Shown piece after piece: positions 1 to 64,000 of a stretch of DNA of 64,000 nucleotides (positions within the stretch are counted from its first letter, which is position 1; each line of letters starts with the position of its first letter). The notes under the pieces are model-generated. The model was given only the letters and a program-made list of their open reading frames with translations, searched no databases and had not been told where the DNA came from. The DNA lies in assembly GCA_947497905.1 (NCBI GenBank), contig CANMIH010000006.1, forward strand, positions 146,467 through 210,466, in the 5' to 3' direction. Both the position numbers and the translations under genes were made by a program. Source of the stretch: an uncultured Pelagimonas sp. Its GTDB lineage: Bacteria; Pseudomonadota; Alphaproteobacteria; Rhodobacterales; Rhodobacteraceae.

Positions 1-627
1 CAGGTCCAGCCAGCCGCCGAAATACCCCTGCAGCGCACCCGCGATAATGCCGATCACCGAGGCACAGGCGGTCACGATCAGCGTGAACATGATCGATAGC
101 CGGAAACCATAGATAATCCGCGCCAGCACATCGCGTTTGGTGTCATCGGTGCCCAACCAGTTTTGCGCATTGGGTTCCAGCGGCGCGGCGCCGGGGCGAT
201 CCACTGGGGTGCTAAAGCTATAGGGGATCAGCGGCCACAGGGCCCAGCCGCGATCAAATCCCTCTGTTGAGGCGTCGAACTCTCCGGCGAGAACGGTCTC
301 GTGGATACCTTCCGGGTCATCAAAACAGTCTTCCAGCCCGCCTGTCACAATCAGGCATTTCACCTCGGGGTCGCGATAGGCGGCTTCGGTTTTGAAATCG
401 CCGCCAAAGGTCGTCTCGGGGTAGAAGTTGAAGATCGGCGTGTAGTAGTCGCCGCGATAGTTCACGAGGATCGGTTTGTCATTGGCCAGAAACTCAGCAA
501 ACAGCGAGAGACCAAAGAGCAGTGTAAAGATCCACAGCGACCACAGGGCGCGGCGGTTTTTCTTGAAGTTCTGCCAGCGGCGTTTGTTGAGCGGGGAGAG
601 CGCAAAGCGGGATCTGGTCTGTTCCAT
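1..627 (-). CDS. yejE: Peptide/microcin C-type ABC transporter permease YejE (partial)
   Basis: Inner-membrane permease subunit of a Yej-type (Dpp/Opp family) importer. The first 209 residues are present; the 3' part lies beyond the left edge. The basic N-terminus (RRWQNFKKNRRALWSLW) leads into a first membrane helix, followed by a long periplasmic stretch containing GWALWPLIPYS and a PNAQNWLGTDDTKRDVLARI motif typical of YejE/DppC permeases, then the start of the second helix. The ATG lies 4 bases after the yejB stop, so the gene is the third cistron of a yejA-yejB-yejE operon. An ATPase gene (yejF) would be expected outside the window. The family assignment is secure; the substrate (oligopeptides or microcin C-like compounds) is inferred from the family only. 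Confidence 0.9.
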   Translation of the reverse strand, partial: MEQTRSRFALSPLNKRRWQNFKKNRRALWSLWIFTLLFGLSLFAEFLANDKPILVNYRGDYYTPIFNFYPETTFGGDFKTEAAYRDPEVKCLIVTGGLEDCFDDPEGIHETVLAGEFDASTEGFDRGWALWPLIPYSFSTPVDRPGAAPLEPNAQNWLGTDDTKRDVLARIIYGFRLSIMFTLIVTACASVIGIIAGALQGYFGGWLDL

Positions 628-631
628 GGTC

Positions 632-1723
632 TCAACCCTCCCGCTTTTCAAAGTCGATGCGTGGATCGACCAGCACATACATCAGATCAGAAATGATCCC
701 CATCAGCAGCCCCAGCAGGCCAAAGGCAAAGAGCGTGCCAAAGATCACCGGATAGTCGCGCTGAACCGCCGCTTCGAACCCAAGTCGGCCCAAGCCATCC
801 AGCGAGAAAATGGTCTCGATAATAATCGAGCCGCCAAAGAACACGCCAATGAACACGCCGGGCAGGCCTGCGATGACAATCAGCATGGCATTGCGGAACA
901 CATGGCCATAGAGCACGGCCTTTTCGGACAGGCCCTTGGCGCGGGCGGTCATCACATAGTGTTTCTTAATCTCATCGAGAAAGCTGTTTTTGGTCAGCAG
1001 GGTCAATGTGGCAAAGGCCGAAATGGTTGAGGCCAGAACGGGCAGGGCGATGTGCCAGAAGTAATCGCCGATTTTGCCGATCAGGCTCAGATCCGCGAAA
1101 TTATCAGAGGTCAGACCACGCAATGGGAAGATCTGCCAATAGCTGCCCCCGGCGAAAAGCACGAGAAGCAGAATGGCGAACAGAAAGCCCGGAATTGAGT
1201 AAGCGGCGATAATCACTCCAGAGGTCCAGGTGTCAAAGTTCGACCCGTCGCGCACCGCCTTTTTGATGCCAAGAGGAATGGAGACCAGATAGGCGATCAG
1301 CGTCGACCAGAGACCCAGCGTGATTGAGACCGGCATTTTCTCAAGCACCAGGTCCACCACCGAGATCGAGCGGAAATAGCTCTCGCCAAAGTCGAACTGC
1401 ATGTATTTCCACATCATATTGAGGAAGCGTTCGAGCGGTGGCTTGTCAAAACCGAACTCTTTTTCAAGCTGTTCGATAAATTCGGGTGGCAGGCCACGCC
1501 CGCCGATGTAGTCCGAATCTCCGCCCCCGGTTTCCTCAATATCTCCGCCGCCGCCACCAGAGCCGGTAAAGCCCCCGGTGACGTCGCCCTGACCTTCGAT
1601 CTCAGCGATGATCTGTTCAATTGGGCCGCCGGGTACAAATTGCACCAGCGTAAAGTTGACGATCATGATGCCCAGCAGAGTCGGGATGATCAGCAACAGA
1701 CGGCGAAGGATATAGGCGCCCAT
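632..1723 (-). CDS. yejB: Peptide/microcin C-type ABC transporter permease YejB
   Basis: Inner-membrane permease, 363 aa, starting [19 protein letters not shown], which is characteristic of YejB/DppB proteins. The first helix is followed by a periplasmic loop and then the core permease domain; the cytoplasmic ATPase-contact loop reads [21 protein letters not shown]. The loop at about residues 44-80 is strikingly rich in Gly and acidic residues (runs of GGGGG and GGG). It sits in the same position as a shorter Gly-containing loop in E. coli YejB. One base separates its ATG from the yejA stop, indicating translational coupling. It should pair with YejE to form the channel. Confidence 0.93.
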
Positions 1724-1724
1724 C

Positions 1725-3656
1725 TTAGTTCAGAACGCCTTCTGCTTTAAGCTTGGCTTCTTTCTCAGGGTTGATCCACCAGAAATCCAGCTGGCCCAAT
1801 CCATAGGGCGGCAGGGTCTCGGGGTGTTCATACATGTCGTAAGAGGACACCCAGTAATCTGCGATATGCCCGGTTGGAATGATGAAAAACTCGTGCCGCA
1901 TGGCGCGGTCCAGGGCCATCAGCGCGACATCGGTGGCATCCTGATCGGTGGTCAGGAACGAGGTGTTGATGATGTCATCCACCAAGGGGCTCGCCAGTCC
2001 GGCCGGGTTGAACAGGCTGAAGGCCGCTTCTTCCGATCCGTACATCTGCAGCAAGCCACCACCGGTTGACAAGAGCGGGCTATAGCGCGCGGTCCAGATC
2101 ATATCATAGTCCCGCTCACGACGGCGCAGCGTGTATTGCGAGGGGTCCACTTTTTCAAACGCGGCATCCACGCCGATCTGTTGCAGGTTCTGCACAAAGG
2201 TATCATGCATGCCTTCGACCGAAGAGGGGATGTTGCTGGGCAAAAGGAAGTTCAGCGACAGAGTTTCGCCCGCTGCATTGCGGCGCACGCCGTCGTCGCC
2301 AACGGTCCAACCCGCGCCTTCCAGCATCTTGGAGGCTTTGCGCAGGTTGCGGCGGTCGGCAAGGCGCTCTGGCTTGGATGTGTGGCTGACCCGGACCGGT
2401 TCATTCAGCAGATCATCAGGGACATCGGTTTCGAGCGACTGCAGGAATTCAAGCTCTGCCCCTTTGGGCACATCGTGGGCCTGAATATGCGTGCCTTCGC
2501 TGAAGGAGCTGTGCTGGGTATAGAGACCATACAGCAGCGATTCATTGGTCCATTCAAAGTTGAAGGCCAATGCGATGGCTTCACGCACGGTTTTGTCCTG
2601 AACCTGCGGCTTCGCTAGGTTGAAAACAAATCCTTCGGGTGTGGGCGGGCTGCCGTCGGGCAGTTCTTCCAGTTTGACGATGCCGTCGGTCACACGTGGA
2701 AAGTTATAGCTTGTGGCCCATTGTTTGGGGTCTGTTTCCGTACGGAATGTATATTCCCCGGCTTTGAACGCCTCAAACGAGGCGGTCTGATCCGCAAAAT
2801 ACTCAAGCTTGACCGTGTCATAGTTGTTGCGGCCGCGGTTATAGGGATGGTCAGTGCCCCAATAATCGTCGCGGCGCGTGTAAACGATCTGACGGTTGAT
2901 GTCGTAGCTTTCAAGCGTATAGGGCCCGGACCCGACGGCAACCTCAAGCCGGGGTTCATCCAACCGGCGGTTTTCCGGGTCCGCTTCGAACCACGCTTTT
3001 GAAAACACCACGGTGGAGCCCACGGTTTCGATCAAGGAGCGGCGGCTTTCCTCGGGGTTGAAGGTGAATTTCGCGGTGTAGTCGTCCAGTGCCTCGGCAC
3101 TTGTCACCATGCGGGACACGGCCGCGGCGTAAGACGGCAAGCCCTGCGTGATGAACAGTTTGTGGGAATAGACGAAATCATGCGCGGTCACAGGAGTGCC
3201 ATCTGAGAAGGTCACGTCCTTGCGCATGTTAAAAATCACCCAGTCGCGGTTGGCGGGGTATTCGATGCTTTCGCAGAGCACACAATAGTACTGGCCCACG
3301 GTGTCATCGGGGGATTGCAGGACACGGTCATAAAGAAGACCAGTCAATCCGCCCGAACGCCCTTTGCGCGAATAGGGGTTCATGCTGTCAAAGGTGCCTG
3401 TGGCCCCCATTGAAAACTCGCCGCCTTTGGGGGCGTCAGGGTTTACATAGTCCAGATGTGGAAAATCAGCGGCGTAGTCGAGATTGCCAAAGAAGGAATA
3501 GCCATGTGAGACTGTGGTCTCTTCCGCCAGAGTGGTGGTGGCCCAAAACGCCAATCCAAGAACAGCCAATGCCCCGGTTGCAACTGGGCGCGGATCCCAA
3601 GTTTGGCGCATCGACACAGCAGCGTGAGGGGTGGGGCGGGGCTTCAAGACAAACAT
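1725..3656 (-). CDS. yejA: Extracellular solute-binding protein, Yej/Opp family (YejA-like)
   Basis: Periplasmic binding protein of 643 aa (SBP family 5). A hydrophobic export segment lies at about residues 27-44, ending TTTLAEE. The mature part begins [31 protein letters not shown], as in YejA proteins, and includes [16 protein letters not shown] and [11 protein letters not shown] family motifs. The 3656 start has a good ribosome site (AGGGAG 6-11 bases upstream). An internal ATG at 3611 would give a more ordinary signal-peptide length but has no clear ribosome site. It is the first gene of the yejABE operon and delivers substrate, probably peptides, to YejB/YejE. A regulatory gene is not visible nearby. 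Confidence 0.9.
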
Positions 3657-3796
3657 GGGCTCTCCCTAATACGACCAGACCTTGGTCAATTCACCTTCAT
3701 TAAGGTTAATTAAAAGCTAAGGGCAGGCAAGTGTCAGTTTCAACCTATGAAACCTTCAAGTTGCAGTGATCCGCCCACTTCCCGCAAGAAATGGCA

Positions 3797-3830
3797 TAAA
3801 AAAAGCCGCCCTTCCAGTGGAAGGACGGCT
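3797..3830 (-). terminator. Rho-independent terminator of cytochrome c gene
   Basis: On the minus strand an AGCCGTCCTTCC / GGAAGGGCGGCT hairpin (12-bp arms with one mismatch, 3-base loop) is followed by seven T residues. It lies 24 bases past the cytochrome stop codon. Confidence 0.88.
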
Positions 3831-3853
3831 CAAAATGTTTTGATTGTCGGAGC

Positions 3854-4372
3854 TTAGCCGCCGATGGTTGCCAGATAGGCAATCAGGTTGGCGCGATCGG
3901 TGGGCTTGGCCAGACCTTTAAAGCTCATGCTGGTGCCCGGTGCGGTTTTCTTGGGGCTTTCCAAGAAGGCGTTAAGCGCTTCTGGGGTCCAGGCATCGCC
4001 AAGCTGTGCAAGCGCGCCGGAGTACTTAAAGCCGTCAACACCGCCAATCGGGCGGTCAACTACGCCATACAGGAAAGGACCGGTGCCGTTTGCACCGTCT
4101 TCCAGCTTGTGGCAGGCGCCACATTTCTTGAAGACTTTTTCGCCTTTGCCAGCGTCTGCTGCGGCATAGAGCTCTGCAAAGTCCGGGCCTTCGTCAACTT
4201 CGGCCACGTCGTCGTGCCCGGTGTCGATGATGTAGGCCGCCTTGTGCTCGCCGCCGTGACCGCCACCGCCGGTGTGATACAGGGTTTCAGCACCCCATTT
4301 GCCCAACAAGAAAATCAGCAGCGATCCACAGACGCCGCCTAGGATCTTGGTGAATGTCATCGTGTCCAACAT
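3854..4372 (-). CDS. cycY: Membrane-anchored cytochrome c (cytochrome c_y type)
   Basis: Electron carrier of 172 aa that stays tethered to the inner membrane and passes electrons from the bc1 complex to terminal oxidase. The N-terminus MLDTMTFTK followed by an uncleaved hydrophobic anchor (about residues 9-25) closely resembles Rhodobacter cytochrome c_y. A His/Gly/acidic linker joins the anchor to a class I cytochrome domain with heme motif CGACH (84-88) and a Met ligand near SMSFKGL. The gene is monocistronic, with its own terminator, and is divergent from the prephenate dehydratase gene. An AGGG ribosome site supports the first ATG. The symbol follows Rhodobacter usage; cycM is an alternative name. 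Confidence 0.88.
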   Translation of the reverse strand: MLDTMTFTKILGGVCGSLLIFLLGKWGAETLYHTGGGGHGGEHKAAYIIDTGHDDVAEVDEGPDFAELYAAADAGKGEKVFKKCGACHKLEDGANGTGPFLYGVVDRPIGGVDGFKYSGALAQLGDAWTPEALNAFLESPKKTAPGTSMSFKGLAKPTDRANLIAYLATIGG

Positions 4373-4494
4373 TTGGGTGCCCTGTTCGTCAGTCGCCTAT
4401 TCGTCGGCGCGTGTCTATTGCTTCCCTTCGCACAAGGCAAGGTGTAGAAGGCGCGACCAAACGCCCGCCCCCGGCGGAAGTGGAAGGATCGATT

Positions 4495-5328
4495 ATGACA
4501 CAGCGGATTGCATTTCAGGGCGAACTTGGCGCCTATTCCCACGAAGCCTGCTTTAACAAGCATCCCGAGATGGAGCCGCTGCCCTGTCGCACCTTTGAAG
4601 ATGTCTTTGCCGCGATGGCCTCAAAGGAGGCGGATCTTGCGATGATTCCAGTTGAAAACACGACATATGGACGTGTTGCCGATATTCACCGGATGCTACC
4701 AGAAAGCGGGTTGCACATCGTTGATGAGGCCTTTGTCCGGGTGCACATCAATCTGCTTGCGGTGCCCGGCGCCAAACTTGACGACATCGAAGAGGCGCAT
4801 TCGCATCTGGTTTTGCTGCCACAATGTGAGACATTTTTACGAGAAAATGGGATTCGCGGGCGCGTCAGCTCGGATAATGCCCGCGCCGCAAGGGAAGTGT
4901 CGCAACGCGGGGACCCGAAAGTCGCGGCATTGGCCAGTGAACTCGCGGGTGAAATCTATGGTCTGGAGGTGCTTGCCCGCCACATCGAGGATCAGGGCAA
5001 CAACACCACCCGATTCCTTGTGATGTCGCGCGACGCGGACCAAAGCCGTCGCGGCGACGCGGGCATGATGACAAGCTTTGTCTTCCAAGTGCGCAACATT
5101 CCGGCCGCCTTGTACAAAGCGATGGGCGGATTTGCCACCAATGGTGTGAACATGACCAAGCTGGAAAGCTATATGGTGGGCGGGTCGTTCACCGCCACAC
5201 AGTTTTATGCCGACATCGAGGGACACCCCGATGACCCTTCGGTTCAGCTTGCCCTGGAAGAGCTTGGATACTTCACCGACAAGCTTGATATTCTTGGGGT
5301 TTACCCGCGCGACGCACGCCGCGATTGA
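4495..5328 (+). CDS. pheA: Prephenate dehydratase
   Basis: Converts prephenate to phenylpyruvate in phenylalanine synthesis (cytosol). The 277-aa product starts MTQRIAFQGELGAYSHEA, with a GGAAGG ribosome site; the reading frame stays open upstream to 4354 but that extension has no family similarity and overlaps the divergent promoter area. The catalytic Thr-Arg-Phe motif is present in NNTTRFLVM. A C-terminal ACT regulatory domain follows (VRNIPAALYKAMGGFATNGVNMTKLES), so phenylalanine feedback is likely. The usual ESRP motif appears as ESYM. There is no chorismate mutase domain. The gene ends exactly where the convergent alkyltransferase gene ends (adjacent stop codons). Confidence 0.95.
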   Translation: MTQRIAFQGELGAYSHEACFNKHPEMEPLPCRTFEDVFAAMASKEADLAMIPVENTTYGRVADIHRMLPESGLHIVDEAFVRVHINLLAVPGAKLDDIEEAHSHLVLLPQCETFLRENGIRGRVSSDNARAAREVSQRGDPKVAALASELAGEIYGLEVLARHIEDQGNNTTRFLVMSRDADQSRRGDAGMMTSFVFQVRNIPAALYKAMGGFATNGVNMTKLESYMVGGSFTATQFYADIEGHPDDPSVQLALEELGYFTDKLDILGVYPRDARRD

Positions 5329-5781
5329 TCAGATAAGCAAGCCTGCGGCGCCCTCGTGCCGCAGCAACCAGACCTTGGTTTCAATTCCTGTACCTCCAGA
5401 AAACCCTCCTAGCCCTGAGGCCGAGAGCACGCGGTGACAGGGAATGATAACGGGAATGGGATTGGCCCCACATCCTTGCCCAATGGCCTGGGCCGGTGCA
5501 CCCAGTTGCCGGGCGATGTCGCCATATTCGACGGTGTCACCAAAAGGGATGGCATACATGGCATCGCAGATTTTCTTCTGAAATTCACTGCCTTTAACCT
5601 CAAGCGGCAGATCAAATTCCGTAAGCGTCCCTTCGAAATAGGCACGAAGTTGGGAGGCGGCTTCACCAAGCAACGGGGTGTCGTCTGACCGACCTCGCCC
5701 CCAGGTCAGTCGGGTGATGGCTTCGCCTTCTTGTGTGACATGGATCGGGCCAGTGGGCGTATCGAGTGTGGTTTGAAACAT
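5329..5781 (-). CDS. ogt: Methylated-DNA--protein-cysteine methyltransferase
   Basis: Suicide DNA-repair enzyme that transfers alkyl groups from O6-alkylguanine to its own cysteine. The 150-aa protein has the short N-terminal domain and the DNA-binding/active-site domain with the signature IPCHRVL; the acceptor is Cys115. The upstream helix-turn-helix region (GDTVEYGDIARQLGAPAQAIGQGCGANP) is intact, with the Arg finger position occupied by Gln-Gly-Cys rather than the usual R-A-V. There is no Ada AraC domain, so Ogt-type is the best label. Convergent with pheA, no overlap, and divergent from the membrane protein gene at 5891. Confidence 0.93.
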   Translation of the reverse strand: MFQTTLDTPTGPIHVTQEGEAITRLTWGRGRSDDTPLLGEAASQLRAYFEGTLTEFDLPLEVKGSEFQKKICDAMYAIPFGDTVEYGDIARQLGAPAQAIGQGCGANPIPVIIPCHRVLSASGLGGFSGGTGIETKVWLLRHEGAAGLLI

Positions 5782-5890
5782 GGCGATACCCTACTGCGAC
5801 GGGGCCTGTGAGCAACCCGGATCTTGCGCCTTGCCCTTCCCACCGAAGCCATTTCGGCCTATGTGGTGGCGAAACAGCAAGGGGATCATC

Positions 5891-6370
5891 ATGGCACAAC
5901 AGGAATTGGCGCGGATCACCGTCTCAGGCGGACGTCGGGTGATTGGTGTGGGTGCGATGATGCTCTTGGGGTCGATGATGGTCTATCTGGCGATTGCCGC
6001 CCCTCCGGCTCATATCTTCTGGACCGGGTTCTTGATCGGCTTTGGCGTGCTTGCGATCTGGGTGTCCCAGGTGATGTGGCGCGCGACGCAGCGTGATGTC
6101 ATTCTGACCGAAGAGGGGTTGGTGGACAGCGCAGGCGAAGTGATGGCCACCATGGATCAGATCGAGCGGGTCGAGCGCGGCGCCTTTACAGCGAAACCCT
6201 CAAACGGGTTTGTGGTGATCCTGAAGGAAAAAGCGCCGCGCGCTTGGTATCCGGGTATCTGGTGGCGCATGGGCCGTCGCTTGGCTGTGGGGGGCGTGAC
6301 CGCGGGCTCGCAGACCCGACCCGTCGCAGACATCCTGTCGTTCAAATTGACCGATCGGGACAAAACCTAA
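5891..6370 (+). CDS. Small two-helix membrane protein, function unknown
   Basis: A 159-aa protein starting MAQQELARITVSGG at an ATG with an AAGGGG ribosome site; the open frame upstream to 5780 overlaps ogt and is unlikely to be translated. Two hydrophobic segments (about residues 17-36 and 41-60) are followed by a soluble domain, VILTEEGLVDSAGEVMAT...., whose strand-rich pattern resembles bacterial PH-like domains found in small membrane proteins; that comparison is an impression only. Single-gene unit ending in a strong terminator. I cannot assign a role. Confidence 0.75.
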   Translation: MAQQELARITVSGGRRVIGVGAMMLLGSMMVYLAIAAPPAHIFWTGFLIGFGVLAIWVSQVMWRATQRDVILTEEGLVDSAGEVMATMDQIERVERGAFTAKPSNGFVVILKEKAPRAWYPGIWWRMGRRLAVGGVTAGSQTRPVADILSFKLTDRDKT

Positions 6371-6373
6371 TAG

Positions 6374-6401
6374 AAAAGGCCGCGTTTAAGCGGCCTTTTT
6401 T
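6374..6401. terminator. Bidirectional rho-independent terminator
   Basis: AAAAGGCCGC / GCGGCCTTTTTT with a 6-base loop. It is flanked by an A-run and a T-run and so can serve both the membrane protein gene (+) and the TadE-like gene (-) that converge here. Confidence 0.85.
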
Positions 6402-6411
6402 GTGGGGTGGT

Positions 6412-6948
6412 CTATCCAAGCACAAGCTGAGGCGCAAAGCGCGGGCGCGTAAAGCTATAGGTGTGGATATCAAACTCGCTCAGCCCGACCTCGAAGATCG
6501 GTGCATAGCTGTCCCAGGTTTCGACAAGGATCAGCTGATCTCCGGGCAAGCCGGCGGGCAGGCGGGTGCGATAGTCGGACATATCACCCTGCGCCATCTG
6601 GCTTGCGGCTCCTCGGGCTTCTGACCATTCAAGCTCCCAGCCAGCGTCGCTGTCATAGGACACAACGGTAACCCGCAATGCGGTGTCGTCGGCGTTGTTC
6701 AACAGTTCAAGCAGGCTATGGCTGTTGTCGAGGTAATCGTCCGTGATCGGCTGTGTTTCACGTGAGAGCATATCGCCAATGGCGTAATTCGCTTTCTGGT
6801 GCGCGCTATATTGCTGGAACACGTCGAAATAGATCCAGGCCGCTGCAAAGATCCAAAGCAGGACCGGCAGGACAATCAGGATTTCAAGCGTGATATAGCC
6901 ATCGGTGTCTTTGCGGAACCGCTGGAGGCGAGTGAAAGGGGTAAACAT
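6412..6948 (-). CDS. TadE-like membrane-anchored pseudopilin-type protein (triad A, gene 3)
   Basis: A 178-aa protein with a basic N-terminus, the D-x-x-G-x-x-x-x-E signature of TadE-like proteins (DTDGYITLE, residues 14-22) and one membrane helix (about 21-42), with the remainder predicted outside the cytoplasm. The C-terminus FTRPRFAPQLVLG is nearly identical in pattern to the end of the 13675-14229 product, so the two are paralogues. AAGGAGA precedes the ATG. It is the last gene of a three-gene minus-strand unit (TadG, TadE, TadE). In Tad systems such minor pilin-like proteins take part in surface fibre assembly, but no other Tad machinery is present in this window, so the role here is inferred. 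Confidence 0.85.
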   Translation of the reverse strand: MFTPFTRLQRFRKDTDGYITLEILIVLPVLLWIFAAAWIYFDVFQQYSAHQKANYAIGDMLSRETQPITDDYLDNSHSLLELLNNADDTALRVTVVSYDSDAGWELEWSEARGAASQMAQGDMSDYRTRLPAGLPGDQLILVETWDSYAPIFEVGLSEFDIHTYSFTRPRFAPQLVLG

Positions 6949-6959
6949 CTGCGGTCTCC

Positions 6960-7493
6960 TTACGATTGCGGTTCGTTGACAAAGGCGGAGGTTGCGACCA
7001 GCGCGGTGTAGCCGTTTTCATCTTTCGCAAGGCTGGAGCTCAGGGTGCCTGCGGGAGTGATTGGGCGGTATTTGTAACACGCCCGCACCAGCATCATCTC
7101 GTTGGACCCACCATGGGTGAAGTTGCGGTTAGGTGTCACCTGTTCAGTCGTATCCACGCAATCCGCAGTACGCGACGGGGCGGTATAGGCCCACATATCA
7201 AGCGGCAAAAGTTCGAGATGGAGCCGTTCCATGCAATCGGGCAGGGCGCCCGCCTGATCACAGATGGTTTGTTTCAGCCCGGCATGGTCTGAGGTGTTGC
7301 CAAGTCGTACTTGACGGACGGCCACATCCAATGAGCGTTCCAACACGGTATGACGCACTGTGACGGTGCCCAGTTCGACGGTGCTCAGGATCAGGCCGAT
7401 CAGGACCGGGCTCCAGAGCGCGAAAGGCACCACGGCGGATCCGGTTTCGTCCTTGGAAAACCCCGTCAGGCGGGAAAGAGAAGCGCGGATCAT
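6960..7493 (-). CDS. TadE-like membrane-anchored protein (triad A, gene 2)
   Basis: A 177-aa protein with a DETGSAVVPF N-terminal signature and one membrane helix at about residues 21-40, followed by a segment RHTVLERSLDVAVRQVRLGNTSDH that matches the paralogue at 13133-13669 (RHTMLERGVDLVTREIRLATG). Cysteines near CDQAGALPDC and YKYRPITP features are shared with that paralogue. The start overlaps the preceding TadG stop as ATGA, indicating translational coupling; the following TadE gene begins 11 bases after its stop. Likely exported and anchored by its N-terminus; biochemical function not established. Confidence 0.85.
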   Translation of the reverse strand: MIRASLSRLTGFSKDETGSAVVPFALWSPVLIGLILSTVELGTVTVRHTVLERSLDVAVRQVRLGNTSDHAGLKQTICDQAGALPDCMERLHLELLPLDMWAYTAPSRTADCVDTTEQVTPNRNFTHGGSNEMMLVRACYKYRPITPAGTLSSSLAKDENGYTALVATSAFVNEPQS

Positions 7494-9109
7494 TGGGTCA
7501 ACCTCAACTGTTGCAACGAACGCGCAATTGCGTTGAAGGTCTCTTCAAGTTCGCTGCCGGTTACATCAAAATAATGGGCCGGGGAGGAGGCACAGTCATG
7601 CATGGCATCCAATCCACGCTGGGGCGCCTCAACCCCGATGGCATAGACAACAATGCTGTTGTCGCGCGCGGCCTGACACACATTGGACAGCTGGCTGTCT
7701 GCCAGATTGCCATCCACAGTGGCCTCATAGCCGTAATAATAATCGCGATAGGTGTTATAAGACACGCGCCCGTCACGATAGGGTTCGTAATAGAATTTCG
7801 AGGCGACGGCGCGGGTCCCAAACCGGGCATATACCTCAGCATAGGTCATCTGGCGTGCGCGGTTGCCCCCATCGGGGGAAGACCGGTACCGGTCCCGGCG
7901 CAGCTGGTAATAGCTGTTGGAGCTGACGCGTACCGAAAAGCGATCATCACTGGCATTTGAGTTGTTGCGCTCATCGATCCAGATGTCTGACAGACCGGCC
8001 TTCTTTGAGCTTTTCAGATCGTATTGCGTGGTGTTCTGACCGTCGGTCATCACCACGACAAACTTCAAGGTCTCGCCGTCGCTATAGGCCGCGGGGCGAA
8101 TACCAAGGCTGCCATCGACGTGCCCATCGGCGGCCAAAGCGCTGACAACGGGTTGAGCCGAGGGGTCAAGTAGGGCCGCGCCCCATTTCATGCCGAGGTC
8201 GATTGCGGTGTTGCCGCCAGCCGTGAGGCTCGCGATATGGGCTTTGAGGGCATCAGCGTCCGAACTGTGCGCCATAATCGCCGCTGTTTGTCCGGTCTGG
8301 CACCAGGGGCGCGAGATCGATGTGCTGCTTGTGCTGGTGGAATAGGGGTCAAAATGCGCGATCTTGGCAAGCTCTACGTCGGGATCAACGGCAGTGCTGT
8401 TGTAATCGGCGGGGGCAAAAGTCGCGCAGTTGGAATAGTCCTGGTAGTCTTCCAGCGTGTACTGAGCCGCGAGAATGTCACCCATATTCACGGTCGCATT
8501 ATAGGGGACAACCGAAACGGTGGTCAGCCCACCGGCATCAGGACCCAGCATCAGATCGACAAAGGTGTTTGCGGCGTCTTTCATCTGGGTGAGCTTCGCG
8601 CCGCTCATCGAGCCCGAAATATCCAGAACCAGCGACACCTCAATTTTGTTGAGCCCGTGTTCGGCGGTGGCCGCACCTAGCGCCTGAAGCGTGTCGACGC
8701 CCAAAAGGCCCAGGAAGTTGGCCTGCATCTGCAGCGACCCTTCCGCGGTCACACTTTTATAGTTCAGGCGGTCTTCGACGGTCACGTCATCCAATGCGTC
8801 AGACATGCCCATGGCGCGGAAATATTCCTCGACCATCGATTGCGGATCGGTCTCATGATCGAGATTGGCCGCCGCCAGCACGGCGCGATCCAATGTGTTC
8901 TGCACTTTGTTACGTTGCAATTCGGCGTGGATGAGGTCGATGCCGATCCCACCGAAAACCATCATGATCAGCGAACCCGCGACGGCAACATAAGACATGC
9001 TGCCGGTTTGATCCGCAGAGAATCGGTGCATCCAGCTTGCGTGTGCAGGGGCGTTTTTGTGGGTGCTGCCAAAATTGGCTGCCCGCAGATTTTTAAATAC
9101 ATTCAACAT
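7490..9109 (-). CDS. TadG-like protein with von Willebrand factor A domain (triad A, gene 1)
   Basis: A 539-aa protein with an N-terminal TadG-type membrane segment (about residues 34-55; DQTGSMSYVAVAG then LIMMVFGGIGIDL) and a long extracytoplasmic von Willebrand A domain. The metal-site motif DISGSMSGAK is intact, followed by the second site in a Thr-containing NTAIDLGMKWG loop and VVMTDGQNTTQYDL. The chosen ATG has GGAAGGTGG just upstream; an earlier ATG at 9124 in the same frame lies beside a hairpin (9126-9141). Closely related along most of its length to the product of 11379-13136. Potential role in adhesion or surface assembly is inferred from the domains. Confidence 0.87.
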   Translation of the reverse strand: MLNVFKNLRAANFGSTHKNAPAHASWMHRFSADQTGSMSYVAVAGSLIMMVFGGIGIDLIHAELQRNKVQNTLDRAVLAAANLDHETDPQSMVEEYFRAMGMSDALDDVTVEDRLNYKSVTAEGSLQMQANFLGLLGVDTLQALGAATAEHGLNKIEVSLVLDISGSMSGAKLTQMKDAANTFVDLMLGPDAGGLTTVSVVPYNATVNMGDILAAQYTLEDYQDYSNCATFAPADYNSTAVDPDVELAKIAHFDPYSTSTSSTSISRPWCQTGQTAAIMAHSSDADALKAHIASLTAGGNTAIDLGMKWGAALLDPSAQPVVSALAADGHVDGSLGIRPAAYSDGETLKFVVVMTDGQNTTQYDLKSSKKAGLSDIWIDERNNSNASDDRFSVRVSSNSYYQLRRDRYRSSPDGGNRARQMTYAEVYARFGTRAVASKFYYEPYRDGRVSYNTYRDYYYGYEATVDGNLADSQLSNVCQAARDNSIVVYAIGVEAPQRGLDAMHDCASSPAHYFDVTGSELEETFNAIARSLQQLRLTQ

Positions 9110-9465
9110 TCGGCCACCTTCCATCGAGGGGATGACCCCTCTCGTACGCTCCCAACACCTAATTCTTGGGTAAAAATATGCAGGATCATGATGGCTGAAT
9201 TTGGGCGGTTTGATCCGTAATTGCCTTTAATTTTAAGGGAATTTCGCGCAAATCGCGGATGAATCGGAGAACTGTTTCCTTGCGGTGGACAGTGGCCGCC
9301 TTGCGTTTGTGAGCGACTGACACATCCCGACTCATCATTTGACTATTTTTTGTGCAGAAAATGGTGGGGCTTAAAGTTGTATCGCGTTAACCTATTTCTC
9401 ACAGAGGAGTGCCTAGCGTGGCCGGGCCCTCTGATTTTGAAAGGGCCACAACCAAAGAGGTACGC
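9110..9465. promoter_or_regulatory. Divergent control region between TadG triad A and the dehydrogenase
   Basis: This 356-bp gap must carry both divergent promoters. Visible elements: a GAGGGG/CCCCTC hairpin with a 4-base loop (9126-9141) in the TadG leader just before its ribosome site; an AT-rich near-palindrome CCTTTAATTTTAAGG at about 9223-9237; and, in the dehydrogenase leader, two stems that cannot form together, GTGGCC (9418-9423) with GGCCAC (9444-9449) and GGCCCT (9425-9430) with AGGGCC (9442-9447). No convincing -35/-10 pair or protein-coding frame was found. Confidence 0.5.
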
Positions 9466-10902
9466 ATGTCTGCTGCGCTTCCAAACGAGCCGACTTTTCG
9501 TGAATCCGTTGATTTGATGTACAATCGCGCTGTGGCGCTGATGGATCTTCCGCCCGGACTTGAGGAGAAGATCCGCGTTTGTAACGCGACATATACCGTT
9601 CGGTTCGGTGTTCGCCTGCGTGGTCAGATCCAGACCTTTGTAGGATATCGTTCGGTACACTCTGAACATATGGAGCCGGTCAAAGGCGGGATCCGCTTTG
9701 CTTCGGCCGTGAACCAGGATGAGGTTGAGGCGCTTGCGGCGCTGATGACTTACAAATGTGCCCTTGTTGAAGCCCCATTTGGGGGATCGAAGGGCGGGCT
9801 CTGTATTGATCCGCGTCAGTATGACGAGCATGAAATGGAAATGATCACCCGTCGATTTGCCTATGAGCTGTCGAAACGTGACCTGATCCATCCGGCCCAG
9901 AACGTGCCTGCCCCGGATATGGGCACCGGTGAACGGGAAATGGCGTGGATTGCGGACCAATATGCCCGCATGAACACCACAGACATCAATGCGCGCGCCT
10001 GTGTTACCGGCAAACCGTTGAACGCGGGCGGTATCGCGGGCCGTGTTGAAGCCACGGGTCGCGGTGTCCAATATGCGCTGCGTGAATTCTTCCGCCATGA
10101 GGAAGACAAGGCCGCTGCGGGTTTGACCGGGACGCTTGATGGCAAACGTGTCATTGTGCAGGGGCTCGGCAACGTGGGCTATCACGCGGCCAAATTCCTG
10201 CAGAACGAAGATGGCGCGATTATCACCGGGATCATCGAACATGATGGCGCGTTGTTTAGCCCGGACGGGTTGGATGTCGAAGCTGTGCGCGAATGGATCG
10301 TCAAACATGGCGGTGTTTCGGGGTATCCGGCGGCCAACCATGTCTCTGATGGGGCAACCGTGATGGAAGAGGATTGTGACATCCTGATCCCTGCGGCACT
10401 GGAGGGGGTCATTAACCTTTCAAATGCGGATCGCATCAAAGCCAACCTGATTATTGAGGCCGCCAACGGCCCTGTGACAGCGGGTGCAGATGATATCCTG
10501 CGTGAAAAAGGTGTTGTGATCATTCCTGACATGTATGCCAACGCTGGCGGTGTGACGGTGTCCTACTTCGAATGGGTCAAAAACTTGTCGCATATCCGTT
10601 TTGGCCGCATGCAGCGTCGTCAGGAAGAGGCGCGTCATGAGCTTGTGCTGACCGAGCTGGAGCGCCTTGACGAGGCAATGGGTGACAAGTGGAATCTCGA
10701 CGCGCGCTTTAAGGATCGCTATCTGCGCGGCGCAGATGAGCTTGAATTGGTGCGGTCGGGTTTGGACGACACCATGCGCATTGCTTACCAGTCGATGCGT
10801 GAAGTGTGGCACAACCGTGACGACGTTACGGACCTCCGGACCGCTGCTTACATCGTTGCAATCGATAAAGTGGCCAAAAGCTATCGGGCCAAAGGCCTGT
10901 AA
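9466..10902 (+). CDS. Glu/Leu/Phe/Val-family dehydrogenase, probably glutamate dehydrogenase
   Basis: Cytosolic NAD(P)-dependent amino-acid dehydrogenase of 478 aa, probably interconverting glutamate and 2-oxoglutarate plus ammonia. The substrate domain contains EPVKGGIRFA, the catalytic-lysine motif APFGGSKGG and PAQNVPAPDMGTGEREMAW; the Rossmann domain has VIVQGLGNVGYHAA, and IIEAANGPVTAGAD and YANAGGVTVSYFEWVKN follow. The ATG at 9466 has AGAGG 5 bases upstream. An in-frame GTG at 9418, with AGAGGAG at good distance, would add 16 residues of no obvious family similarity. Leucine or phenylalanine as substrate cannot be excluded from sequence. A strong terminator ends the unit, so it is separate from the Tad-like genes on either side. 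Confidence 0.9.
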   Translation: MSAALPNEPTFRESVDLMYNRAVALMDLPPGLEEKIRVCNATYTVRFGVRLRGQIQTFVGYRSVHSEHMEPVKGGIRFASAVNQDEVEALAALMTYKCALVEAPFGGSKGGLCIDPRQYDEHEMEMITRRFAYELSKRDLIHPAQNVPAPDMGTGEREMAWIADQYARMNTTDINARACVTGKPLNAGGIAGRVEATGRGVQYALREFFRHEEDKAAAGLTGTLDGKRVIVQGLGNVGYHAAKFLQNEDGAIITGIIEHDGALFSPDGLDVEAVREWIVKHGGVSGYPAANHVSDGATVMEEDCDILIPAALEGVINLSNADRIKANLIIEAANGPVTAGADDILREKGVVIIPDMYANAGGVTVSYFEWVKNLSHIRFGRMQRRQEEARHELVLTELERLDEAMGDKWNLDARFKDRYLRGADELELVRSGLDDTMRIAYQSMREVWHNRDDVTDLRTAAYIVAIDKVAKSYRAKGL

Positions 10903-10928
10903 AAACAGGCGTTTGATGCCTATTGAGA

Positions 10929-10962
10929 GACTTAGTCGACAATTGTCGGCTAAGTCCTTTTT
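10929..10962 (+). terminator. Rho-independent terminator of the dehydrogenase gene
   Basis: Long near-perfect hairpin: GACTTAG-T-CGACAA pairs with TTGTCG-G-CTAAGTC, then CTTTTTC. It lies 27 bases past the stop codon. Confidence 0.85.
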
Positions 10963-11378
10963 CTTGCCACATTTCGGACTCAGTTGTTAACCGATCTGGT
11001 AAGTATTGTCGTTCCTCAGTGGTGTGCTCTGTGCCGCCATGGTGAATGAGGAATGAAAATATGTGGGTGTCTGGCCGAGGTGTGCCGGGCTTCTTTGACA
11101 AAGAAGGCGGTAAAATAGCGACGCGCGACATGCGGCACAAAGAGGCCGCTTCGCAAGGATTCGCAGCCTCCCTTCCTTCCTCTCTTTCTTCTCTCCATTT
11201 CAAGATTGAACCTCTGGCACGTTTGATGGCCGGTCGTGTTTTAGCCCGAAAACCAAAGGGCTGGCACACAATGAAACCCGACATTAACCAATTTCGCGCC
11301 GCATTCTCGGCCAACTTCGATCCTAACACTTTGGTCAACCCGCGGAAGAACTGCGCGGTTTTGAAAGGAGAGAACGCC
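10963..11378 (+). promoter_or_regulatory. Long leader region upstream of TadG triad B
   Basis: This 416-bp stretch before the second TadG gene contains no recognised gene. It holds a CTTCTTT/AAAGAAG hairpin with a 3-base loop (11090-11106), a 30-base pure pyrimidine tract (11167-11196), and a possible 21-codon reading frame (11053-11118) with GAGGA close to its ATG. The TadG frame stays open through this region back to 11046, but without a ribosome site before 11379. No clear sigma-70 promoter was seen. Confidence 0.45.
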
Positions 11379-13136
11379 ATGATCGACATACGTGCGAACA
11401 TCACACGTTTCTCAGACGATGACTCTGGCAACGTCACCATATTCTCTGTGTTTATGGTGGTGTTGATTTTGGCCATCACGGGGGCCTCCGTGGATATCAT
11501 GCGTTTTGAGGCGGTCCGCGCCAAAATGCAGAGCACGATGGACCGCGCCGTGTTGGCCGCGGCGGATCTGGATCAGGAGCAAGACCCACAGGCGGTGGTT
11601 ATCGACTATATGACCAAAGCTGGCATTGAAGATGTCCTCGGGTCCGTTACCGTCGATCAAGGCTTGAACTATCGGACTGTGACCGCGCAAGGGACAACGG
11701 ATCTCAACACCATCTTCCTGCACATGTCCGGGATGGACACGCTAACGGCACCGGCTTTGTCATCGGCGGAAGAGAAGATTTCGAACGTTGAAATCTCGGT
11801 GGTTCTCGACGTGTCGGGATCGATGGGCGGAAGCCGGATCGAAAACATGCGCGCGGCTGCGGCCGAGTTTATCGATACGGTTATTCAGGACACGGGCGAA
11901 GGCAGCGGCCTGACCACGGTTTCCTTGGTGCCCTATAATGCGACAGTGAATCTTGGAGATACGGTCTCAGAATACTTCACCCTCACCAGCCTGTTTGGTT
12001 CTGACCCAAATGGAAATCAGAACAATGGCTGGGGCAATGGTGACCAAGACGCACCAGGCGGCTCTCTGTGTCACAACAATGCAGAAAACTATGATGAAGG
12101 GCAGGCCAGCGCATCGTGCACGAGCGATACCGCAACACCCCCTCCTGCTGCGTATTCAAGCTGTGTTTCTTTCGAAGCAAGTGACTTTAAATCGGTGTCT
12201 ATCTCACCGGATCAAATGTTGACGCGTTTGGGTCACTTCGATCGTTACTCGACAAATACCTCCTCTACCTCCATCGCAAGCCCTTGGTGTAAGACTGGCA
12301 ACACGAGTGCGATTATGGTGCATAGCGCGGACCGCACGGCATTGAAGGCGCATATCAATTCGCTGAATGCTGGCGGCAACACCGCGATTGATCTCGGGAT
12401 GAAGTGGGGCGTGGCTTTGCTCGACTCCGCGACACGACCTGCTGTGGCGCAAATGGCAACAGATGGCCATGTTCCGACCGAGGCATCTTCGCGTCCTGCG
12501 GCGTATGATGATCCAGAAGCGATCAAGTTCGTTGTGGTGATGACTGATGGTGAGAACACAACGCAGTATGATCTGAAATCCAAGTATAAGTACGGATGGT
12601 CCAGCATTTGGGTTGATGACCGCGGTACCTCGAGCAAGAGCGATGACCGCTACTCTGTTCGCGTCGTTGACAACAAAGGCGACACCAATGACCTGTACTA
12701 TTGGGTGCGCTATGATGGGTACAGCCATTCTTACAAGTACCGCAGTCAGCCAGACGGTGGATCGAATGCGGTTCCAATGTACAATGCCGAACTGTTTTCC
12801 CGTTTCGGGACCCGAGCGGCAGCGCAGAAGTTCTTCGTCACGCCTTACTATGATGGCTACGTATCATACGACGAGTATTATGATTTGTACTATGCTTCGC
12901 AGGCTACGGTCGACGGAAACATGGCCGATGATCGCCTAGACGATATCTGCTCGGCTGCCAAAGAAGAGGGGATTGTGGTCTTCACAATCGGGTTTGAGGC
13001 GCCAACGCGGGGACAGCAAGCGATGAAAAGCTGCGCGTCGTCAGAAGCCCACTACTTCGATGTTGATGGTGTCGAGATCACCGAGACTTTCCACGCCATC
13101 GCCCGCCAAATCAATAGCCTGAGGTTGATCCAATGA
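11379..13136 (+). CDS. TadG-like protein with von Willebrand factor A domain (triad B, gene 1)
   Basis: A 585-aa paralogue of the 7490-9109 product. The ATG at 11379 follows AAAGGAG with ideal spacing; the open frame extends upstream to 11046 but lacks ribosome sites and similarity. The N-terminal TadG segment (TRFSDDDSGNVTIFS plus one helix to about residue 36) is followed by a von Willebrand A domain with DVSGSMGGSR, NTAIDLGMKWGVALL and VVMTDGENTTQYDL. Compared with triad A it carries an extra, Asn/Gly/Asp-rich and Cys-containing block of about 45 residues (about 200-260) inserted in the A domain. The C-terminal third is very similar between the two. Four-base overlap (ATGA) with the next gene. 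Confidence 0.87.
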   Translation: MIDIRANITRFSDDDSGNVTIFSVFMVVLILAITGASVDIMRFEAVRAKMQSTMDRAVLAAADLDQEQDPQAVVIDYMTKAGIEDVLGSVTVDQGLNYRTVTAQGTTDLNTIFLHMSGMDTLTAPALSSAEEKISNVEISVVLDVSGSMGGSRIENMRAAAAEFIDTVIQDTGEGSGLTTVSLVPYNATVNLGDTVSEYFTLTSLFGSDPNGNQNNGWGNGDQDAPGGSLCHNNAENYDEGQASASCTSDTATPPPAAYSSCVSFEASDFKSVSISPDQMLTRLGHFDRYSTNTSSTSIASPWCKTGNTSAIMVHSADRTALKAHINSLNAGGNTAIDLGMKWGVALLDSATRPAVAQMATDGHVPTEASSRPAAYDDPEAIKFVVVMTDGENTTQYDLKSKYKYGWSSIWVDDRGTSSKSDDRYSVRVVDNKGDTNDLYYWVRYDGYSHSYKYRSQPDGGSNAVPMYNAELFSRFGTRAAAQKFFVTPYYDGYVSYDEYYDLYYASQATVDGNMADDRLDDICSAAKEEGIVVFTIGFEAPTRGQQAMKSCASSEAHYFDVDGVEITETFHAIARQINSLRLIQ

Positions 13137-13669
13137 TGTCTCGTTTCACGCGTATTGCCTCCCGCTTTCGCAAGAGCGATGACGGGAACGCCACAGTCGA
13201 ATTTGCAGTCTTCTTTACGGTCTTCTTCATCATTCTCGCGACTGGGGTTGAGATCGCTTATATGAACATGCGTCATACCATGCTGGAACGTGGTGTTGAT
13301 CTGGTGACCCGCGAAATCCGTCTGGCGACGGGCCATATCCCCGGGTATGCCGAAGTGCGCACCAAGATCTGTGACGCCGCTGCGGTTGTGAGTGACTGTG
13401 AGGACAACTTGCGGCTGGAAATGGTGCAGGTGGATCCGATGAGCTTTGTTGCGCCACCCTCCTCTGCCGATTGTCAGAACGCCGTGGAAGAACCGCGCCC
13501 GGTGCGGAGTTTTGTCCATGGCCAGGCCAACCAGTTGATGCTGATCCGGGCCTGTTTGAAGTTCAAGCCGATGATGCCGACCACGGCCCTTGGCAAAGAG
13601 CTTTTGAAAGATGAAGAGGGCTACGCGCAGCTCATTGTGACGTCCGCCTTTGTTCAGGAACCGAGGTAA
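13133..13669 (+). CDS. TadE-like membrane-anchored protein (triad B, gene 2)
   Basis: A 178-aa protein with the TadE signature DDGNATVEFA (16-25) and a single helix (about 24-42). It is the counterpart of the 6960-7493 product: both have RHT-LER near residue 48 and a C-terminal half ending in an FV-EP motif. Two tandem ATG codons overlap the TadG stop; translation probably couples through ATGATG. The conserved Glu of the signature (E23) is present here, whereas in the triad A partner the position reads Pro (VVPF), a difference that could affect processing or assembly. Function inferred only from the family. Confidence 0.85.
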   Translation: MMSRFTRIASRFRKSDDGNATVEFAVFFTVFFIILATGVEIAYMNMRHTMLERGVDLVTREIRLATGHIPGYAEVRTKICDAAAVVSDCEDNLRLEMVQVDPMSFVAPPSSADCQNAVEEPRPVRSFVHGQANQLMLIRACLKFKPMMPTTALGKELLKDEEGYAQLIVTSAFVQEPR

Positions 13670-13674
13670 CAGCG

Positions 13675-14229
13675 ATGATGAAGAACCTTATCACCCGCCT
13701 CCGCCAGTTTGGTCGTGATGAAACCGGCAATGTCGCGATTGAATCCGTGATTTTCATGCCGCTGATCTTGTCCATCATGGCCGCGACCTTTTCGTTCCAC
13801 GATGCGTTTCGACACAAGAGCCTGAACATCAAGGCCGCCTATACAATTTCTGATGCGATCTCGCGCCAGACGGACCCGATCAACAACGCCTATCTTGATG
13901 GGATGGTGGAGCTGATGGAGTTTCTTACTCGGTCGGCTGGGCCCTATTCCCTACGGGTCAGCCTTGTGCGCTGGAACAACAAGAAATCGAAGTACATTGT
14001 TGAGTGGTCAAAAACACGGGGTGATTTCAACCGCTACAAGACACGCGATCTGGCTGCGATCGAAGGCCAGCTGCCCACATTGCTGCACAATGAGCGGGTG
14101 ATCGTGGTTGAGACATCCACCGACTATGTGCCGCCGATGACGGTGCCAGGGTTGCCGGCGCAAGAGTTCTACAACTTTGGGTTCACGCGGCCTCGCTTTG
14201 CTCCAAAAATCGTCTGGAGCGAGAACTAG
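13675..14229 (+). CDS. TadE-like membrane-anchored protein (triad B, gene 3)
   Basis: A 184-aa TadE-like protein with DETGNVAIE (15-23), one helix (about 24-42) and an extracytoplasmic remainder. It is the paralogue of 6412-6948: both share IS-x-QT-PI-(N/D) after the helix and end FTRPRFAP. It starts 5 bases after the preceding stop and is the last gene of triad B. Gene order TadG-TadE-TadE is identical in both triads, which is best explained by duplication of the whole unit. Confidence 0.85.
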   Translation: MMKNLITRLRQFGRDETGNVAIESVIFMPLILSIMAATFSFHDAFRHKSLNIKAAYTISDAISRQTDPINNAYLDGMVELMEFLTRSAGPYSLRVSLVRWNNKKSKYIVEWSKTRGDFNRYKTRDLAAIEGQLPTLLHNERVIVVETSTDYVPPMTVPGLPAQEFYNFGFTRPRFAPKIVWSEN

Positions 14230-14333
14230 GGCGCAGTCGGGCAAAGTCGCCAAACGTCACAAAGTGTCGCTAGCGGACATGCCTTTGTCGAAAACTCCCA
14301 TGTTTGTCGAGCCAAGGCATTGATACTCCACAG

Positions 14334-14360
14334 CAGGGCCGGTTTACTGGCCCTGTTTTC
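14334..14360 (+). terminator. Terminator-like hairpin between Tad triad B and sarcosine oxidase genes
   Basis: CAGGGCC / GGCCCTG with an 8-base loop followed by TTTTC. It stands 105 bases after the TadE stop and only 15 bases before the soxB start. It may end the Tad transcript or act as a leader element for the sox genes; the nearness to soxB makes both possible. Confidence 0.6.
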
Positions 14361-14375
14361 AGATGGAGTGGCAGA

Positions 14376-15629
14376 ATGCGGTTTTCGGGCCTCAAGGTTC
14401 TCGCGCAGGGTTTGACTGGCAACAAAGGCTGGAAACCCCATTGGCGCGATCCGGCGCCTAAGGCGGAATATGATATCATCATCATTGGCGGTGGTGGTCA
14501 CGGGTTGTCGACCGCCTATTATCTGGCCAAGGAACACGGTCTGACCAACATTGCGGTGTTGGAAAAAGGCTATATCGGTGGCGGCAACGTGGGCCGTAAC
14601 ACCACAATTGTACGGGCAAATTACGCGCTGCCCGGCAATTCGGAATTCTACAGTCATTCGTTAAAGCTTTGGGAAGGTCTGGAAGAAGATCTGAACTTTA
14701 ACGTGATGCATTCACAGCGGGGCATCATCAATCTGTTCCATTCGGATGGTCAGCGCGATGCCTTTGTGCGGCGCGGCAATGCGATGGTGAATCAGGGTGA
14801 TGACGCGATCCTTCTGGACCGCGACGGGGTGCGCAAGATGCTGCCCTATATCAGTTTTGATAATCCACGCTTCCCTGTCTATGGCGGATTGTACCACCCG
14901 CGCGGTGGCACGGCACGTCATGATGCGGTGGCCTGGGGCTATGCCCGAGGGGCGGACCAACGTGGTGTGGATCTGATCCAGAACTGTGAAGTCACTGGCA
15001 TTGATATTGAAAATGGTCAGGTCACCGGGGTTCAAACCTCACGCGGCGCGATCCGAGCTAAGAAAGTGGGCATTGTTGTCGCCGGTCGGTCGAGCCAGGT
15101 GGCGGCCATGGCGGGCATGCGCCTGCCTATCGAAAGCCATGTGCTTCAGGCCTTTGTGACCGAGGGGCTGAAACCCTGCATCGATCATGTCGTGTCTTTT
15201 GGCATGGGGCATTTCTATATCAGCCAGTCGGACAAAGGCGGTCTGGTCTTTGGCGGTGATCTTGATTTCTACGCCTCTTATGCGGCGCGGGGTAATCTGC
15301 CGATGAAAGAACACGTGATGGAAGCGGGCATGGCGCTGATGCCGATGATCGGCAAAGCCAAGGTGCTGCGCAGCTGGGGTGGCATTATGGACATGTCGCC
15401 GGATGGGTCTCCGATCATCGATAAAACCCATATCGATGGCCTCTATCTGAACTGCGGCTGGTGCTACGGCGGCTTCAAGGCGGTGCCGGGATCGGGACAC
15501 ACCTTTGCCCACCTGATGGCAACCGGCAACATGCATGAGAACGCATCGGGCTTCCGTCTGGATCGCTTTGCGACCGGACGTGGGTTGATGGACGAAGAAG
15601 GAACGGGGTCACAACACAACTTACACTAG
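14376..15629 (+). CDS. soxB: Sarcosine oxidase beta subunit
   Basis: Flavoprotein subunit (417 aa) of heterotetrameric sarcosine oxidase, which demethylates sarcosine to glycine in the cytosol, giving formaldehyde or methylene-THF and H2O2. The FAD-binding motif GGGGHGLSTAYYL begins at about residue 38; later motifs ESHVLQAFVTEGLKP, SWGGIMDMSPDGSPI and NCGWCYGGFKAVPGSG are typical for the family. GGAG precedes the chosen ATG; an upstream in-frame start at 14304 would add 24 residues lying across the hairpin. First gene of soxB-orf-soxD-soxA-soxG-orf. Confidence 0.95.
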   Translation: MRFSGLKVLAQGLTGNKGWKPHWRDPAPKAEYDIIIIGGGGHGLSTAYYLAKEHGLTNIAVLEKGYIGGGNVGRNTTIVRANYALPGNSEFYSHSLKLWEGLEEDLNFNVMHSQRGIINLFHSDGQRDAFVRRGNAMVNQGDDAILLDRDGVRKMLPYISFDNPRFPVYGGLYHPRGGTARHDAVAWGYARGADQRGVDLIQNCEVTGIDIENGQVTGVQTSRGAIRAKKVGIVVAGRSSQVAAMAGMRLPIESHVLQAFVTEGLKPCIDHVVSFGMGHFYISQSDKGGLVFGGDLDFYASYAARGNLPMKEHVMEAGMALMPMIGKAKVLRSWGGIMDMSPDGSPIIDKTHIDGLYLNCGWCYGGFKAVPGSGHTFAHLMATGNMHENASGFRLDRFATGRGLMDEEGTGSQHNLH

Positions 15630-15640
15630 GAGTTTGAGAG

Positions 15641-16144
15641 ATGATGGGACGTGTCGCTGCTGCAATCGCCGCTGTTTTACTGGGCCAGCTTGGACCAAAG
15701 ATAGCGCAGGCCGGAGAAATCTGGCCGGGCTGTTACGAACGGGTTTATTCCGACGCCCATCTCGCAAAGCATCCCAAACAGGTGGTCAAAGTGATCCGCC
15801 TTCAAGTGGGGGAATGGCTGAGCGACACGGACCGCGCGGGCAAGATGCAGGTGATCCCGGCCAATCAGGGCCATGTGCGGGGCACCGGTCTGGCGGGGCA
15901 GTTTCTCTCTCAATTTCTCTTGTGTAGCCAACGTGGCGATACCCCGGTGTGTCAGGTCGAGTGTGATGGTGGATCGCTTGAACTGACCAAACAAGACAAC
16001 ACCAGTCTGACCTTTAGAACGCGATATCTGATGGTCGGCGACAACGAAGAATGCGGCGGTGTGATGGATCTGGCTGAGGTCCAAAACCAATGGGTGAAAT
16101 ACCGCCTGAACCGTGTGCAGGCTTCGGCCTGTGACGGGATGTGA
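15641..16144 (+). CDS. Exported protein of unknown function inside the sarcosine oxidase operon
   Basis: A 167-aa protein with a clear signal peptide (residues 1-24, cleavage near AQAGE) and a mature part with at least five cysteines (CYER, LLCSQ, VCQVEC, EECGG, ACDGM), suggesting disulfides in the periplasm. No domain was recognised. AGGAG lies upstream of the tandem ATGATG start, and the spacing (11 bases to soxB, 10 to soxD) places it firmly in the operon. An exported product is out of place among cytosolic oxidase subunits. Confidence 0.8.
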   Translation: MMGRVAAAIAAVLLGQLGPKIAQAGEIWPGCYERVYSDAHLAKHPKQVVKVIRLQVGEWLSDTDRAGKMQVIPANQGHVRGTGLAGQFLSQFLLCSQRGDTPVCQVECDGGSLELTKQDNTSLTFRTRYLMVGDNEECGGVMDLAEVQNQWVKYRLNRVQASACDGM

Positions 16145-16154
16145 GGAGCAAGGC

Positions 16155-16421
16155 ATGAGACTACCCTGTCCGATCTGCGGTGAGCGGGACCGGCGCGAGT
16201 TCTACTACCAGGGTGCGGCAACACTTGCGCACCGCCCAAGCCCCGATGCCGGGGGTGAGGCGTGGAACGATTATGTGCATCTGCGCGACAATCCTGCGGG
16301 CGAAACACGCGATCTGTGGTTTCACGAAGCTGGATGTGGCGCCTGGTTGGTGGTGACACGCGATACCGTGACCCACGAGATCAAAGGCGCTGAACTGCTG
16401 GAGCGTGCCAATGCGGATTGA
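16155..16421 (+). CDS. soxD: Sarcosine oxidase delta subunit
   Basis: Small 88-aa subunit with the N-terminal zinc-binding motif CPICGERDRREF and a later HEAGCGAWLVVTRDT, as in SoxD of heterotetrameric sarcosine oxidase. GAGGAG precedes the ATG at 16155. The 3' end overlaps the soxA start by 11 bases, indicating translational coupling. Not related to the sulfur-oxidation cytochrome also called SoxD at 44343-45395. Confidence 0.95.
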   Translation: MRLPCPICGERDRREFYYQGAATLAHRPSPDAGGEAWNDYVHLRDNPAGETRDLWFHEAGCGAWLVVTRDTVTHEIKGAELLERANAD

Positions 16422-19347
16422 CGGGAAGGGCCGGATCGACCGGTCAAAAGAGATCAGCTTCAAATTTGATGGGCTGACGTATCAGGGCTTTGGCGGCGAT
16501 ACCGTGGCCTCGGCCTTGATGGGGGCAGGCGTGCGCCTGTTGGGGCGCAGTTTTAAGTACCACCGTCCAAGGGGTGTGCTGACCGCTGGGTCCGAAGAGC
16601 CCAATGCGCTGATCACCATGCACAGCGGAGACAAAACCGATCCCAACGTGCGCGCGACGACGCAGGAGCTGTACGAAGGGTTGCAGGCGCGCAGCCAGAA
16701 CCGCTGGCCCTCGCTGGGGTTGGATCTGCTGTCGCTGAACAATCTGGCGGCGCCATTTTTTGGGGCGGGGTTCTACTATAAAACCTTCATGTGGCCCAAA
16801 CCCTTTTGGGAAAAGGTCTATGAGCCGCTGATTCGCCGCGCGGCGGGGCTGGGTGCCTTGTCTGGTGAGCGCCCCTCGGATCGCTATGAAAAGGCCTTTG
16901 CCTTCTGCGATGTTCTGGTGATTGGCGGTGGGGCCTCGGGTCTGATGGCGGCTTTGTCGGCGGCGAAAACCGGGGCCGATGTGATCCTGTGTCAGGAAGA
17001 GGCCGAGTTTGGCGGGCGCCTGTTGTCTGAAACCGAAGAGGTGGATGCCCAAGAGGGCGCGGATTGGGCGGCCTCGGTGGTGGCCGAGCTTGAGGCGATG
17101 GAAAATGTCCGCCTCATGCCACGCACCAGTGTGACGGGGGCCTATGATCAGGGCACCTTTGGCGCGCTGGAACGCGTTGCGCATCATCTGCCCTATTCGT
17201 TGGGTCGGCCGACCGAGTGTTTCTGGCGCATCGTTGCCAAACGCTCGGTGCTTTGTGCGGGTTCGCTGGAGCGCCATATCGCGTTCCAGAACAATGATAT
17301 TCCCGGCATCATGATGGCCGGATCCATGCGGTCGTATCTCAATCGCTGGGGCGTCGCGCCGGGCGAACCGATCGCGGTCTTTGGCAACAACGACGATGCC
17401 CACCGCACTGCGCGGGATATGGCTGAGGCGGGCTTGCATGTGGTCGCTCTGATCGACAGCCGCCATGATGCGGAAAACAAGGCCGGCGACGTGCCGTTTT
17501 ACCCCGGTCATCAGGTGGCCAAAGGTCATGGGTTCCGGGGGCTTGAGGCCATCACGCTGCGTGCACCCAATGGCTCGGAAAGCAAACTGCATGTGCAGGG
17601 TTTGGGCGTGTCTGGCGGCTGGAACCCTTCGGTGCATCTGACCTGTCACATGAATGGCCGCCCTGTCTGGAACGAAGACATCCTGGCCTTTGTCCCCCGC
17701 GAGGGTGCCATCCCCGGCATGACTGTTGCTGGTGCGGCCAATGGAGCCTTTTCGACCGCCGGGTGTCTTGCGCAGGGGGCCGCGGCCGGTCTGGAGGCCG
17801 CGCGCGATCTTGGGTTTAAAGGCGAGCTTCCTGCGGTTCCCGTGGCGGAAGATACGCCTTACCGTCAGGGCCGTCTTTGGGCGGTTGAGGGTAAAGGCCG
17901 TGCTTGGCTGGATTTCCAGAACGATGTGACGGTGAAGGACATCAAACAGGCGGCGGTCGAGAACTATCGCTCGGTCGAGCATATGAAGCGCTATACCACA
18001 CAGGGCATGGCGACGGATCAGGGCAAAAGCTCAAACGTGTCGGCGCTGGCGGTTCTGGCGGATGTCACCGGGCGAGATATTCCTGAAACCGGCACCACCA
18101 CCTTCCGCCCGCCTTATGTGCCTGTGTCCATTGCGGCCATGGGCGCGGGTGGCGCGGACAAGGGGTTTGCGCCTGAGCGGTTTACCACCTCGCACAAGGC
18201 CACCGTGGAACGCGGGGCGCCGATGATTGAGGCGGGGCTGTGGTATCGTCCCAGCTATTACCCGGCGCAGGGCGAAACCACCTGGCGGCAAAGCTGTGAT
18301 CGTGAAGTGAACATGGTGCGCAGCACCGTGGGCATTTGCGATGTGTCGACGCTGGGCAAGATTGACCTGCAGGGCAAAGATGTCGGTGCCTTCCTTGATT
18401 TCGTCTACACCAACAGCTTTTCCAAGCTGAAACCGGGGCGGGTGCGCTATGGGTTGATGCTGCGCGAAGATGGGCATGTGATGGATGACGGCACCACCGC
18501 CCGCCTGTCGGAAAATCAATGGGTGATGACCACCACCACCGCTGCGGCGGGGCTGGTCATGCGTCATCTGGAATGGGTGCATCAGGCGCTGTGTCCGCAG
18601 ATGGATGTGCGCTTTACCTCGGTGACCGAGCAATGGGCGCAGTTTGCCGTGGCGGGCCCCAAATCGCGTGAGTTGCTGAACAGCCTGCTGGATGCACCGA
18701 TTGACGATGAAAGCTTTCCGTTCATGCAGAACGGCGAGGTTTCGGTCATGGGGGTAAAGGCCCGTCTGTTCCGCATTTCCTTCTCGGGGGAGCATGCCTA
18801 CGAGATCGCTGTGCCTTCGCGCTATGGCGACAGCCTGTACCGCGAGCTGGTGGCGCGGGCCGAAGCCATGGACGGCGGGGCCTATGGAATGGAAGCACTG
18901 AACGTGCTTCGGATCGAAAAGGGGCATATCACCCACGCCGAGATCCATGGCCGTGTGACCGCCTTTGACATTGGATTTGGCAAGATGGTGTCCGCCAAGA
19001 AGGATTGTGTCGGGAAAACCATGTCCGAGCGTCCGGGCTTGCTCGAAGATGATCGCGAGATGTTGGTTGGGTTGCGCCCAGTGGGAGCCATCAAAGAAAT
19101 TCCCGCAGGAGCGCATGTGTTTGAGACAGACGCGGAACCCACACGGGTGAACGATCTGGGCTATGTCACCTCAACCTGTTTCTCACCCACGTTGGGCGAG
19201 GTGCGGGCGCTGGGCTTTGTGCGCAATGGTCGCGCACGACATGGCGATAAATTGAAGCTGGTGGATCATTTGCGCGGTGTCGAAACCGTGGTGGAAGTGA
19301 CGGATCCGGTGGCATTTGATGTAGACGGAGGGCGGCTGCGTGGCTGA
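16411..19347 (+). CDS. soxA: Sarcosine oxidase alpha subunit
   Basis: Largest subunit, 978 aa. The N-terminal part (FKFDGLTYQGFGGDTVASAL, RSFKYHRPRG) resembles the 2Fe-2S-ferredoxin-like domain. A central NAD-binding dinucleotide fold begins VLVIGGGASGLMAA (about residue 168), and the C-terminal 380 residues form an aminomethyltransferase-like THF-binding domain (GALNVLRIEKGHITHAEIHGR-type segment and GFVRNGRARHGDKL). The ATG at 16411 is preferred over a GTG at 16405 because it has GGAG at suitable distance. Overlaps soxD at the start and soxG at the end by 8 bases. Confidence 0.95.
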   Translation: MRIDGKGRIDRSKEISFKFDGLTYQGFGGDTVASALMGAGVRLLGRSFKYHRPRGVLTAGSEEPNALITMHSGDKTDPNVRATTQELYEGLQARSQNRWPSLGLDLLSLNNLAAPFFGAGFYYKTFMWPKPFWEKVYEPLIRRAAGLGALSGERPSDRYEKAFAFCDVLVIGGGASGLMAALSAAKTGADVILCQEEAEFGGRLLSETEEVDAQEGADWAASVVAELEAMENVRLMPRTSVTGAYDQGTFGALERVAHHLPYSLGRPTECFWRIVAKRSVLCAGSLERHIAFQNNDIPGIMMAGSMRSYLNRWGVAPGEPIAVFGNNDDAHRTARDMAEAGLHVVALIDSRHDAENKAGDVPFYPGHQVAKGHGFRGLEAITLRAPNGSESKLHVQGLGVSGGWNPSVHLTCHMNGRPVWNEDILAFVPREGAIPGMTVAGAANGAFSTAGCLAQGAAAGLEAARDLGFKGELPAVPVAEDTPYRQGRLWAVEGKGRAWLDFQNDVTVKDIKQAAVENYRSVEHMKRYTTQGMATDQGKSSNVSALAVLADVTGRDIPETGTTTFRPPYVPVSIAAMGAGGADKGFAPERFTTSHKATVERGAPMIEAGLWYRPSYYPAQGETTWRQSCDREVNMVRSTVGICDVSTLGKIDLQGKDVGAFLDFVYTNSFSKLKPGRVRYGLMLREDGHVMDDGTTARLSENQWVMTTTTAAAGLVMRHLEWVHQALCPQMDVRFTSVTEQWAQFAVAGPKSRELLNSLLDAPIDDESFPFMQNGEVSVMGVKARLFRISFSGEHAYEIAVPSRYGDSLYRELVARAEAMDGGAYGMEALNVLRIEKGHITHAEIHGRVTAFDIGFGKMVSAKKDCVGKTMSERPGLLEDDREMLVGLRPVGAIKEIPAGAHVFETDAEPTRVNDLGYVTSTCFSPTLGEVRALGFVRNGRARHGDKLKLVDHLRGVETVVEVTDPVAFDVDGGRLRG

Positions 19348-19879
19348 ATTACTGGCAAAAAGTCCCTGTGACGGGCTGCTGCCCCGCACGCATGGCAAGG
19401 TGAGCTTGAGCGAAGTGGTGATCACCGACCTGTATTCGGTGGCCCCTATGAAGGGGCAGGGGGCGGCGGTGGATGCCGCGTTGCAGGCCGCGCACGGTAT
19501 TGGATTTCCGGCCCCCAATCGGGTGACCGGTTCCGGTGATCTGCGTTGCATCTGGAGCGGTCGTGACCAGGCGCTGTTCTTTGGGGGAGAGCCTGACCTG
19601 ACGCCCGATCTGGCGGCGGTGACCGATCAGAGCGATGCCTGGGTGATGGTGCGTCTTGAGGGGGCGCGGGCAGAAGAGGTTCTGGCTCGTCTCGTCCCGG
19701 TTGACCTGCGTTCCTCAACTTTCGCCGAAGGCCATTGTGCCCGCACGCTGTTACAGCACATGACGGTTTCCATATCCCGCGTGGGACCAGAAGCCTTTGA
19801 GATCTTGGCTTTCCGGTCGATGGCTGCCACTTTGGTGCATGATTTGGACACAGCCCTACAGATGGTAGCAGCACGATGA
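19340..19879 (+). CDS. soxG: Sarcosine oxidase gamma subunit
   Basis: A 179-aa subunit completing the heterotetramer. SoxG family features include IWSGRDQALFFGG, DQSDAWVMVRLEG, LARLVPVDLRSSTFAEGHCARTLLQHM and FEILAFRSMAATLVHDL. Translation begins at GTG with GGAGGG upstream, overlapping the end of soxA by 8 bases. Its stop overlaps the next gene's ATG (ATGA). Confidence 0.92.
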   Translation: MAELLAKSPCDGLLPRTHGKVSLSEVVITDLYSVAPMKGQGAAVDAALQAAHGIGFPAPNRVTGSGDLRCIWSGRDQALFFGGEPDLTPDLAAVTDQSDAWVMVRLEGARAEEVLARLVPVDLRSSTFAEGHCARTLLQHMTVSISRVGPEAFEILAFRSMAATLVHDLDTALQMVAAR

Positions 19880-20160
19880 AAAGCTTGATGATAACCGGGA
19901 TCCTTGTTGCTTTGGCGACGGGGGCGCAGGCCGAGAGCGATGCGCTCGACATTGATTGCGACGCGCAGGCCGAGCTTGTGATGGAGGTTGTGACCGGTCG
20001 GACAGAGGGAGTGCGAAAACGCAAAGCCCGCCGCACCTTGCGCGAAGGATTGGGGAAAACTGCCGGAGATGCCTTGGCGGAATGGGTCTATAGCCTGCCG
20101 GAAGAACAGTTGACCGATGAGGTTGGCGCGGCCTGGAAAGCCCAGTGCGAGACGTTGTGA
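19876..20160 (+). CDS. Small exported protein at the end of the sarcosine oxidase operon
   Basis: A 94-aa protein with a signal peptide (about residues 1-19, ending GAQAES) and a basic middle (VRKRKARRTLREG). Two cysteines (DCDAQ and QCETL) could form a disulfide. No family recognised. The ATGA overlap with soxG shows that it is co-translated with the oxidase genes. It is the second exported product in this otherwise cytosolic operon. Confidence 0.78.
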   Translation: MKSLMITGILVALATGAQAESDALDIDCDAQAELVMEVVTGRTEGVRKRKARRTLREGLGKTAGDALAEWVYSLPEEQLTDEVGAAWKAQCETL

Positions 20161-20202
20161 GCCACTGTTAAATAGGGCGCCTTTCGGCGCACCGGATGTC
20201 TC

Positions 20203-20225
20203 AGGCCCAGCCCTTGGCTGGGCCT
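20203..20225 (+). terminator. Hairpin after the sarcosine oxidase operon
   Basis: Perfect 10-bp stem AGGCCCAGCC / GGCTGGGCCT with a 3-base loop, followed by TCGTATT rather than a full T-run. A smaller GGGCGCC/GGCGC stem sits just upstream (20175-20190). Likely a transcript end or stabiliser. Confidence 0.6.
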
Positions 20226-20304
20226 TCGTATTGGCGCACTCGGCCAAAGGAGCGGGCGAGCGAGAGGGCTGGACTTGCAGGGCGGAAGGCCAATATATGA
20301 AGAT

Positions 20305-22311
20305 ATGAGCCTGCCTCCCGGATTTTTAGACGAACTACGCAACCGCACCAGCCTGGCCCAAGTGGCCGGACGAAAATTGATGTGGGATGCGCGGAAATCG
20401 AACCAAGGTAAAGGCGACCTCTGGGCGCCGTGCCCCTTTCATCATGAAAAAACTGCGTCTTTCCATGTGGATGACAAGAAGGGCTACTATTATTGCTTTG
20501 GCTGTCAGGCCAAAGGTGATGCGATTAAGTTTGTGCAAGAGACGGAAAACGTCGGCTTTATGGATGCAATTGAGATTCTGGCCACCGAGGCCGGAATGGA
20601 GATTCCCAAAGCTGACCCCCGCGCGCAGGAAAAAGCGGACCGTCGCACACAGCTGACCGATGTGATGGAGCAAGCGGTGCAGTTCTTCCGCCTCCAGTTG
20701 AAGACGCAGGCCGGTTCCGCCGCACGCGCCTATCTGGCCAAGAGGGGCCTGAGCTTTGAGGCGCAGGAGCGGTTCGAAATTGGCTTTGCCCCGGCGGGGT
20801 GGGAAAATCTGCGCGAAGCTTTGGCTGCCAAGGGGATCAGCCCGGATCTGATGTTGGGCTGTGGGCTGGTCAAAGCTTCGGACAAAGGGCGGGCCCCTTA
20901 TGATGTGTTCCGCAACCGCATCATGTTCCCGATCCGGGATGCGCGCGGCAAGGCAATTGCCTTTGGCGGTCGGGCCATGGATCCGGACGATCACGCCAAA
21001 TATCTGAATTCGCCAGAAACCGAGTTGTTCGATAAATCCCGCAACCTCTACAATCTGCGCAATGCGCGCACCGCAGCCGGGCGAGGGCAGCAACTGATTG
21101 TGGCCGAAGGCTATATGGATGTGATCGCTTTGGCCGAAGCGGGGTTCGAGGCTGCGGTGGCGCCGCTTGGGACGGCGGTGACGGAACCGCAGATGCAGAT
21201 GATGTGGCGTGTCTCGGAAGAGCCGCTGATTGCTCTGGATGGGGACAAGGCCGGTCTGCGTGCGGCGTATCGTGTGATTGATTTGGCCTTGCCTTTGCTC
21301 GAGGCGGGCAAGGGGCTGCGCTTTGCTATCATGCCCGAGGGCAAAGACCCGGATGATCTGGTGCGCTCGGGTGGACCAGAGGCGGTGCAGGGCGTTTTGG
21401 ATGCCGCGCTGCCGATGGTGCGTCTAATATGGCGTCAGGAAACCGAAGGCAAGGTGTTCGACAGTCCGGAACGCAAGGCCGCGCTGGACAAATTGCTACG
21501 GGCGCGAATTGCCAAAATCAAAGATCCCAGCCTGCGCCACCACTATGGCGAAGATATCAAAGAGCTGCGGTTTCAACTGTTCCGCCAGGGGCGCAATAGT
21601 GATGTCGGCGGTGGCGGTGGACCGGCCGTGTTTACCGGGGGCGGCAGAGGCAAAGGTAAACGCAATTGGAGCCCGCGTGGTCCGATTGGACGCTATGCTC
21701 AGCCTGTGGCGACAGAAGGCGCAAAAGCCTCGCTTTTGGCGGTGGCCGGGGATGAGGCCGAGGCGGCATTGCGCGAGGCCGTCATTTTGGCTGCATTGCT
21801 GAAAACCCCTCAGGTGGCGGAAGAGTTCGAGACGCAGCTGGAAGAGATGCCCTGTCGGGACACGGACCATGCCATGCTGCGCGATGTCATTTTGAGCTGC
21901 ATCGGGACAGGCCGCGATCTTTTTGAGGCCGCAGAGAGCGCAATTGGCCCCATGGCCCTTGAAACTTTGTGCAACGCACGCCATGTCGCCGTAGTGCCCT
22001 GCATTCGAAATCCTGGTGACGCCGATATGGCGCGCATGACTGTGGCTGAAGAGCTTGCCAAGCTTGAAGCGCATCGCGGGTGGCAGGCAGAGGTGGCCGA
22101 GGCACAAGAGGATCTGGAAGATCTGGCAGATGAGGCGCTGACCTGGCGTGTGGCCGAGGCAACACGGGCGCGGGCACAGGCGGGTCGGTTGAAAGATGAA
22201 AATGATGCTGATTTTGCGATAGGAGAGAATGGCGCCCATATCGACCGGGAAGAACGGGATGCCTTTGATTCGCTCTTATCTAAGATTGGTTTTGGAAAAA
22301 CGGGACAGTGA
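20305..22311 (+). CDS. dnaG: DNA primase
   Basis: Synthesises RNA primers at the replication fork (668 aa). The CHC2 zinc finger is seen as C43, H46, C64 and C67; the catalytic TOPRIM core includes VAEGYMDVIAL and the acidic ALDGDKAGLRAA. A Gly/Arg-rich linker (about 440-465) precedes the C-terminal helicase-interaction region. The ATG at 20305 begins MSLPPGFLDELRNR, matching the usual N-terminus; the frame upstream is open only for 10 codons. It is followed by rpoD after 121 bp, the alphaproteobacterial form of the macromolecular synthesis operon, without rpsU. Confidence 0.96.
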   Translation: MSLPPGFLDELRNRTSLAQVAGRKLMWDARKSNQGKGDLWAPCPFHHEKTASFHVDDKKGYYYCFGCQAKGDAIKFVQETENVGFMDAIEILATEAGMEIPKADPRAQEKADRRTQLTDVMEQAVQFFRLQLKTQAGSAARAYLAKRGLSFEAQERFEIGFAPAGWENLREALAAKGISPDLMLGCGLVKASDKGRAPYDVFRNRIMFPIRDARGKAIAFGGRAMDPDDHAKYLNSPETELFDKSRNLYNLRNARTAAGRGQQLIVAEGYMDVIALAEAGFEAAVAPLGTAVTEPQMQMMWRVSEEPLIALDGDKAGLRAAYRVIDLALPLLEAGKGLRFAIMPEGKDPDDLVRSGGPEAVQGVLDAALPMVRLIWRQETEGKVFDSPERKAALDKLLRARIAKIKDPSLRHHYGEDIKELRFQLFRQGRNSDVGGGGGPAVFTGGGRGKGKRNWSPRGPIGRYAQPVATEGAKASLLAVAGDEAEAALREAVILAALLKTPQVAEEFETQLEEMPCRDTDHAMLRDVILSCIGTGRDLFEAAESAIGPMALETLCNARHVAVVPCIRNPGDADMARMTVAEELAKLEAHRGWQAEVAEAQEDLEDLADEALTWRVAEATRARAQAGRLKDENDADFAIGENGAHIDREERDAFDSLLSKIGFGKTGQ

Positions 22312-22432
22312 CGGAGTGTTTGCCGATTGTCGCGTAAAGAAATAGGGATAGACGGGTGTCCGAATCGCATAACCGCGTTATTGATTCGGTTTAGCGAATC
22401 GTTCGGCCCCCGGCCCCTTTCAGGAGAAGCTC

Positions 22433-24427
22433 ATGGCAGCCAAGGATAATGAAGACGCGAAGTCGGAGCATCAGGACGAGGATGTCAGCCTCGACATGAG
22501 CCAGGCTGCGGTCAAAAAGATGATCGCAGAGGCCCGGGAACGCGGCTACATTACCTACGATCAGCTCAACCAGGTGCTTCCACCGGATCAGGTCAGCTCT
22601 GACCAGATCGAGGATGTGATGTCGATGCTCTCCGAAATGGGCATTCAGGTCACGGAAGACGAGGAAGAGGGCGAGGACGACGAGAACAAGGGCTCGACCG
22701 AACTGGTTGAATCCAAGCGCGGCGGCGATGTTGCTCTTGGCACAACCGGTCAGGAAAAGCTGGATCGGACCGACGACCCGGTGCGCATGTATCTGCGCGA
22801 GATGGGCAGCGTCGAGCTGTTGTCGCGCGAAGGTGAGATTGCGATTGCGAAACGCATTGAGGCGGGCCGCAACACCATGATCGCCGGGCTGTGTGAAAGC
22901 CCGCTGACCTTCCAGGCGATTACCATCTGGCGCGAAGAACTTTTGTCCGAAGACATTTTGCTGCGGGACGTCATCGATCTGGAAACCACATTTGGCAACC
23001 AGATGGGTGAAGACGGCGAGATGGATGAACCGGTGGTTACCGGGGATACCAGTGGTGCCGCACCCCAGCAGGCGAAAGCCAGCAGCGAGCCCGAGCTCGA
23101 CGCCGATGGCAATCCGATTGCCAAAGACGACGATGATGATGATGACGAACAGGCCAACATGTCGCTGGCCGCGATGGAAGCCGCGCTGAAGCCGCGGGTT
23201 CTGGAAACGCTCGATCGTATCGCACAGGATTACGAAGAGCTGGCCGCAATGCAGGATCTGCGGATCTCGGCCACTCTGAACGAAGACGACACCTTCACCG
23301 AGGGTGAAGAGGCGCGCTATCAGAAGCTGCGGTCGGAGATTGTGGAACTGGTGAACGAGCTTCACCTGCACAACAACCGGATCGAAGCGCTGATTGACCA
23401 GCTCTACGGCATCAACAAACGCATCATGTCGATCGACAGCTCAATGGTGAAACTGGCCGACCAGGCCCGGATCAACCGTCGTGAGTTTGTGGATGAATAT
23501 CGCAACCACGAGCTTGACCCGACATGGCTTGAGCGGATGGGCGAGAAATCCGGCCGTGGCTGGCAGATGTTCATCGAGCGCAGCTCGGACAAGGTCGAAG
23601 AGCTGCGGGCCGATATGGCTCAGGTTGGCCAATACGTTGGTCTCGACATCAGCGAATTCCGCCGCATCGTTCAGCAGGTTCAGAAGGGTGAAAAAGAAGC
23701 CCGTCAGGCCAAGAAAGAAATGGTCGAAGCCAACCTGCGTCTGGTTATCTCGATCGCCAAAAAATACACCAACCGTGGTCTGCAGTTCCTTGATCTGATC
23801 CAGGAAGGCAACATCGGTCTGATGAAGGCCGTCGATAAATTTGAATACCGCCGTGGTTACAAATTCTCGACCTATGCGACCTGGTGGATCCGTCAGGCGA
23901 TCACCCGTTCGATTGCCGATCAGGCGCGCACCATCCGTATTCCGGTTCACATGATCGAAACGATCAACAAACTGGTGCGGACAGGCCGTCAGATGCTGCA
24001 TGAAATTGGTCGCGAGCCGACACCGGAAGAGCTGGCAGAAAAGCTTCAGATGCCGTTGGAAAAGGTTCGCAAGGTGATGAAGATCGCCAAAGAGCCGATT
24101 TCGCTGGAAACCCCGATTGGCGACGAAGAAGACAGCCAGCTGGGCGATTTCATCGAAGACAAGAACGCAGTTCTGCCGCTCGACTCGGCCATTCAGGAAA
24201 ACCTGAAAGAGACCACCACACGGGTTCTGTCCTCGCTGACGCCACGTGAAGAGCGGGTTCTGCGGATGCGCTTTGGCATCGGCATGAACACCGACCACAC
24301 ACTGGAAGAAGTGGGCCAGCAGTTCAGCGTAACGCGCGAACGTATTCGTCAGATTGAGGCGAAAGCGCTGCGCAAGCTGAAACACCCAAGCCGCTCGCGC
24401 AAGCTGCGCAGCTTCTTGGATCAGTAA
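22433..24427 (+). CDS. rpoD: RNA polymerase sigma-70 factor RpoD
   Basis: Primary sigma factor, 664 aa. Region 1.1 at the N-terminus, an acidic non-conserved insert with a six-Asp run (about 225-235), region 2 ([31 protein letters not shown] is the class signature), region 3 and region 4 with helix-turn-helix [17 protein letters not shown] are all present. AGGAG lies 7 bases before the ATG. The 121-bp gap after dnaG includes a small GATTCG/CGAATC dyad (22383-22400) that may belong to an rpoD promoter or leader. Ends in a strong terminator. Confidence 0.97.
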
Positions 24428-24434
24428 TTCAAAG

Positions 24435-24457
24435 ACGCCCCCGCAAGGGGGCGTTTT
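24435..24457 (+). terminator. Rho-independent terminator of rpoD
   Basis: ACGCCCCC / GGGGGCGT with GCAA tetraloop, followed by TTTC, 8 bases after the rpoD stop. Confidence 0.88.
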
Positions 24458-24603
24458 CGCTTTGGGTAACTGACGTCTGACATCGCTTTTACAGAGGTCA
24501 GCGCGCTCGCTGAAGCTGTGACACGATTGGCCAACCTTTCAATCACTTGCCTTTCTGTGCCTCGCAGGCCAACAAAGGGTGGCGTAACAAAAGGATCTGA
24601 TCT

Positions 24604-24888
24604 GTGGGTTGGCTTTCGAAACTCTTTGGTGGTGCTGTCGGGGCTGAGCCCAAGGCCGCTGAGACGGAAACTCTTGAATACAACGGGTATCAGATCATCC
24701 CGGATCCCATGCCAGCGGATGGGCAATACCGTCTGTCGGCGCGGATTGAAAAAGAGATTGATGGCGAGACCAAGACCCATCTTCTGATCCGAGCAGATAT
24801 GATCCGCGATCGCGATCAGGCCGTGGAGGCGGCCATTCACAAAGCCAAGCAAGTGATCGATCAACAGGGCGATACGATTTTTCGGTAG
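24604..24888 (+). CDS. HlyU-family protein
   Basis: A 94-aa cytosolic protein matching the HlyU family pattern: YNGYQIIPDPMPADGQYRL in the middle and AAIHKAKQVIDQQGDTIF at the C-terminus. The family is named after a Vibrio haemolysin activator, but the true HlyU there is an ArsR-type regulator and the function of these short relatives is unclear. GTG start with AAGGA about 8 bases upstream. Five bases separate it from the next gene, forming a two-gene unit. Confidence 0.75.
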   Translation: MGWLSKLFGGAVGAEPKAAETETLEYNGYQIIPDPMPADGQYRLSARIEKEIDGETKTHLLIRADMIRDRDQAVEAAIHKAKQVIDQQGDTIFR

Positions 24889-24893
24889 CAGTC

Positions 24894-25328
24894 ATGGTCC
24901 AATCCTCCGACGCATCGCACCCAATCTTTGTCTTTGATGGCGACTGTGTGCTGTGTTCGGCGTTTTTTCAGTTCATTCTGCGCCATGACACACAGGCCCG
25001 GTTCCGGTTTGTCATTGCACAGTCCAAGGCCGGGGCCGCGCTTTATCGTTCGATGGGGTTGTCGACGACCGAGTTTGAGACCAATTTGGTGATTGTGAAC
25101 GGGCAGGTGTTCACAGAGGCCAATGCCTTTGCCGCCGTGATGCTGCAGTTGGGCGGGCCGTGGTCGGTGCTTGCCTTGATCCGCTTTGTGCCGGGGCCGC
25201 TCAAAAACCCGGTGTACCGGGCGATCGCCCGCAATCGCTATCGGCTATTTGGCCGTCATGACGCCTGTATGGTCCCCGATGCGGACTTGCGGGCTCGATT
25301 CCTCCCGGATGGCTACACGACAACTTGA
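24894..25328 (+). CDS. Thiol-disulfide oxidoreductase, DCC family (DUF393)
   Basis: A 144-aa protein starting with the family signature FVFDGDCVLCSAFFQFILRHD, in which DGDCVLC is the Asp-x-x-Cys-x-x-Cys-like motif (the Cys pair is separated by two residues). The rest (FVIAQSKAGAALYRSMGL, IARNRYRLFGRHDACMVP) fits the DCC family, predicted thioredoxin-like redox proteins. Substrate unknown. Co-transcribed with the HlyU-family gene. Confidence 0.85.
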   Translation: MVQSSDASHPIFVFDGDCVLCSAFFQFILRHDTQARFRFVIAQSKAGAALYRSMGLSTTEFETNLVIVNGQVFTEANAFAAVMLQLGGPWSVLALIRFVPGPLKNPVYRAIARNRYRLFGRHDACMVPDADLRARFLPDGYTTT

Positions 25329-25407
25329 ACGCACAGCCGGTATGCGTTTGTGAAGATTGTTTGTCGGGACAAGAATGACGATGTGCTTCTGTGAAAGGAG
25401 CACTTCT

Positions 25408-25593
25408 ATGACACGTTACATGATCATCGCTGTTCTCGCTCTGACACCTGCTTTCGCCATGGCCCACACCGGGCCTGACCTGACGACCGAGCAGCTGCAG
25501 GGCCAGAGCCTTGTCGACATGGCGCTGGATGCGCCGCGCCTGCTTGTTGAGGCGGATACCGCCAAAATTCTGGCAGGGCCGACCAAAAACTAA
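25408..25593 (+). CDS. 61-residue exported peptide
   Basis: Short gene with an ideal ribosome site (AAAGGAG, 7 bases before the ATG). The product MTRYMIIAVLALTPAFAMA is a signal peptide, leaving about 42 mature residues (HTGPDLTTEQLQGQSLVDMAL...) with no Cys. No family recognised. The open frame continues upstream to 25357 but without a ribosome site. It lies 50 bases before yjbQ in the same direction. Confidence 0.65.
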   Translation: MTRYMIIAVLALTPAFAMAHTGPDLTTEQLQGQSLVDMALDAPRLLVEADTAKILAGPTKN

Positions 25594-25643
25594 GACAGGG
25601 TCTGAAACCGTGATAGAGCTCTGCCATCCAAAGGGAGGCAGAG

Positions 25644-26051
25644 ATGCGGCAGTCACGGTTTCAGATTTCAACCCGAGGAGCGGGGCTTTACGAATTTACG
25701 CAAGAGGTTGCTCATTGGGTTGAAGGCGACGGGCTACTGACCCTCTTTGTGCGCCACACCTCTTGTTCTCTGCTCATTCAGGAAAATGCCGATCCCGAGG
25801 TCAAAACCGATCTGCGGGCTTTTTTTGATCGTCTTGTGCCCCGATCTGATCATCCCTCGATGGCCTATCTGCGCCATACCTATGAGGGGCCGGATGATAT
25901 GCCCGCACATATCAAAGCGGCCATGATGCCTGTGTCGCTGAGTATTCCCGTCACGCAGGGCAAGCTTGCCCTTGGCACCTGGCAGGGAATCTACCTTTTT
26001 GAACATCGCGATGCGCCGCACACCCGTGAGGTGGTTGCGCATCTGGCCTGA
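25644..26051 (+). CDS. YjbQ family protein (UPF0047)
   Basis: A 135-aa protein with the family signature HTSCSLLIQENADPEVKTDL and the C-terminal TQGKLALGTWQGIYLFEHRD segment; conserved His residues form a likely metal or phosphate site. Members of this family can replace thiamine phosphate synthase in some hosts, but the physiological reaction is uncertain. GGGAGG precedes the ATG. A single-domain, cytosolic protein of normal family length. Confidence 0.88.
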   Translation: MRQSRFQISTRGAGLYEFTQEVAHWVEGDGLLTLFVRHTSCSLLIQENADPEVKTDLRAFFDRLVPRSDHPSMAYLRHTYEGPDDMPAHIKAAMMPVSLSIPVTQGKLALGTWQGIYLFEHRDAPHTREVVAHLA

Positions 26052-26162
26052 TTTCGTCACACATTTACGGCGCAGGTCGGGGATTCCGCACTAGGGCCTT
26101 GGGGGTCAAAAGTGTTAAACTGACGGCGCAATCCGAGTAACCATTTGATCCAGAGAGTTCCT

Positions 26163-26915
26163 ATGACTGGCTTTGTGGCGCGTCATTCTCCGAAGTTCTT
26201 TTTAGCTGCTGCCCTACTGGGGGGCGGTGCGGCGGTCTTTGCTGTGCCTGAGTATTTGGCGCGCTCAACCGAAGATGTGACGCACAGCTGTCTTGAGGTT
26301 GAGACCCGAGACACGCGGTGCTTCTTTGTGGGTGGTCCATTGGAAATGGATGGCAACGCCGTCTACATGGAGAACTTTGAACAAGCGTTCTTTCCCACCA
26401 AGCAAAAAATCGATTTTGTTGATGCTGCGGGGCAGACCTGGACGGCACCACCTCAGACGTTGACCGACGGCGCCTCGATCCCGCTTTTCCTCGCGCCCTT
26501 TGTCGGTGATCGGCAGAGCCGGGAATATGTGATCGCGGCCGCGCTTCACGACGCCTATTGCGGTGTTGGCAACACGCATCTGACCACGTGGCAAACCCGC
26601 CCATGGGAAGATGTGCATCGGATGTTTTACGAAGCGCTTTTGGTGAATGGCACCTCTCCTCAGAAAGCGAAAATCATGTTTGCGGCGGTGTATCTTGGCG
26701 GACCGCGCTGGGAAGAAACCGAGCGAAATCTTGAGGATGTGCCACAAGAAAGACTTGTGAAAGAGCTGGAATGGTGTCTGGAATGGATCAAGAGAGAAGA
26801 CCCGTCGCTTGATCGCATCGTGACCTGGATGACCGAGCGTGAGGCGGCGCTGACATCGGGAGATCACGTTGCACCAGACTACATCCAAAACCTCGTCAGC
26901 CAAGACGGTATGTGA
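26163..26915 (+). CDS. DUF1353-domain protein with N-terminal export signal
   Basis: A 250-aa protein. An export signal or membrane anchor lies at residues 10-30 (FFLAAALLGGGAAVFAVPEYLA). The DUF1353 core is TLTDGASIPLFLAPFVGDRQSREYVIAAALHDAYCG, with the conserved TDGASIP and an HD pair (ALHDAYC). DUF1353 is common in phage and bacterial accessory genes and has no settled function. The ATG at 26163 is chosen over an upstream TTG at 26145. Overlaps the next gene by 47 bases in a different frame. Confidence 0.75.
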   Translation: MTGFVARHSPKFFLAAALLGGGAAVFAVPEYLARSTEDVTHSCLEVETRDTRCFFVGGPLEMDGNAVYMENFEQAFFPTKQKIDFVDAAGQTWTAPPQTLTDGASIPLFLAPFVGDRQSREYVIAAALHDAYCGVGNTHLTTWQTRPWEDVHRMFYEALLVNGTSPQKAKIMFAAVYLGGPRWEETERNLEDVPQERLVKELEWCLEWIKREDPSLDRIVTWMTEREAALTSGDHVAPDYIQNLVSQDGM

Positions 26916-28449
26916 CGGGGCGGTCGAGACCGCAGATGCGTTGATCGCAGCGCGGGCCTCAGACATCTCCGAGTGGACGGCGCAGATTTTCGACTTTGCG
27001 GAGCCGGCGTGGCGCGAGTACCGCTCGGCGGCGTGGTACGTTGAACGGCTGCGTGCTGAGGGCTTTGAGGTGGAAGAGGGCAGCGCAGGTATGCCCACCG
27101 CCTTTTGTGCCCGGTGGTCAAACGGGGATGGCCCGGTCATTGGGATGTATTCCGAATATGATGCGGTGCCGGGCAATTGTCAGGCAGCTCGGCCCGAACG
27201 CGCGCCGCGCGATGGTCTGGGCTATGTGGCGGCGGGGCACACCGATCCGCATTCCGCCCTCGGTATGGGGTCCTTGACCGGTCTGCTAGCCACCAAGGCC
27301 GCCATGGAGAAACACAACATCCCCGGCGGGTTGCAACTGACTGGGGAGCCCGCGGAAAAGGTGCGCGGATCAAAGCCCTTACATGCGGCGGCTGGGTATT
27401 ATGACGGCTTGGCGGCCATGTTGTCGTTCCACCCGTTTTATATGCTTCCGCTGTGCAATACCGTGCGTTGGGATACTCATTGCGGCGCGGCCTATTCCTT
27501 TGTGTACCGGTTTATCTGTGACACGCCCGAGACCTGGGGCGCGAAAGATGGTGCTCCGATCCCGCAGTCGCACAGTGACATCCGCGCGCCGGGGGCCAAT
27601 GACGCCTTGATGCTGATGTATCAAAATGCGCGGGCCTTGCGGGATTCCATGTTGCCCCATCGCGGAGGCTGGTCGCTCTCGGAGAGTATCCTGGCCACCG
27701 GGCAGGCCACGGCGGATAACCTGCCTGCTTTGCGTGCCGACATTCAATACATGATGCGGGTGCCCGATCTAACGATGGCCGAGCAGCTGACCGCGCAATT
27801 GGATCGCGTGGCTGAGGCGGCGGCGCAGCTGGCGGGCTGTCGGGTCGAAAAACACTGGGTGTGCAAATCGCGGCCGGGTCTGGCCAATCACGCCTTGGCG
27901 CAGGTGACCTATGATGCCTTGCAAGAGGTCGGGGCGCCTGAATGGACCGAAGAGGCGCTGGAGCTTGCGCGTGAGGTTCAGCGGGCCTGTGGTCAGGACC
28001 CCGATGCCCAACCGCTGATCCCGGAATGTGATCAGCTGATTTCTCCGCAAGAGGCGGAAGAGATCCTGCGCCGCGATCTGCCCCCTTCGCAACGCAATAG
28101 CACTTCGGATGACTATACCGACATGAGCTGGCACGCGCCCTGTTCGCGACTGTACATTGCACGGCCTGCGCTGCGCGGGGGGCCTTACCCGTCCTGGGCT
28201 ATGAATGCACTGGGCGGCATGCCACCTCTGATTGATCCAACTGTTTTGACTGCTGGTCGGGTTCTAAGCCGCACGGCCTTGCGCCTGCTGACAGATCCCG
28301 AGGCGCGCGACGCCGCATGGACCGAGTTTGAGGCGCGAAAAGCAGAGGCAGACATCCCACCTTTGGCAGATTACCCGGCCCCGATTGACCTGCCATGGCC
28401 TGAATATGTTGAGACCGTCCGTGGTCGGCACTGGCATATTCCGGGGTGA
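26869..28449 (+). CDS. M20-like amidohydrolase with altered metal-binding residues
   Basis: About 526 aa, cytosolic. The overall fold signals belong to the M20/AbgB peptidase group: MYSEYDAVPGNCQ, GHTDPHSALGMGSLTG, GEPAEKVRGSKPLHAAAGYYDGL, and a dimerisation domain. However, the usual G-H-x-C-G-H metal motif reads GHTDPH, and the Glu-Glu pair that supplies a catalytic base and a metal ligand reads Glu-Lys (AEK). The start is uncertain: the longest frame uses TTG at 26869, overlapping the upstream gene; a TTG at 26941 is another choice. Substrate unknown. Followed by a small hairpin and nrdR. Confidence 0.78.
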   Translation: MHQTTSKTSSAKTVCDGAVETADALIAARASDISEWTAQIFDFAEPAWREYRSAAWYVERLRAEGFEVEEGSAGMPTAFCARWSNGDGPVIGMYSEYDAVPGNCQAARPERAPRDGLGYVAAGHTDPHSALGMGSLTGLLATKAAMEKHNIPGGLQLTGEPAEKVRGSKPLHAAAGYYDGLAAMLSFHPFYMLPLCNTVRWDTHCGAAYSFVYRFICDTPETWGAKDGAPIPQSHSDIRAPGANDALMLMYQNARALRDSMLPHRGGWSLSESILATGQATADNLPALRADIQYMMRVPDLTMAEQLTAQLDRVAEAAAQLAGCRVEKHWVCKSRPGLANHALAQVTYDALQEVGAPEWTEEALELAREVQRACGQDPDAQPLIPECDQLISPQEAEEILRRDLPPSQRNSTSDDYTDMSWHAPCSRLYIARPALRGGPYPSWAMNALGGMPPLIDPTVLTAGRVLSRTALRLLTDPEARDAAWTEFEARKAEADIPPLADYPAPIDLPWPEYVETVRGRHWHIPG

Positions 28450-28536
28450 ACTCAAGGCGCCGTGACCCATGATGTTGCGGCGTCATTTCCCCTCTACCCA
28501 AATTATGGAGGCTCCCCTATAGTGGCTGTGGATAAG

Positions 28537-28554
28537 TGGGGCATGGCCCCATTT
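28537..28554 (+). terminator. Possible terminator between the amidohydrolase gene and nrdR
   Basis: TGGGGC / GCCCCA stem with ATG loop followed by TTT. It lies 40 bases before the nrdR start, so it could also belong to the nrdR leader. Confidence 0.4.
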
Positions 28555-28593
28555 CAGGGCTGACATAGAGACAAAGAATGAGGGGGAGGGCCG

Positions 28594-29061
28594 ATGCGCT
28601 GCCCGTTTTGTGGGAATATTGATACCCAAGTTAAAGATTCGCGTCCGGCAGAAGATCACGTTTCGATCCGTCGGCGTCGGTTCTGTCCGTCCTGTGGCGG
28701 TCGCTTTACCACTTATGAGCGTGTTCAGCTTCGCGATCTTGTTGTGATCAAGACCAATGGTCGCCGTGAGGATTTTGACCGTGACAAGCTTGAACGCTCG
28801 ATCCGCATTGCCATGCAGAAACGCCCGATCGAACCGGATCGTGTGGATCAGATGATTTCGGGCATTGTGCGTCGTCTCGAGAGCATGGGTGAGACGGATA
28901 TTCCGTCGAAGATGATCGGCGAGATTGTCATGGAAACCTTGGCGCGGATCGATACCGTGGCCTATGTGCGCTTTGCCAGCGTCTATAAGAATTTCCAGGC
29001 GGCTGATGATTTTGATAAGTTCGTCAGCGAGTTGCGACCTGAGGGGCCGCAAGAAACGTGA
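28594..29061 (+). CDS. nrdR: Transcriptional repressor NrdR
   Basis: A 155-aa repressor of ribonucleotide reductase genes. The zinc ribbon uses C3, C6, C31 and C34 (MRCPFCG and [11 protein letters not shown]), followed by an ATP-cone domain ([23 protein letters not shown] and a C-terminal [11 protein letters not shown]). GAGGGGGAGGG precedes the ATG. Stop overlaps the ribD GTG (GTGA). No NrdR-box pair is seen at the gene itself. Confidence 0.97.
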
Positions 29062-30161
29062 CCGTAGACGATACACGTCACATGACCCATGCCTTGGGCT
29101 TGGGTCGTCGTGGGATGGGCAATTGCTGGCCCAACCCTGCGGTGGGCTGCGTTCTTGTCAAAGATGGTGTTGTAGTTGGCCGAGGCTGGACCCAACCGGG
29201 CGGGCGGCCGCATGCCGAAGTTGTGGCCCTGACGCAGGCCGGAGAAGCGGCGCGTGGCGCAACGGCCTATGTGACGCTTGAACCCTGCTCCCATTATGGA
29301 AAGACACCGCCTTGTGCCGAGGCATTGGTCAAAGCCGGTGTCGCGCGTGTTGTGGCCGCAGTGTCAGACAGCGATCCGCGCGTGTCAGGGCAGGGCTTTG
29401 ATATTCTGCGCGCTGCAGGCATCGAGGTGACAACCGGGGTTATGGCCGAAGAGGCGCTGCGCGATCATGCGGGCTTTTTCCTTAAGGTTGAGCAGGGGCG
29501 TCCCTGGGTGACGTTAAAACTGGCACTGAGTCTGGATGGGCGCATTGCTACGGCCACTGGTGAAAGTAAGTGGATCACCGGCCCCGGCGCGCGCCGTAAG
29601 GTGCACGGATTGCGGGCCACACATGATGCGGTGATGGTCGGTGCCGGGACGGCGCGGGCAGATGATCCTGCGCTTACGGTGCGTGGGTTTGGAGAGGTGC
29701 CTCAGCCTGTGCGGGTTGTGGTGTCGCGCATGTTGGATGTGCCTTTGTTGAGCCAGTTGGCGCAGACCGCCAAAGACGTGCCGGTGTGGATCTGTCATGG
29801 CAGCTCTGCCAGACCGGAATTGATCGATGCCTGGCAAAGTATCGGCGCGCGGCTGTTCTCATGTCAGTTGACGAATGGTCGCCTTGATCCGACATCCGTC
29901 ATGCAGGCTCTGGGGAACGCGGGATTGACCCGTGTGTTTTGTGAAGGGGGAGGTCAGCTGGCCTCCTCCTTGCTCGCAGCTGACCTTGTTGACGAGCTGC
30001 ATGTCTTTCATGCAGGCGTGGCATTGGGGGCCGAAGGTCATCCGGGGCTTGGGGCTTTGGGTGTGGAACGACTCAGTGAAGCGCCTCGATTTACGCTTGT
30101 GGATGTCACGGTGGAAGATGGGGATATTCACCATATTTGGCGTCGCAGCGCTGAGGCCTGA
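29058..30161 (+). CDS. ribD: Bifunctional riboflavin biosynthesis deaminase/reductase RibD
   Basis: Performs the second and third steps of riboflavin synthesis, deaminating the pyrimidine and reducing the ribose side chain (367 aa). The deaminase half has the zinc site HAEVVAL and [15 protein letters not shown]; the reductase half starts near residue 150 ([25 protein letters not shown]) and contains [16 protein letters not shown] and [16 protein letters not shown] start coupled to nrdR; an ATG ten codons in is a possible alternative. The partner ribE lies 4.8 kb away beyond a capsule gene group on the other strand. Confidence 0.95.
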
Positions 30162-30287
30162 AAAGGCGTTTTCCTGAAACAGGTTAGAATTCCATTTCGG
30201 GGTTTCCCTTAGGGAAATCTTTGCCTGTGGATAACTTGAAAAAGTTAACGCTCACGGCGAGATATCCGCGAGAGTGTAAACAAAAGA
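30162..30287. other. Intergenic region between convergent ribD and kpsC
   Basis: Contains a short TTTCCC/GGGAAA hairpin followed by TCTTT (30203-30222), a possible ribD terminator, and an imperfect dyad around GATATC (30252-30275). No gene is seen. Confidence 0.4.
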
Positions 30288-32330
30288 TTAACGTCGCCAG
30301 AGATGTGCGTAACTTGCCAACAAACCCTGCAGTTTTGACAGGCTGCGATTGAAGGGGCCGGGCCGGGGAATGGCGTCGTTGATCAGTCTGTCCACGATCA
30401 CTTCAACCGGGCAGGCCAACCCGGTTACAGGATCAAAATAGCGCGGATAGTCGATTAATGTGGCATGGGCCAGCGCTGCTAGGGTCGGGCGTGGTCCACC
30501 AAGACGGCGCGCGGGGACCTGTCCCAAATCGCGGGTAAGACCCCAACCGGCGTAGAAAGGGGCGCCCAACGTGGTCACGCGGCACCCGCGCAGCAAGGCT
30601 TCGAACCCTGTCAAAGACGTCAGGGTCCAGATTTCATCCACATTATTTAGAATAGATCCGATGTTTCCCGAGGTTAGCGTCACGTCGGCCCAGCGGTCTG
30701 GAGTGTCGACGTGCCCGTTGCGCAGGCCTGCAACGACATCCGGGTGGGGTTTCCAAATCACCACCGATGTGGGGTTTGCCTCTCGGGCCAGACGCAACAG
30801 TTCGGCATTGGTGCGCACCTCGCCACAGCCTTTCAAGATCGAGGCGTCATCTTCAACCTGACCGGGAACAAGAATACGGTGACCGGGGGGAAGTGTGGGT
30901 AACTCTCCGGATAGGTTGTATTTCGACAAGCTGTTCTGGTTTAGGCTTGAGATCAACTTCTCCGCACGTTCGATTTGTCCGTCTGACAATGCGGTCGAAT
31001 TGTGGATAAGCTGTTCCAGGTGTGACGGCGCGGTTGGGTCGTAATAGATGCCAACCTCATCAAGCGCCAGAGACAGCGGCGGGATCAGCTCGGCACCTAA
31101 CCCACGCGAACGCAGAAAGCCGTCTTCGACGCGGGCTACATTTGCCTCGGTTGCTTTGCTGGACCAGACCATCCGGCGCGCCTTGGTCCGGTCTGCGATC
31201 TGTTGGGCTTTTTCAGAGTCATCTTCATAGACCACTGATCGCACAGAGCCGAAGACCTGCTGCAATGGGCGTCGCTTCCACAGGCGCATGCCAGAGGCGA
31301 CCCAACCCTGGTGGTCCTCACGCCAGGCCCGACTTTGGGCCTCAAGGGCCGCAAGGTGGTCTTCTAACGTGCTAAGACGATCATGATACGGGTCGTACCA
31401 ATGCGGAAACAGCATCATGGCAGCGCAAAACAGTTGGGCGCGGGTCAATTTGCGATTGCGATGGGGAAAGACGTCTTCGTCTTCGGTCAGCCCCCAGCCT
31501 GCATAGAACGGACCCCCAAAGACGCGGGGCTTATGCCCCGCTAGAATGGCTTCGAACCCCATTTGCGACGAGACCGTATACACCGCCGTCGCCCCTTCCA
31601 GAAGCTGCCAGGGTGAAACAGGCGCATCGCAGATTTCGATGTTCTCTGAGGTGTCCTCGTCCCGGAAGTGCCCACCGCGAAACCCGGCGCTGGTTTCCGG
31701 ATGGGTTTTAATAACAAAGCGGGCTCCGGGGTGTTCTTCCCGCGCGACAAACAGCATCTCAAGGAACCGGCTGCGGTCGGCGCGGCTGGCTTTGACCGAG
31801 GCGTCGCCTTCGGTTTGATCGATGATTAGGACATAGCCGGGCTTTGGCAGCGCAAGATCCAGCCGCGTGGCGCTGTATTTGCTCAGATGGCTGGCCTGCA
31901 TTCGTGTGATCGCAGAGCGCGCCCTTGCGAGCAAGGCTCCGTCGTCCAAAGGGTTTGTGCGCAGCAGGGTTTCCAGATCAGACCGGGTGCTGGGGTCGAA
32001 ATGAATGCCACCATGGTCGATCATCAACCCAAGGGGAGGATCACCGCTGCGGCCGGGATGGAGCGAGCGCAAAAACGCATCTTCGACCCGCACCATTTTG
32101 GCATTGGTGTGTGTCGCCACTTTCTCGCCGCGGTGAGAGGTGGGGGATTGCCCCCAGATGCCAACAAAATCACCGTCCTTGGGTTTGCCCAGTGCGATTT
32201 GATAGCCCGACAGGTCAAGAATACGACGGATGCGTGGGTTGGTGAGAAAGCCGCCGTTGTACACATAAAGACGCCGAGGAGAAGACCCCTCGGCGTTCAC
32301 AACGGTATCTGGTGCGCGTGGCACCGGCAT
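30288..32330 (-). CDS. kpsC: Capsule polysaccharide biosynthesis protein KpsC
   Basis: Beta-Kdo glycosyltransferase that builds the poly-Kdo linker of ABC-exported capsules on the lipid anchor, acting with KpsS at the inner membrane. The 680-aa protein holds two related glycosyltransferase units: each half repeats VEDGFLRS-type, ...GGIHFDPS / VGIYYDPT, LSKYN, K(T/P)HP and YAGWGLT motifs. The ATG at 32330 shares one base with the stop of the upstream exporter gene (TGATG), which fits coupling; the frame is open to 32405 but that would overlap the neighbour by 76 bases. Last gene of kpsS-exporter-kpsC. Confidence 0.92.
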   Translation of the reverse strand: MPVPRAPDTVVNAEGSSPRRLYVYNGGFLTNPRIRRILDLSGYQIALGKPKDGDFVGIWGQSPTSHRGEKVATHTNAKMVRVEDAFLRSLHPGRSGDPPLGLMIDHGGIHFDPSTRSDLETLLRTNPLDDGALLARARSAITRMQASHLSKYSATRLDLALPKPGYVLIIDQTEGDASVKASRADRSRFLEMLFVAREEHPGARFVIKTHPETSAGFRGGHFRDEDTSENIEICDAPVSPWQLLEGATAVYTVSSQMGFEAILAGHKPRVFGGPFYAGWGLTEDEDVFPHRNRKLTRAQLFCAAMMLFPHWYDPYHDRLSTLEDHLAALEAQSRAWREDHQGWVASGMRLWKRRPLQQVFGSVRSVVYEDDSEKAQQIADRTKARRMVWSSKATEANVARVEDGFLRSRGLGAELIPPLSLALDEVGIYYDPTAPSHLEQLIHNSTALSDGQIERAEKLISSLNQNSLSKYNLSGELPTLPPGHRILVPGQVEDDASILKGCGEVRTNAELLRLAREANPTSVVIWKPHPDVVAGLRNGHVDTPDRWADVTLTSGNIGSILNNVDEIWTLTSLTGFEALLRGCRVTTLGAPFYAGWGLTRDLGQVPARRLGGPRPTLAALAHATLIDYPRYFDPVTGLACPVEVIVDRLINDAIPRPGPFNRSLSKLQGLLASYAHLWRR

Positions 32331-33466
32331 CAGCCGCCGAATGTGGTCGTGGCCGAGCTGACTGCGGTCAACGATCCGGTCAGGGCCGAAATGGTTTTGT
32401 TCCACTGGGTGAACGGCGCTTCGGTCACATAAAGGGTGTCCTGATCGCGGATTACAAAGTCACGCGCCATGAACAGACCATTGGGCTGAGTCAGATCCAG
32501 CACATAGATCAGACGCTGAGCGCCGATCAGGTCGGTGCGACCCAGAACTTGGTTCGCGATTTCGGCCGGTTCGTTGCGGAAGACAAAAACGCCGGTCGGG
32601 TCGGCGCTTGTCGAGACAAGACCGCCAACGGTGGCGATGGCTTCAACCGCGCTAATGCTCTGGCTCTCGAACGGTACGCGGGCTTGGGTGCCGGTTGCAC
32701 CAAGCGAGGTGAAGGCACGGGTGTCTTCTTCGACCAAAATACGGTCACCGCCGCGCAGGGCGATGTCGAACTCGGGGTTGCGATAGAGATCCTGGAACCA
32801 GATCTTACCCGACTTGTCGCCACGCAGTACGGTCACCTGAGCAATCTCGGGCTCGATGGTTACTCCACCGGCACGCGCCAGCATGGACGACAGGGTGCGG
32901 GTTGGACGTTCGATGGCATAGACGCCTTGGCCCCCAACCGAGCCAACGAGGCTCACAGTCGAGCCATCCCCAGCGACGCGGCGCACCTGAACCTGCGGGT
33001 CCGGGGTCTGATCGTCGAGTTTGTCGGTGACGATTTTCCGTACGCGTTCTGGCGTGTTGCCAGCGGCGCGGATGCGGCCTGCGTAAGGAATGAAGATAAA
33101 TCCGTTGCCGTCGACCTGAACCTCTTCAAGGATCGCTGGTCCTGCGGCATCGGCGCCGCCCAACAGCGGGTCGTCGACGTTTTCCCAGACCGAAATGCCC
33201 AAAGTGTCACCGGGGCGGATGGTGTCCGATCCAACGACGCCCGCATTGATGAAGGATTCGCTAAACCCTAGCGCAGGCACCACAGCGGTGGCGCGGGTCA
33301 CACGGTTGTTGACGGAAACGATGAACGCGTCGCCCTGTTGCTGGACGGATCCGGCAAAGATTTCGCGTTTATTCGGGCCAACCCGGGGCAGGCCACAGGA
33401 TGCCAAAACGGACACCACGGCCAAAAGCGCGATCGAACGCGCCCATCGAGATGGGGTGTTTTTCAC
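32330..33466 (-). CDS. Polysaccharide export lipoprotein (Wza/KpsD type)
   Basis: Outer-membrane auxiliary export protein, 378 aa. A lipoprotein signal ends VLASCG with the acylated Cys at residue 24. The poly-export domain (IRPGDTLGISVWEN...VQVDGNGFIFIPYAGRIRAAGNTPERV) is followed by SLBB-like repeats (VSLVGSVGGQGVYAIE). The C-terminus ends in a region resembling the amphipathic helix of OM channel formers. It would form the outer channel for the capsule polymer. It is translationally joined to kpsC. Confidence 0.92.
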   Translation of the reverse strand: MKNTPSRWARSIALLAVVSVLASCGLPRVGPNKREIFAGSVQQQGDAFIVSVNNRVTRATAVVPALGFSESFINAGVVGSDTIRPGDTLGISVWENVDDPLLGGADAAGPAILEEVQVDGNGFIFIPYAGRIRAAGNTPERVRKIVTDKLDDQTPDPQVQVRRVAGDGSTVSLVGSVGGQGVYAIERPTRTLSSMLARAGGVTIEPEIAQVTVLRGDKSGKIWFQDLYRNPEFDIALRGGDRILVEEDTRAFTSLGATGTQARVPFESQSISAVEAIATVGGLVSTSADPTGVFVFRNEPAEIANQVLGRTDLIGAQRLIYVLDLTQPNGLFMARDFVIRDQDTLYVTEAPFTQWNKTISALTGSLTAVSSATTTFGG

Positions 33467-33561
33467 TGCTCGGTCTCCTCGACCTGATTATTATTTGCCT
33501 CAGTTTTTTGGATAACGTACCGGCTTTTCGCGAAAAACGCCAGTACTAGGGGTTGTGTGGA

Positions 33562-34854
33562 CTAGCGCACAACCCGCAACTGTTGCCTCGGAGCCGCGGT
33601 GCCGCGCACCAGCGCGTCATAGGGGTCATCGGGCGAAAGCATCAAATCAACCACCTGTCGCAGCAGTTGGCGGCGGCCACGGGAGGAGTAAAATCCGCCC
33701 GCCACCTGCGAGGTTTCAAGCAGATAACGGCGGTATTCTTTATAGGCGCGATTGTCCGGGCGCGACGGGGTGGCAAAAAACTGGCTCAGTGGTTGGGTCG
33801 AGACAAATTCCGGCTTGGCATAGACCGCATCGCCGAACACCTTGAGCGGGATACCCCGCCACAGCACCTGTTGCGCCGCTGTCGAATTGACGGTGACAGC
33901 GGTGCGCGCATCATTGAGAAGCTGGGCCAATTTGCCACCGCGCACATAGTGAACACGGTCGGCCACTTTGTACTTTCTGGCGAGGTCTTTCACGGCGGCG
34001 CGCATGTTCACGCGACCATCTTCAAGCGGGTGGGCTTTGAAAACGAGGTGATGATGTCCCGGGGCGCCCCCGGCAAAGCCCTGAATGACCATTTCGAGAA
34101 ACTCGGGCATGGTCGAGAAGGGCGAATGTTTCTGGAAGCTCGAGTCATGTTCCAGTTGCAACAGAGCCAGATGATAGGGGAAACCACCGCGCCGGATGCG
34201 CAGGGTGGAAATCACCCGGTCGGCCCAAGTCACGGGCATCAAGAGCAGGCGTTTAAGATACAAAAGAAACTCTTGCACAACGGTCAGCGAGCGATGCGGA
34301 CGGAAGTTTTTGTAGCCGCCATTACGGAACATCACAAACCAATGGTACAGCGCGCCATAAAAGATGTGCTGACGCATGTCGCCCCAGGCCGCAGGCGGCA
34401 TGGGTGTTTCCATGTCTGATTGTTCCAGCGCCTTTTGCATCTGGCTCACGCTCATTTTCATCAGGCGCGAATGACCGTTGCTGCCGCCGCGTTCATAGGT
34501 CACCCAATAGGGGCGCATGTAGCCCTCTTCAAAGACGTGCACCTGCAACCCGCGTGCCTTGGCGATCTCGATCGCTCTGGCGTGGATCGGGCGTACATCC
34601 CCATAAAGCACGATATCGGTGACCTGCTTTTCGTCGACGAGGTCGCAAAACGTGTCGGGCCAGTCGCTGCTTGAGCCCTGAAACGGAATGTAGGATGCAG
34701 GATGAAACCAGAAGGCCCGGTCTCCGGCATTAAATCCAACGCGCCATACCTCGGCCCCCGCCTTGCGCAGCATACTGCCAAGACGATGGAAGAAAGGTCC
34801 ATGCGGTCCCTGAAGGAACAGGAAGACCCGTTTCTGACCGGTTGCGTTGCTCAT
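33562..34854 (-). CDS. kpsS: Capsule polysaccharide biosynthesis protein KpsS
   Basis: Kdo transferase of 430 aa that starts the poly-Kdo linker on lysophosphatidylglycerol. Recognised from the N-terminal VFLFLQGPHGPFFHRLGSML motif, VHVFEEGYMRPYWVTYE and the C-terminal HHLVFKAHPLEDGR, VNSTAAQQVLWRGIPLKVFGDAVY. The ATG at 34854 is used because upstream codons back to 34932 lack a start with ribosome site and do not match the family. The first gene of the minus-strand capsule group; kpsM/kpsT/kpsE are not in the window. Confidence 0.92.
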   Translation of the reverse strand: MSNATGQKRVFLFLQGPHGPFFHRLGSMLRKAGAEVWRVGFNAGDRAFWFHPASYIPFQGSSSDWPDTFCDLVDEKQVTDIVLYGDVRPIHARAIEIAKARGLQVHVFEEGYMRPYWVTYERGGSNGHSRLMKMSVSQMQKALEQSDMETPMPPAAWGDMRQHIFYGALYHWFVMFRNGGYKNFRPHRSLTVVQEFLLYLKRLLLMPVTWADRVISTLRIRRGGFPYHLALLQLEHDSSFQKHSPFSTMPEFLEMVIQGFAGGAPGHHHLVFKAHPLEDGRVNMRAAVKDLARKYKVADRVHYVRGGKLAQLLNDARTAVTVNSTAAQQVLWRGIPLKVFGDAVYAKPEFVSTQPLSQFFATPSRPDNRAYKEYRRYLLETSQVAGGFYSSRGRRQLLRQVVDLMLSPDDPYDALVRGTAAPRQQLRVVR

Positions 34855-34952
34855 GATGCCGTCATATGTCCTTGCCTTAAAGATGAGATTAACCGTCGAT
34901 ACCGGCGAAATTAAGGCTTTATGACGCCGCATTTGCGGGGAAAGGACGCGAG

Positions 34953-35564
34953 ATGTTTACCGGGATTGTGACTGATTTGGGGGAAATCCGCGAATTGGAT
35001 CAGCGTGGCGACCTGCGCGCGCGCATTGGAACCTCGTATGACACGGCGGGTATCGACATTGGAGCGTCGATCGCCTGCAATGGCTGCTGCCTGACTGTGA
35101 TTGCCCTGGGCGACGACTGGTTCGACGTCGAAATCAGCGCCGAGAGTGTGTCGAAAACCAACATTGGCGCGGACAGCGGCAACTCGGGTTGGGTTGTTGG
35201 CCGCCGGATCAATCTCGAACGTGCGCTAAAGGTCGGCGACGAGTTGGGTGGCCATATTGTGTCGGGGCATGTGGACGGTGTGGCGAAGATCATCGAGATT
35301 CGCGACGAGGGCGACAGTACCCGGATAACCTTTCAGGCTCCGGCCGAGTTTGCCCGCTTTATCGCGCCTAAAGGGTCGGTTGCGCTGAACGGCACCTCAT
35401 TGACTGTAAACGAGGTCGAGGGCGACACCTTTGGTATCAACCTGATCCCGCACACCAAACAGGTGACAACCTGGGGGCAGGTGGCCGAGGGCGATTTGAT
35501 CAACCTCGAGATTGATACTTTGGCGCGCTATGTGGCACGACTGAACGAATTTCCGGCGTCTTAA
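34953..35564 (+). CDS. ribE: Riboflavin synthase alpha subunit
   Basis: Final step of riboflavin synthesis: dismutation of two lumazine molecules (203 aa). Two lumazine-binding repeats are visible, each with GASIACNGCCLTV / GSVALNGTSLTV and VNRINLE/GDLINLE type segments; N-terminus MFTGIV is diagnostic. No FMN riboswitch was identified in the 98-bp upstream gap. Ends in a strong terminator. Probably once contiguous with ribD. Confidence 0.95.
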   Translation: MFTGIVTDLGEIRELDQRGDLRARIGTSYDTAGIDIGASIACNGCCLTVIALGDDWFDVEISAESVSKTNIGADSGNSGWVVGRRINLERALKVGDELGGHIVSGHVDGVAKIIEIRDEGDSTRITFQAPAEFARFIAPKGSVALNGTSLTVNEVEGDTFGINLIPHTKQVTTWGQVAEGDLINLEIDTLARYVARLNEFPAS

Positions 35565-35587
35565 GTCGAGCAATCGCATGTGTTGTG

Positions 35588-35620
35588 ACCCGCGCCTTGT
35601 CCCAAGGCGCGGGTTTTATT
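35588..35620. terminator. Strong terminator between ribE and soxT
   Basis: Perfect 12-bp stem ACCCGCGCCTTG / CAAGGCGCGGGT with a 3-base loop, then TTTATT. It lies between the converging ribE and soxT ends. Confidence 0.88.
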
Positions 35621-36668
35621 CTGCCGGTTGGAAGCCTTCGATCAGCTGGCGTAGCCCAATCGCGGCCCCTGCAAAGATAGCGAGAAAGGTCACTGGGGCA
35701 GAGAGCGCCAGAACCGAGAGCGCGGAAAGTCCCTGACCCACCGAGCATCCGAGGGCCAGTACCGCGCCACCTCCCATCAGAGCGGCGCCAAAGATTTGCC
35801 GACGCAGCTCACGCGGGTCTTCGCAGGCTTCCCAGCGGAAATGCCCTTTGAGCATCGAGCCGACAAAGGCCCCGATCCAGACCCCAGTGATTGACCCGAC
35901 GGCGAAAGAAATCGGGCGGGCGGATCCGGTCATGAACCAGAGCAGTGTTTCACCCAGGGGCGCGGCAAAGCTATGTGAAACCACTGGTAAAGCTTCGAAC
36001 CCTTGTTCGTTGACCCAAGAGGTGCCGCCCCAGCCAAGAATGATGGCAAAGCCCACTGCAAGGGCCCAGCCGATGTGTTTGGGTTTGCGCCATAGCTCTC
36101 GGTGCCAGAGGGAGAGAGCGAGGATCAAAGCGCCAATGCTCAACCCGATGCTTGGCATCGCGATCCCGGTCAGATTGCTCAGGTGATGCGCAATGCCCGG
36201 AGGGATCTCTGTGGTGACATCAATCTGAGGAAACAGGGCGTTTCTGATCGGGCCAAGCGGCCCCCAGAGCACAACAAAGGTTGAGACGCCCATGACCAAC
36301 ACGATGACAAAGCTGCGCAGATCGCCGCCGCCAAGCCGGGCCACGGCGCCATAGCCACAGCCTCCGGCCAACGCCATGCCATAGCCAAACACCAACCCGC
36401 CAAGAATGGAGGCAAGGGGCATCCAGCGGATTGAGAGATAATAGGTTTCTGCGCCATCGAGTATGCCAGTGGCCATGAGGCCAAAGCTGCCAAGGATGGC
36501 GGTGCCTATGGCCACGCCCCACATGCGCAACCGTAGGGTTGAGCCACCATAAAGAACGTCTTCGATCGCGCCGAGGGTGCAGAACCGACCCAGACGTGCC
36601 GCAAGACCCAGAAGGATACCACCTAGTAAGCCGATCAGCGCAACGAGAAGAAATTCATTAGACATCAT
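35616..36668 (-). CDS. soxT: YeeE/YedE family membrane protein, SoxT type
   Basis: Polytopic inner-membrane protein of 350 aa with about nine helices and the family Cys motifs ALAGGCGYGAVARLGGGDLRSF and LALGCSVGQGLSA, conserved in thiosulfate/sulfur-compound transporters of the TsuA/YeeE group. The position after soxS-soxR in a sulfur-oxidation cluster matches soxT. Likely imports or signals a sulfur compound; the exact substrate is not settled. Two tandem ATGs; AAGGAGG lies about 14 bases upstream of the first, so the second ATG is less likely. Confidence 0.85.
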   Translation of the reverse strand: MMSNEFLLVALIGLLGGILLGLAARLGRFCTLGAIEDVLYGGSTLRLRMWGVAIGTAILGSFGLMATGILDGAETYYLSIRWMPLASILGGLVFGYGMALAGGCGYGAVARLGGGDLRSFVIVLVMGVSTFVVLWGPLGPIRNALFPQIDVTTEIPPGIAHHLSNLTGIAMPSIGLSIGALILALSLWHRELWRKPKHIGWALAVGFAIILGWGGTSWVNEQGFEALPVVSHSFAAPLGETLLWFMTGSARPISFAVGSITGVWIGAFVGSMLKGHFRWEACEDPRELRRQIFGAALMGGGAVLALGCSVGQGLSALSVLALSAPVTFLAIFAGAAIGLRQLIEGFQPAE

Positions 36669-36776
36669 GGGGGCGCACGAACCCTCCTTGTTCAGGTGGC
36701 GTGTGTGTCAAACCAATATGCGAAGGCTTGAGACGGGCCGCAAGGCATAGATCGTCGCGCTCTGGCAGAGGCGGTG

Positions 36777-37115
36777 TCACTCGTCGTCTTTGCAGAAAAG
36801 CTCGTAGACGCACTCCAGCATCTTCCGTGGCTTGTCATCTGCGAGGCGATAATAGATCGCCTTGCCGTCGCGACGCGGGATCACCAATCCCTCAAGACGC
36901 AGGCGTGACAGCTGTTGGCTGACGGCGGCCTGACGGGCAGATAAAAGCTCTTCCAACTCGGTGACAGATTTCTCACCCGACACCAAATGGCATAGGATCA
37001 TCAATCGGCCTTCATGGCTGATCGCTTTGAGAAAGGCCGACGCGGTGGTCGCCTTTTCAACGATGCTGTCAAGCTCGTCATCAGAAAGATCGTCGTGCAG
37101 TACCGGAAGTGCCAT
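36777..37115 (-). CDS. soxR: ArsR-family repressor SoxR
   Basis: A 112-aa winged-helix regulator that represses sox genes in Paracoccus and relatives. Helix-turn-helix region: ISHEGRLMILCHLVSGEKSVTELEELLSAR with QAAVSQQLSRLRLEGLV recognition part. Cysteines C46-equivalent (ILCHL) and near the C-terminus (ECVYELFC) may sense sulfur compounds. The ATG at 37115 has AAGG in place; the frame opens upstream to a TTG at 37136 that overlaps the soxS stop. Nothing to do with the redox regulator SoxR of enterics (MerR type). Confidence 0.9.
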   Translation of the reverse strand: MALPVLHDDLSDDELDSIVEKATTASAFLKAISHEGRLMILCHLVSGEKSVTELEELLSARQAAVSQQLSRLRLEGLVIPRRDGKAIYYRLADDKPRKMLECVYELFCKDDE

Positions 37116-37132
37116 TGTACCTTGATATCCCG

Positions 37133-37507
37133 TCAATGTGTCGGCGGTTGAAACTCTGTATGGTCCTGAAGCAGGTTCGACAAGATGGGCCAGAAAAAGT
37201 TTTCGCCAGGATAGCCCTCGATCCGGGCCATTTCCTGCCCATCCTCGGTGAGAATGAAGGTCGGCGTGAAGTTCACCCGCCGCGCATAATCCGTGCCCTC
37301 TGGGGGGCCGATATGAAGGTCGGCCAAAACAAGCGGCGCAAATTTCCCTTCCGCCGTATGCGGATAGGCGGGGCCAATCTCATCTTTCCAGGCAGCGCAA
37401 TAGGCGCATCCGGGTTGTTCCACCATCACAAGCTGCACCTCACCGGCCAGGGCCGACAGGGGCAGGACCCCCAAAACTGTTGCAGCGATAAATTTTTTCA
37501 GAGACAT
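37133..37507 (-). CDS. soxS: Periplasmic thioredoxin-like protein SoxS
   Basis: A 124-aa exported thiol protein with a signal peptide (residues 1-21, ending ALAGE) and active site CAYC (C34, C37). In Paracoccus SoxS reactivates the SoxYZ carrier by reducing it. The ATG at 37507 is chosen since it begins a canonical signal peptide; the longer frame to 37540 overlaps the operator. First gene of the leftward soxS-soxR-soxT unit. Confidence 0.9.
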   Translation of the reverse strand: MSLKKFIAATVLGVLPLSALAGEVQLVMVEQPGCAYCAAWKDEIGPAYPHTAEGKFAPLVLADLHIGPPEGTDYARRVNFTPTFILTEDGQEMARIEGYPGENFFWPILSNLLQDHTEFQPPTH

Positions 37508-37537
37508 GCAGCACCAATTGACCGTAGATGAATGCAA

Positions 37538-37556
37538 CACATAATATGAATATGTG
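37538..37556. promoter_or_regulatory. Putative SoxR operator in the soxS-soxV gap
   Basis: Dyad CACATA-N7-TATGTG. Read on the minus strand it is CACATATTCATATTATGTG, which aligns with the sequence in front of soxX (CAGAAATTCATTTCTGTG) over CAnAnATTCAT..TGTG. Location between the divergent soxS and soxV starts matches where SoxR binds in Paracoccus pantotrophus. Confidence 0.65.
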
Positions 37557-37575
37557 ATTTTTTCAAGGAGCCCTC

Positions 37576-38304
37576 ATGTTCGACGTCACCTATTTCGGCG
37601 CGTTGATCGCCGGGTTCGGCGCCTTTTTCACCCCGTGCATTCTGCCGATGGTGCCCTTCTATCTATGTTACATGGCCGGACTTTCAATGGCGGAACTGCG
37701 CGATGACGCAGGCATCGCCCCCGGCGCGCGGGCGCGTCTTGCCGGGCAGGCGGCTTTGTTTGCCTTGGGTGTGACGACCATCTTTATGCTTCTGGGGCTT
37801 GGCGCGACAGCGCTGGGCCAGGCCTTTGCCGATTGGAAACAGCCGCTTAGTTATGTCGCGGCGGCGCTTATTTTCCTGTTTGGCCTGCATTTTCTGGGCA
37901 TTTTCAAAATCGGGTTTCTGTACCGAGAGGCGCGGATAGAAAGCAAATCTGACCCTAAAACCCTGTTTGGGGCCTACGCCATGGGGCTGGCTTTCGGGTT
38001 TGGCTGGACCGCCTGTGTTGGGCCGATTCTCACCACGATCCTGATGATTGCCTCGGGCATGGGCGAGCTGTGGCATGGGGCGACACTTTTGGGGGCGTTT
38101 GGCATTGGCATGACCGCGCCATTTGTTGTCGCAGCCCTGTTCGCGCAGCCCTTTCTGGCTTGGATGCAGCGCAACCGGCGTCACTTGGGGAAGGTCGAAA
38201 AAGCGCTTGGGGTGATGATGATTGTCTTCGCGATTCTGATTGCCACGGATACCGTTGGCTGGATTGCAGAGGTGATGCTGCGTGTGTTCCCCAACTGGGT
38301 CTAA
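37576..38304 (+). CDS. soxV: SoxV, CcdA-family thiol-disulfide membrane transporter
   Basis: Inner-membrane protein of 242 aa with six helices that moves reducing power from cytosolic thioredoxin to periplasmic SoxW. Conserved Cys-Pro contexts are seen in TPCILPMVPFYLCYM and in FGWTACVGPILTTIL, the CcdA family redox pair. AAGGAG precedes the ATG. First gene of the rightward sox operon; 13 bases to soxW. Confidence 0.93.
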   Translation: MFDVTYFGALIAGFGAFFTPCILPMVPFYLCYMAGLSMAELRDDAGIAPGARARLAGQAALFALGVTTIFMLLGLGATALGQAFADWKQPLSYVAAALIFLFGLHFLGIFKIGFLYREARIESKSDPKTLFGAYAMGLAFGFGWTACVGPILTTILMIASGMGELWHGATLLGAFGIGMTAPFVVAALFAQPFLAWMQRNRRHLGKVEKALGVMMIVFAILIATDTVGWIAEVMLRVFPNWV

Positions 38305-38317
38305 AGGGAGGTATGAC

Positions 38318-38893
38318 ATGAAACATTGGATTTTGGGTGCCGCCATGGCGCTTATGGCGCTGCCAGCTGTGGCCGAGATAGGCGATGATGGGCTGCACAA
38401 ACAGCCGTGGATGCGTGAGACCTTCAAAGATCTGGCGGAAGATCTTGACGAGGCCAATGCCGAAGGCAAGCGTCTGGTCCTCTTCTTCGAGCAACGCGGC
38501 TGTATCTATTGCCGCAAAATGCATGAAGAGGTGTTCTCGGATCCCGGCATTTCCGACTACATCGGTGAGAACTTTTTTGTCGTCCAGATGAACATCTATG
38601 GCGATGTTGAGGTGGTGGATTTTGATGGAGAATCGCTCCCCGAAAAACAGATGGCGCGCAAATGGCGGGTGATGTTCACACCCAACATTGTTTTCCTTCC
38701 TGAGGAGGTCCCTGAGGGCCAGACGGCTGTTGAGGCCGCGGTAGCGGTGATGCCGGGTGCTTTTGGAAAAGGGACCACTTTGGACATGTTTACATGGGTT
38801 GCGGAAAGTCGATATCTCCTTGATAACGGTGAGGATTTTCAAAGATACCATGCCCGCATGATCCAAGAACGCAACAACGGTAGTTTTGACTAA
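38318..38893 (+). CDS. soxW: SoxW, periplasmic thioredoxin
   Basis: A 191-aa exported thioredoxin-fold protein: signal peptide 1-19 (AVAEI cleavage), active site CIYC (C62, C65) in LVLFFEQRGCIYCRKMHEEVF and cis-Pro in FTPNIVFL. It accepts electrons from SoxV. AAAGGGAGG is located 7 bases before the ATG. The frame upstream to 38282 overlaps soxV and is not used. Confidence 0.93.
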   Translation: MKHWILGAAMALMALPAVAEIGDDGLHKQPWMRETFKDLAEDLDEANAEGKRLVLFFEQRGCIYCRKMHEEVFSDPGISDYIGENFFVVQMNIYGDVEVVDFDGESLPEKQMARKWRVMFTPNIVFLPEEVPEGQTAVEAAVAVMPGAFGKGTTLDMFTWVAESRYLLDNGEDFQRYHARMIQERNNGSFD

Positions 38894-38899
38894 AACCAA

Positions 38900-38922
38900 C
38901 AGAAATTCATTTCTGTGAATTT
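38900..38922. promoter_or_regulatory. Putative SoxR operator in the soxW-soxX gap
   Basis: Overlapping dyads CAGAAAT-TC-ATTTCTG (38900-38915) and AAATTCA-N6-TGAATTT (38903-38922), about 90 bases before soxX. The first aligns with the soxS-soxV site. Paracoccus SoxR also binds in the soxW-soxX gap. Confidence 0.65.
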
Positions 38923-39008
38923 GTTGTTGCGTCTTCTGTGTTGGGTAGCCTACGGTATACATCAGCGAACGGGGCCCTTCGGGGTTCAAGAAGCCAATGG
39001 GAGGAAAT

Positions 39009-39488
39009 ATGAGGCTTTTTGTAATCACAGCGACAGCGGCGCTGGCGGCAGGCGTGGCATTTGCTGCCGACACCGTGGCGCCCGGCGATGTAGAATATGG
39101 CGAATATGGTGAAGTGACGGCCTCGTTGTCGGGCGCAGCCGGAAACGCCGAAAGTGGCGCCATCATCATGGCGACCAAATCCAAAGGGAATTGCATTTCG
39201 TGTCACGCGGTCACCGCGCTGAACGATTCGCCGTTCCATGGCGAAGTTGGCCCGTCACTGGATGGTGTCGGTGAATATCGCACAGCAGACGAGCTGCGCG
39301 GGATTGTTGCCAACGCCAAGATGACATTTGAAGGGTCGGTGATGCCTGCGTTTTATAAATCCACCGGATTTATTCGCCCGGGCAATGGCTACACCGGCAA
39401 AGCCGCAGAGGGCGATTTGCCTCCGGTCCTGACGGCTCAGGAAATTGAAGATGTGGTCGCGTTCTTGATGACCCTCAAGGACAGCTGA
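39009..39488 (+). CDS. soxX: SoxX, cytochrome c subunit of SoxXA
   Basis: A 159-aa periplasmic monoheme cytochrome, partner of SoxA, that joins thiosulfate to SoxY. Signal peptide 1-20; heme motif CISCH (62-66); a Met ligand is likely in MPAFYKS. The C-terminus LTAQEIEDVVAFLMTL is typical of SoxX. Strong GGGAGG site before the ATG. Followed closely by soxY. Confidence 0.95.
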   Translation: MRLFVITATAALAAGVAFAADTVAPGDVEYGEYGEVTASLSGAAGNAESGAIIMATKSKGNCISCHAVTALNDSPFHGEVGPSLDGVGEYRTADELRGIVANAKMTFEGSVMPAFYKSTGFIRPGNGYTGKAAEGDLPPVLTAQEIEDVVAFLMTLKDS

Positions 39489-39510
39489 CTTTAACCCAAG
39501 GAGACTGACG

Positions 39511-39927
39511 ATGGAGTTTACCCGTCGCGAAACGCTGGCTCTTGGAGCCGGTGCAGCGCTGATGACTGTCCTGCCGTTCCGTGCGAATGCGGCTGTGGAT
39601 GATCTGATCAACGAATTTACTGGTGGCGCCGCTGTTGCGGACGGGGGCCTTGAGCTGACCGCGCCTGAAATCGCGGAAAACGGCAACACCGTTCCGATCG
39701 CGGTTTCTGCTGAGGGCGCCACGGCGATCATGGTTCTGGCGGCCGGTAACCCGACCCCACCTGTCGCGACCTTCAAGTTCGGCAAGCTTGCGGCGGCTCA
39801 GGAAGCCTCGACCCGTATTCGCCTTGCTGGCACTCAGGACGTGGTTGCGATTGCTCAGCTTGCCGATGGCAGCTTTGCCCGCGCGTCGAAGACCGTAAAG
39901 GTCACCATTGGCGGCTGCGGCGGCTAA
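39511..39927 (+). CDS. soxY: SoxY, sulfur-carrier subunit
   Basis: A 138-aa carrier exported by the Tat pathway (signal with TRRETLALGAG). The protein ends in the essential swinging-arm motif GGCGG, whose Cys binds the thiosulfate-derived sulfur during oxidation. Good AAGGAG site. SoxZ follows after 19 bases, and the two form the SoxYZ complex. Confidence 0.96.
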   Translation: MEFTRRETLALGAGAALMTVLPFRANAAVDDLINEFTGGAAVADGGLELTAPEIAENGNTVPIAVSAEGATAIMVLAAGNPTPPVATFKFGKLAAAQEASTRIRLAGTQDVVAIAQLADGSFARASKTVKVTIGGCGG

Positions 39928-39946
39928 GTTAGAGGAGATTTGAACA

Positions 39947-40276
39947 ATGGCATCCGGTGTTAAACCCCGCGTCAAAGTCCCGAAAAAAGCCGCTGTTGGT
40001 GAAGCAATCACCATCAAAACCCTGATTTCGCACAAGATGGAATCGGGTCAGCGCAAAGACAAATCGGGCAACATCATTCCGCGTTCGATCATCAACCGTT
40101 TCACCTGTGACTTTAACGGTGAAAACGTGATCGACGTGACCTTGGAACCCGCGATTTCGACCAACCCGTATCTCGAATTCCAAGCAACTGTACCCTCCGA
40201 GGGTGAGTTCAAGTTCACTTGGTATGACGATGACGGTTCCGTCTACGACGCTGCCAAGAAGATCGCCATCGGCTAA
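39947..40276 (+). CDS. soxZ: SoxZ, SoxY partner protein
   Basis: A 109-aa protein without a signal peptide; it is carried to the periplasm with SoxY (hitch-hiker export). Begins MASGVKPRVKVPKKA and contains ISHKMESGQRKD and the conserved FKFTWYDDDGS. It has no Cys at the tip and acts as a scaffold. The following 58 bp hold a stable hairpin. Confidence 0.95.
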   Translation: MASGVKPRVKVPKKAAVGEAITIKTLISHKMESGQRKDKSGNIIPRSIINRFTCDFNGENVIDVTLEPAISTNPYLEFQATVPSEGEFKFTWYDDDGSVYDAAKKIAIG

Positions 40277-40288
40277 CCGACGGCTTGA

Positions 40289-40313
40289 CCCTGCCCCGGC
40301 GCGAGGGGCAGGG
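40289..40313 (+). other. Intercistronic hairpin, soxZ-soxA
   Basis: Perfect 9-bp stem CCCTGCCCC / GGGGCAGGG with a 7-base loop and no following T-run. Likely an mRNA-stabilising or processing element rather than a terminator. Confidence 0.6.
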
Positions 40314-40334
40314 CGCCAATAGGGAGGGAACAGA

Positions 40335-41192
40335 ATGAATTTTAAGGCACTGACGGCGATTGCCTCGGCACTGACATTGAGCGCATCATTTGTGGCCGCG
40401 GGCGGCGCAGATGACGACACTTTGGTGGTGAATGACGAGATCTCGATCGTCACAAAAGCTGCGGCTCCAGCTCATATGGCTGATGCCGTAGATGAAGTTA
40501 TTTCGGGCTGGCACTTCCGCACAGACGAAACACAGTCGCTTCAGGCGGATGACTTTGACAACCCAGGCATGCTTTTTGTTGAGCAGGGACTGGATGTCTG
40601 GAACACCGCAGACGGCTCTGAGGGCAAATCCTGTGCAGATTGTCATGGTGACCCTGAGGAATCCATGGTGGGTGTTCGTACAGTGTACCCCAAATGGAAC
40701 GAGGCCGCCGGCGAAGTTCGCACTCTGCAGATGCAGATGAATGACTGCCGCGAAAACCGCATGGGGGCTGAGGCGTGGAAATACGACAAAGCCGATGCGA
40801 TCAATGTCGAAGCTATGATTGCTTCGGTGTCGCGCGGTCTGCCGATGAATGTGGCCATTGATGGTCCGGCGGCGGCAACCTGGGAACAGGGCAAAGAGCT
40901 GTATTACACCCGGACCGGTCAGCTTGAACTGTCCTGTGCCAACTGCCACGAGCAGAACTTTGGCAACTACATCCGGGCGGACCATCTCAGCCAGGGTCAG
41001 ATCAACGGGTTCCCGACCTATCGTCTGAAAAACGCCAAGTTGAATGGTGTGCACTCGCGCTTTAAAGGCTGCGTACGTGACACCCGCGCCGAAACCTACA
41101 AACCGGGTTCGGCCGAGTTTGTGGCGCTTGAGCTTTATGTCGCCTCACGCGGCAACGGTCTGTCGGTCGAAGGCCCGTCGGTTCGTAACTAA
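40335..41192 (+). CDS. soxA: SoxA, diheme cytochrome subunit of SoxXA
   Basis: A 285-aa periplasmic protein with a signal peptide (about 1-22) and two CxxCH motifs (SCADCH and SCANCH), one active heme plus one structural heme. The catalytic Cys-persulfide residue is in RFKGCVRDTRAE. Together with SoxX it oxidatively couples thiosulfate to the SoxY Cys. GGAGGG before the ATG. It is different from sarcosine oxidase SoxA. Confidence 0.95.
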   Translation: MNFKALTAIASALTLSASFVAAGGADDDTLVVNDEISIVTKAAAPAHMADAVDEVISGWHFRTDETQSLQADDFDNPGMLFVEQGLDVWNTADGSEGKSCADCHGDPEESMVGVRTVYPKWNEAAGEVRTLQMQMNDCRENRMGAEAWKYDKADAINVEAMIASVSRGLPMNVAIDGPAAATWEQGKELYYTRTGQLELSCANCHEQNFGNYIRADHLSQGQINGFPTYRLKNAKLNGVHSRFKGCVRDTRAETYKPGSAEFVALELYVASRGNGLSVEGPSVRN

Positions 41193-41198
41193 AATTTC

Positions 41199-41237
41199 TG
41201 CCCCGTGCCCGATTTGTCGTGGCGCGGGGCATTTTCC
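41199..41237 (+). terminator. Terminator-like hairpin, soxA-soxB
   Basis: TGCCCCG-T-GCC / GGC-G-CGGGGCA (10 bp plus a possible G-U pair, 11-base loop) followed by TTTTCC. It may reduce read-through from soxA into soxB. Confidence 0.6.
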
Positions 41238-41295
41238 ATGAAAACGAATTCACACATGCGCATGTGTGTCGCGAGAGAGAAAGAAAGATCCTCCT

Positions 41296-42996
41296 ATGAT
41301 CTCAAGACGCGATTTTCTTCAGGTGTCCATGGCTGCTACGGCGCTCTATGGGTCGTCGGGTTTTGGCAACTGGGCCCGCCTGGCGGCGCAGCAGAGCCTG
41401 ACACAGGACCAGCTGTTGCAGTTCGACACCTTTGGCAATGTCTCCCTGATCCATGTGACAGACATCCATGCGCAGTTGATGCCGATCTATTTCCGTGAGC
41501 CTTCGGTCAATATCGGTGTGGGCGGCAACAAAGGCGCAGTGCCGCATGTCACCGGCGCGGATTTCCGCAAGCTCTATGGTGTGAACGACGGGTCGCCCTC
41601 GCATTACGCGCTCAGCTCGGGTGATTTTGAGGCGCTGGCGCGGGGCTATGGCAAAGTGGGCGGATTGGACCGTGTTGCCACCGTGGTGAACTCGATCCGT
41701 GCTGATCGCCCGGATGCAATCCTGCTGGACGGCGGGGACACCTGGCACGGCTCTTACACCTGTCACCACACCGAAGGTCAGGACATGGTCAATGTCATGA
41801 ACGGCCTGAAGCCGGATGCGATGACCTTCCACTGGGAATTCACCTTGGGTTCGGAACGGGTGCAGGAGATTGTTGAAGGCCTGCCGTTCGCGGCGCTGGG
41901 GCAGAACATCTTTGATGCAGAATGGGATGAACCTGCGCTGGATCTGTTCCCGCCTTATAAGTTCTTTGAGCGCGGTGGCGTGAAGGTGGCCGTGATTGGT
42001 CAGGCCTTCCCCTATATGCCGATCGCAAACCCGCGCTGGATGTTCCCGGAATACTCGTTTGGTATTCGCGACGAGAACATGCAGGCCATGGTCGACGAAG
42101 TGCGCTCAAAAGGCGCTGAATGCGTTGTGGTCCTGAGCCACAATGGATTTGACGTCGACAAAAAGATGGCCGGCCGTGTGAAAGGCATTGATGTGATCCT
42201 GTCGGGTCACACCCATGATGCGTTGCCCGAGCCGGTTGTGGTCGAAGACACGATCATTGTGGCCTCGGGCTCAAATGGCAAGTTCGTCAGCCGCGTGGAT
42301 CTCGACATTCGTGACGGCCGCATGATGGGCTACCGTCACAAGCTGATCCCGATCTTCTCGGATGTGATTACGCCTGATGCGGATATGACCGCCTTGATCA
42401 ACGAACAACGCGCCCCGTATCTGGACCAGCTGACCGAGGTCATTGGCCACACTGACAGCACCCTGTACCGTCGTGGCAACTTCAACGGCTCGTGGGATGA
42501 CCTGATCTGTGACGCGCTGATTTCCGAGCGCGAAGCCGATATCGCCATGTCGCCCGGTGTGCGCTGGGGACCGTCGCTGTTGCCCGGCGATGCTATCACC
42601 CGCGAAGACATCTGGAACGTAACCTCGATGTCCTATGGTGAGGCCTATCGTTCGGAAATGACCGGTGAGTTTATCAAGGTGATCCTTGAAGACGTGGCCG
42701 ACAACATCTTTAACCCGGATCCGTATTACCAGCAGGGCGGCGATATGGTGCGTGTGGGTGGCCTTGGCTATCGCATCGACATCAACAAGCCGCAGGGCGA
42801 ACGGGTCACGGATATGACTTTGCTGAAAACCGGCGAAGCCATTGATCCGGCGAAAAACTATGTCGTTGCTGGCTGGGCCAGTGTGAACGAGGGCACCGAA
42901 GGGCCACAGATTTGGGACGTGGTGGAAAGCCATATCCGCAAACAGGGCACCGTAACGGTCGATCCGAACAACTCAGTACAGGTGGTGGGCGCATAA
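41296..42996 (+). CDS. soxB: SoxB, sulfate thiohydrolase
   Basis: Dimanganese periplasmic enzyme (566 aa) that releases sulfate from SoxY-bound sulfonate. Tat signal SRRDFLQVS; metal-site motifs HVTDIHAQLMP, DGGDTWHGSY, SHNGFDVD and GHTHDALP are those of the 5'-nucleotidase-type metallophosphatase family. The C-terminal nucleotidase domain contains WDDLICDALISEREADIAMSPG. The ATG at 41296 is used; an upstream ATG at 41266 would put extra residues before the Tat motif. Confidence 0.95.
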   Translation: MISRRDFLQVSMAATALYGSSGFGNWARLAAQQSLTQDQLLQFDTFGNVSLIHVTDIHAQLMPIYFREPSVNIGVGGNKGAVPHVTGADFRKLYGVNDGSPSHYALSSGDFEALARGYGKVGGLDRVATVVNSIRADRPDAILLDGGDTWHGSYTCHHTEGQDMVNVMNGLKPDAMTFHWEFTLGSERVQEIVEGLPFAALGQNIFDAEWDEPALDLFPPYKFFERGGVKVAVIGQAFPYMPIANPRWMFPEYSFGIRDENMQAMVDEVRSKGAECVVVLSHNGFDVDKKMAGRVKGIDVILSGHTHDALPEPVVVEDTIIVASGSNGKFVSRVDLDIRDGRMMGYRHKLIPIFSDVITPDADMTALINEQRAPYLDQLTEVIGHTDSTLYRRGNFNGSWDDLICDALISEREADIAMSPGVRWGPSLLPGDAITREDIWNVTSMSYGEAYRSEMTGEFIKVILEDVADNIFNPDPYYQQGGDMVRVGGLGYRIDINKPQGERVTDMTLLKTGEAIDPAKNYVVAGWASVNEGTEGPQIWDVVESHIRKQGTVTVDPNNSVQVVGA

Positions 42997-43006
42997 GCGC
43001 CCCCAC
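42982..43006 (+). other. Hairpin over the soxB stop codon
   Basis: GTGG-T-GGGCGC / GCGCCC-CCAC with a single-base bulge and ATAA loop; the soxB stop TAA is in the loop. A T-rich stretch starts about 15 bases later, so partial termination is possible. Confidence 0.5.
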
Positions 43007-43078
43007 GCTTCACCCGCATTTATTTTTTACGCAATCCATTTACATAGATGAATGAGATGATCCGAAAGGAGGCACAAG

Positions 43079-44359
43079 ATGGCAGATGACAAGAGGCAGG
43101 GCGCCTCGCGCCGCCAGTTCCTGACCGGCGCCGCCGCGATGGGCGCAGGCACCGTGGCCGCAGGTATGGCCAAAGCGGCCGGTCCCGACCCATTGATCAC
43201 CGAGGTTCAAGAGTGGGCCAGCGGCCTGGGCGATGGCGTTGATGCCTCCCCCTATGGCCTGCCAATCAAATACGAAGACGACGTGGTGCGCCGCAATGTT
43301 GAGTGGCTGACCGCGGATACCATTTCATCGATCAACTTCACCCCCATTCATGCGTTGGACGGCACCATCACACCACAGGGCTGCGCCTTTGAACGCCACC
43401 ATTCGGGTGCGATCGAGCTGCGCAAAGAAGACTACCGTCTGATGATCAACGGTTTGGTCGATACACCTCTGGTGTTCTCCTATGCCGATCTTGAGCGCTT
43501 CCCACGTCAGCAGCATGTCTATTTCTGCGAATGTGCGGCCAACACCGGCATGGAATGGGCGGGTGCCCAGCTGAACGGCGCGCAGTTCACGCACGGTATG
43601 ATCCACAATATGGAATACACCGGTGTCTCGCTGCGCACGCTTCTGGAAGAGGCCGGTCTGGCTGCGGCGGGCGATCTGAAAGACAAATGGGTTTATGTCG
43701 AGGGGGCGGATGCCTCGTCGAATGGTCGGTCGATCCCCATGGAGAAGGCGCTGGATGATGTGCTGGTGGCCTTCAAGGCCAATGGCGAAGCGCTGCGCAA
43801 GGAACATGGCTATCCCGTGCGTCTGGTTGTACCCGGTTGGGAAGGCAACATGTGGGTCAAATGGCTGCGTCGTATCGAGGTCATGGATGGCCCGGTAGAA
43901 AGCCGCGAAGAGACCTCGAAATACACCGATACGCTGGAAGATGGCACCAGCCGCAAGTGGACCTGGGTTATGGACGCCAAATCGGTTGTCACCTCACCCA
44001 GCCCGCAGTCACCCATCAAACATGGGCACGGCCCGCTGGTGATCACGGGTCTGGCTTGGACCGGGCATGGGCGCATTACGCGTGTGGATGTGTCGAAAGA
44101 CGGTGGCAAGACCTGGGAAACCGCACGTCTGGCCAAAGAAGGCGAAGACAAAGCGTTGACCCGCTTCTATCTCGACACTGAGTGGAACGGTGAAGAGATG
44201 CTGCTGCAATCGCGCGCCATGGACGAAACTGGCTATGTCCAGCCCTCCAAAGCTCAGCTGCGTGAGGTGCGCGGGTTGAACTCGATCTATCACAACAACT
44301 GCATCCAGACCTGGCATGTCAAAGCCAATGGGGAGGCCGAGAATGTCGAAGTTTCTTAA
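43079..44359 (+). CDS. soxC: SoxC, sulfane dehydrogenase molybdenum subunit
   Basis: Periplasmic Mo-cofactor subunit (426 aa) of SoxCD, which oxidises the remaining sulfane sulfur with release of six electrons. Tat signal SRRQFLTGAA; the sulfite-oxidase fold region PTYFCECAANTGMEWAGAQ-like segment carries the Mo-ligand Cys context, followed by a C-terminal Mo-co dimerisation domain (ITGLAWTGHGRITRVDVSKDGG). AAAGGAGG precedes the ATG. Its presence predicts full oxidation to sulfate without sulfur globules. Overlaps soxD by 17 bases. Confidence 0.95.
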   Translation: MADDKRQGASRRQFLTGAAAMGAGTVAAGMAKAAGPDPLITEVQEWASGLGDGVDASPYGLPIKYEDDVVRRNVEWLTADTISSINFTPIHALDGTITPQGCAFERHHSGAIELRKEDYRLMINGLVDTPLVFSYADLERFPRQQHVYFCECAANTGMEWAGAQLNGAQFTHGMIHNMEYTGVSLRTLLEEAGLAAAGDLKDKWVYVEGADASSNGRSIPMEKALDDVLVAFKANGEALRKEHGYPVRLVVPGWEGNMWVKWLRRIEVMDGPVESREETSKYTDTLEDGTSRKWTWVMDAKSVVTSPSPQSPIKHGHGPLVITGLAWTGHGRITRVDVSKDGGKTWETARLAKEGEDKALTRFYLDTEWNGEEMLLQSRAMDETGYVQPSKAQLREVRGLNSIYHNNCIQTWHVKANGEAENVEVS

Positions 44360-45395
44360 TCTGACAGTGGCAGCAACGCTGCTGATGACGGCCGCACCGG
44401 CGATGGCGGAAAAAATGGGTCTGGGCCGTCCGGCTCTGCCCGAAGAAATCGCCGCCTGGGATATCGATGTACAGCCGGATGGCACCGGTCTTCCGGTAGG
44501 CTCGGGCAATGCGCTGGACGGGGAAGAGATCTTTGCCGAAGCTTGTGCAAGCTGCCACGGTGATTTTGCCGAAGGTGTTGATAACTGGCCGAAACTGGCT
44601 GGTGGTGATGACACACTTGCCGATGAGGATCCGCTGAAAACCGTGGGCAGCTACTGGCCCTATCTCTCGACCACATGGGATTACGTCAACCGGTCGATGC
44701 CTTTCGGCAACGCGCAATCGCTGAGCAATGACGAGGTCTATGCGATTGTTGCCTATATCCTCTATTCCAACGATCTGATCGACGAAGAGTTCGAGCTGTC
44801 GAACGAAACCTTCCTCGATGTCGAGATGCCCAACGCGGGCGGCTTTGTGATCGACGATCGCGCGGCCACCGAATACGCGATCTGGCGGGCAGAACCCTGC
44901 ATGGAGAACTGCAAGGACAGCGTCGAGATCACCATGCGCGCCACGGTTCTGGATGTGACCCCAGACGAAGAGGCGGCCGAAGCCCCAGCGGCGCCTGCCG
45001 CTCAGGCTGAGGTGGTCAAAGTGGCCGCGGTGGTCGAACCCGAGCCTGCGCCAGAACCTGAACCCTCAGTGCCTGCCTTTGATGAAGCTCTGGCCGCCAA
45101 AGGTGAAAAGGTCTTCAAAAAGTGCAAGTCCTGTCACCAGATCGGAGAAGGCGCCAAACATAAATCTGGCCCTATGCTGAACGCAATCTACAACGCGGGT
45201 GTGGGAGTGCAGGATGGCTTCCGCTATTCCAAGGTCATGGCAGGTCACGGCGGTGTCTGGGATGATGCCACATTGGCTGAATTCCTGGCCAAACCGCGCA
45301 AGGCCATGAAAGGCACCAAAATGTCGTTTGCTGGATTGAGGAAAGATGCCGAGATTGCGGCGGTGATCGAGTACCTCAAACGCTACAGCCAGTAA
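44343..45395 (+). CDS. soxD: SoxD, diheme cytochrome c subunit of sulfane dehydrogenase
   Basis: A 350-aa periplasmic cytochrome. Signal peptide 1-22 (APAMAEK); first heme CASCH near residue 62, second heme CKSCH near residue 262, joined by an Ala/Pro/Glu-rich linker (about 208-245). The C-terminal domain ends MKGTKMSFAGLRKDAE, giving the Met ligand. The start ATG lies inside soxC; the longer frame from 44316 lacks a signal-like start. It transfers electrons from SoxC to cytochromes. Confidence 0.94.
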   Translation: MSKFLNLTVAATLLMTAAPAMAEKMGLGRPALPEEIAAWDIDVQPDGTGLPVGSGNALDGEEIFAEACASCHGDFAEGVDNWPKLAGGDDTLADEDPLKTVGSYWPYLSTTWDYVNRSMPFGNAQSLSNDEVYAIVAYILYSNDLIDEEFELSNETFLDVEMPNAGGFVIDDRAATEYAIWRAEPCMENCKDSVEITMRATVLDVTPDEEAAEAPAAPAAQAEVVKVAAVVEPEPAPEPEPSVPAFDEALAAKGEKVFKKCKSCHQIGEGAKHKSGPMLNAIYNAGVGVQDGFRYSKVMAGHGGVWDDATLAEFLAKPRKAMKGTKMSFAGLRKDAEIAAVIEYLKRYSQ

Positions 45396-45399
45396 GCCG

Positions 45400-46113
45400 A
45401 TGAAACGGTTTGTGTGTGTGATGATCTGTGCGTTGGCCCCTCTGGGGGCCGCGCTGGCCGAGCAGGAAGCTCTGGCGATCGGTGATGCAGAGCACGGGGC
45501 AAAGGTGTTTCGCAAATGCACCGGCTGTCATCAGGTGGGGCCAGAAGCGCAGGACCGTGCCGGGCCTCAGCTGAACGGGATCTTTGGCCGTCGGGCCGGA
45601 TCTGTTGAGGGCTTTGACTATTCCAAGGGGCTAGAACGTGCCTTTGCCGATGGCATGGTCTGGGATCTTGAACATCTTGATGCCTATCTGGAAAACCCGC
45701 GTGCCTTGGTGTCGGGAACCCGCATGTCTTTCCGGGGGCTGAAGAAAAAGGCCGACCGGGATGACGTGTTGGCCTACTTGCGGCAATTCACCGAGAACCC
45801 ACAGGATATTCCTGAATCCGCACCCACCGCGTTGGCACGTGAGGTCGAACTGTCGCCCGAAATCCTCGCGATAGTCGGGGATCTGGCCTATGGGGAATAT
45901 CTCGCTTCAGAATGTCTGACCTGCCACAGAAGCGACGGGGCAGATGCGGGGATCCCATCGATCACCCGGTGGCATCCAGAAGATTTCGTGATTGCGATGC
46001 ATGCTTACAAACGCAAGCTGCGCCCACATCCGGTGATGCAGATGATGGCCGGACGATTGGCCGATGATGAAATAGCAGCTCTGGCCGCCTATTTTGCCGA
46101 GCTGAAAGAATAG
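45400..46113 (+). CDS. soxE: SoxE, diheme cytochrome c
   Basis: A 237-aa protein with a short signal peptide (ends ALAEQ) and two heme motifs, CTGCH near residue 43 and CLTCH near residue 171. The first half resembles the C-terminal cytochrome domain of SoxD (FRKCTGCHQVG...RAGPQLNGIFGRRAG). SoxE is a possible electron acceptor or partner of SoxF. Only 4 bases from soxD. A terminator follows. Confidence 0.9.
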   Translation: MKRFVCVMICALAPLGAALAEQEALAIGDAEHGAKVFRKCTGCHQVGPEAQDRAGPQLNGIFGRRAGSVEGFDYSKGLERAFADGMVWDLEHLDAYLENPRALVSGTRMSFRGLKKKADRDDVLAYLRQFTENPQDIPESAPTALAREVELSPEILAIVGDLAYGEYLASECLTCHRSDGADAGIPSITRWHPEDFVIAMHAYKRKLRPHPVMQMMAGRLADDEIAALAAYFAELKE

Positions 46114-46178
46114 GAGGGGCGGGGTATGCAGCACCGCAATATCCCGCCTGTCCAAGGGTCTTCGCTCCCGAAGGCACG

Positions 46179-46215
46179 ACCGCATCGCCCGGGCAACCGG
46201 CGGTGCGGTTTTTTT
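46179..46215 (+). terminator. Intrinsic terminator between soxE and soxF
   Basis: ACCGCA-T-CGCC / GGCG-G-TGCGGT (10 paired bases, 9-base loop) followed by seven T residues. It implies that soxF is expressed at a lower level or from its own promoter. Confidence 0.75.
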
Positions 46216-46251
46216 ATGGGAGACCGTGAGTTCAATAAGGAGGAGACACAG

Positions 46252-47511
46252 ATGACTTTGAACAGACGCGCGTTTATCGCGACCTCGGCCGCAGCGGCAA
46301 CGCTGTCGGCGCCGATGCTCAAAGCCCAGGCCAAACCCCGTGCGGTTGTGATCGGTGGTGGGGCCGGGGGCGCTACCGCTGCGCGCTATATCGCTAAGGA
46401 CAGCAAAGGCGCGATTGATGTGACGCTGATCGAACCCACACGCACCTATTACACCTGTTTCTTCTCTAACCTCTATCTTGGGGGCTTTCGCACGTTAGAC
46501 AGCATTGGCCACACCTATGGCACGCTGGCGGCGGACTATGGCATCAATGTTGTCCATGACTGGGCCACGGGGATCGATCGGGATGCCAAGACCGTGGCCT
46601 TGGCCGGAGGAGGTGCCGTGCCTTATGACCGCCTGGTGATTTCTCCGGGTATCGATTTTGTCGACGGGGCGGTGCCGGGCTGGGATCTGTCCGCGCAGGG
46701 GGCCATGCCACATGCCTACAAGGCGGGCACCCAGTCTGAGTTGCTGAAACGCCAGATCGAATCAATGCCGCAGGGCGGCACCTATGTGATGGTCGCCCCG
46801 CCCAATCCCTACCGATGCCCTCCGGGGCCTTATGAGCGGATTTCGATGGTGGCCCACTATCTTAAGGCCAACAATCCTACCGCCAAAATCCTGATCGCGG
46901 ACCCCAAACCAAAGTTCTCGAAACAGGCTCTGTTCGAAGAGGGGTGGGATAAACATTACGGCGGTATGATTGAACGTTTGGGGCCGGACTTTGGCGGCGA
47001 CACGGTTTCGGTCAATCCGGCGGATATGACGGTGAATATTGATGGCGAGGTGGTTAAAGCTGATGTCGTGAATGTGATTCCAGCGCAGAAGGCTGGCATG
47101 ATCTGTGCAGCGGCGGCTCTGACCGAAGGCAATTGGGCACCTGTGAACGGCCACACGATGCAAAGCCGTCTGGATGACAATATTCACATCTTAGGGGATG
47201 CGTCGCATCAAGGGGATATGCCAAAATCCGGTTTTTCGGCGAATTCGCAGGCCAAAGTTGCGGCAATGGCCGTGCGCGGAGCCTTGACCGGCAGTCGCGT
47301 CTTCCCGGCGAAGTTTTCGAACACGTGCTGGTCGTTGATTGATGCCAATGACGGCATCAAAGTTGGAGCCTCCTATCAGGCGACAGACGAAAAAATCGCC
47401 AAAACAGATGGATTTATCAGCCAGACGGGCGAAGATGTTGACCTACGAAAACGCACGTTTGAAGAAAGCGTCGGCTGGTATGACGGCATAACCAGCGACA
47501 TGTTTGGTTAA
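46252..47511 (+). CDS. soxF: SoxF, flavoprotein (sulfide dehydrogenase family)
   Basis: A 419-aa exported FAD protein of the flavocytochrome c sulfide dehydrogenase family. Tat-like signal NRRAFIATSAAAA, then FAD motif VVIGGGAGGATAARYI. The redox cysteines of the family appear in YYTCFFSNLYLGG and KAGMICAAAALTE, and a third in YRCPPGPYERI. AAGGAGG precedes the ATG. It may oxidise sulfide or raise the rate of thiosulfate oxidation as in Paracoccus. Last sox gene. Confidence 0.92.
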   Translation: MTLNRRAFIATSAAAATLSAPMLKAQAKPRAVVIGGGAGGATAARYIAKDSKGAIDVTLIEPTRTYYTCFFSNLYLGGFRTLDSIGHTYGTLAADYGINVVHDWATGIDRDAKTVALAGGGAVPYDRLVISPGIDFVDGAVPGWDLSAQGAMPHAYKAGTQSELLKRQIESMPQGGTYVMVAPPNPYRCPPGPYERISMVAHYLKANNPTAKILIADPKPKFSKQALFEEGWDKHYGGMIERLGPDFGGDTVSVNPADMTVNIDGEVVKADVVNVIPAQKAGMICAAAALTEGNWAPVNGHTMQSRLDDNIHILGDASHQGDMPKSGFSANSQAKVAAMAVRGALTGSRVFPAKFSNTCWSLIDANDGIKVGASYQATDEKIAKTDGFISQTGEDVDLRKRTFEESVGWYDGITSDMFG

Positions 47512-47532
47512 GTCAGACCTACCCCTGATAAG

Positions 47533-47557
47533 CGGCCCTGCGGGGCCGTTAATTTTT
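47533..47557 (+). terminator. Terminator of the sox operon
   Basis: CGGCCC / GGGCCG stem with TGCG loop, followed by TTAATTTTT, 21 bases after the soxF stop. Confidence 0.78.
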
Positions 47558-47609
47558 GAGAATAATTCAAATACAACTCATCCGAATGTCATAAGTTGAT
47601 TGTCCCCCT

Positions 47610-47634
47610 CTTGCGGGGGGTCTTGGCCGATAAT
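47610..47634 (+). promoter_or_regulatory. Candidate heat-shock-type promoter of clpP
   Basis: CTTGCG, 13 bases, GATAAT, about 60 bases before the clpP ATG. The CTTG -35 element and short spacer are reminiscent of alphaproteobacterial RpoH promoters, but the match is partial. A CCCCC/GGGGG stem (47604-47619) overlaps it. Confidence 0.3.
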
Positions 47635-47693
47635 AAGACTCTATCAATCTCTACCGTTTAGGCAGTGTCTTGATAGAAAGCAGGCAGGTTGCA

Positions 47694-48323
47694 ATGAAAG
47701 ATCCTTTTGACGTCTACATGAACACCCTCGTTCCCATGGTTGTTGAACAAACAAGCCGAGGTGAACGGGCGTATGACATCTTTTCGCGCCTGCTGAAGGA
47801 ACGCATTATTTTCCTCAACGGCCCGGTGCATGACGGTATGTCGTCGCTGGTCGTGGCGCAGCTGCTGCATCTTGAGGCGGAAAACCCGTCGAAAGAAATC
47901 AGCATGTACATCAACTCGCCCGGTGGTGTTGTGACCTCGGGCCTGTCGATCTACGACACCATGCAGTACATCAAACCCAAGGTCTCGACCTTGGTGATTG
48001 GTCAGGCGGCCTCGATGGGCTCGCTGCTGCTGACCGCCGGTGAAAAAGGCATGCGTTTCTCGCTGCCCAACAGCCGCGTCATGGTACACCAGCCCTCGGG
48101 TGGCTATCAGGGTCAGGCGACCGACATCATGATCCACGCGGAAGAAACGCTGAAACTCAAGCGTCGTCTGAACGAGATCTATGTTCACCACACCGGCCGC
48201 ACCTATGAAGAGGTCGAACAGGGCCTTGAGCGCGACAACTTCATGTCTCCGGAAGAGGCGAAGGACTGGGGTTTGATCGATGAGATCGTGACCAGCCGCG
48301 CCACCGGTGACGACGACAAGTGA
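47694..48323 (+). CDS. clpP: ATP-dependent Clp protease proteolytic subunit
   Basis: Serine peptidase (209 aa) forming the tetradecameric chamber that works with ClpX. Catalytic triad visible as S107 (GQAASMGS), H132 (VHQPSGG) and D181 (ERDNFMS). The N-terminus [30 protein letters not shown] is that of mature alphaproteobacterial ClpP. The ATG at 47694 is preferred to an upstream TTG at 47670. Followed by a terminator and then clpX, the usual pair. Confidence 0.97.
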
Positions 48324-48329
48324 TGACAC

Positions 48330-48364
48330 GGCCCCTCATGCAGGTCGCATGGGGGGCCAATTTT
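48330..48364 (+). terminator. Terminator between clpP and clpX
   Basis: GGCCCCTCATGC / GCATGGGGGGCC (12 bp including one G-U pair, 5-base loop) and AATTTT. clpX probably has an additional promoter in the following 117 bp. Confidence 0.75.
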
Positions 48365-48481
48365 CCGATTGTCGGCGCCTTGGGGCTGGCCTAAGCTAGT
48401 CAAACTTGGCGATCGGCGCGGATGGGGTGAAGGACTTACCCCGGACAAGATCAAGACCGGCTGGACCGGGAAAGGTACAAT

Positions 48482-49747
48482 ATGGCGACGAATTCTGGCG
48501 GTGACAGCAAAAACACGCTCTACTGTAGCTTCTGTGGCAAGAGCCAACATGAAGTGCGCAAGTTGATTGCTGGCCCGACCGTGTTCATCTGTGATGAGTG
48601 CGTTGAACTATGTATGGACATCATTCGTGAAGAGACAAAAGGCGCTGGCCTGAAGTCCTCCGAAGGGGTTCCGACACCACGTGAGATTTGTGAAGTTCTG
48701 GACGATTATGTCATCGGTCAGGCCAAAGCCAAACGTGTGTTGTCCGTCGCTGTTCACAACCATTACAAACGCCTGAACCACGCTCAGAAAAGCGCTGATA
48801 TCGAACTTGCCAAGTCGAACATCATGCTGATCGGTCCTACCGGGTGCGGTAAAACGCTTTTGGCTCAGACCCTTGCGCGCATTCTTGATGTACCGTTCAC
48901 CATGGCCGATGCCACCACTCTGACCGAAGCCGGTTATGTGGGCGAAGACGTTGAGAACATCATTCTCAAGCTGCTTCAGGCGAGCGAATACAATGTCGAA
49001 CGTGCGCAGCGCGGCATCGTGTACATCGACGAAGTCGACAAAATCACCCGCAAATCCGAGAACCCGTCGATCACACGTGACGTGTCCGGTGAAGGTGTTC
49101 AGCAGGCGCTGCTGAAGCTGATGGAAGGCACCGTTGCCAGCGTTCCACCTCAGGGGGGGCGTAAGCATCCGCAGCAGGAATTCCTTCAGGTTGATACCAC
49201 CAATATCCTGTTCATCTGTGGCGGCGCCTTTGCCGGTCTGGATCGGATCATTGCTCAGCGTGGCAAAGGCTCGGCGATGGGCTTTGGCGCGGATGTGCGT
49301 GACAATGATGATCGTGGTGTTGGGGAAATTTTCCAGGACCTTGAGCCAGAAGATCTGCTGAAATTCGGTCTGATTCCCGAATTTGTTGGCCGTCTGCCGG
49401 TCGTCGCAACTCTGGAAGATCTTGATGCTGATGCATTGATCACCATTCTGACCCAGCCTAAAAACGCTCTGGTCAAGCAGTACCAACGCCTGTTCGAGAT
49501 GGAAGACACTCAGCTGACGTTCACCGACGAAGCATTGTCGGCCATTGCCAACAAAGCGATCGAGCGTAAGACCGGCGCGCGTGGTCTGCGGTCCATCCTT
49601 GAAAGCATCCTTCTGGACACAATGTTCGAATTGCCGGGCATGGAAGATGTGACCGAAGTTGTCGTCAACGACGAGTCGGTCAATGCCGAGACCAAACCGT
49701 TGATGGTTCATGGCGAAAGCAAAAAAGAAGAAGCGTCTGCCAGCTAA
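48482..49747 (+). CDS. clpX: ATP-dependent Clp protease ATPase subunit ClpX
   Basis: Unfoldase, 421 aa. N-terminal zinc finger CSFCGKSQ...[11 protein letters not shown]+ domain with Walker A GPTGCGKT, pore loop GYVGEDVEN, Walker [10 protein letters not shown], and sensor and arginine-finger regions further on. The ClpP-docking loop that reads IGF in E. coli appears as MGF ([11 protein letters not shown]). Length and domain order are normal. Next to clpP on the same strand and ends at a strong terminator. Confidence 0.97.
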
Positions 49748-49770
49748 GCGGGCCAAAGATAGATTAGATC

Positions 49771-49795
49771 AGGCGGGGTTTTCCCCGCCTTTTTC
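49771..49795 (+). terminator. Rho-independent terminator of clpX
   Basis: AGGCGGGG / CCCCGCCT with TTTT loop followed by TTTTTC. Confidence 0.9.
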
Positions 49796-49808
49796 TTGGG
49801 AGAAAGAG

Positions 49809-50174
49809 ATGATCAAACGCATTTCGTCAGGTGGCGAATTTGAGAAAAAGGTTGGCTATTGCCGGGCGGTGGTCGCGGGTGGCTTTGTCCATGTTGCTGG
49901 CACGGTGGGGCAGGGCGAGACCGTCCTTGAGCAATGCCAATCCGCACTGGGTGTTATCGAAAAAGCGCTTGCAGAGGCGGGTGCCAGCTTTGCTGACGTG
50001 GTTCGGGTGAACTATTTCCTGCCAGACCGGCATGAATTTGAACCCTGTTTTGATCTTCTGGCCGAGACATTTGGGGAGAACCCTCCTGCGGCAACGATGA
50101 TCGAATGCAACTTGATCGATCCTAAGTTCCGAATCGAGATTGAAGTCACAGCTCTGGCCCCATCAGAGGGCTGA
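49809..50174 (+). CDS. RidA/YjgF-family protein
   Basis: A 121-aa protein with the RidA fold (ISSGGEFEKKVGYCRAVVAGGFVHVAGTVG, CQSALGVIEKALAEAGASFADVVRVNYFL, IEIEVTAL). The arginine essential for enamine/imine deamination in RidA (just before the L-P-x-D segment) is not present: the stretch reads ECNLIDPKFRIEIE. It therefore resembles Rid groups without proven deaminase activity. The start ATG at 49809 is selected because it sits after the clpX terminator with GGGAG upstream. Confidence 0.88.
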   Translation: MIKRISSGGEFEKKVGYCRAVVAGGFVHVAGTVGQGETVLEQCQSALGVIEKALAEAGASFADVVRVNYFLPDRHEFEPCFDLLAETFGENPPAATMIECNLIDPKFRIEIEVTALAPSEG

Positions 50175-50199
50175 AGTTTCGGCGAATTCCCGTCAAATC

Positions 50200-50233
50200 G
50201 CCCGCTCAAGCACGGTAATGCGACCGAGCGGGC
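50200..50233 (+). other. Hairpin after the RidA-family gene
   Basis: GCCCGCTC / GAGCGGGC, an 8-bp perfect stem with an 18-base loop and no T-run. Possible transcript end or leader structure for the next gene. Confidence 0.35.
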
Positions 50234-50290
50234 ACTAGACCTTGCCACGGGTTTTCGCCATAACGCTTTTAAGTGAGACAGGAGTCGTCC

Positions 50291-50674
50291 ATGGGCATTC
50301 TTAAAACCATTCTGAGCGCTGTGACCTGGTGGAATGGCAGCACCATCAACACCGCAATTTACACCCGTCGCAAAGGTGTGAAGGTGGGTGAGGATGAACA
50401 GGGCAATGTCTATTATGAAAGCCGTGATGGCAAACGCCGTTGGGTGATCTTCAATGGCGAAGTCGAGGCCTCGCGGATCAGCCCGGACTGGCACGGCTGG
50501 TTGCATCATACCTTTGACGCGCGTCCCGGTGACAAGCCTCTGGCCCATAAGGTCTGGGAAAAGCCGCATCAGGAAAACCTGACAGGCACCGCGCTGGCCT
50601 ATGCACCCGCCGGATCGCTGCGTCAGGCCGCGCCTGCGGATCGTCGTGACTATGAGGCGTGGAGCCCAGAATGA
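50291..50674 (+). CDS. NDUFA12-family NADH:ubiquinone oxidoreductase subunit
   Basis: A 127-aa protein of the B17.2/NDUFA12 family, an accessory subunit of complex I seen in alphaproteobacteria and mitochondria. Characteristic segments: [55 protein letters not shown] and a C-terminal [24 protein letters not shown] precedes the ATG. The start codon of the following mlaD overlaps its stop codon (ATGA). It is not located with the nuo operon. Confidence 0.92.
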
Positions 50675-51123
50675 GCCATTCGGCAACAGAGGTGGTTGTT
50701 GGCGGCGGCGTATTGGCCGCCGCTTTGGCATTTGGTCTATATGCTCTGCAAAGCACCGGCATGAGCTTTGGCGATGACGGATATCCGTTGCGCGCATCGT
50801 TCCGGTCGATCGAGGGTGTCAGCGTTGGCTCAGATGTGCGTCTCGCAGGGGTCAAAGTGGGCACTGTAACGCAGATCTCACTGAACCCGGAAACCTTCCG
50901 CGCCGATACCGTCGTCACCATCAATGACTCTGTGCAGGTGCCAGACGACAGTGCGATTGTCATCGCCTCTGAGGGGCTGTTGGGAGGCAATTTTGTTGAA
51001 ATTTCCCCCGGTGGATCGCCGTTCAATTTTGTAGAAGGGGACGAGATCCTTGATACTCAGGGATCTGTCAGCCTGATGACGCTGTTGCTGAAATTTGTGA
51101 GTGGTGGCGGGAGCGACGAATGA
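50671..51123 (+). CDS. mlaD: MlaD-type MCE-domain lipid-transport protein
   Basis: A 150-aa protein with one N-terminal transmembrane helix (about 7-26) and a periplasmic MCE domain ([43 protein letters not shown]). MlaD works in the Mla system that keeps the outer membrane lipid-asymmetric. No MlaE/MlaF genes are beside it. Starts within the NDUFA12 stop (ATGA) and overlaps the DUF2155 start by 4 bases. Confidence 0.9.
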
Positions 51124-51476
51124 AACGCCTGATGTGTGTTCTGGCGATGGTGGCGGCCCCTGTGATGGCGCAAGAGGCTGTGTCGTCTGGCAATGGTGCC
51201 GTTCTGCGTGTGTTGGATAAGCTCAACGCCAAGGTCAGCGATGTCACCATCGTCAATGGTACAAGCGCGTTGGAAGATGGCATGGAGATCAACCTCGCCG
51301 CGTGCCGTTTTCCCAATGACAATCCCACCGGGGAAGCTTTTGCATTTGTCACTGTGCGGGAAGCTGGCGTGCCGCAACCGGTGTTCAGCGGTTGGATGGT
51401 GGCAAGCTCACCGGCGTTGAATCCGATGAATCACCCGCGTTACGACGTCTGGGTGTTGCGCTGTACCACATCCTGA
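51120..51476 (+). CDS. DUF2155-family periplasmic protein
   Basis: A 118-aa exported protein (signal peptide ends VMAQE). Matches the DUF2155 pattern: AVLRVLDKLNAKVSDVTI, then a Cys-x-F-P pattern (AACRFPNDN), SGWMVASSPALNPMNHPRYDVWVLRC. The two Cys residues could form a disulfide. Function unknown. Starts inside mlaD and overlaps the convergent aat gene by 37 bases at its end. Confidence 0.85.
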   Translation: MKRLMCVLAMVAAPVMAQEAVSSGNGAVLRVLDKLNAKVSDVTIVNGTSALEDGMEINLAACRFPNDNPTGEAFAFVTVREAGVPQPVFSGWMVASSPALNPMNHPRYDVWVLRCTTS

Positions 51477-52075
51477 CCACAGCCGGCCAACCGCGCTGAC
51501 AGGATGTCTGCGGGCAGCTCAAGCGCCTCTTCGAGCCGCTGATGATATTCAGCCCGAGGAATTTCAACCGCCCCGAGGGTCGCCAGATGGGGGGTTAGGA
51601 ACTGTGTGTCAAACAATGTGAACCCTGTGCGTGCCAAGAGATCACAGATCCAGGCTAGTGCGATCTTCGAGCCACCGGTTTGACGCGAAAACATGGATTC
51701 CCCACAGAACGCGGCCCCAACGGTCACGCCATACACGCCCCCGGCAAGTGCGCCATCCATCCAGACTTCGAGTGAATGCGCGTGACCTTTCGCATGGAGC
51801 TCAAGATAAAGGCGGCGAATTTCCGCATTGATCCAAGTCTCATCCCGGTCCGCACAGGCGTCAATCACGCCCGCAAAATCCCGGTTTAACGTCACCTGAT
51901 ATTCATCCCGGCGCAGCTGACGCGCGAGTGAGCGTGAGATGTGGAGCTTAGTTATGGGAAGAATTCCGCGGTGTTTGGGATCCACCCAGAAAATCTCAGG
52001 ATCATCCTGCGTTTCAGCCATCGGGAAAATGCCGATCTCATACGCATGTAGCAGCAGATCGGTTGTCAGTGTCAC
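51440..52075 (-). CDS. aat: Leucyl/phenylalanyl-tRNA--protein transferase
   Basis: N-end rule enzyme that adds Leu or Phe to N-terminal Arg/Lys proteins (211 aa). Motifs: LLLHAYEIGIFPMAE, EIFWVDPKHRGILP, GHAHSLEVWMDGALAGGVYGV and FTLFDTQFLTPHLATLGAVEIPR. The GTG at 52075 is chosen: it matches the family N-terminus (VTLTTDLLLHAY) and has AAGGA upstream. A farther ATG at 52114 sits in a hairpin loop. Co-directional with accBC. Confidence 0.92.
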   Translation of the reverse strand: MTLTTDLLLHAYEIGIFPMAETQDDPEIFWVDPKHRGILPITKLHISRSLARQLRRDEYQVTLNRDFAGVIDACADRDETWINAEIRRLYLELHAKGHAHSLEVWMDGALAGGVYGVTVGAAFCGESMFSRQTGGSKIALAWICDLLARTGFTLFDTQFLTPHLATLGAVEIPRAEYHQRLEEALELPADILSARLAGCGQDVVQRNTQTS

Positions 52076-52100
52076 CGGGAGTCGATCCTTCAAAGTGGAA

Positions 52101-52128
52101 GGGCCCCTTTCCATTTGGAAAGAGGCCC
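52101..52128 (-). other. Hairpin between accC and aat
   Basis: GGGCC-C-CTTTCC / GGAAAG-A-GGCCC with 4-base loop (on the minus strand the mismatch becomes a U-G pair). No T-run. It is 8 bases downstream of the accC stop; likely an attenuator or mRNA end stabiliser. Confidence 0.5.
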
Positions 52129-52135
52129 CACTGTC

Positions 52136-53488
52136 TTACTTTTCTAAGCCACCGGTATCGAGCCATTTCTCCAACCAGTGGATATTGTACTCACCGGTGT
52201 GAATGTCTTTTTCCTGCAGCAGGGCATGGAACAGTGGGGTCGTGGTCTCGACGCCGTCGATGATCAGCTCACCCAGTGCACGGTTCAACCGAGCCAATGC
52301 CTCGGGCCGATCACGTCCATGTACAATCAGCTTACCAATCAAGCTGTCGTAATAGGGCGGGATCTTATAGCCGTTGTACAGCGCAGAATCGACGCGCACA
52401 CCAAGACCGCCGGGGGCGTGATACGCTGTGATCTGACCGGGGCAGGGTGCGAAGTTTGGCAAGCGTTCGGCGTTCAGGCGCACTTCGATCGAGTGACCGT
52501 TGATTTGCAGCTCATCTTGCGTGATCGACAGCGGCAGACCCGCCGCAACGCGGATCTGTTCGCGCACAAGGTCGACACCAAAGATGTTTTCGGTCACCGG
52601 ATGTTCCACCTGAAGGCGGGTGTTCATCTCGATGAAGTAGAACTCGCCCTTTTCATAGAGGAACTCAATTGTACCGGCACCGGCATAGCCCATCTTGGCC
52701 ACCGCATCGGCACAGGTTTGGCCGATGGCCGCGCGCTCTTCTGGTGTAATGCAGGGGCCGGGGGCCTCTTCAAACACTTTCTGGTGGCGGCGCTGCAGCG
52801 AGCAATCCCGCTCGCCCAGATGGACAGCATTGCCTTTGCCATCCCCAAAGACCTGAATCTCAATGTGGCGTGGGGTGGTCAGATATTTCTCGATGTAGAC
52901 TTCGTCATTGCCGAATGCGGCTTTGGATTCAGTCCGCGCAGTCTGGAAGGCCACGGTCATCTCTTCGGCGCTATTGGCAACTTTCATACCGCGCCCGCCG
53001 CCACCTGCGGTGGCTTTTACGATGACAGGATAGCCAAAATCTTCACCGATTTTCAGTGCCGCTTCGACATCAGGCACACCGCCGTCGGACCCGGGAACGC
53101 AGGGAACACCCAGTTCCTTCATGGTGTCTTTTGCGGTGATCTTGTCGCCCATCATGGTGATGTGCTTCGAGGTCGGGCCGATGAACTTCAGACCGTGATC
53201 TTCGACAATCTCAACGAACCGAGCATTCTCTGACAAAAAGCCATAGCCCGGGTGAATTGCCTGCGCGCCGGTGACTTCACAGGCGGCAATGATCGAGGGG
53301 ATCGACAGATAGCTGTCGGTGCCCGGTGCCGGGCCAATGCAGATGGCTTCGTCGGCCATGCGTACATGCATAGCGTCGGCATCTGCTGTCGAGTGAACGG
53401 CAACCGACTGGATGCCCATCTCGCGACAGGCGCGGATAACGCGCAGCGCGATCTCTCCACGGTTGGCAATCAGGATTTTATCAAACAT
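52136..53488 (-). CDS. accC: Acetyl-CoA carboxylase biotin carboxylase subunit
   Basis: ATP-dependent biotin carboxylase, 450 aa, first half-reaction of malonyl-CoA formation. ATP-grasp features: [15 protein letters not shown] glycine loop, [37 protein letters not shown]. Full family length. Starts 11 bases after accB; both are required for fatty acid synthesis. Confidence 0.96.
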
Positions 53489-53499
53489 GCCTGTTTTCC

Positions 53500-54003
53500 T
53501 TATTCGAGGATAACAAGCGGAGCGCCGTATTCCACTGCTGCGCCATCTTCGACCAGAATACGCTTCACGGTGCCAGATTTGGGGGCCGGAATGTGGTTCA
53601 TGGTCTTCATGGCTTCAACGATCAGAAGGGTGTCGCCTTCTTTGACCTGCGTGCCAACCGAAATGAACGACGGCGCGCCTGGCTCGGCCTGAAGATACAC
53701 GGTGCCAACCATCGGCGATGTCACAGCACCGGGATGGGCGGCAGGATCTTCTGGCATATCCGCAGCCGCGGGCGCGGCGGCGGCAGCAGGTGCTGCAGCA
53801 GCGGCAACAGGGGCGGCGGCAACAGGCGCCGCTGCAACGGGGGCGGCCATGGTGATGTTCTGGCCACGGCTGACGCGCACGTTCAGGCTGTTGTCTTCGC
53901 CATATTCGCGCATGACCTCCAGCTCGGTCAGATCGTTTTCCTGAAGCAGCTCTGCCAGAGCCTTGATAAAGGCTACATCCGAGTCGTGGTTATTCTTGCT
54001 CAT
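53500..54003 (-). CDS. accB: Biotin carboxyl carrier protein of acetyl-CoA carboxylase
   Basis: A 167-aa carrier. The biotinylated lysine is K133 in EAMKTMN. The N-terminal domain is followed by an Ala/Pro-rich flexible linker (54-90) and the C-terminal biotinyl domain ([15 protein letters not shown]...[11 protein letters not shown]). First gene of accB-accC-aat. The upstream gap contains an inverted repeat. Confidence 0.95.
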
Positions 54004-54058
54004 GCGGTCCTCGCCATTGCGTCATGTGCTCAGAGGCCCCTGCCTCCGATGCGGTTGC

Positions 54059-54077
54059 CTGCTTATAAGCTAAGCAG
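54059..54077. promoter_or_regulatory. Inverted repeat between accB and the acyl-CoA ligase gene
   Basis: CTGCTTA-N5-TAAGCAG with an inner perfect GCTTATAAGC palindrome, midway between the two divergent starts. Candidate operator for fatty-acid regulators; no regulator can be named. Confidence 0.45.
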
Positions 54078-54176
54078 TCGCTGGTGAAAAGCGTTCCTGT
54101 GACCTTACGTCCCAGCGATTGCAGCCGCGTTCACATCAGGATTTAAGTGCGATGAGGAGAGAATGGGAGGGGAAAA

Positions 54177-55688
54177 ATGAACATTGCACTTTGGTTGGCG
54201 CGACGGGCTCAACAATCACCGGATCGTCCGGCTCTGTTTCTAGGCCAAACTTTGGTCAAAACCTATAAAACCTTCCACTCAGATGTCATGGCATTGGCCG
54301 GAGCGCTGGTTGCGCAGGGAATTGCTCCGGGCGATCGCGTTGCATTGTTTATGAAAAATGTGCCGGATTACCTGATCGCGGAATATGCCATCTGGTACGC
54401 GGGTGCCGCGGTTGTCCCGATCAATGCCAAGCTTCATGCCCGTGAGGCGGCTTGGATCATCGAAAATTCAGGTGCTAAACTGGCTTTTGCCACCGGGGAT
54501 CTGGCTGCAGGTCTGAGTGCCGTCAGCGATGTCACCGTGATAGAGACAGGCTCAGCGGATTGGTCTGAGATGTCGGGTCATTCTCCTCTAACGGACATCA
54601 CGGCACGTGCGCCGACCGATCTCGCCTGGTTGTTTTACACCTCGGGCACCACCGGACGCCCCAAAGGGGTAATGATGACTCACCGCATGCTCACCACCAT
54701 GAGCCTGTGTTATCAGATCGACTGTGACCTGGTGACTGAAGACGACACGGTGATCTACAGCGCGCCTGCCAGCCACGGGGCTGGCATTTATAATATGATG
54801 CATGTGCAGGCCGGCGCGAAACATGTCTTTCCCCCATCCGGTGGGTTTGATGAGGTCGAGGTTCTTGACCTTGCCGCGCATTTTGACCGGGTTCATATGT
54901 TTATGGCGCCTACCATGGTCCAGCGGTTGACCCGCACCGCCAAAGATCTGGATCGTCGCGGGGCGGGGCTCAACACCATCGTTTATGCCGGTGGGCCCAT
55001 GTACATTGCAGATATCATCGAAGCCGTGGATTGGTTCGGGCCTGTCTTTGCCCAGATCTATGGACAGGGCGAATGCCCGATGGGGATCACGGCCCTGTCG
55101 CGTCACGATGTGACGGATCGCAGCCATCCGCGGTGGCGGGAACGTTTGGGATCTGTGGGTAAAGCGCAATCTGCCGTCGAAGTGGCCATTGCGGATGAGG
55201 ATGGCGCTTTGTTGCCGCCGGGCGAGGTGGGCGAAATTCTGGTGCGCGGGGATATCGTCATGCCGGGCTATTGGCAAAACCCGGAGGCGACCGAGAAAAC
55301 CCTCAAAGGCGGTTGGCTCTGGACTGGTGACATGGGCGCGATGGATGAAGATGGCTACGTGACGATGAAAGATCGCTCACGTGACATGATCATTTCCGGC
55401 GGCACCAACATCTACCCACGTGAGGTGGAAGAGGTATTGCAGGATCATCCTTCGGTGTCCGAAGTGGCCGTCGTGGGCAAACCCCACCCAGAATGGGGGG
55501 AAGAAGTTGTGGCCTTTGTTGTCCCCAATAACGAGATCGATACACAGGTGCTCGACGCCTATTGTCTGGACCATATCGCGCGGTTTAAGCGACCCAAACA
55601 CTACATCTCTGTCGACGCATTGCCGAAGAACAATTACGGCAAGGTTTTGAAGACAGACTTGCGAGACAGGCTGGCGGTTTCTTCATAG
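54177..55688 (+). CDS. AMP-dependent acyl-CoA synthetase/ligase
   Basis: A 503-aa ANL-superfamily enzyme that activates a carboxylic acid with ATP and CoA. Core motif YTSGTTGRPKGVMMTH, then QIYGQGECPMGIT, WTGDMGAMDEDGYVTMKDRSRDMIISGG and the C-terminal lysine context PKNNYGKVLKTDL. The substrate is not determinable, probably a medium or long-chain or aromatic acid. GGAGGGG before the ATG. Ends within the convergent small gene at 55634. Confidence 0.9.
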   Translation: MNIALWLARRAQQSPDRPALFLGQTLVKTYKTFHSDVMALAGALVAQGIAPGDRVALFMKNVPDYLIAEYAIWYAGAAVVPINAKLHAREAAWIIENSGAKLAFATGDLAAGLSAVSDVTVIETGSADWSEMSGHSPLTDITARAPTDLAWLFYTSGTTGRPKGVMMTHRMLTTMSLCYQIDCDLVTEDDTVIYSAPASHGAGIYNMMHVQAGAKHVFPPSGGFDEVEVLDLAAHFDRVHMFMAPTMVQRLTRTAKDLDRRGAGLNTIVYAGGPMYIADIIEAVDWFGPVFAQIYGQGECPMGITALSRHDVTDRSHPRWRERLGSVGKAQSAVEVAIADEDGALLPPGEVGEILVRGDIVMPGYWQNPEATEKTLKGGWLWTGDMGAMDEDGYVTMKDRSRDMIISGGTNIYPREVEEVLQDHPSVSEVAVVGKPHPEWGEEVVAFVVPNNEIDTQVLDAYCLDHIARFKRPKHYISVDALPKNNYGKVLKTDLRDRLAVSS

Positions 55689-56023
55689 GCGGCCAGCTTT
55701 GGTGGCGTCGTGGCGGGCAAAGGGGCTTGCTCTGGCGCCTCGGCCTGCTCTTCGAGCATATGGCAAATTTCCTGCTGCATCAGGCTGGGGCCCTCCGAAA
55801 ATTCAGCGTGATCCTCGTCAGATGTCTGGTTGGATAGTGGCGGATCGGCAGCGCGCTCTTCCTGCTCAGCATAGTCATGTTGAGAGGTGGCATCGCTGGC
55901 ACGGCCCTTTTTAACCGGCTGAACTTTCTTGGCTGGATTGTCGGTGCGTCGGGCTTCGGGCAACCCATGTGGATGTCCGGTGGCCAAGGGGGCGGTCCAT
56001 AATGCGGGCCCTGTCATCGGCAT
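55634..56023 (-). CDS. Small disordered, Pro/Glu/Ala-rich protein
   Basis: A 129-aa low-complexity protein, hydrophilic, rich in Glu, Ala, Pro and Thr, with no hydrophobic segment. Translation is supported by a strong AAAGGAG 7 bases before the ATG, and by lack of another gene in this gap. No family recognised. Its last 55 bases run antisense to the end of the acyl-CoA ligase gene. Could be a chance ORF, but ribosome-site quality argues for a gene. Confidence 0.5.
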   Translation of the reverse strand: MPMTGPALWTAPLATGHPHGLPEARRTDNPAKKVQPVKKGRASDATSQHDYAEQEERAADPPLSNQTSDEDHAEFSEGPSLMQQEICHMLEEQAEAPEQAPLPATTPPKLAAYEETASLSRKSVFKTLP

Positions 56024-56137
56024 AACGTTGCTCCTTTACCAAATACCCCACGTCCAACAAGTTACCACATGTTAACGCTGTTTGCAGCACGCCCTTAAAA
56101 TTGTGGTCAATTTTTGCGCTGCCCCTAAACCATGGAC

Positions 56138-56163
56138 AGAAAAAGGCGGCCCGTGGGCCGCCT
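56138..56163 (-). terminator. Rho-independent terminator of acs
   Basis: AGGCGGCC / GGCCGCCT, 8-bp stem with 4-base loop, then TTTTTC on the minus strand. Confidence 0.87.
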
Positions 56164-56185
56164 GTCTCATGAGATATGACGCGGA

Positions 56186-58129
56186 TCAGCGATTCATCCG
56201 GTTCTCAATCAGATCCTCGACGACGGAAGGGTCAGCGAGTGTTGAGGTGTCGCCGAGGGCGCCGTAGTCGTTTTCGGCGATTTTGCGCAGGATGCGGCGC
56301 ATGATTTTGCCGGAGCGGGTTTTCGGCAGGCCGGGGGCCCATTGGATCAGATCCGGGCTGGCGATGGGGCCAATCTCGGTCCGCACCCAGGTGCGCAGCT
56401 CTTTGCGCAGTTCCTCGCTGGGCTCTTCGCCATTCATCAGAGTGACATAGCAATAGATGCCCTGACCCTTGATCTCATGCGGATAGCCCACAACGGCGGC
56501 TTCGGCGACCTTCTCATGCGCCACAAGCGCGCTTTCCACCTCGGCGGTGCCCATGCGGTGGCCCGAGACATTGATCACATCATCGACGCGGCCGGTGATC
56601 CAGTAATCGCCATCCTCGTCGCGGCGACAGCCATCTCCGGTGAAGTAATAGCCTTTGTAATCGGAGAAATAGGTCTTCTCGAACCGCTCATGATCGCCCC
56701 AGACGGTGCGCATCTGACCGGGCCAGCTGTCTTTGATGCAAAGCACGCCTTCGGTTGGGGTCTCGTGGATTTCCGCGCCCGAGGTCGGGTCCAGCACCAC
56801 CGGCTGCACGCCAAAGAAGGGCTTCATCGCTGCACCGGGTTTGGTGGCATGGGCGCCGGGCAGCGGGGTCATCAGATGCCCGCCGGTCTCGGTCTGCCAC
56901 CAGGTGTCAACAATCGGGCAGCGCCCACCGCCGACCACATCATTGTACCAGTTCCAGGCTTCTGGGTTGATCGGTTCCCCCACGGTGCCCAGAATGCGCA
57001 GACTAGAGAGGTCGCATTTCTCCACAAACTCATTGCCCTGGCCCATCAGCGCCCGGATGGCGGTGGGGGCGGTGTAGAACTGGGTGACCTTGTGCTTTTC
57101 ACAGACCTGCCAGAAGCGCGAGGCATCGGGGAAGGTGGGCACGCCCTCAAACATCAGCGTGGTGGCACCATTGGCCAGCGGACCATAGACGATATAGCTG
57201 TGGCCGGTGACCCAGCCCACATCGGCGGTGCACCAGTAGACGTCGCCGTCATGGTAATCAAAGGTCACCTCATGGGTCAGCGCCGCATAGGTGAGATAGC
57301 CGCCCGAGCTATGCACTACGCCCTTGGGCTGACCGGTGGAGCCGGAGGTGTAGAGGATGAACAGCGGATCTTCGGCATTCATTTCGGCGGGCTGATTAAA
57401 CTCGCTGACCTCAAGCGCCATTTCGTTGTAGTCGAAATCACGACCATCCACCCAGGTGGTCTGACCGCCGGTGCGCTTGACCACCAGACATTTGACCGTG
57501 TCTTTGCAATGCAAGAGCGCCTTGTCGGCATTGGTCTTGAGCGGGGTCTTGCGGCCGCCACGCGGGGCCTCATCCGCGGTGATGAGAACCTTGGCGTCAC
57601 AGCCGTTCACCCGCGCCGCCAGCGCATCGGGCGAGAAGCCGGCAAAGACAATCGAATGGATCGCACCAATGCGCGCGCAGGCCAGCATGGCATAGGCGGC
57701 CTCAGGCACCATGGGCAGATAGATCACCACCCGATCGCCTTTGCCCACGCCGAGGCTTTCGAGCACATTGGCCATGCGGCAGGTGTTTTTGTGCAGCTCG
57801 TTATAGGTGATGTGTTGGGCGGGCTCTTCGGGACTGTCGGGTTCCCAGATGATCGCCGTCTGATCGCCGCGGGTCTCAAGATGGCGGTCAATACAGTTGG
57901 CCGCCACATTCAGCGTGCCATCGGCGTACCAGTTGATCTTGACCTGACCAAAGCTGTAATCGACATCCTTGATCTCGGTGGGGGCTTTGATCCAGTCCAG
58001 ACGCTGCGCCTGATCCGCCCAGAACCCTTCCGGATCAGAAATCGACCGCGCATACATCTCATCATACCGTCCCGCATCTACATGCGTACGTGCCACCAGA
58101 TCGGCGGCGGGAGCATAGGTCTTGCTCAT
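56186..58129 (-). CDS. acs: Acetyl-CoA synthetase
   Basis: Makes acetyl-CoA from acetate, ATP and CoA (647 aa). ANL motifs [19 protein letters not shown] and [16 protein letters not shown]; the acetylation-target lysine is in [14 protein letters not shown] near the C-terminus. The ATG at 58129 has an AGGAGG site; the open frame upstream to 58297 belongs to the intergenic region. It lies downstream of the branched-chain-type ABC transporter genes on the same strand. Confidence 0.96.
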
Positions 58130-58226
58130 GGTGTCCTCCTCAAATTTTGACGGCAGGGAAGCCAGTCTGCGCGACAATTGCAAGGAGACTTTCGCCTTGA
58201 CCTTTGTCGCGCAGGGGCAAGAGCCG

Positions 58227-58982
58227 TCAGATCGCCAGATATTCGGCGCGGAGTTCTTCGTTTTCCAGCACTTCTGCGGCGGATCCGTCAAATACAATCG
58301 AGCCGGTGTCGAGGATCACCGCGCGATCCGCAAGTTGCAGAGCGCGCACCGCATTCTGTTCAACGATGATGGTTGTCATGCCCTGTTCTTTGATGTGGCG
58401 GAGCGTCTTTTCGATCTCATCCACAATCACCGGGGCCAGACCTTCGTAGGGCTCATCCAGCAACAGCACCTTGATGTCCCGAGCCAGGGCCCGTGCAATG
58501 GCCAGCATCTGCTGTTCGCCACCGGACAGGGTGATGCCTTCTTGGTTGCGGCGTTCGCCGAGGCGCGGGAAAAGATCGTAGAGGCGCTCGATAGACCAAC
58601 CAATGGGCGGCGCGATCTGTGCCAGCTTCAGGTTCTCTTCGACCGTCAGGCCGGGAATGATGCGGCGATCTTCTGGCACAAGCCCAAGACCCACCGCTGC
58701 GGCCTGATGCGAGGCCATCTTGTGCAGGGGCTGGTGATCCAGCCAGATCTCACCGCGCTGGACCTGCGGGTCGTCCAGTCGGGCGATTGACCGCAGCGTG
58801 GTGGTTTTCCCGGCGCCGTTGCGGCCCAGCAGGGCAAGGATTTCGCCCTCGTGGACGTTAAAGGAAATGCCCTGCACGATATAGCTTTCGCCATAATAGG
58901 AGTGCATGTCCCAGATCGAGAGGAAGGCGGGGGCTGTTTCAGCCTGATTGGCGTTTTTCGAAAAATCCGGACGAACGTTCAT
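58227..58982 (-). CDS. Branched-chain amino acid-type ABC transporter ATPase (LivF-like)
   Basis: Cytoplasmic ATPase, 251 aa. Walker [10 protein letters not shown], signature LSGGEQQ and Walker [12 protein letters not shown]. LivF type since it begins with a short extension ([12 protein letters not shown]) and has AIARAL after the signature. Last gene of the five-gene transporter unit. GAGGAGA precedes the ATG. Confidence 0.92.
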
Positions 58983-59058
58983 GGATGTCTCCTCAGGGTG
59001 AGGGGCGGGTCATGCCCGCGAAATTGGGAAAGCGGCGGGATGCACCCGCCGCCAGATA

Positions 59059-59814
59059 TCAGTGCGCTTCGCCCAGATAGGCCTCTTTGACCTTCGGGTG
59101 ACCCTTGATGTTCTCGGGCAGATCTTCAACCAAGGGGGTGCCCTGCGCCAGAACGGTGATCCGATCCGCCAGACTGAACACCACATGCATGTCGTGCTCG
59201 ATGATCGCGATGGTGATATCGCGCTTTTCCTTGATTTCGATCAGCAGATCGATGGTGTTGTTGGTGTCGGCCCGCGCCATCCCGGCTGTGGGCTCGTCCA
59301 GCAGCAGAAGCTTTGGATCTTGCACAAGACACATGGCCATCTCAAGTCGGCGTTTGTCGCCACGTGACATGGCCGCCGCATGCATCCCCCGTTTGTCGAG
59401 CATGTTGACGTCGTCAAGCATGCGTTCAGCTTCTTCGATCAGGGTGCGTTCGTTGCTGACTTTCTCAACCGCATGCAGGCGATAGGCCCCATCACGTTTG
59501 GCAAACAGCGGGATCATCATGTTTTCCATCACCGAGAGATCCGCAAAGATCTCAGGGGTCTGGAACACACGTGAGATGCCCATCTGGTTGATCTCATGTG
59601 GGCTGCGGCCCAGCACCGACTGGCCGTCAAACATGACGCTGCCGGTGTCGGGGATCAATTTGCCGACCAGACAGTTGAGCAGGGTGGATTTCCCGGCTCC
59701 ATTGGGGCCGATAATGGCGTGGCAGGTGTTTTCGGCGACCGACAGATTGACATCTGACAAAGCTTTGAGGCCACCGAAGTTTTTGCCCACGTCTTTGACT
59801 TCAAGAATACCCAT
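59059..59814 (-). CDS. Branched-chain amino acid-type ABC transporter ATPase (LivG-like)
   Basis: Cytoplasmic ATPase, 251 aa: Walker A GPNGAGKSTLLNCL, a typical LivG ISRVFQTPEIF segment, a degenerate signature SRGDKRRLEMAM (usually LSYG-Q) and Walker B LLLLDEPTAGM. AAGGAGA before the ATG. The atypical signature reading MSRGDKR lowers sequence identity with classic LivG. Confidence 0.9.
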   Translation of the reverse strand: MGILEVKDVGKNFGGLKALSDVNLSVAENTCHAIIGPNGAGKSTLLNCLVGKLIPDTGSVMFDGQSVLGRSPHEINQMGISRVFQTPEIFADLSVMENMMIPLFAKRDGAYRLHAVEKVSNERTLIEEAERMLDDVNMLDKRGMHAAAMSRGDKRRLEMAMCLVQDPKLLLLDEPTAGMARADTNNTIDLLIEIKEKRDITIAIIEHDMHVVFSLADRITVLAQGTPLVEDLPENIKGHPKVKEAYLGEAH

Positions 59815-59826
59815 TACTGTCTCTCC

Positions 59827-61026
59827 TTATTCCGCAGGCTCAGTCGAAGGCGACTTGGGTTCATCTTCTTTCTTCTTACGCAGGGCGCGGGCAATCCGTT
59901 GTCCCCCTTCGACCAGACCACCGGGCAGGAAGGTCACGACCAGCATGAAGATCAGGCCAAGGGTCAGGTGCCAGCCTTTGCCAACAAAGGGATGGATGAC
60001 CAGCACGATGAAATCTTCGATGCCATCTGGCAGAAAGCTGAACCAGCTGTGCAGCACGTTGTCGTTGATCTTTGAGAAGATGTTTTCAAAGTACTTGATC
60101 ATCCCTGCGCCGAGAACGGGCCCGATCAGGGTGCCAACGCCGCCAAGAATGGTCATCAGAACAACTTCACCCGACGCGGTCCACTGCATCCGCTCTGCAC
60201 CTGCAAGGGGGTCCATCGCCGCCATCAGGCCACCGGCCAGACCGGCATACATGCCCGAGATAACAAAGGCCGCAAGCGTGTAAGGTTTGGGGTTGAGGCC
60301 GGTGTAGTTCAGGCGCTGCTGGTTCGATTTGATCGCGCGCAGCATCAACCCGAAGGGCGACCGGAAAATGCGGATCGCAAGATAGAAGGCCAGAAGCATC
60401 ACAATCGCGCAAACATAATAGCCTACGGAGAATGTGAAGGTCCAAGGTCCTACAACGAGGTCATAGGCGGCGCGCATTTCCAGACCAAACAGATTGGTCA
60501 CGGGGATCGAACCGTCGGCTGTGGCGGACACGCCCAGAACGCGTGGGTCGTCTAGTGTTACCTGAAGGCCGGTTTCCCCGTTGGTGATGGGGGTGAGAAC
60601 CGAATAGGCCAAGGCGAACGACATCTGAGCGAAGGCCAGGGTCAGGATCGAAAAGTAGATCCCGGTTCTGCGCAGCGACACAAAGCCAATCACCAGCGCG
60701 AAAATCCCTGAAATCGCCACTGACAGAATGATGGCGGGCAGAATGTTCATGCTGAGCAGTTTGAACATCCAGACCGCAGAGTAAGACCCCACTCCCAGAA
60801 ACGCGGCGTGCCCAAACGAGAGGTAGCCGGTGAGCCCGAAGAGGATGTTAAACCCGATGGCAAAGATGCCGAAGATCACAAAACGCTGCATCAGGTCGGG
60901 GTAGCCCGCGTTGAACTGCGCCATGCCGCTTCCGGTGGGGAAGGGGTTGAGGATGAAGGGGGCCAGCATGGTCAGTGCGATGACGACCCACAGAAGAGAA
61001 GTGTCTTTTTTGTCTAGTCCAAACAT
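59827..61026 (-). CDS. Branched-chain amino acid-type ABC transporter permease (LivM-like)
   Basis: A 399-aa inner-membrane permease with about nine helices; [25 protein letters not shown] and [40 protein letters not shown] are LivM family motifs. The C-terminus is a charged tail. Seven bases after livH. Confidence 0.92.
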
Positions 61027-61033
61027 GGGTCTA

Positions 61034-62041
61034 TTACTCCATCACGCCTTTGCGACCCATCAGACCGCGTGGGCGGACCAGAAGGATGATAATGGCAACC
61101 AAGTAGATGATGATCTGGTTGATGCCGGGGATCAGCTCGATGACCTGGGTCATGGAGGCAAAGCTTTCGAGAATGCCGAGCAGGAAGCCAGCAAGAACCG
61201 CTCCAGGCAGGGAGCCCATGCCGCCGACAACCACAACAACGAAGGACAGAACAAGGAAATCCATGCCCATGTGATAGTTCGGTGCGTTGATCGGGCCATA
61301 CATGACACCGGCGAGGCCAGCGACCGCGGCGGCCAGTCCGAACATGAAAGTAAAGCGTTTGTCGATGTCGATGCCCAATAGGCCTACGGTTTCACGGTCA
61401 GCCATCCCCGCGCGTACGACCATGCCGAAAGTGGTGAACTGGAGGAAGGCAAACACGCCACCGATCACAGCCACAGAGAAGCAGAAATACACGATACGCC
61501 AGACGGGATAAACAATGCCCTCAGCAAGGGTGGCCACTCCTGAAAGCGCTTCAGGGGCTGGGGTCTGGATCGGGTTTGCGCCATAGAAGGCTTTGATGAT
61601 CTCCTGCAGCACAATCGCAAGGCCAAAGGTCACAAGGATCTGATCCGCATGGGGGCGCTTGTAGAAGTGTTTGATCAAGCCGCGTTCCATGATGAAACCG
61701 ATGGCGATCATAACAGGAATGGCGAAGAGGATGGCCAGAGGCACGGACCAATCGATGATTGCGCCCCCCATTTCCGGGCCAAACCAGCTTTCGACATAGG
61801 GGGTTTTCACCTTGAGCGGGTTGCCCAGAAAGTCGGTTTTGGTTGCGTCGATGGTCTCGAAGCTGAGGTTCAGCAGACGCTGAAGAAAGACCGAACAGAA
61901 GGCCCCGATCATAAACAGCGCCCCGTGGGCAAAGTTCACGACGCCAAGCGTGCCGAAGATGAGTGTAAGACCCAGCGCGATCAGCGCATAGGCCGAGCCC
62001 TTGTCGAGCCCGTTCAGAATTTGCGTAATAAGGACGTCCAT
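61034..62041 (-). CDS. Branched-chain amino acid-type ABC transporter permease (LivH-like)
   Basis: A 335-aa permease: [42 protein letters not shown] is the usual LivH start, plus [28 protein letters not shown]. The ATG at 62041 has GGTGGGG 3 bases before it; an upstream ATG at 62053 lacks a site. A hairpin separates it from the binding-protein gene. Confidence 0.92.
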
Positions 62042-62128
62042 GGACCCCACCATTGGGTTATAGGTCAGACAGCCCCTCCAGCGCGGTGCCGGAGAGACCG
62101 TTTGATTTCACGGGTTTCGTGATGAAAT

Positions 62129-62156
62129 GGCCCGGTCTCCGGCAGAGAGCCGGGCC
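62129..62156 (-). other. Hairpin between solute-binding protein and permease genes
   Basis: GGCCCGG-TCTC / GAGA-G-CCGGGCC, 11 paired bases with one bulge and a 5-base loop, immediately after the binding-protein stop (8 bases). Typical of operons in which the binding protein is made in excess. Followed on the minus strand by ATTTCAT, not a full T-run. Confidence 0.6.
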
Positions 62157-62163
62157 TGTCGGC

Positions 62164-63510
62164 TTATGCGCCGGGGTTACAGGACCCCAGCTGGCCGCCC
62201 GCAAACATCGGGTGATCCGGCGAGTATGTAACCTGCGATGCCGGAGTGACTTCGACCACTTCGAGAAGGTCGAACTCGGAAGTTGGGTTCTCTTTACCCT
62301 TCACAACCAGAACATCTTTGAAGCACTGGTGGTCTTCGGCACGATACAGGGTCTTGCCGTTGCCCATGCCGTCAAACTCAAAGCCTTCCAGAGCTTCGGC
62401 TACGCCACATGGGTTGAAGGTGCCGGCACGCTCACAGGCATCTGCATAAAGCAGGGTCTGAACATAGCAGGTGTGCGCCGCCTGGCTTGGCGGGAAGCCG
62501 TATTTGGTGCCGAACGAGCGAACAAAGGCCTGCGAGCCTTCATCCTGCAGCGACCAGTGCCAGTTGGTCGAACCAACGATGTTTTTGATGTTGGCGCCTG
62601 CACCGCGTGCCATCAGACGGGAGAACAGCGGAACAACAATTTCGAAGTCTTTGTTGTTGACGATTTTCTCGCGCAGACCGAACTGAACCGCATTTGTCAG
62701 CGAGTTCACCATGTTGCCGCCGTAGTGGTTCAGAACCAGAACGTCCGCACCCGAGTTCAGAACTGGAGCGATGTAGGACGAGAAGTCTGTCGCTGCCAGC
62801 GGGGTCAGAACGTTGTTGACGGTTTCCCAGCCCAGAGCCTCGGTCGCGGCTGCGATCGATTCCTGCTGTGTCCAGCCCCATGTGTAGTCGGCGGTCAGGT
62901 GATAGGCCTTACGGTCATCGCCATAGAGGCCTTTGAGAACTGGAGCCAAAGCCGCACCAGACATGTAACCGTTGAAGAAGTGACGGAAACCGTTGGCTTT
63001 TTTGTCTTTACCGGTGGTGTCGTTCGAGTGGGTCAGACCCGCCATGAAGATAACACCAGCCTCTTGGCAGAGGCCTTGAACCGCGATGGCCACACCCGAA
63101 GACGACCCGCCGGTGATCATCACCGCACCGTCTTTTTCGATCATCGACTTAGCCGATGCGCGGGCTGCATCCGATTTGGTCTGGGTGTCGCCGGTCACAT
63201 ATTCGACCTTTTTGCCCAGAATACCGTTTCCTTTCAGCGCTTTTGAGCTGAAGGTGTTCATCATGCCGCCGTCGCCGCCGCCATTGAGGTGCTCAACAGC
63301 AAGCTCGTAGGCGCGCAGTTCGTCAGCGCCCTCGTCGGCATAGGGGCCGGTTTGGGGAACGTTAAAACCGAGGGTTACGGAACCGCCTGTGGGTTCATTG
63401 GTATAAGCTGCTGCGGACTGAGCCGTAAAAATAGTCGGTAGTGCGACGCCTGCGCCGGCAACTGCGCCAGACTTGAGCACGCCACGACGTGTCAGGTTGG
63501 TCTTGGACAT
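62164..63510 (-). CDS. Type 1 periplasmic solute-binding protein of the LIV-type transporter
   Basis: A 448-aa exported binding protein. Tat-like signal TRRGVLKSGAVAGAGVAL with AQSAAAY cleavage; mature protein TLGFNVPQTGPYADEGADELRAYELAVEHLNGGG. Pattern VGSTNWHWSL and CxxxDVLVVKGK near the C-terminus. The ATG at 63510 has GGAGGA; the longer frame to 63579 is not a signal start. First gene of the five-gene transporter unit; substrate is uncertain. Confidence 0.9.
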   Translation of the reverse strand: MSKTNLTRRGVLKSGAVAGAGVALPTIFTAQSAAAYTNEPTGGSVTLGFNVPQTGPYADEGADELRAYELAVEHLNGGGDGGMMNTFSSKALKGNGILGKKVEYVTGDTQTKSDAARASAKSMIEKDGAVMITGGSSSGVAIAVQGLCQEAGVIFMAGLTHSNDTTGKDKKANGFRHFFNGYMSGAALAPVLKGLYGDDRKAYHLTADYTWGWTQQESIAAATEALGWETVNNVLTPLAATDFSSYIAPVLNSGADVLVLNHYGGNMVNSLTNAVQFGLREKIVNNKDFEIVVPLFSRLMARGAGANIKNIVGSTNWHWSLQDEGSQAFVRSFGTKYGFPPSQAAHTCYVQTLLYADACERAGTFNPCGVAEALEGFEFDGMGNGKTLYRAEDHQCFKDVLVVKGKENPTSEFDLLEVVEVTPASQVTYSPDHPMFAGGQLGSCNPGA

Positions 63511-63728
63511 GAAATCCTCCCATTTCGTGAAATGCGTCGTTGGGCTCCTCTTCCCCCCGACGCGGGCACAAATGTGCAAACTCAGTATCGCGGATGAAAA
63601 GAAAATTGCGCAACAAAGCGTTTTGACGTAACAGTTTTTTTGTCAATTGTTGAAAAGTAGACCGCGGTATTCTGTAAATCTGTTTATGTGGCAGTGCAGA
63701 AAGGCGTTGTAATTGCAAGGAAAGCGAC
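63511..63728. promoter_or_regulatory. Divergent control region, transporter genes and XRE regulator
   Basis: The 218-bp gap is AT-rich compared with its surroundings. GCAA-core sites: TGTGCAAA (63573-63580), the 8-bp palindrome TTGCGCAA (63606-63613) and AATTGCAAGGA (63711-63721; the last also recurs at 58176-58186 in front of acs). These resemble the TTTGCAAA elements reported for ScfR-family regulators. Confidence 0.4.
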
Positions 63729-64000
63729 ATGGCCAAAGGCACGCTCACTGGCAGTCGGATCCGGGAACGGCGGGTGGCTCAGGCTATGCGGCAGGCCGAT
63801 CTTGCGAAAAAGGCGGGAATTTCGGCCTCCTATCTGAATTTGATTGAACACAACAGACGCAGAATCGGCGGAAAGCTCTTGCTGGATATCGCTCAGGTGC
63901 TGGGTGTGGAACCGGCATTGCTGACCGAAGGGGCCGGGGCGACGTTGATGGCGTCGTTGCGCGAGGCCGCGTCGGCGGTCCCTTCGGCGCAGGCTGAACT
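63729..64000 (+). CDS. XRE-family transcriptional regulator, ScfR-like (partial)
   Basis: Only the first 90 codons are inside the window. The product starts MAKGTLTGSRIRERRVAQAM, then a helix-turn-helix with RQADLAKKAGISASYLNLIEHNRRRIGGKLLLDIAQVL. The motif SYLNLIEHNRR is typical of the XRE regulators linked to an IrrE/ImmA-like domain (RamB, PccR type) which sense short-chain acyl-CoA. The C-terminal portion that would confirm this is missing. AAGGA precedes the ATG. Divergent from the transporter operon. Confidence 0.8.
   Translation, partial: MAKGTLTGSRIRERRVAQAMRQADLAKKAGISASYLNLIEHNRRRIGGKLLLDIAQVLGVEPALLTEGAGATLMASLREAASAVPSAQAE

Follow-up and report, generated by a model that had tools for sequence, protein, structure and literature searches.

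The 64,000-nucleotide stretch of DNA analysed here (the window), from an uncultured Pelagimonas sp., carries a complete sox cluster, the minus strand holding soxT-soxR-soxS (35616-37507) and the plus strand soxVW-XYZA-B-CD onwards, and raises the question of which sequences its SoxR would recognise. SoxR of sox clusters is an ArsR-family repressor and a different protein from the enteric SoxR, which is of the MerR type. The window SoxR contains an ArsR/SmtB winged helix (NF033788, above cut-off), its best PDB matches are the R. capsulatus SqrR structures 6o8k-6o8o (E 1e-33), and in an alignment to these structures both of its cysteines align with the sulfur-sensing cysteines of SqrR. It is homologous to the NCBIfam BigR equivalog NF040642 but is not filed as BigR, scoring 97 bits against a cut-off of 155. 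The genome encodes a paralogue of SoxR on another contig (C13), 62% identical and with both cysteines; the gene for this second SoxR/SqrR-like repressor (locus L126, 9081-9401) lies between a GNAT acetyltransferase gene and an enolase-superfamily gene.

A sequence-only reading of the window had proposed two similar dyads as SoxR operators, one before soxV/soxS (CACATATTCATATTATGTG, 37538-37556, minus strand) and one before soxX (CAGAAATTCATTTCTGTG, 38900-38917, plus strand), with the common pattern CAnAnATTCAT..TGTG. Both dyads are indeed present. The common pattern, however, was found ungapped and without mismatch in the soxS-soxV dyad only, because ATTCAT and TGTG are separated by 4 bases there and by 3 in the soxW-soxX dyad. 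Bare dyads of this kind are weak evidence by themselves: the window contains 265 perfect 6-bp inverted repeats with loops of up to 8, and when the soxS-soxV gap is shuffled, 13% of the resulting sequences contain at least one. In aligned gaps of relatives, all six base pairs were kept in 1 of 55 cases (soxS-soxV) and in 0 of 66 (soxW-soxX).

The published recognition sequence of R. capsulatus SqrR is ATTC-N8-GAAT (PMC9774250). This motif is not enriched in the window by itself (16 matches vs. 27 expected, with one mismatch allowed), and comparative data were therefore needed. We collected 80 soxB loci, each with flanks of up to 10 kb, from other Rhodobacterales and close relatives, located the sox genes and counted ATTC-Nk-GAAT in every cluster gap, for k = 4 to 14 and at most one arm mismatch. 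Enrichment was seen at a spacer of 8 only, and in four gaps only: soxW-soxX (69 of 72 clusters, 58 of them exact, vs. 2-20 for other spacers), soxA-soxB (60 of 79 vs. 0-17), soxS-soxV (39 of 75 vs. 4-23) and soxB-soxC (13 of 77, 8 exact, vs. 0-5). In the soxX-Y, Y-Z, Z-A, V-W, R-T and S-R gaps of the same loci, ATTC-N8-GAAT stayed at chance level. Column permutation of the matrices reduced the strong matches over all loci from 248 to 18-51. The conserved element is thus a predicted operator of the SqrR type, ATTC-N8-GAAT, overlapping each of the two dyads in another register.

In the window the element occurs in all four gaps (Table 1), with no arm mismatch in the soxW-soxX gap, one each in the soxA-soxB and soxB-soxC gaps, and three (ATAT/GATT) in the soxS-soxV gap. 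The arm pairs of the soxW-soxX site are complementary in 91-100% of relatives, and a matrix built from the relatives' soxW-soxX sites placed the window's own soxW-soxX site first and its soxB-soxC site second. For cross-validation, we scanned both strands of the window (127,970 positions) with a matrix whose only source was the soxS-soxV sites of 55 relatives. The four highest scores fell on the soxS-soxV (37544, 24.2), soxA-soxB (41248, 15.0), soxB-soxC (43038, 14.3) and soxW-soxX (38905, 14.2) sites, the last tied with one unrelated position (26408, 14.2). The training sites had been picked with scores that favour the motif, which confers an advantage within a gap and none between gaps. A matrix from 69 soxA-soxB sites likewise placed the soxA-soxB site first, followed by those of soxW-soxX and soxB-soxC. 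Since a matrix from one gap recovers the sites of the others, we consider the four sites to be one motif. A further match in the window, at 22384 (ATTCGGTTTAGCGAAT), is followed after 34 bp by a 664-aa ORF without any obvious sulfur function; we took it to be a chance match.

Table 1. Genes, predicted operators, candidate promoters and related elements at the sox cluster, and predicted operators elsewhere in the genome
Feature	Position	Strand	Remarks
soxR	36777..37112	-	ArsR-family repressor, SqrR type, both sensor cysteines
soxS, first gene of soxSRT	37133..37507	-	transcribed away from the operator; synteny with relatives
soxV (CcdA/DsbD-like thiol transporter)	37576..38304	+	synteny and profile search
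soxX, first gene of soxXYZA	39009..39488	+	NCBIfam TIGR04485, above cut-off
Candidate soxV promoter	37518..37545	+	TTGACC-N16-CATAAT; -10 (37540-37545) overlaps the operator
Candidate soxS promoter	37538..37566	-	TTGAAA (37566-37561), 17-bp spacer, TATGTG (37543-37538); operator in the spacer; -10 a poor match
Predicted soxS-soxV operator	37544..37559	+	ATATGAATATGTGATT, degenerate; replaces dyad 37538-37556
Predicted soxW-soxX operator	38905..38920	+	ATTCATTTCTGTGAAT, perfect ATTC-N8-GAAT; replaces dyad 38900-38917
Candidate soxX promoter	38927..38956	+	TTGCGT-N18-TACGGT, directly 3' of the operator; placed by its spacing
GC-rich hairpin after soxA, then a short T-rich stretch	41200..41230	+	just 5' of the soxA-soxB operator; GCGGGG-TTTTT conserved in relatives
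Predicted soxA-soxB operator	41248..41263	+	ATTCACACATGCGCAT, about 33 bp before soxB; missed by the sequence-only reading
Predicted soxB-soxC operator	43038..43053	-	ATTCATCTATGTAAAT, single mismatch in the arms; soxC follows after about 26 bp; in a minority of relatives
ATTC-N8-GAAT before the SulP sulfate permease gene and before the BlhST-sulfide:quinone reductase fusion gene	L123 (contig C9) 4129-4144, 5931-5946		
Predicted operator at the start of apparently exported metallo-beta-lactamase-fold genes (some SoxH-like)	L125 7230-7245, L124 6986-7001		separate loci

The soxS-soxV site is the one where the window departs most from the motif. Its relatives have ATNTGAATATGTGAAT or AATCTAATTTGTGAAT at this place, or in two lineages a strong AATCAAATATTTGAAT, and most of them show 0-2 mismatches to strict ATTC-N8-GAAT; the window has GATT in place of GAAT. 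Among 56 aligned soxS-soxV gaps (that of the window included), the right-hand GAAT shows 88-96% conservation, and on the left most gaps have ATNT or AATC. The half-site common to the soxS-soxV and soxW-soxX gaps reads TGTGAAT on the plus strand, since the aligned gaps and P. pantotrophus share this frame. With TGTGATT, the window differs from it by one substitution, which makes its soxS-soxV site weaker than the other three; the symmetric soxW-soxX matrix scores this site at just 2.0 bits.

This register alters what can be kept of the earlier proposal. SoxR operators in both gaps are well supported by the conserved element, by its match to the SqrR site and by the way in which site strength tracks the type of SoxR (see below), but the motif as originally drawn was wrong in both register and orientation. 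ATTCAT is not a half-site common to the two gaps: the copy in soxS-soxV does not correspond to that in soxW-soxX, and the apparent match ran across opposite strands. The left arm of the soxS-soxV dyad, CACATA, is the reverse complement of the candidate soxS -10 (TATGTG) and overlaps the soxV -10 (CATAAT). A weaker ATTCAT match suspected in reverse orientation at 43042-43056 did point to an element in the soxB-soxC gap; its true position is 43038-43053 (ATTTACATAGATGAAT, 7 of 8 arm positions).

Taken together, it is very probable that the SoxR encoded at 36777-37112, whose binding we infer from these comparisons, has operators in the soxS-soxV, soxW-soxX, soxA-soxB and soxB-soxC gaps. The candidate soxV promoter was the best promoter-like match in 37480-43100 (10 of 12 positions), and a similar TTGACG-N16-CATAAT spacing is repeated in the soxS-soxV gaps of relatives. 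The CTTGA block of the candidate soxS promoter (CAAG on the plus strand) is 88-98% conserved in the 56 aligned gaps. In 66 relatives, TTGTTGTTGCGT and TACGGT blocks are conserved 3' of the soxW-soxX operator, which in the window ends 6 bp before the candidate soxX -35, TTGCGT. The promoter scan of 37480-43100 gave no clear promoter before soxX, soxB or soxC.

We propose that a SoxR dimer would read ATTC-N8-GAAT. In the soxS-soxV gap, one dimer would cover the -10 and the start of the soxV promoter as well as the -35/-10 spacer of the divergent soxS promoter; with a single dimer over both promoters, soxVW and soxSRT would be repressed together and SoxR would be autoregulated. Between soxW and soxX, bound SoxR would abut the -35 of the candidate soxX promoter. 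The sites before soxB and soxC may provide the downstream blocks with their own SoxR-controlled entry points or promoters behind the soxA hairpin; such soxB and soxC promoters are putative, as none stands out in the scan. The sequence of the hairpin suggests a terminator or an mRNA-stability or RNA-processing element within the sox operon, ahead of the soxB operator. Thiosulfate would raise the level of sulfane sulfur in the cytoplasm, perhaps with SoxT as the importer; the two SoxR cysteines would then become joined by a sulfur bridge and SoxR would leave the DNA, allowing expression of the cluster. Release through a sulfur bridge is proposed here by analogy with H. denitrificans SoxR and R. 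capsulatus SqrR, and repression is likewise a prediction. B. diazoefficiens SoxR represses soxS, soxV, soxW and soxY (PMC5748708), and H. denitrificans SoxR binds sox intergenic regions until treated with polysulfide (PMC10451225).

If the element is read by SoxR, its strength might be expected to follow the SoxR protein encoded nearby. Locus by locus, the SoxR encoded next to soxS was set against the score of the best soxW-soxX site. The sequence-only reading would have been contradicted by relatives with the same soxR and no motif; with the corrected motif, 70 of 71 relatives with a two-cysteine SoxR carry a soxW-soxX site of at least 11 bits (the exception is L074), a count in which shared ancestry is a confounding factor. 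Where one or both cysteines of SoxR are absent from the usual positions (five clusters), the scores were 2.1, 6.0, 13.4, 13.9 and -2.9, i.e. three of five were below 11 and none reached 14. Two Paracoccus records, where the second cysteine has moved to the C-terminal end, scored about 4 in the soxW-soxX gap. The site was weak or absent in L117, L118, L081 and Paracoccus, and there was none in L116, a cluster without a linked soxR. Two clusters are exceptions that have kept a strong soxW-soxX site: in L120 soxR is gone from beside soxS, with a 57% homologue elsewhere, and in L122 it is on another contig. In a class-wide sample, each fetched locus of 2.6-3.3 kb was represented by its highest-scoring site, wherever it lay; scores were higher in clusters where soxS, soxV or soxW is near soxX than in the remaining clusters (Mann-Whitney P = 0.001, again confounded by ancestry). 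Loss or relocation of a SoxR cysteine thus mostly goes with a weak operator, a co-variation confounded by ancestry. As to the proteins themselves, the second sensor cysteine is at the very C-terminus of SoxR in L176 and L177 (Paracoccus pantotrophus DSM 11072 and P. versutus) and in L081; it is missing in L117 and L118, and both usual cysteines are gone in L119 and L121. In all of these clusters, ATTC-N8-GAAT sites are weak or lacking.

A pattern search for exact ATTCA-N6-TGAAT found eight places in the 5.0-Mb genome: the soxW-soxX gap, upstream of the SulP permease gene, a SoxH-related metallo-beta-lactamase (MBL)-fold protein, a second, exported-looking MBL-fold protein, two phn genes and two others. 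The SulP permease is encoded downstream of the BlhST-sulfide:quinone reductase (SQR) gene, which has ATTCGATAGATTGAAT 42 bp before its start. In about 12 other relatives, the sox cluster ends with an apparently Tat-exported MBL gene whose start lies directly at such a site; sox loci ending in this way include L011, L021, L033 and L067. An exact-site search in six relatives returned soxX in six of six and, among the fetched matches, at least one SQR gene, at least one SoxH-like gene and at least one second MBL gene. It is plausible from these sequences that the SulP, SQR and MBL sites form a wider sulfane-sulfur regulon. We set aside one genome match inside a coding region (L111) and two on contig C20 (L114 and L115), where ATTCATCCGNATGAAT precedes phnF-like and phnD-like genes and shares the arms of the motif with a different spacer consensus. 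The ATTCATCCGNATGAAT sites are probably operators of another, PhnF-like regulator; they also precede phosphonate genes of the phnF/phnD type in another genome (G021, contig C3; L136 and L141).

Three other readings of these data deserve consideration. The operators could be read by the unlinked C13 paralogue, an SqrR/BigR-like protein, or by both proteins, as with sHdrR and SoxR in H. denitrificans. The 62% identity and two cysteines of this paralogue fit such a role, as do the occurrence of ATTC-N8-GAAT before SQR, SulP and MBL genes, which are typical targets of SqrR/BigR-type regulators, and the retention of the site in L120 with only an unlinked homologue. In H. denitrificans, two related repressors bind the same sox regions (PMC12423496). 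The sites, however, are densest at the sox cluster, where SoxR itself is encoded, and they vary in strength with the type of the linked SoxR, although this is still compatible with sharing, and no exact ATTC-N8-GAAT was found within the 18 kb fetched around the C13 paralogue gene. On balance we consider this reading unlikely, while recognising that SoxR is perhaps not the sole reader of the sites, given that L120 keeps its site without soxR and that the genome holds a 62% paralogue.

The earlier dyads themselves (CACATA-N7-TATGTG and CAGAAA-N4-TTTCTG) are present and overlap the conserved element, but they are hardly ever kept in relatives, their arms are spaced differently in the two copies, and overlapping -10 hexamers account for the left arm of the soxS-soxV dyad; that they are the operators is very improbable. 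We give equally little credence to a reading of the conserved blocks as mere promoter elements or, in the case of soxA-soxB, as an mRNA hairpin. The soxS-soxV element does overlap a -10, and the perfect soxA-soxB palindrome CACACATGCGCATGTGTG could fold in the mRNA. Against this, the 16-bp motif is shared by four gaps and stands at varying distances from promoters, and it is ATTC and G[AC]AT that relatives keep at soxA-soxB; the hairpin was rejected on account of its poorly conserved inner palindrome.

The preferred reading, SoxR operators of the form ATTC-N8-GAAT, places the locus among known systems. P. pantotrophus and Pseudaminobacter salicylatoxidans share with the window the gene order, the same two gaps and an ArsR-type repressor. 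Reportedly, in work by Rother in 2005 and Mandal in 2007, SoxR binds both the soxS-soxV and soxW-soxX gaps. The analogy to P. pantotrophus drawn by the sequence-only reading is only partial: the SoxR of that species is of a divergent type, 58% identical to the window SoxR and with its second cysteine at the very C-terminus, and at the equivalent places both of its gaps have no more than a degenerate element (ATTT-GAACATAG-GAAT in soxS-soxV, in the same register as the window site). The P. pantotrophus soxW-soxX site is degenerate, whereas that of the window is perfect, and no soxA-soxB site was seen in the P. pantotrophus cluster. With such an atypical SoxR and degenerate sites, its binding data are not transferable base for base. 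R. capsulatus SqrR has an identical consensus and is the nearest solved homologue of the window SoxR, with SQR among the predicted targets here; it is a master regulator of the sulfide response, whereas the main targets in the window would be thiosulfate-oxidation operons. H. denitrificans SoxR and sHdrR are also ArsR-type sox repressors with two conserved cysteines and polysulfide release (PMC10451225, PMC12423496); that organism differs in having a truncated Sox system with sHdr genes. A term search of the open SoxR papers, including PMC10451225, PMC12423496 and PMC5748708, returned no operator sequence.

Control by SoxR operators is a known kind of regulation, described here with a corrected consensus, extra predicted operators and a predicted wider regulon. 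In the literature searched, we found no mention of the predicted operators inside the cluster (before soxB and soxC) or of the predicted unlinked targets (SQR, SulP and two metallo-hydrolases). The analysis turns a guess of two dyads into a testable SoxR operator consensus across the marine Rhodobacterales, which play an important part in thiosulfate oxidation in the sea. More broadly, SoxR and its SqrR-like paralogue may read a common ATTC-N8-GAAT code that unites thiosulfate oxidation (through four operators, including those before soxB and soxC), sulfide oxidation (SQR), SulP and exported SoxH-like metallo-hydrolases in one sulfane-sulfur regulon, here and in relatives, with loss or relocation of a sensor cysteine going together with loss of the operator, a view to which we would give slightly less than an even chance.
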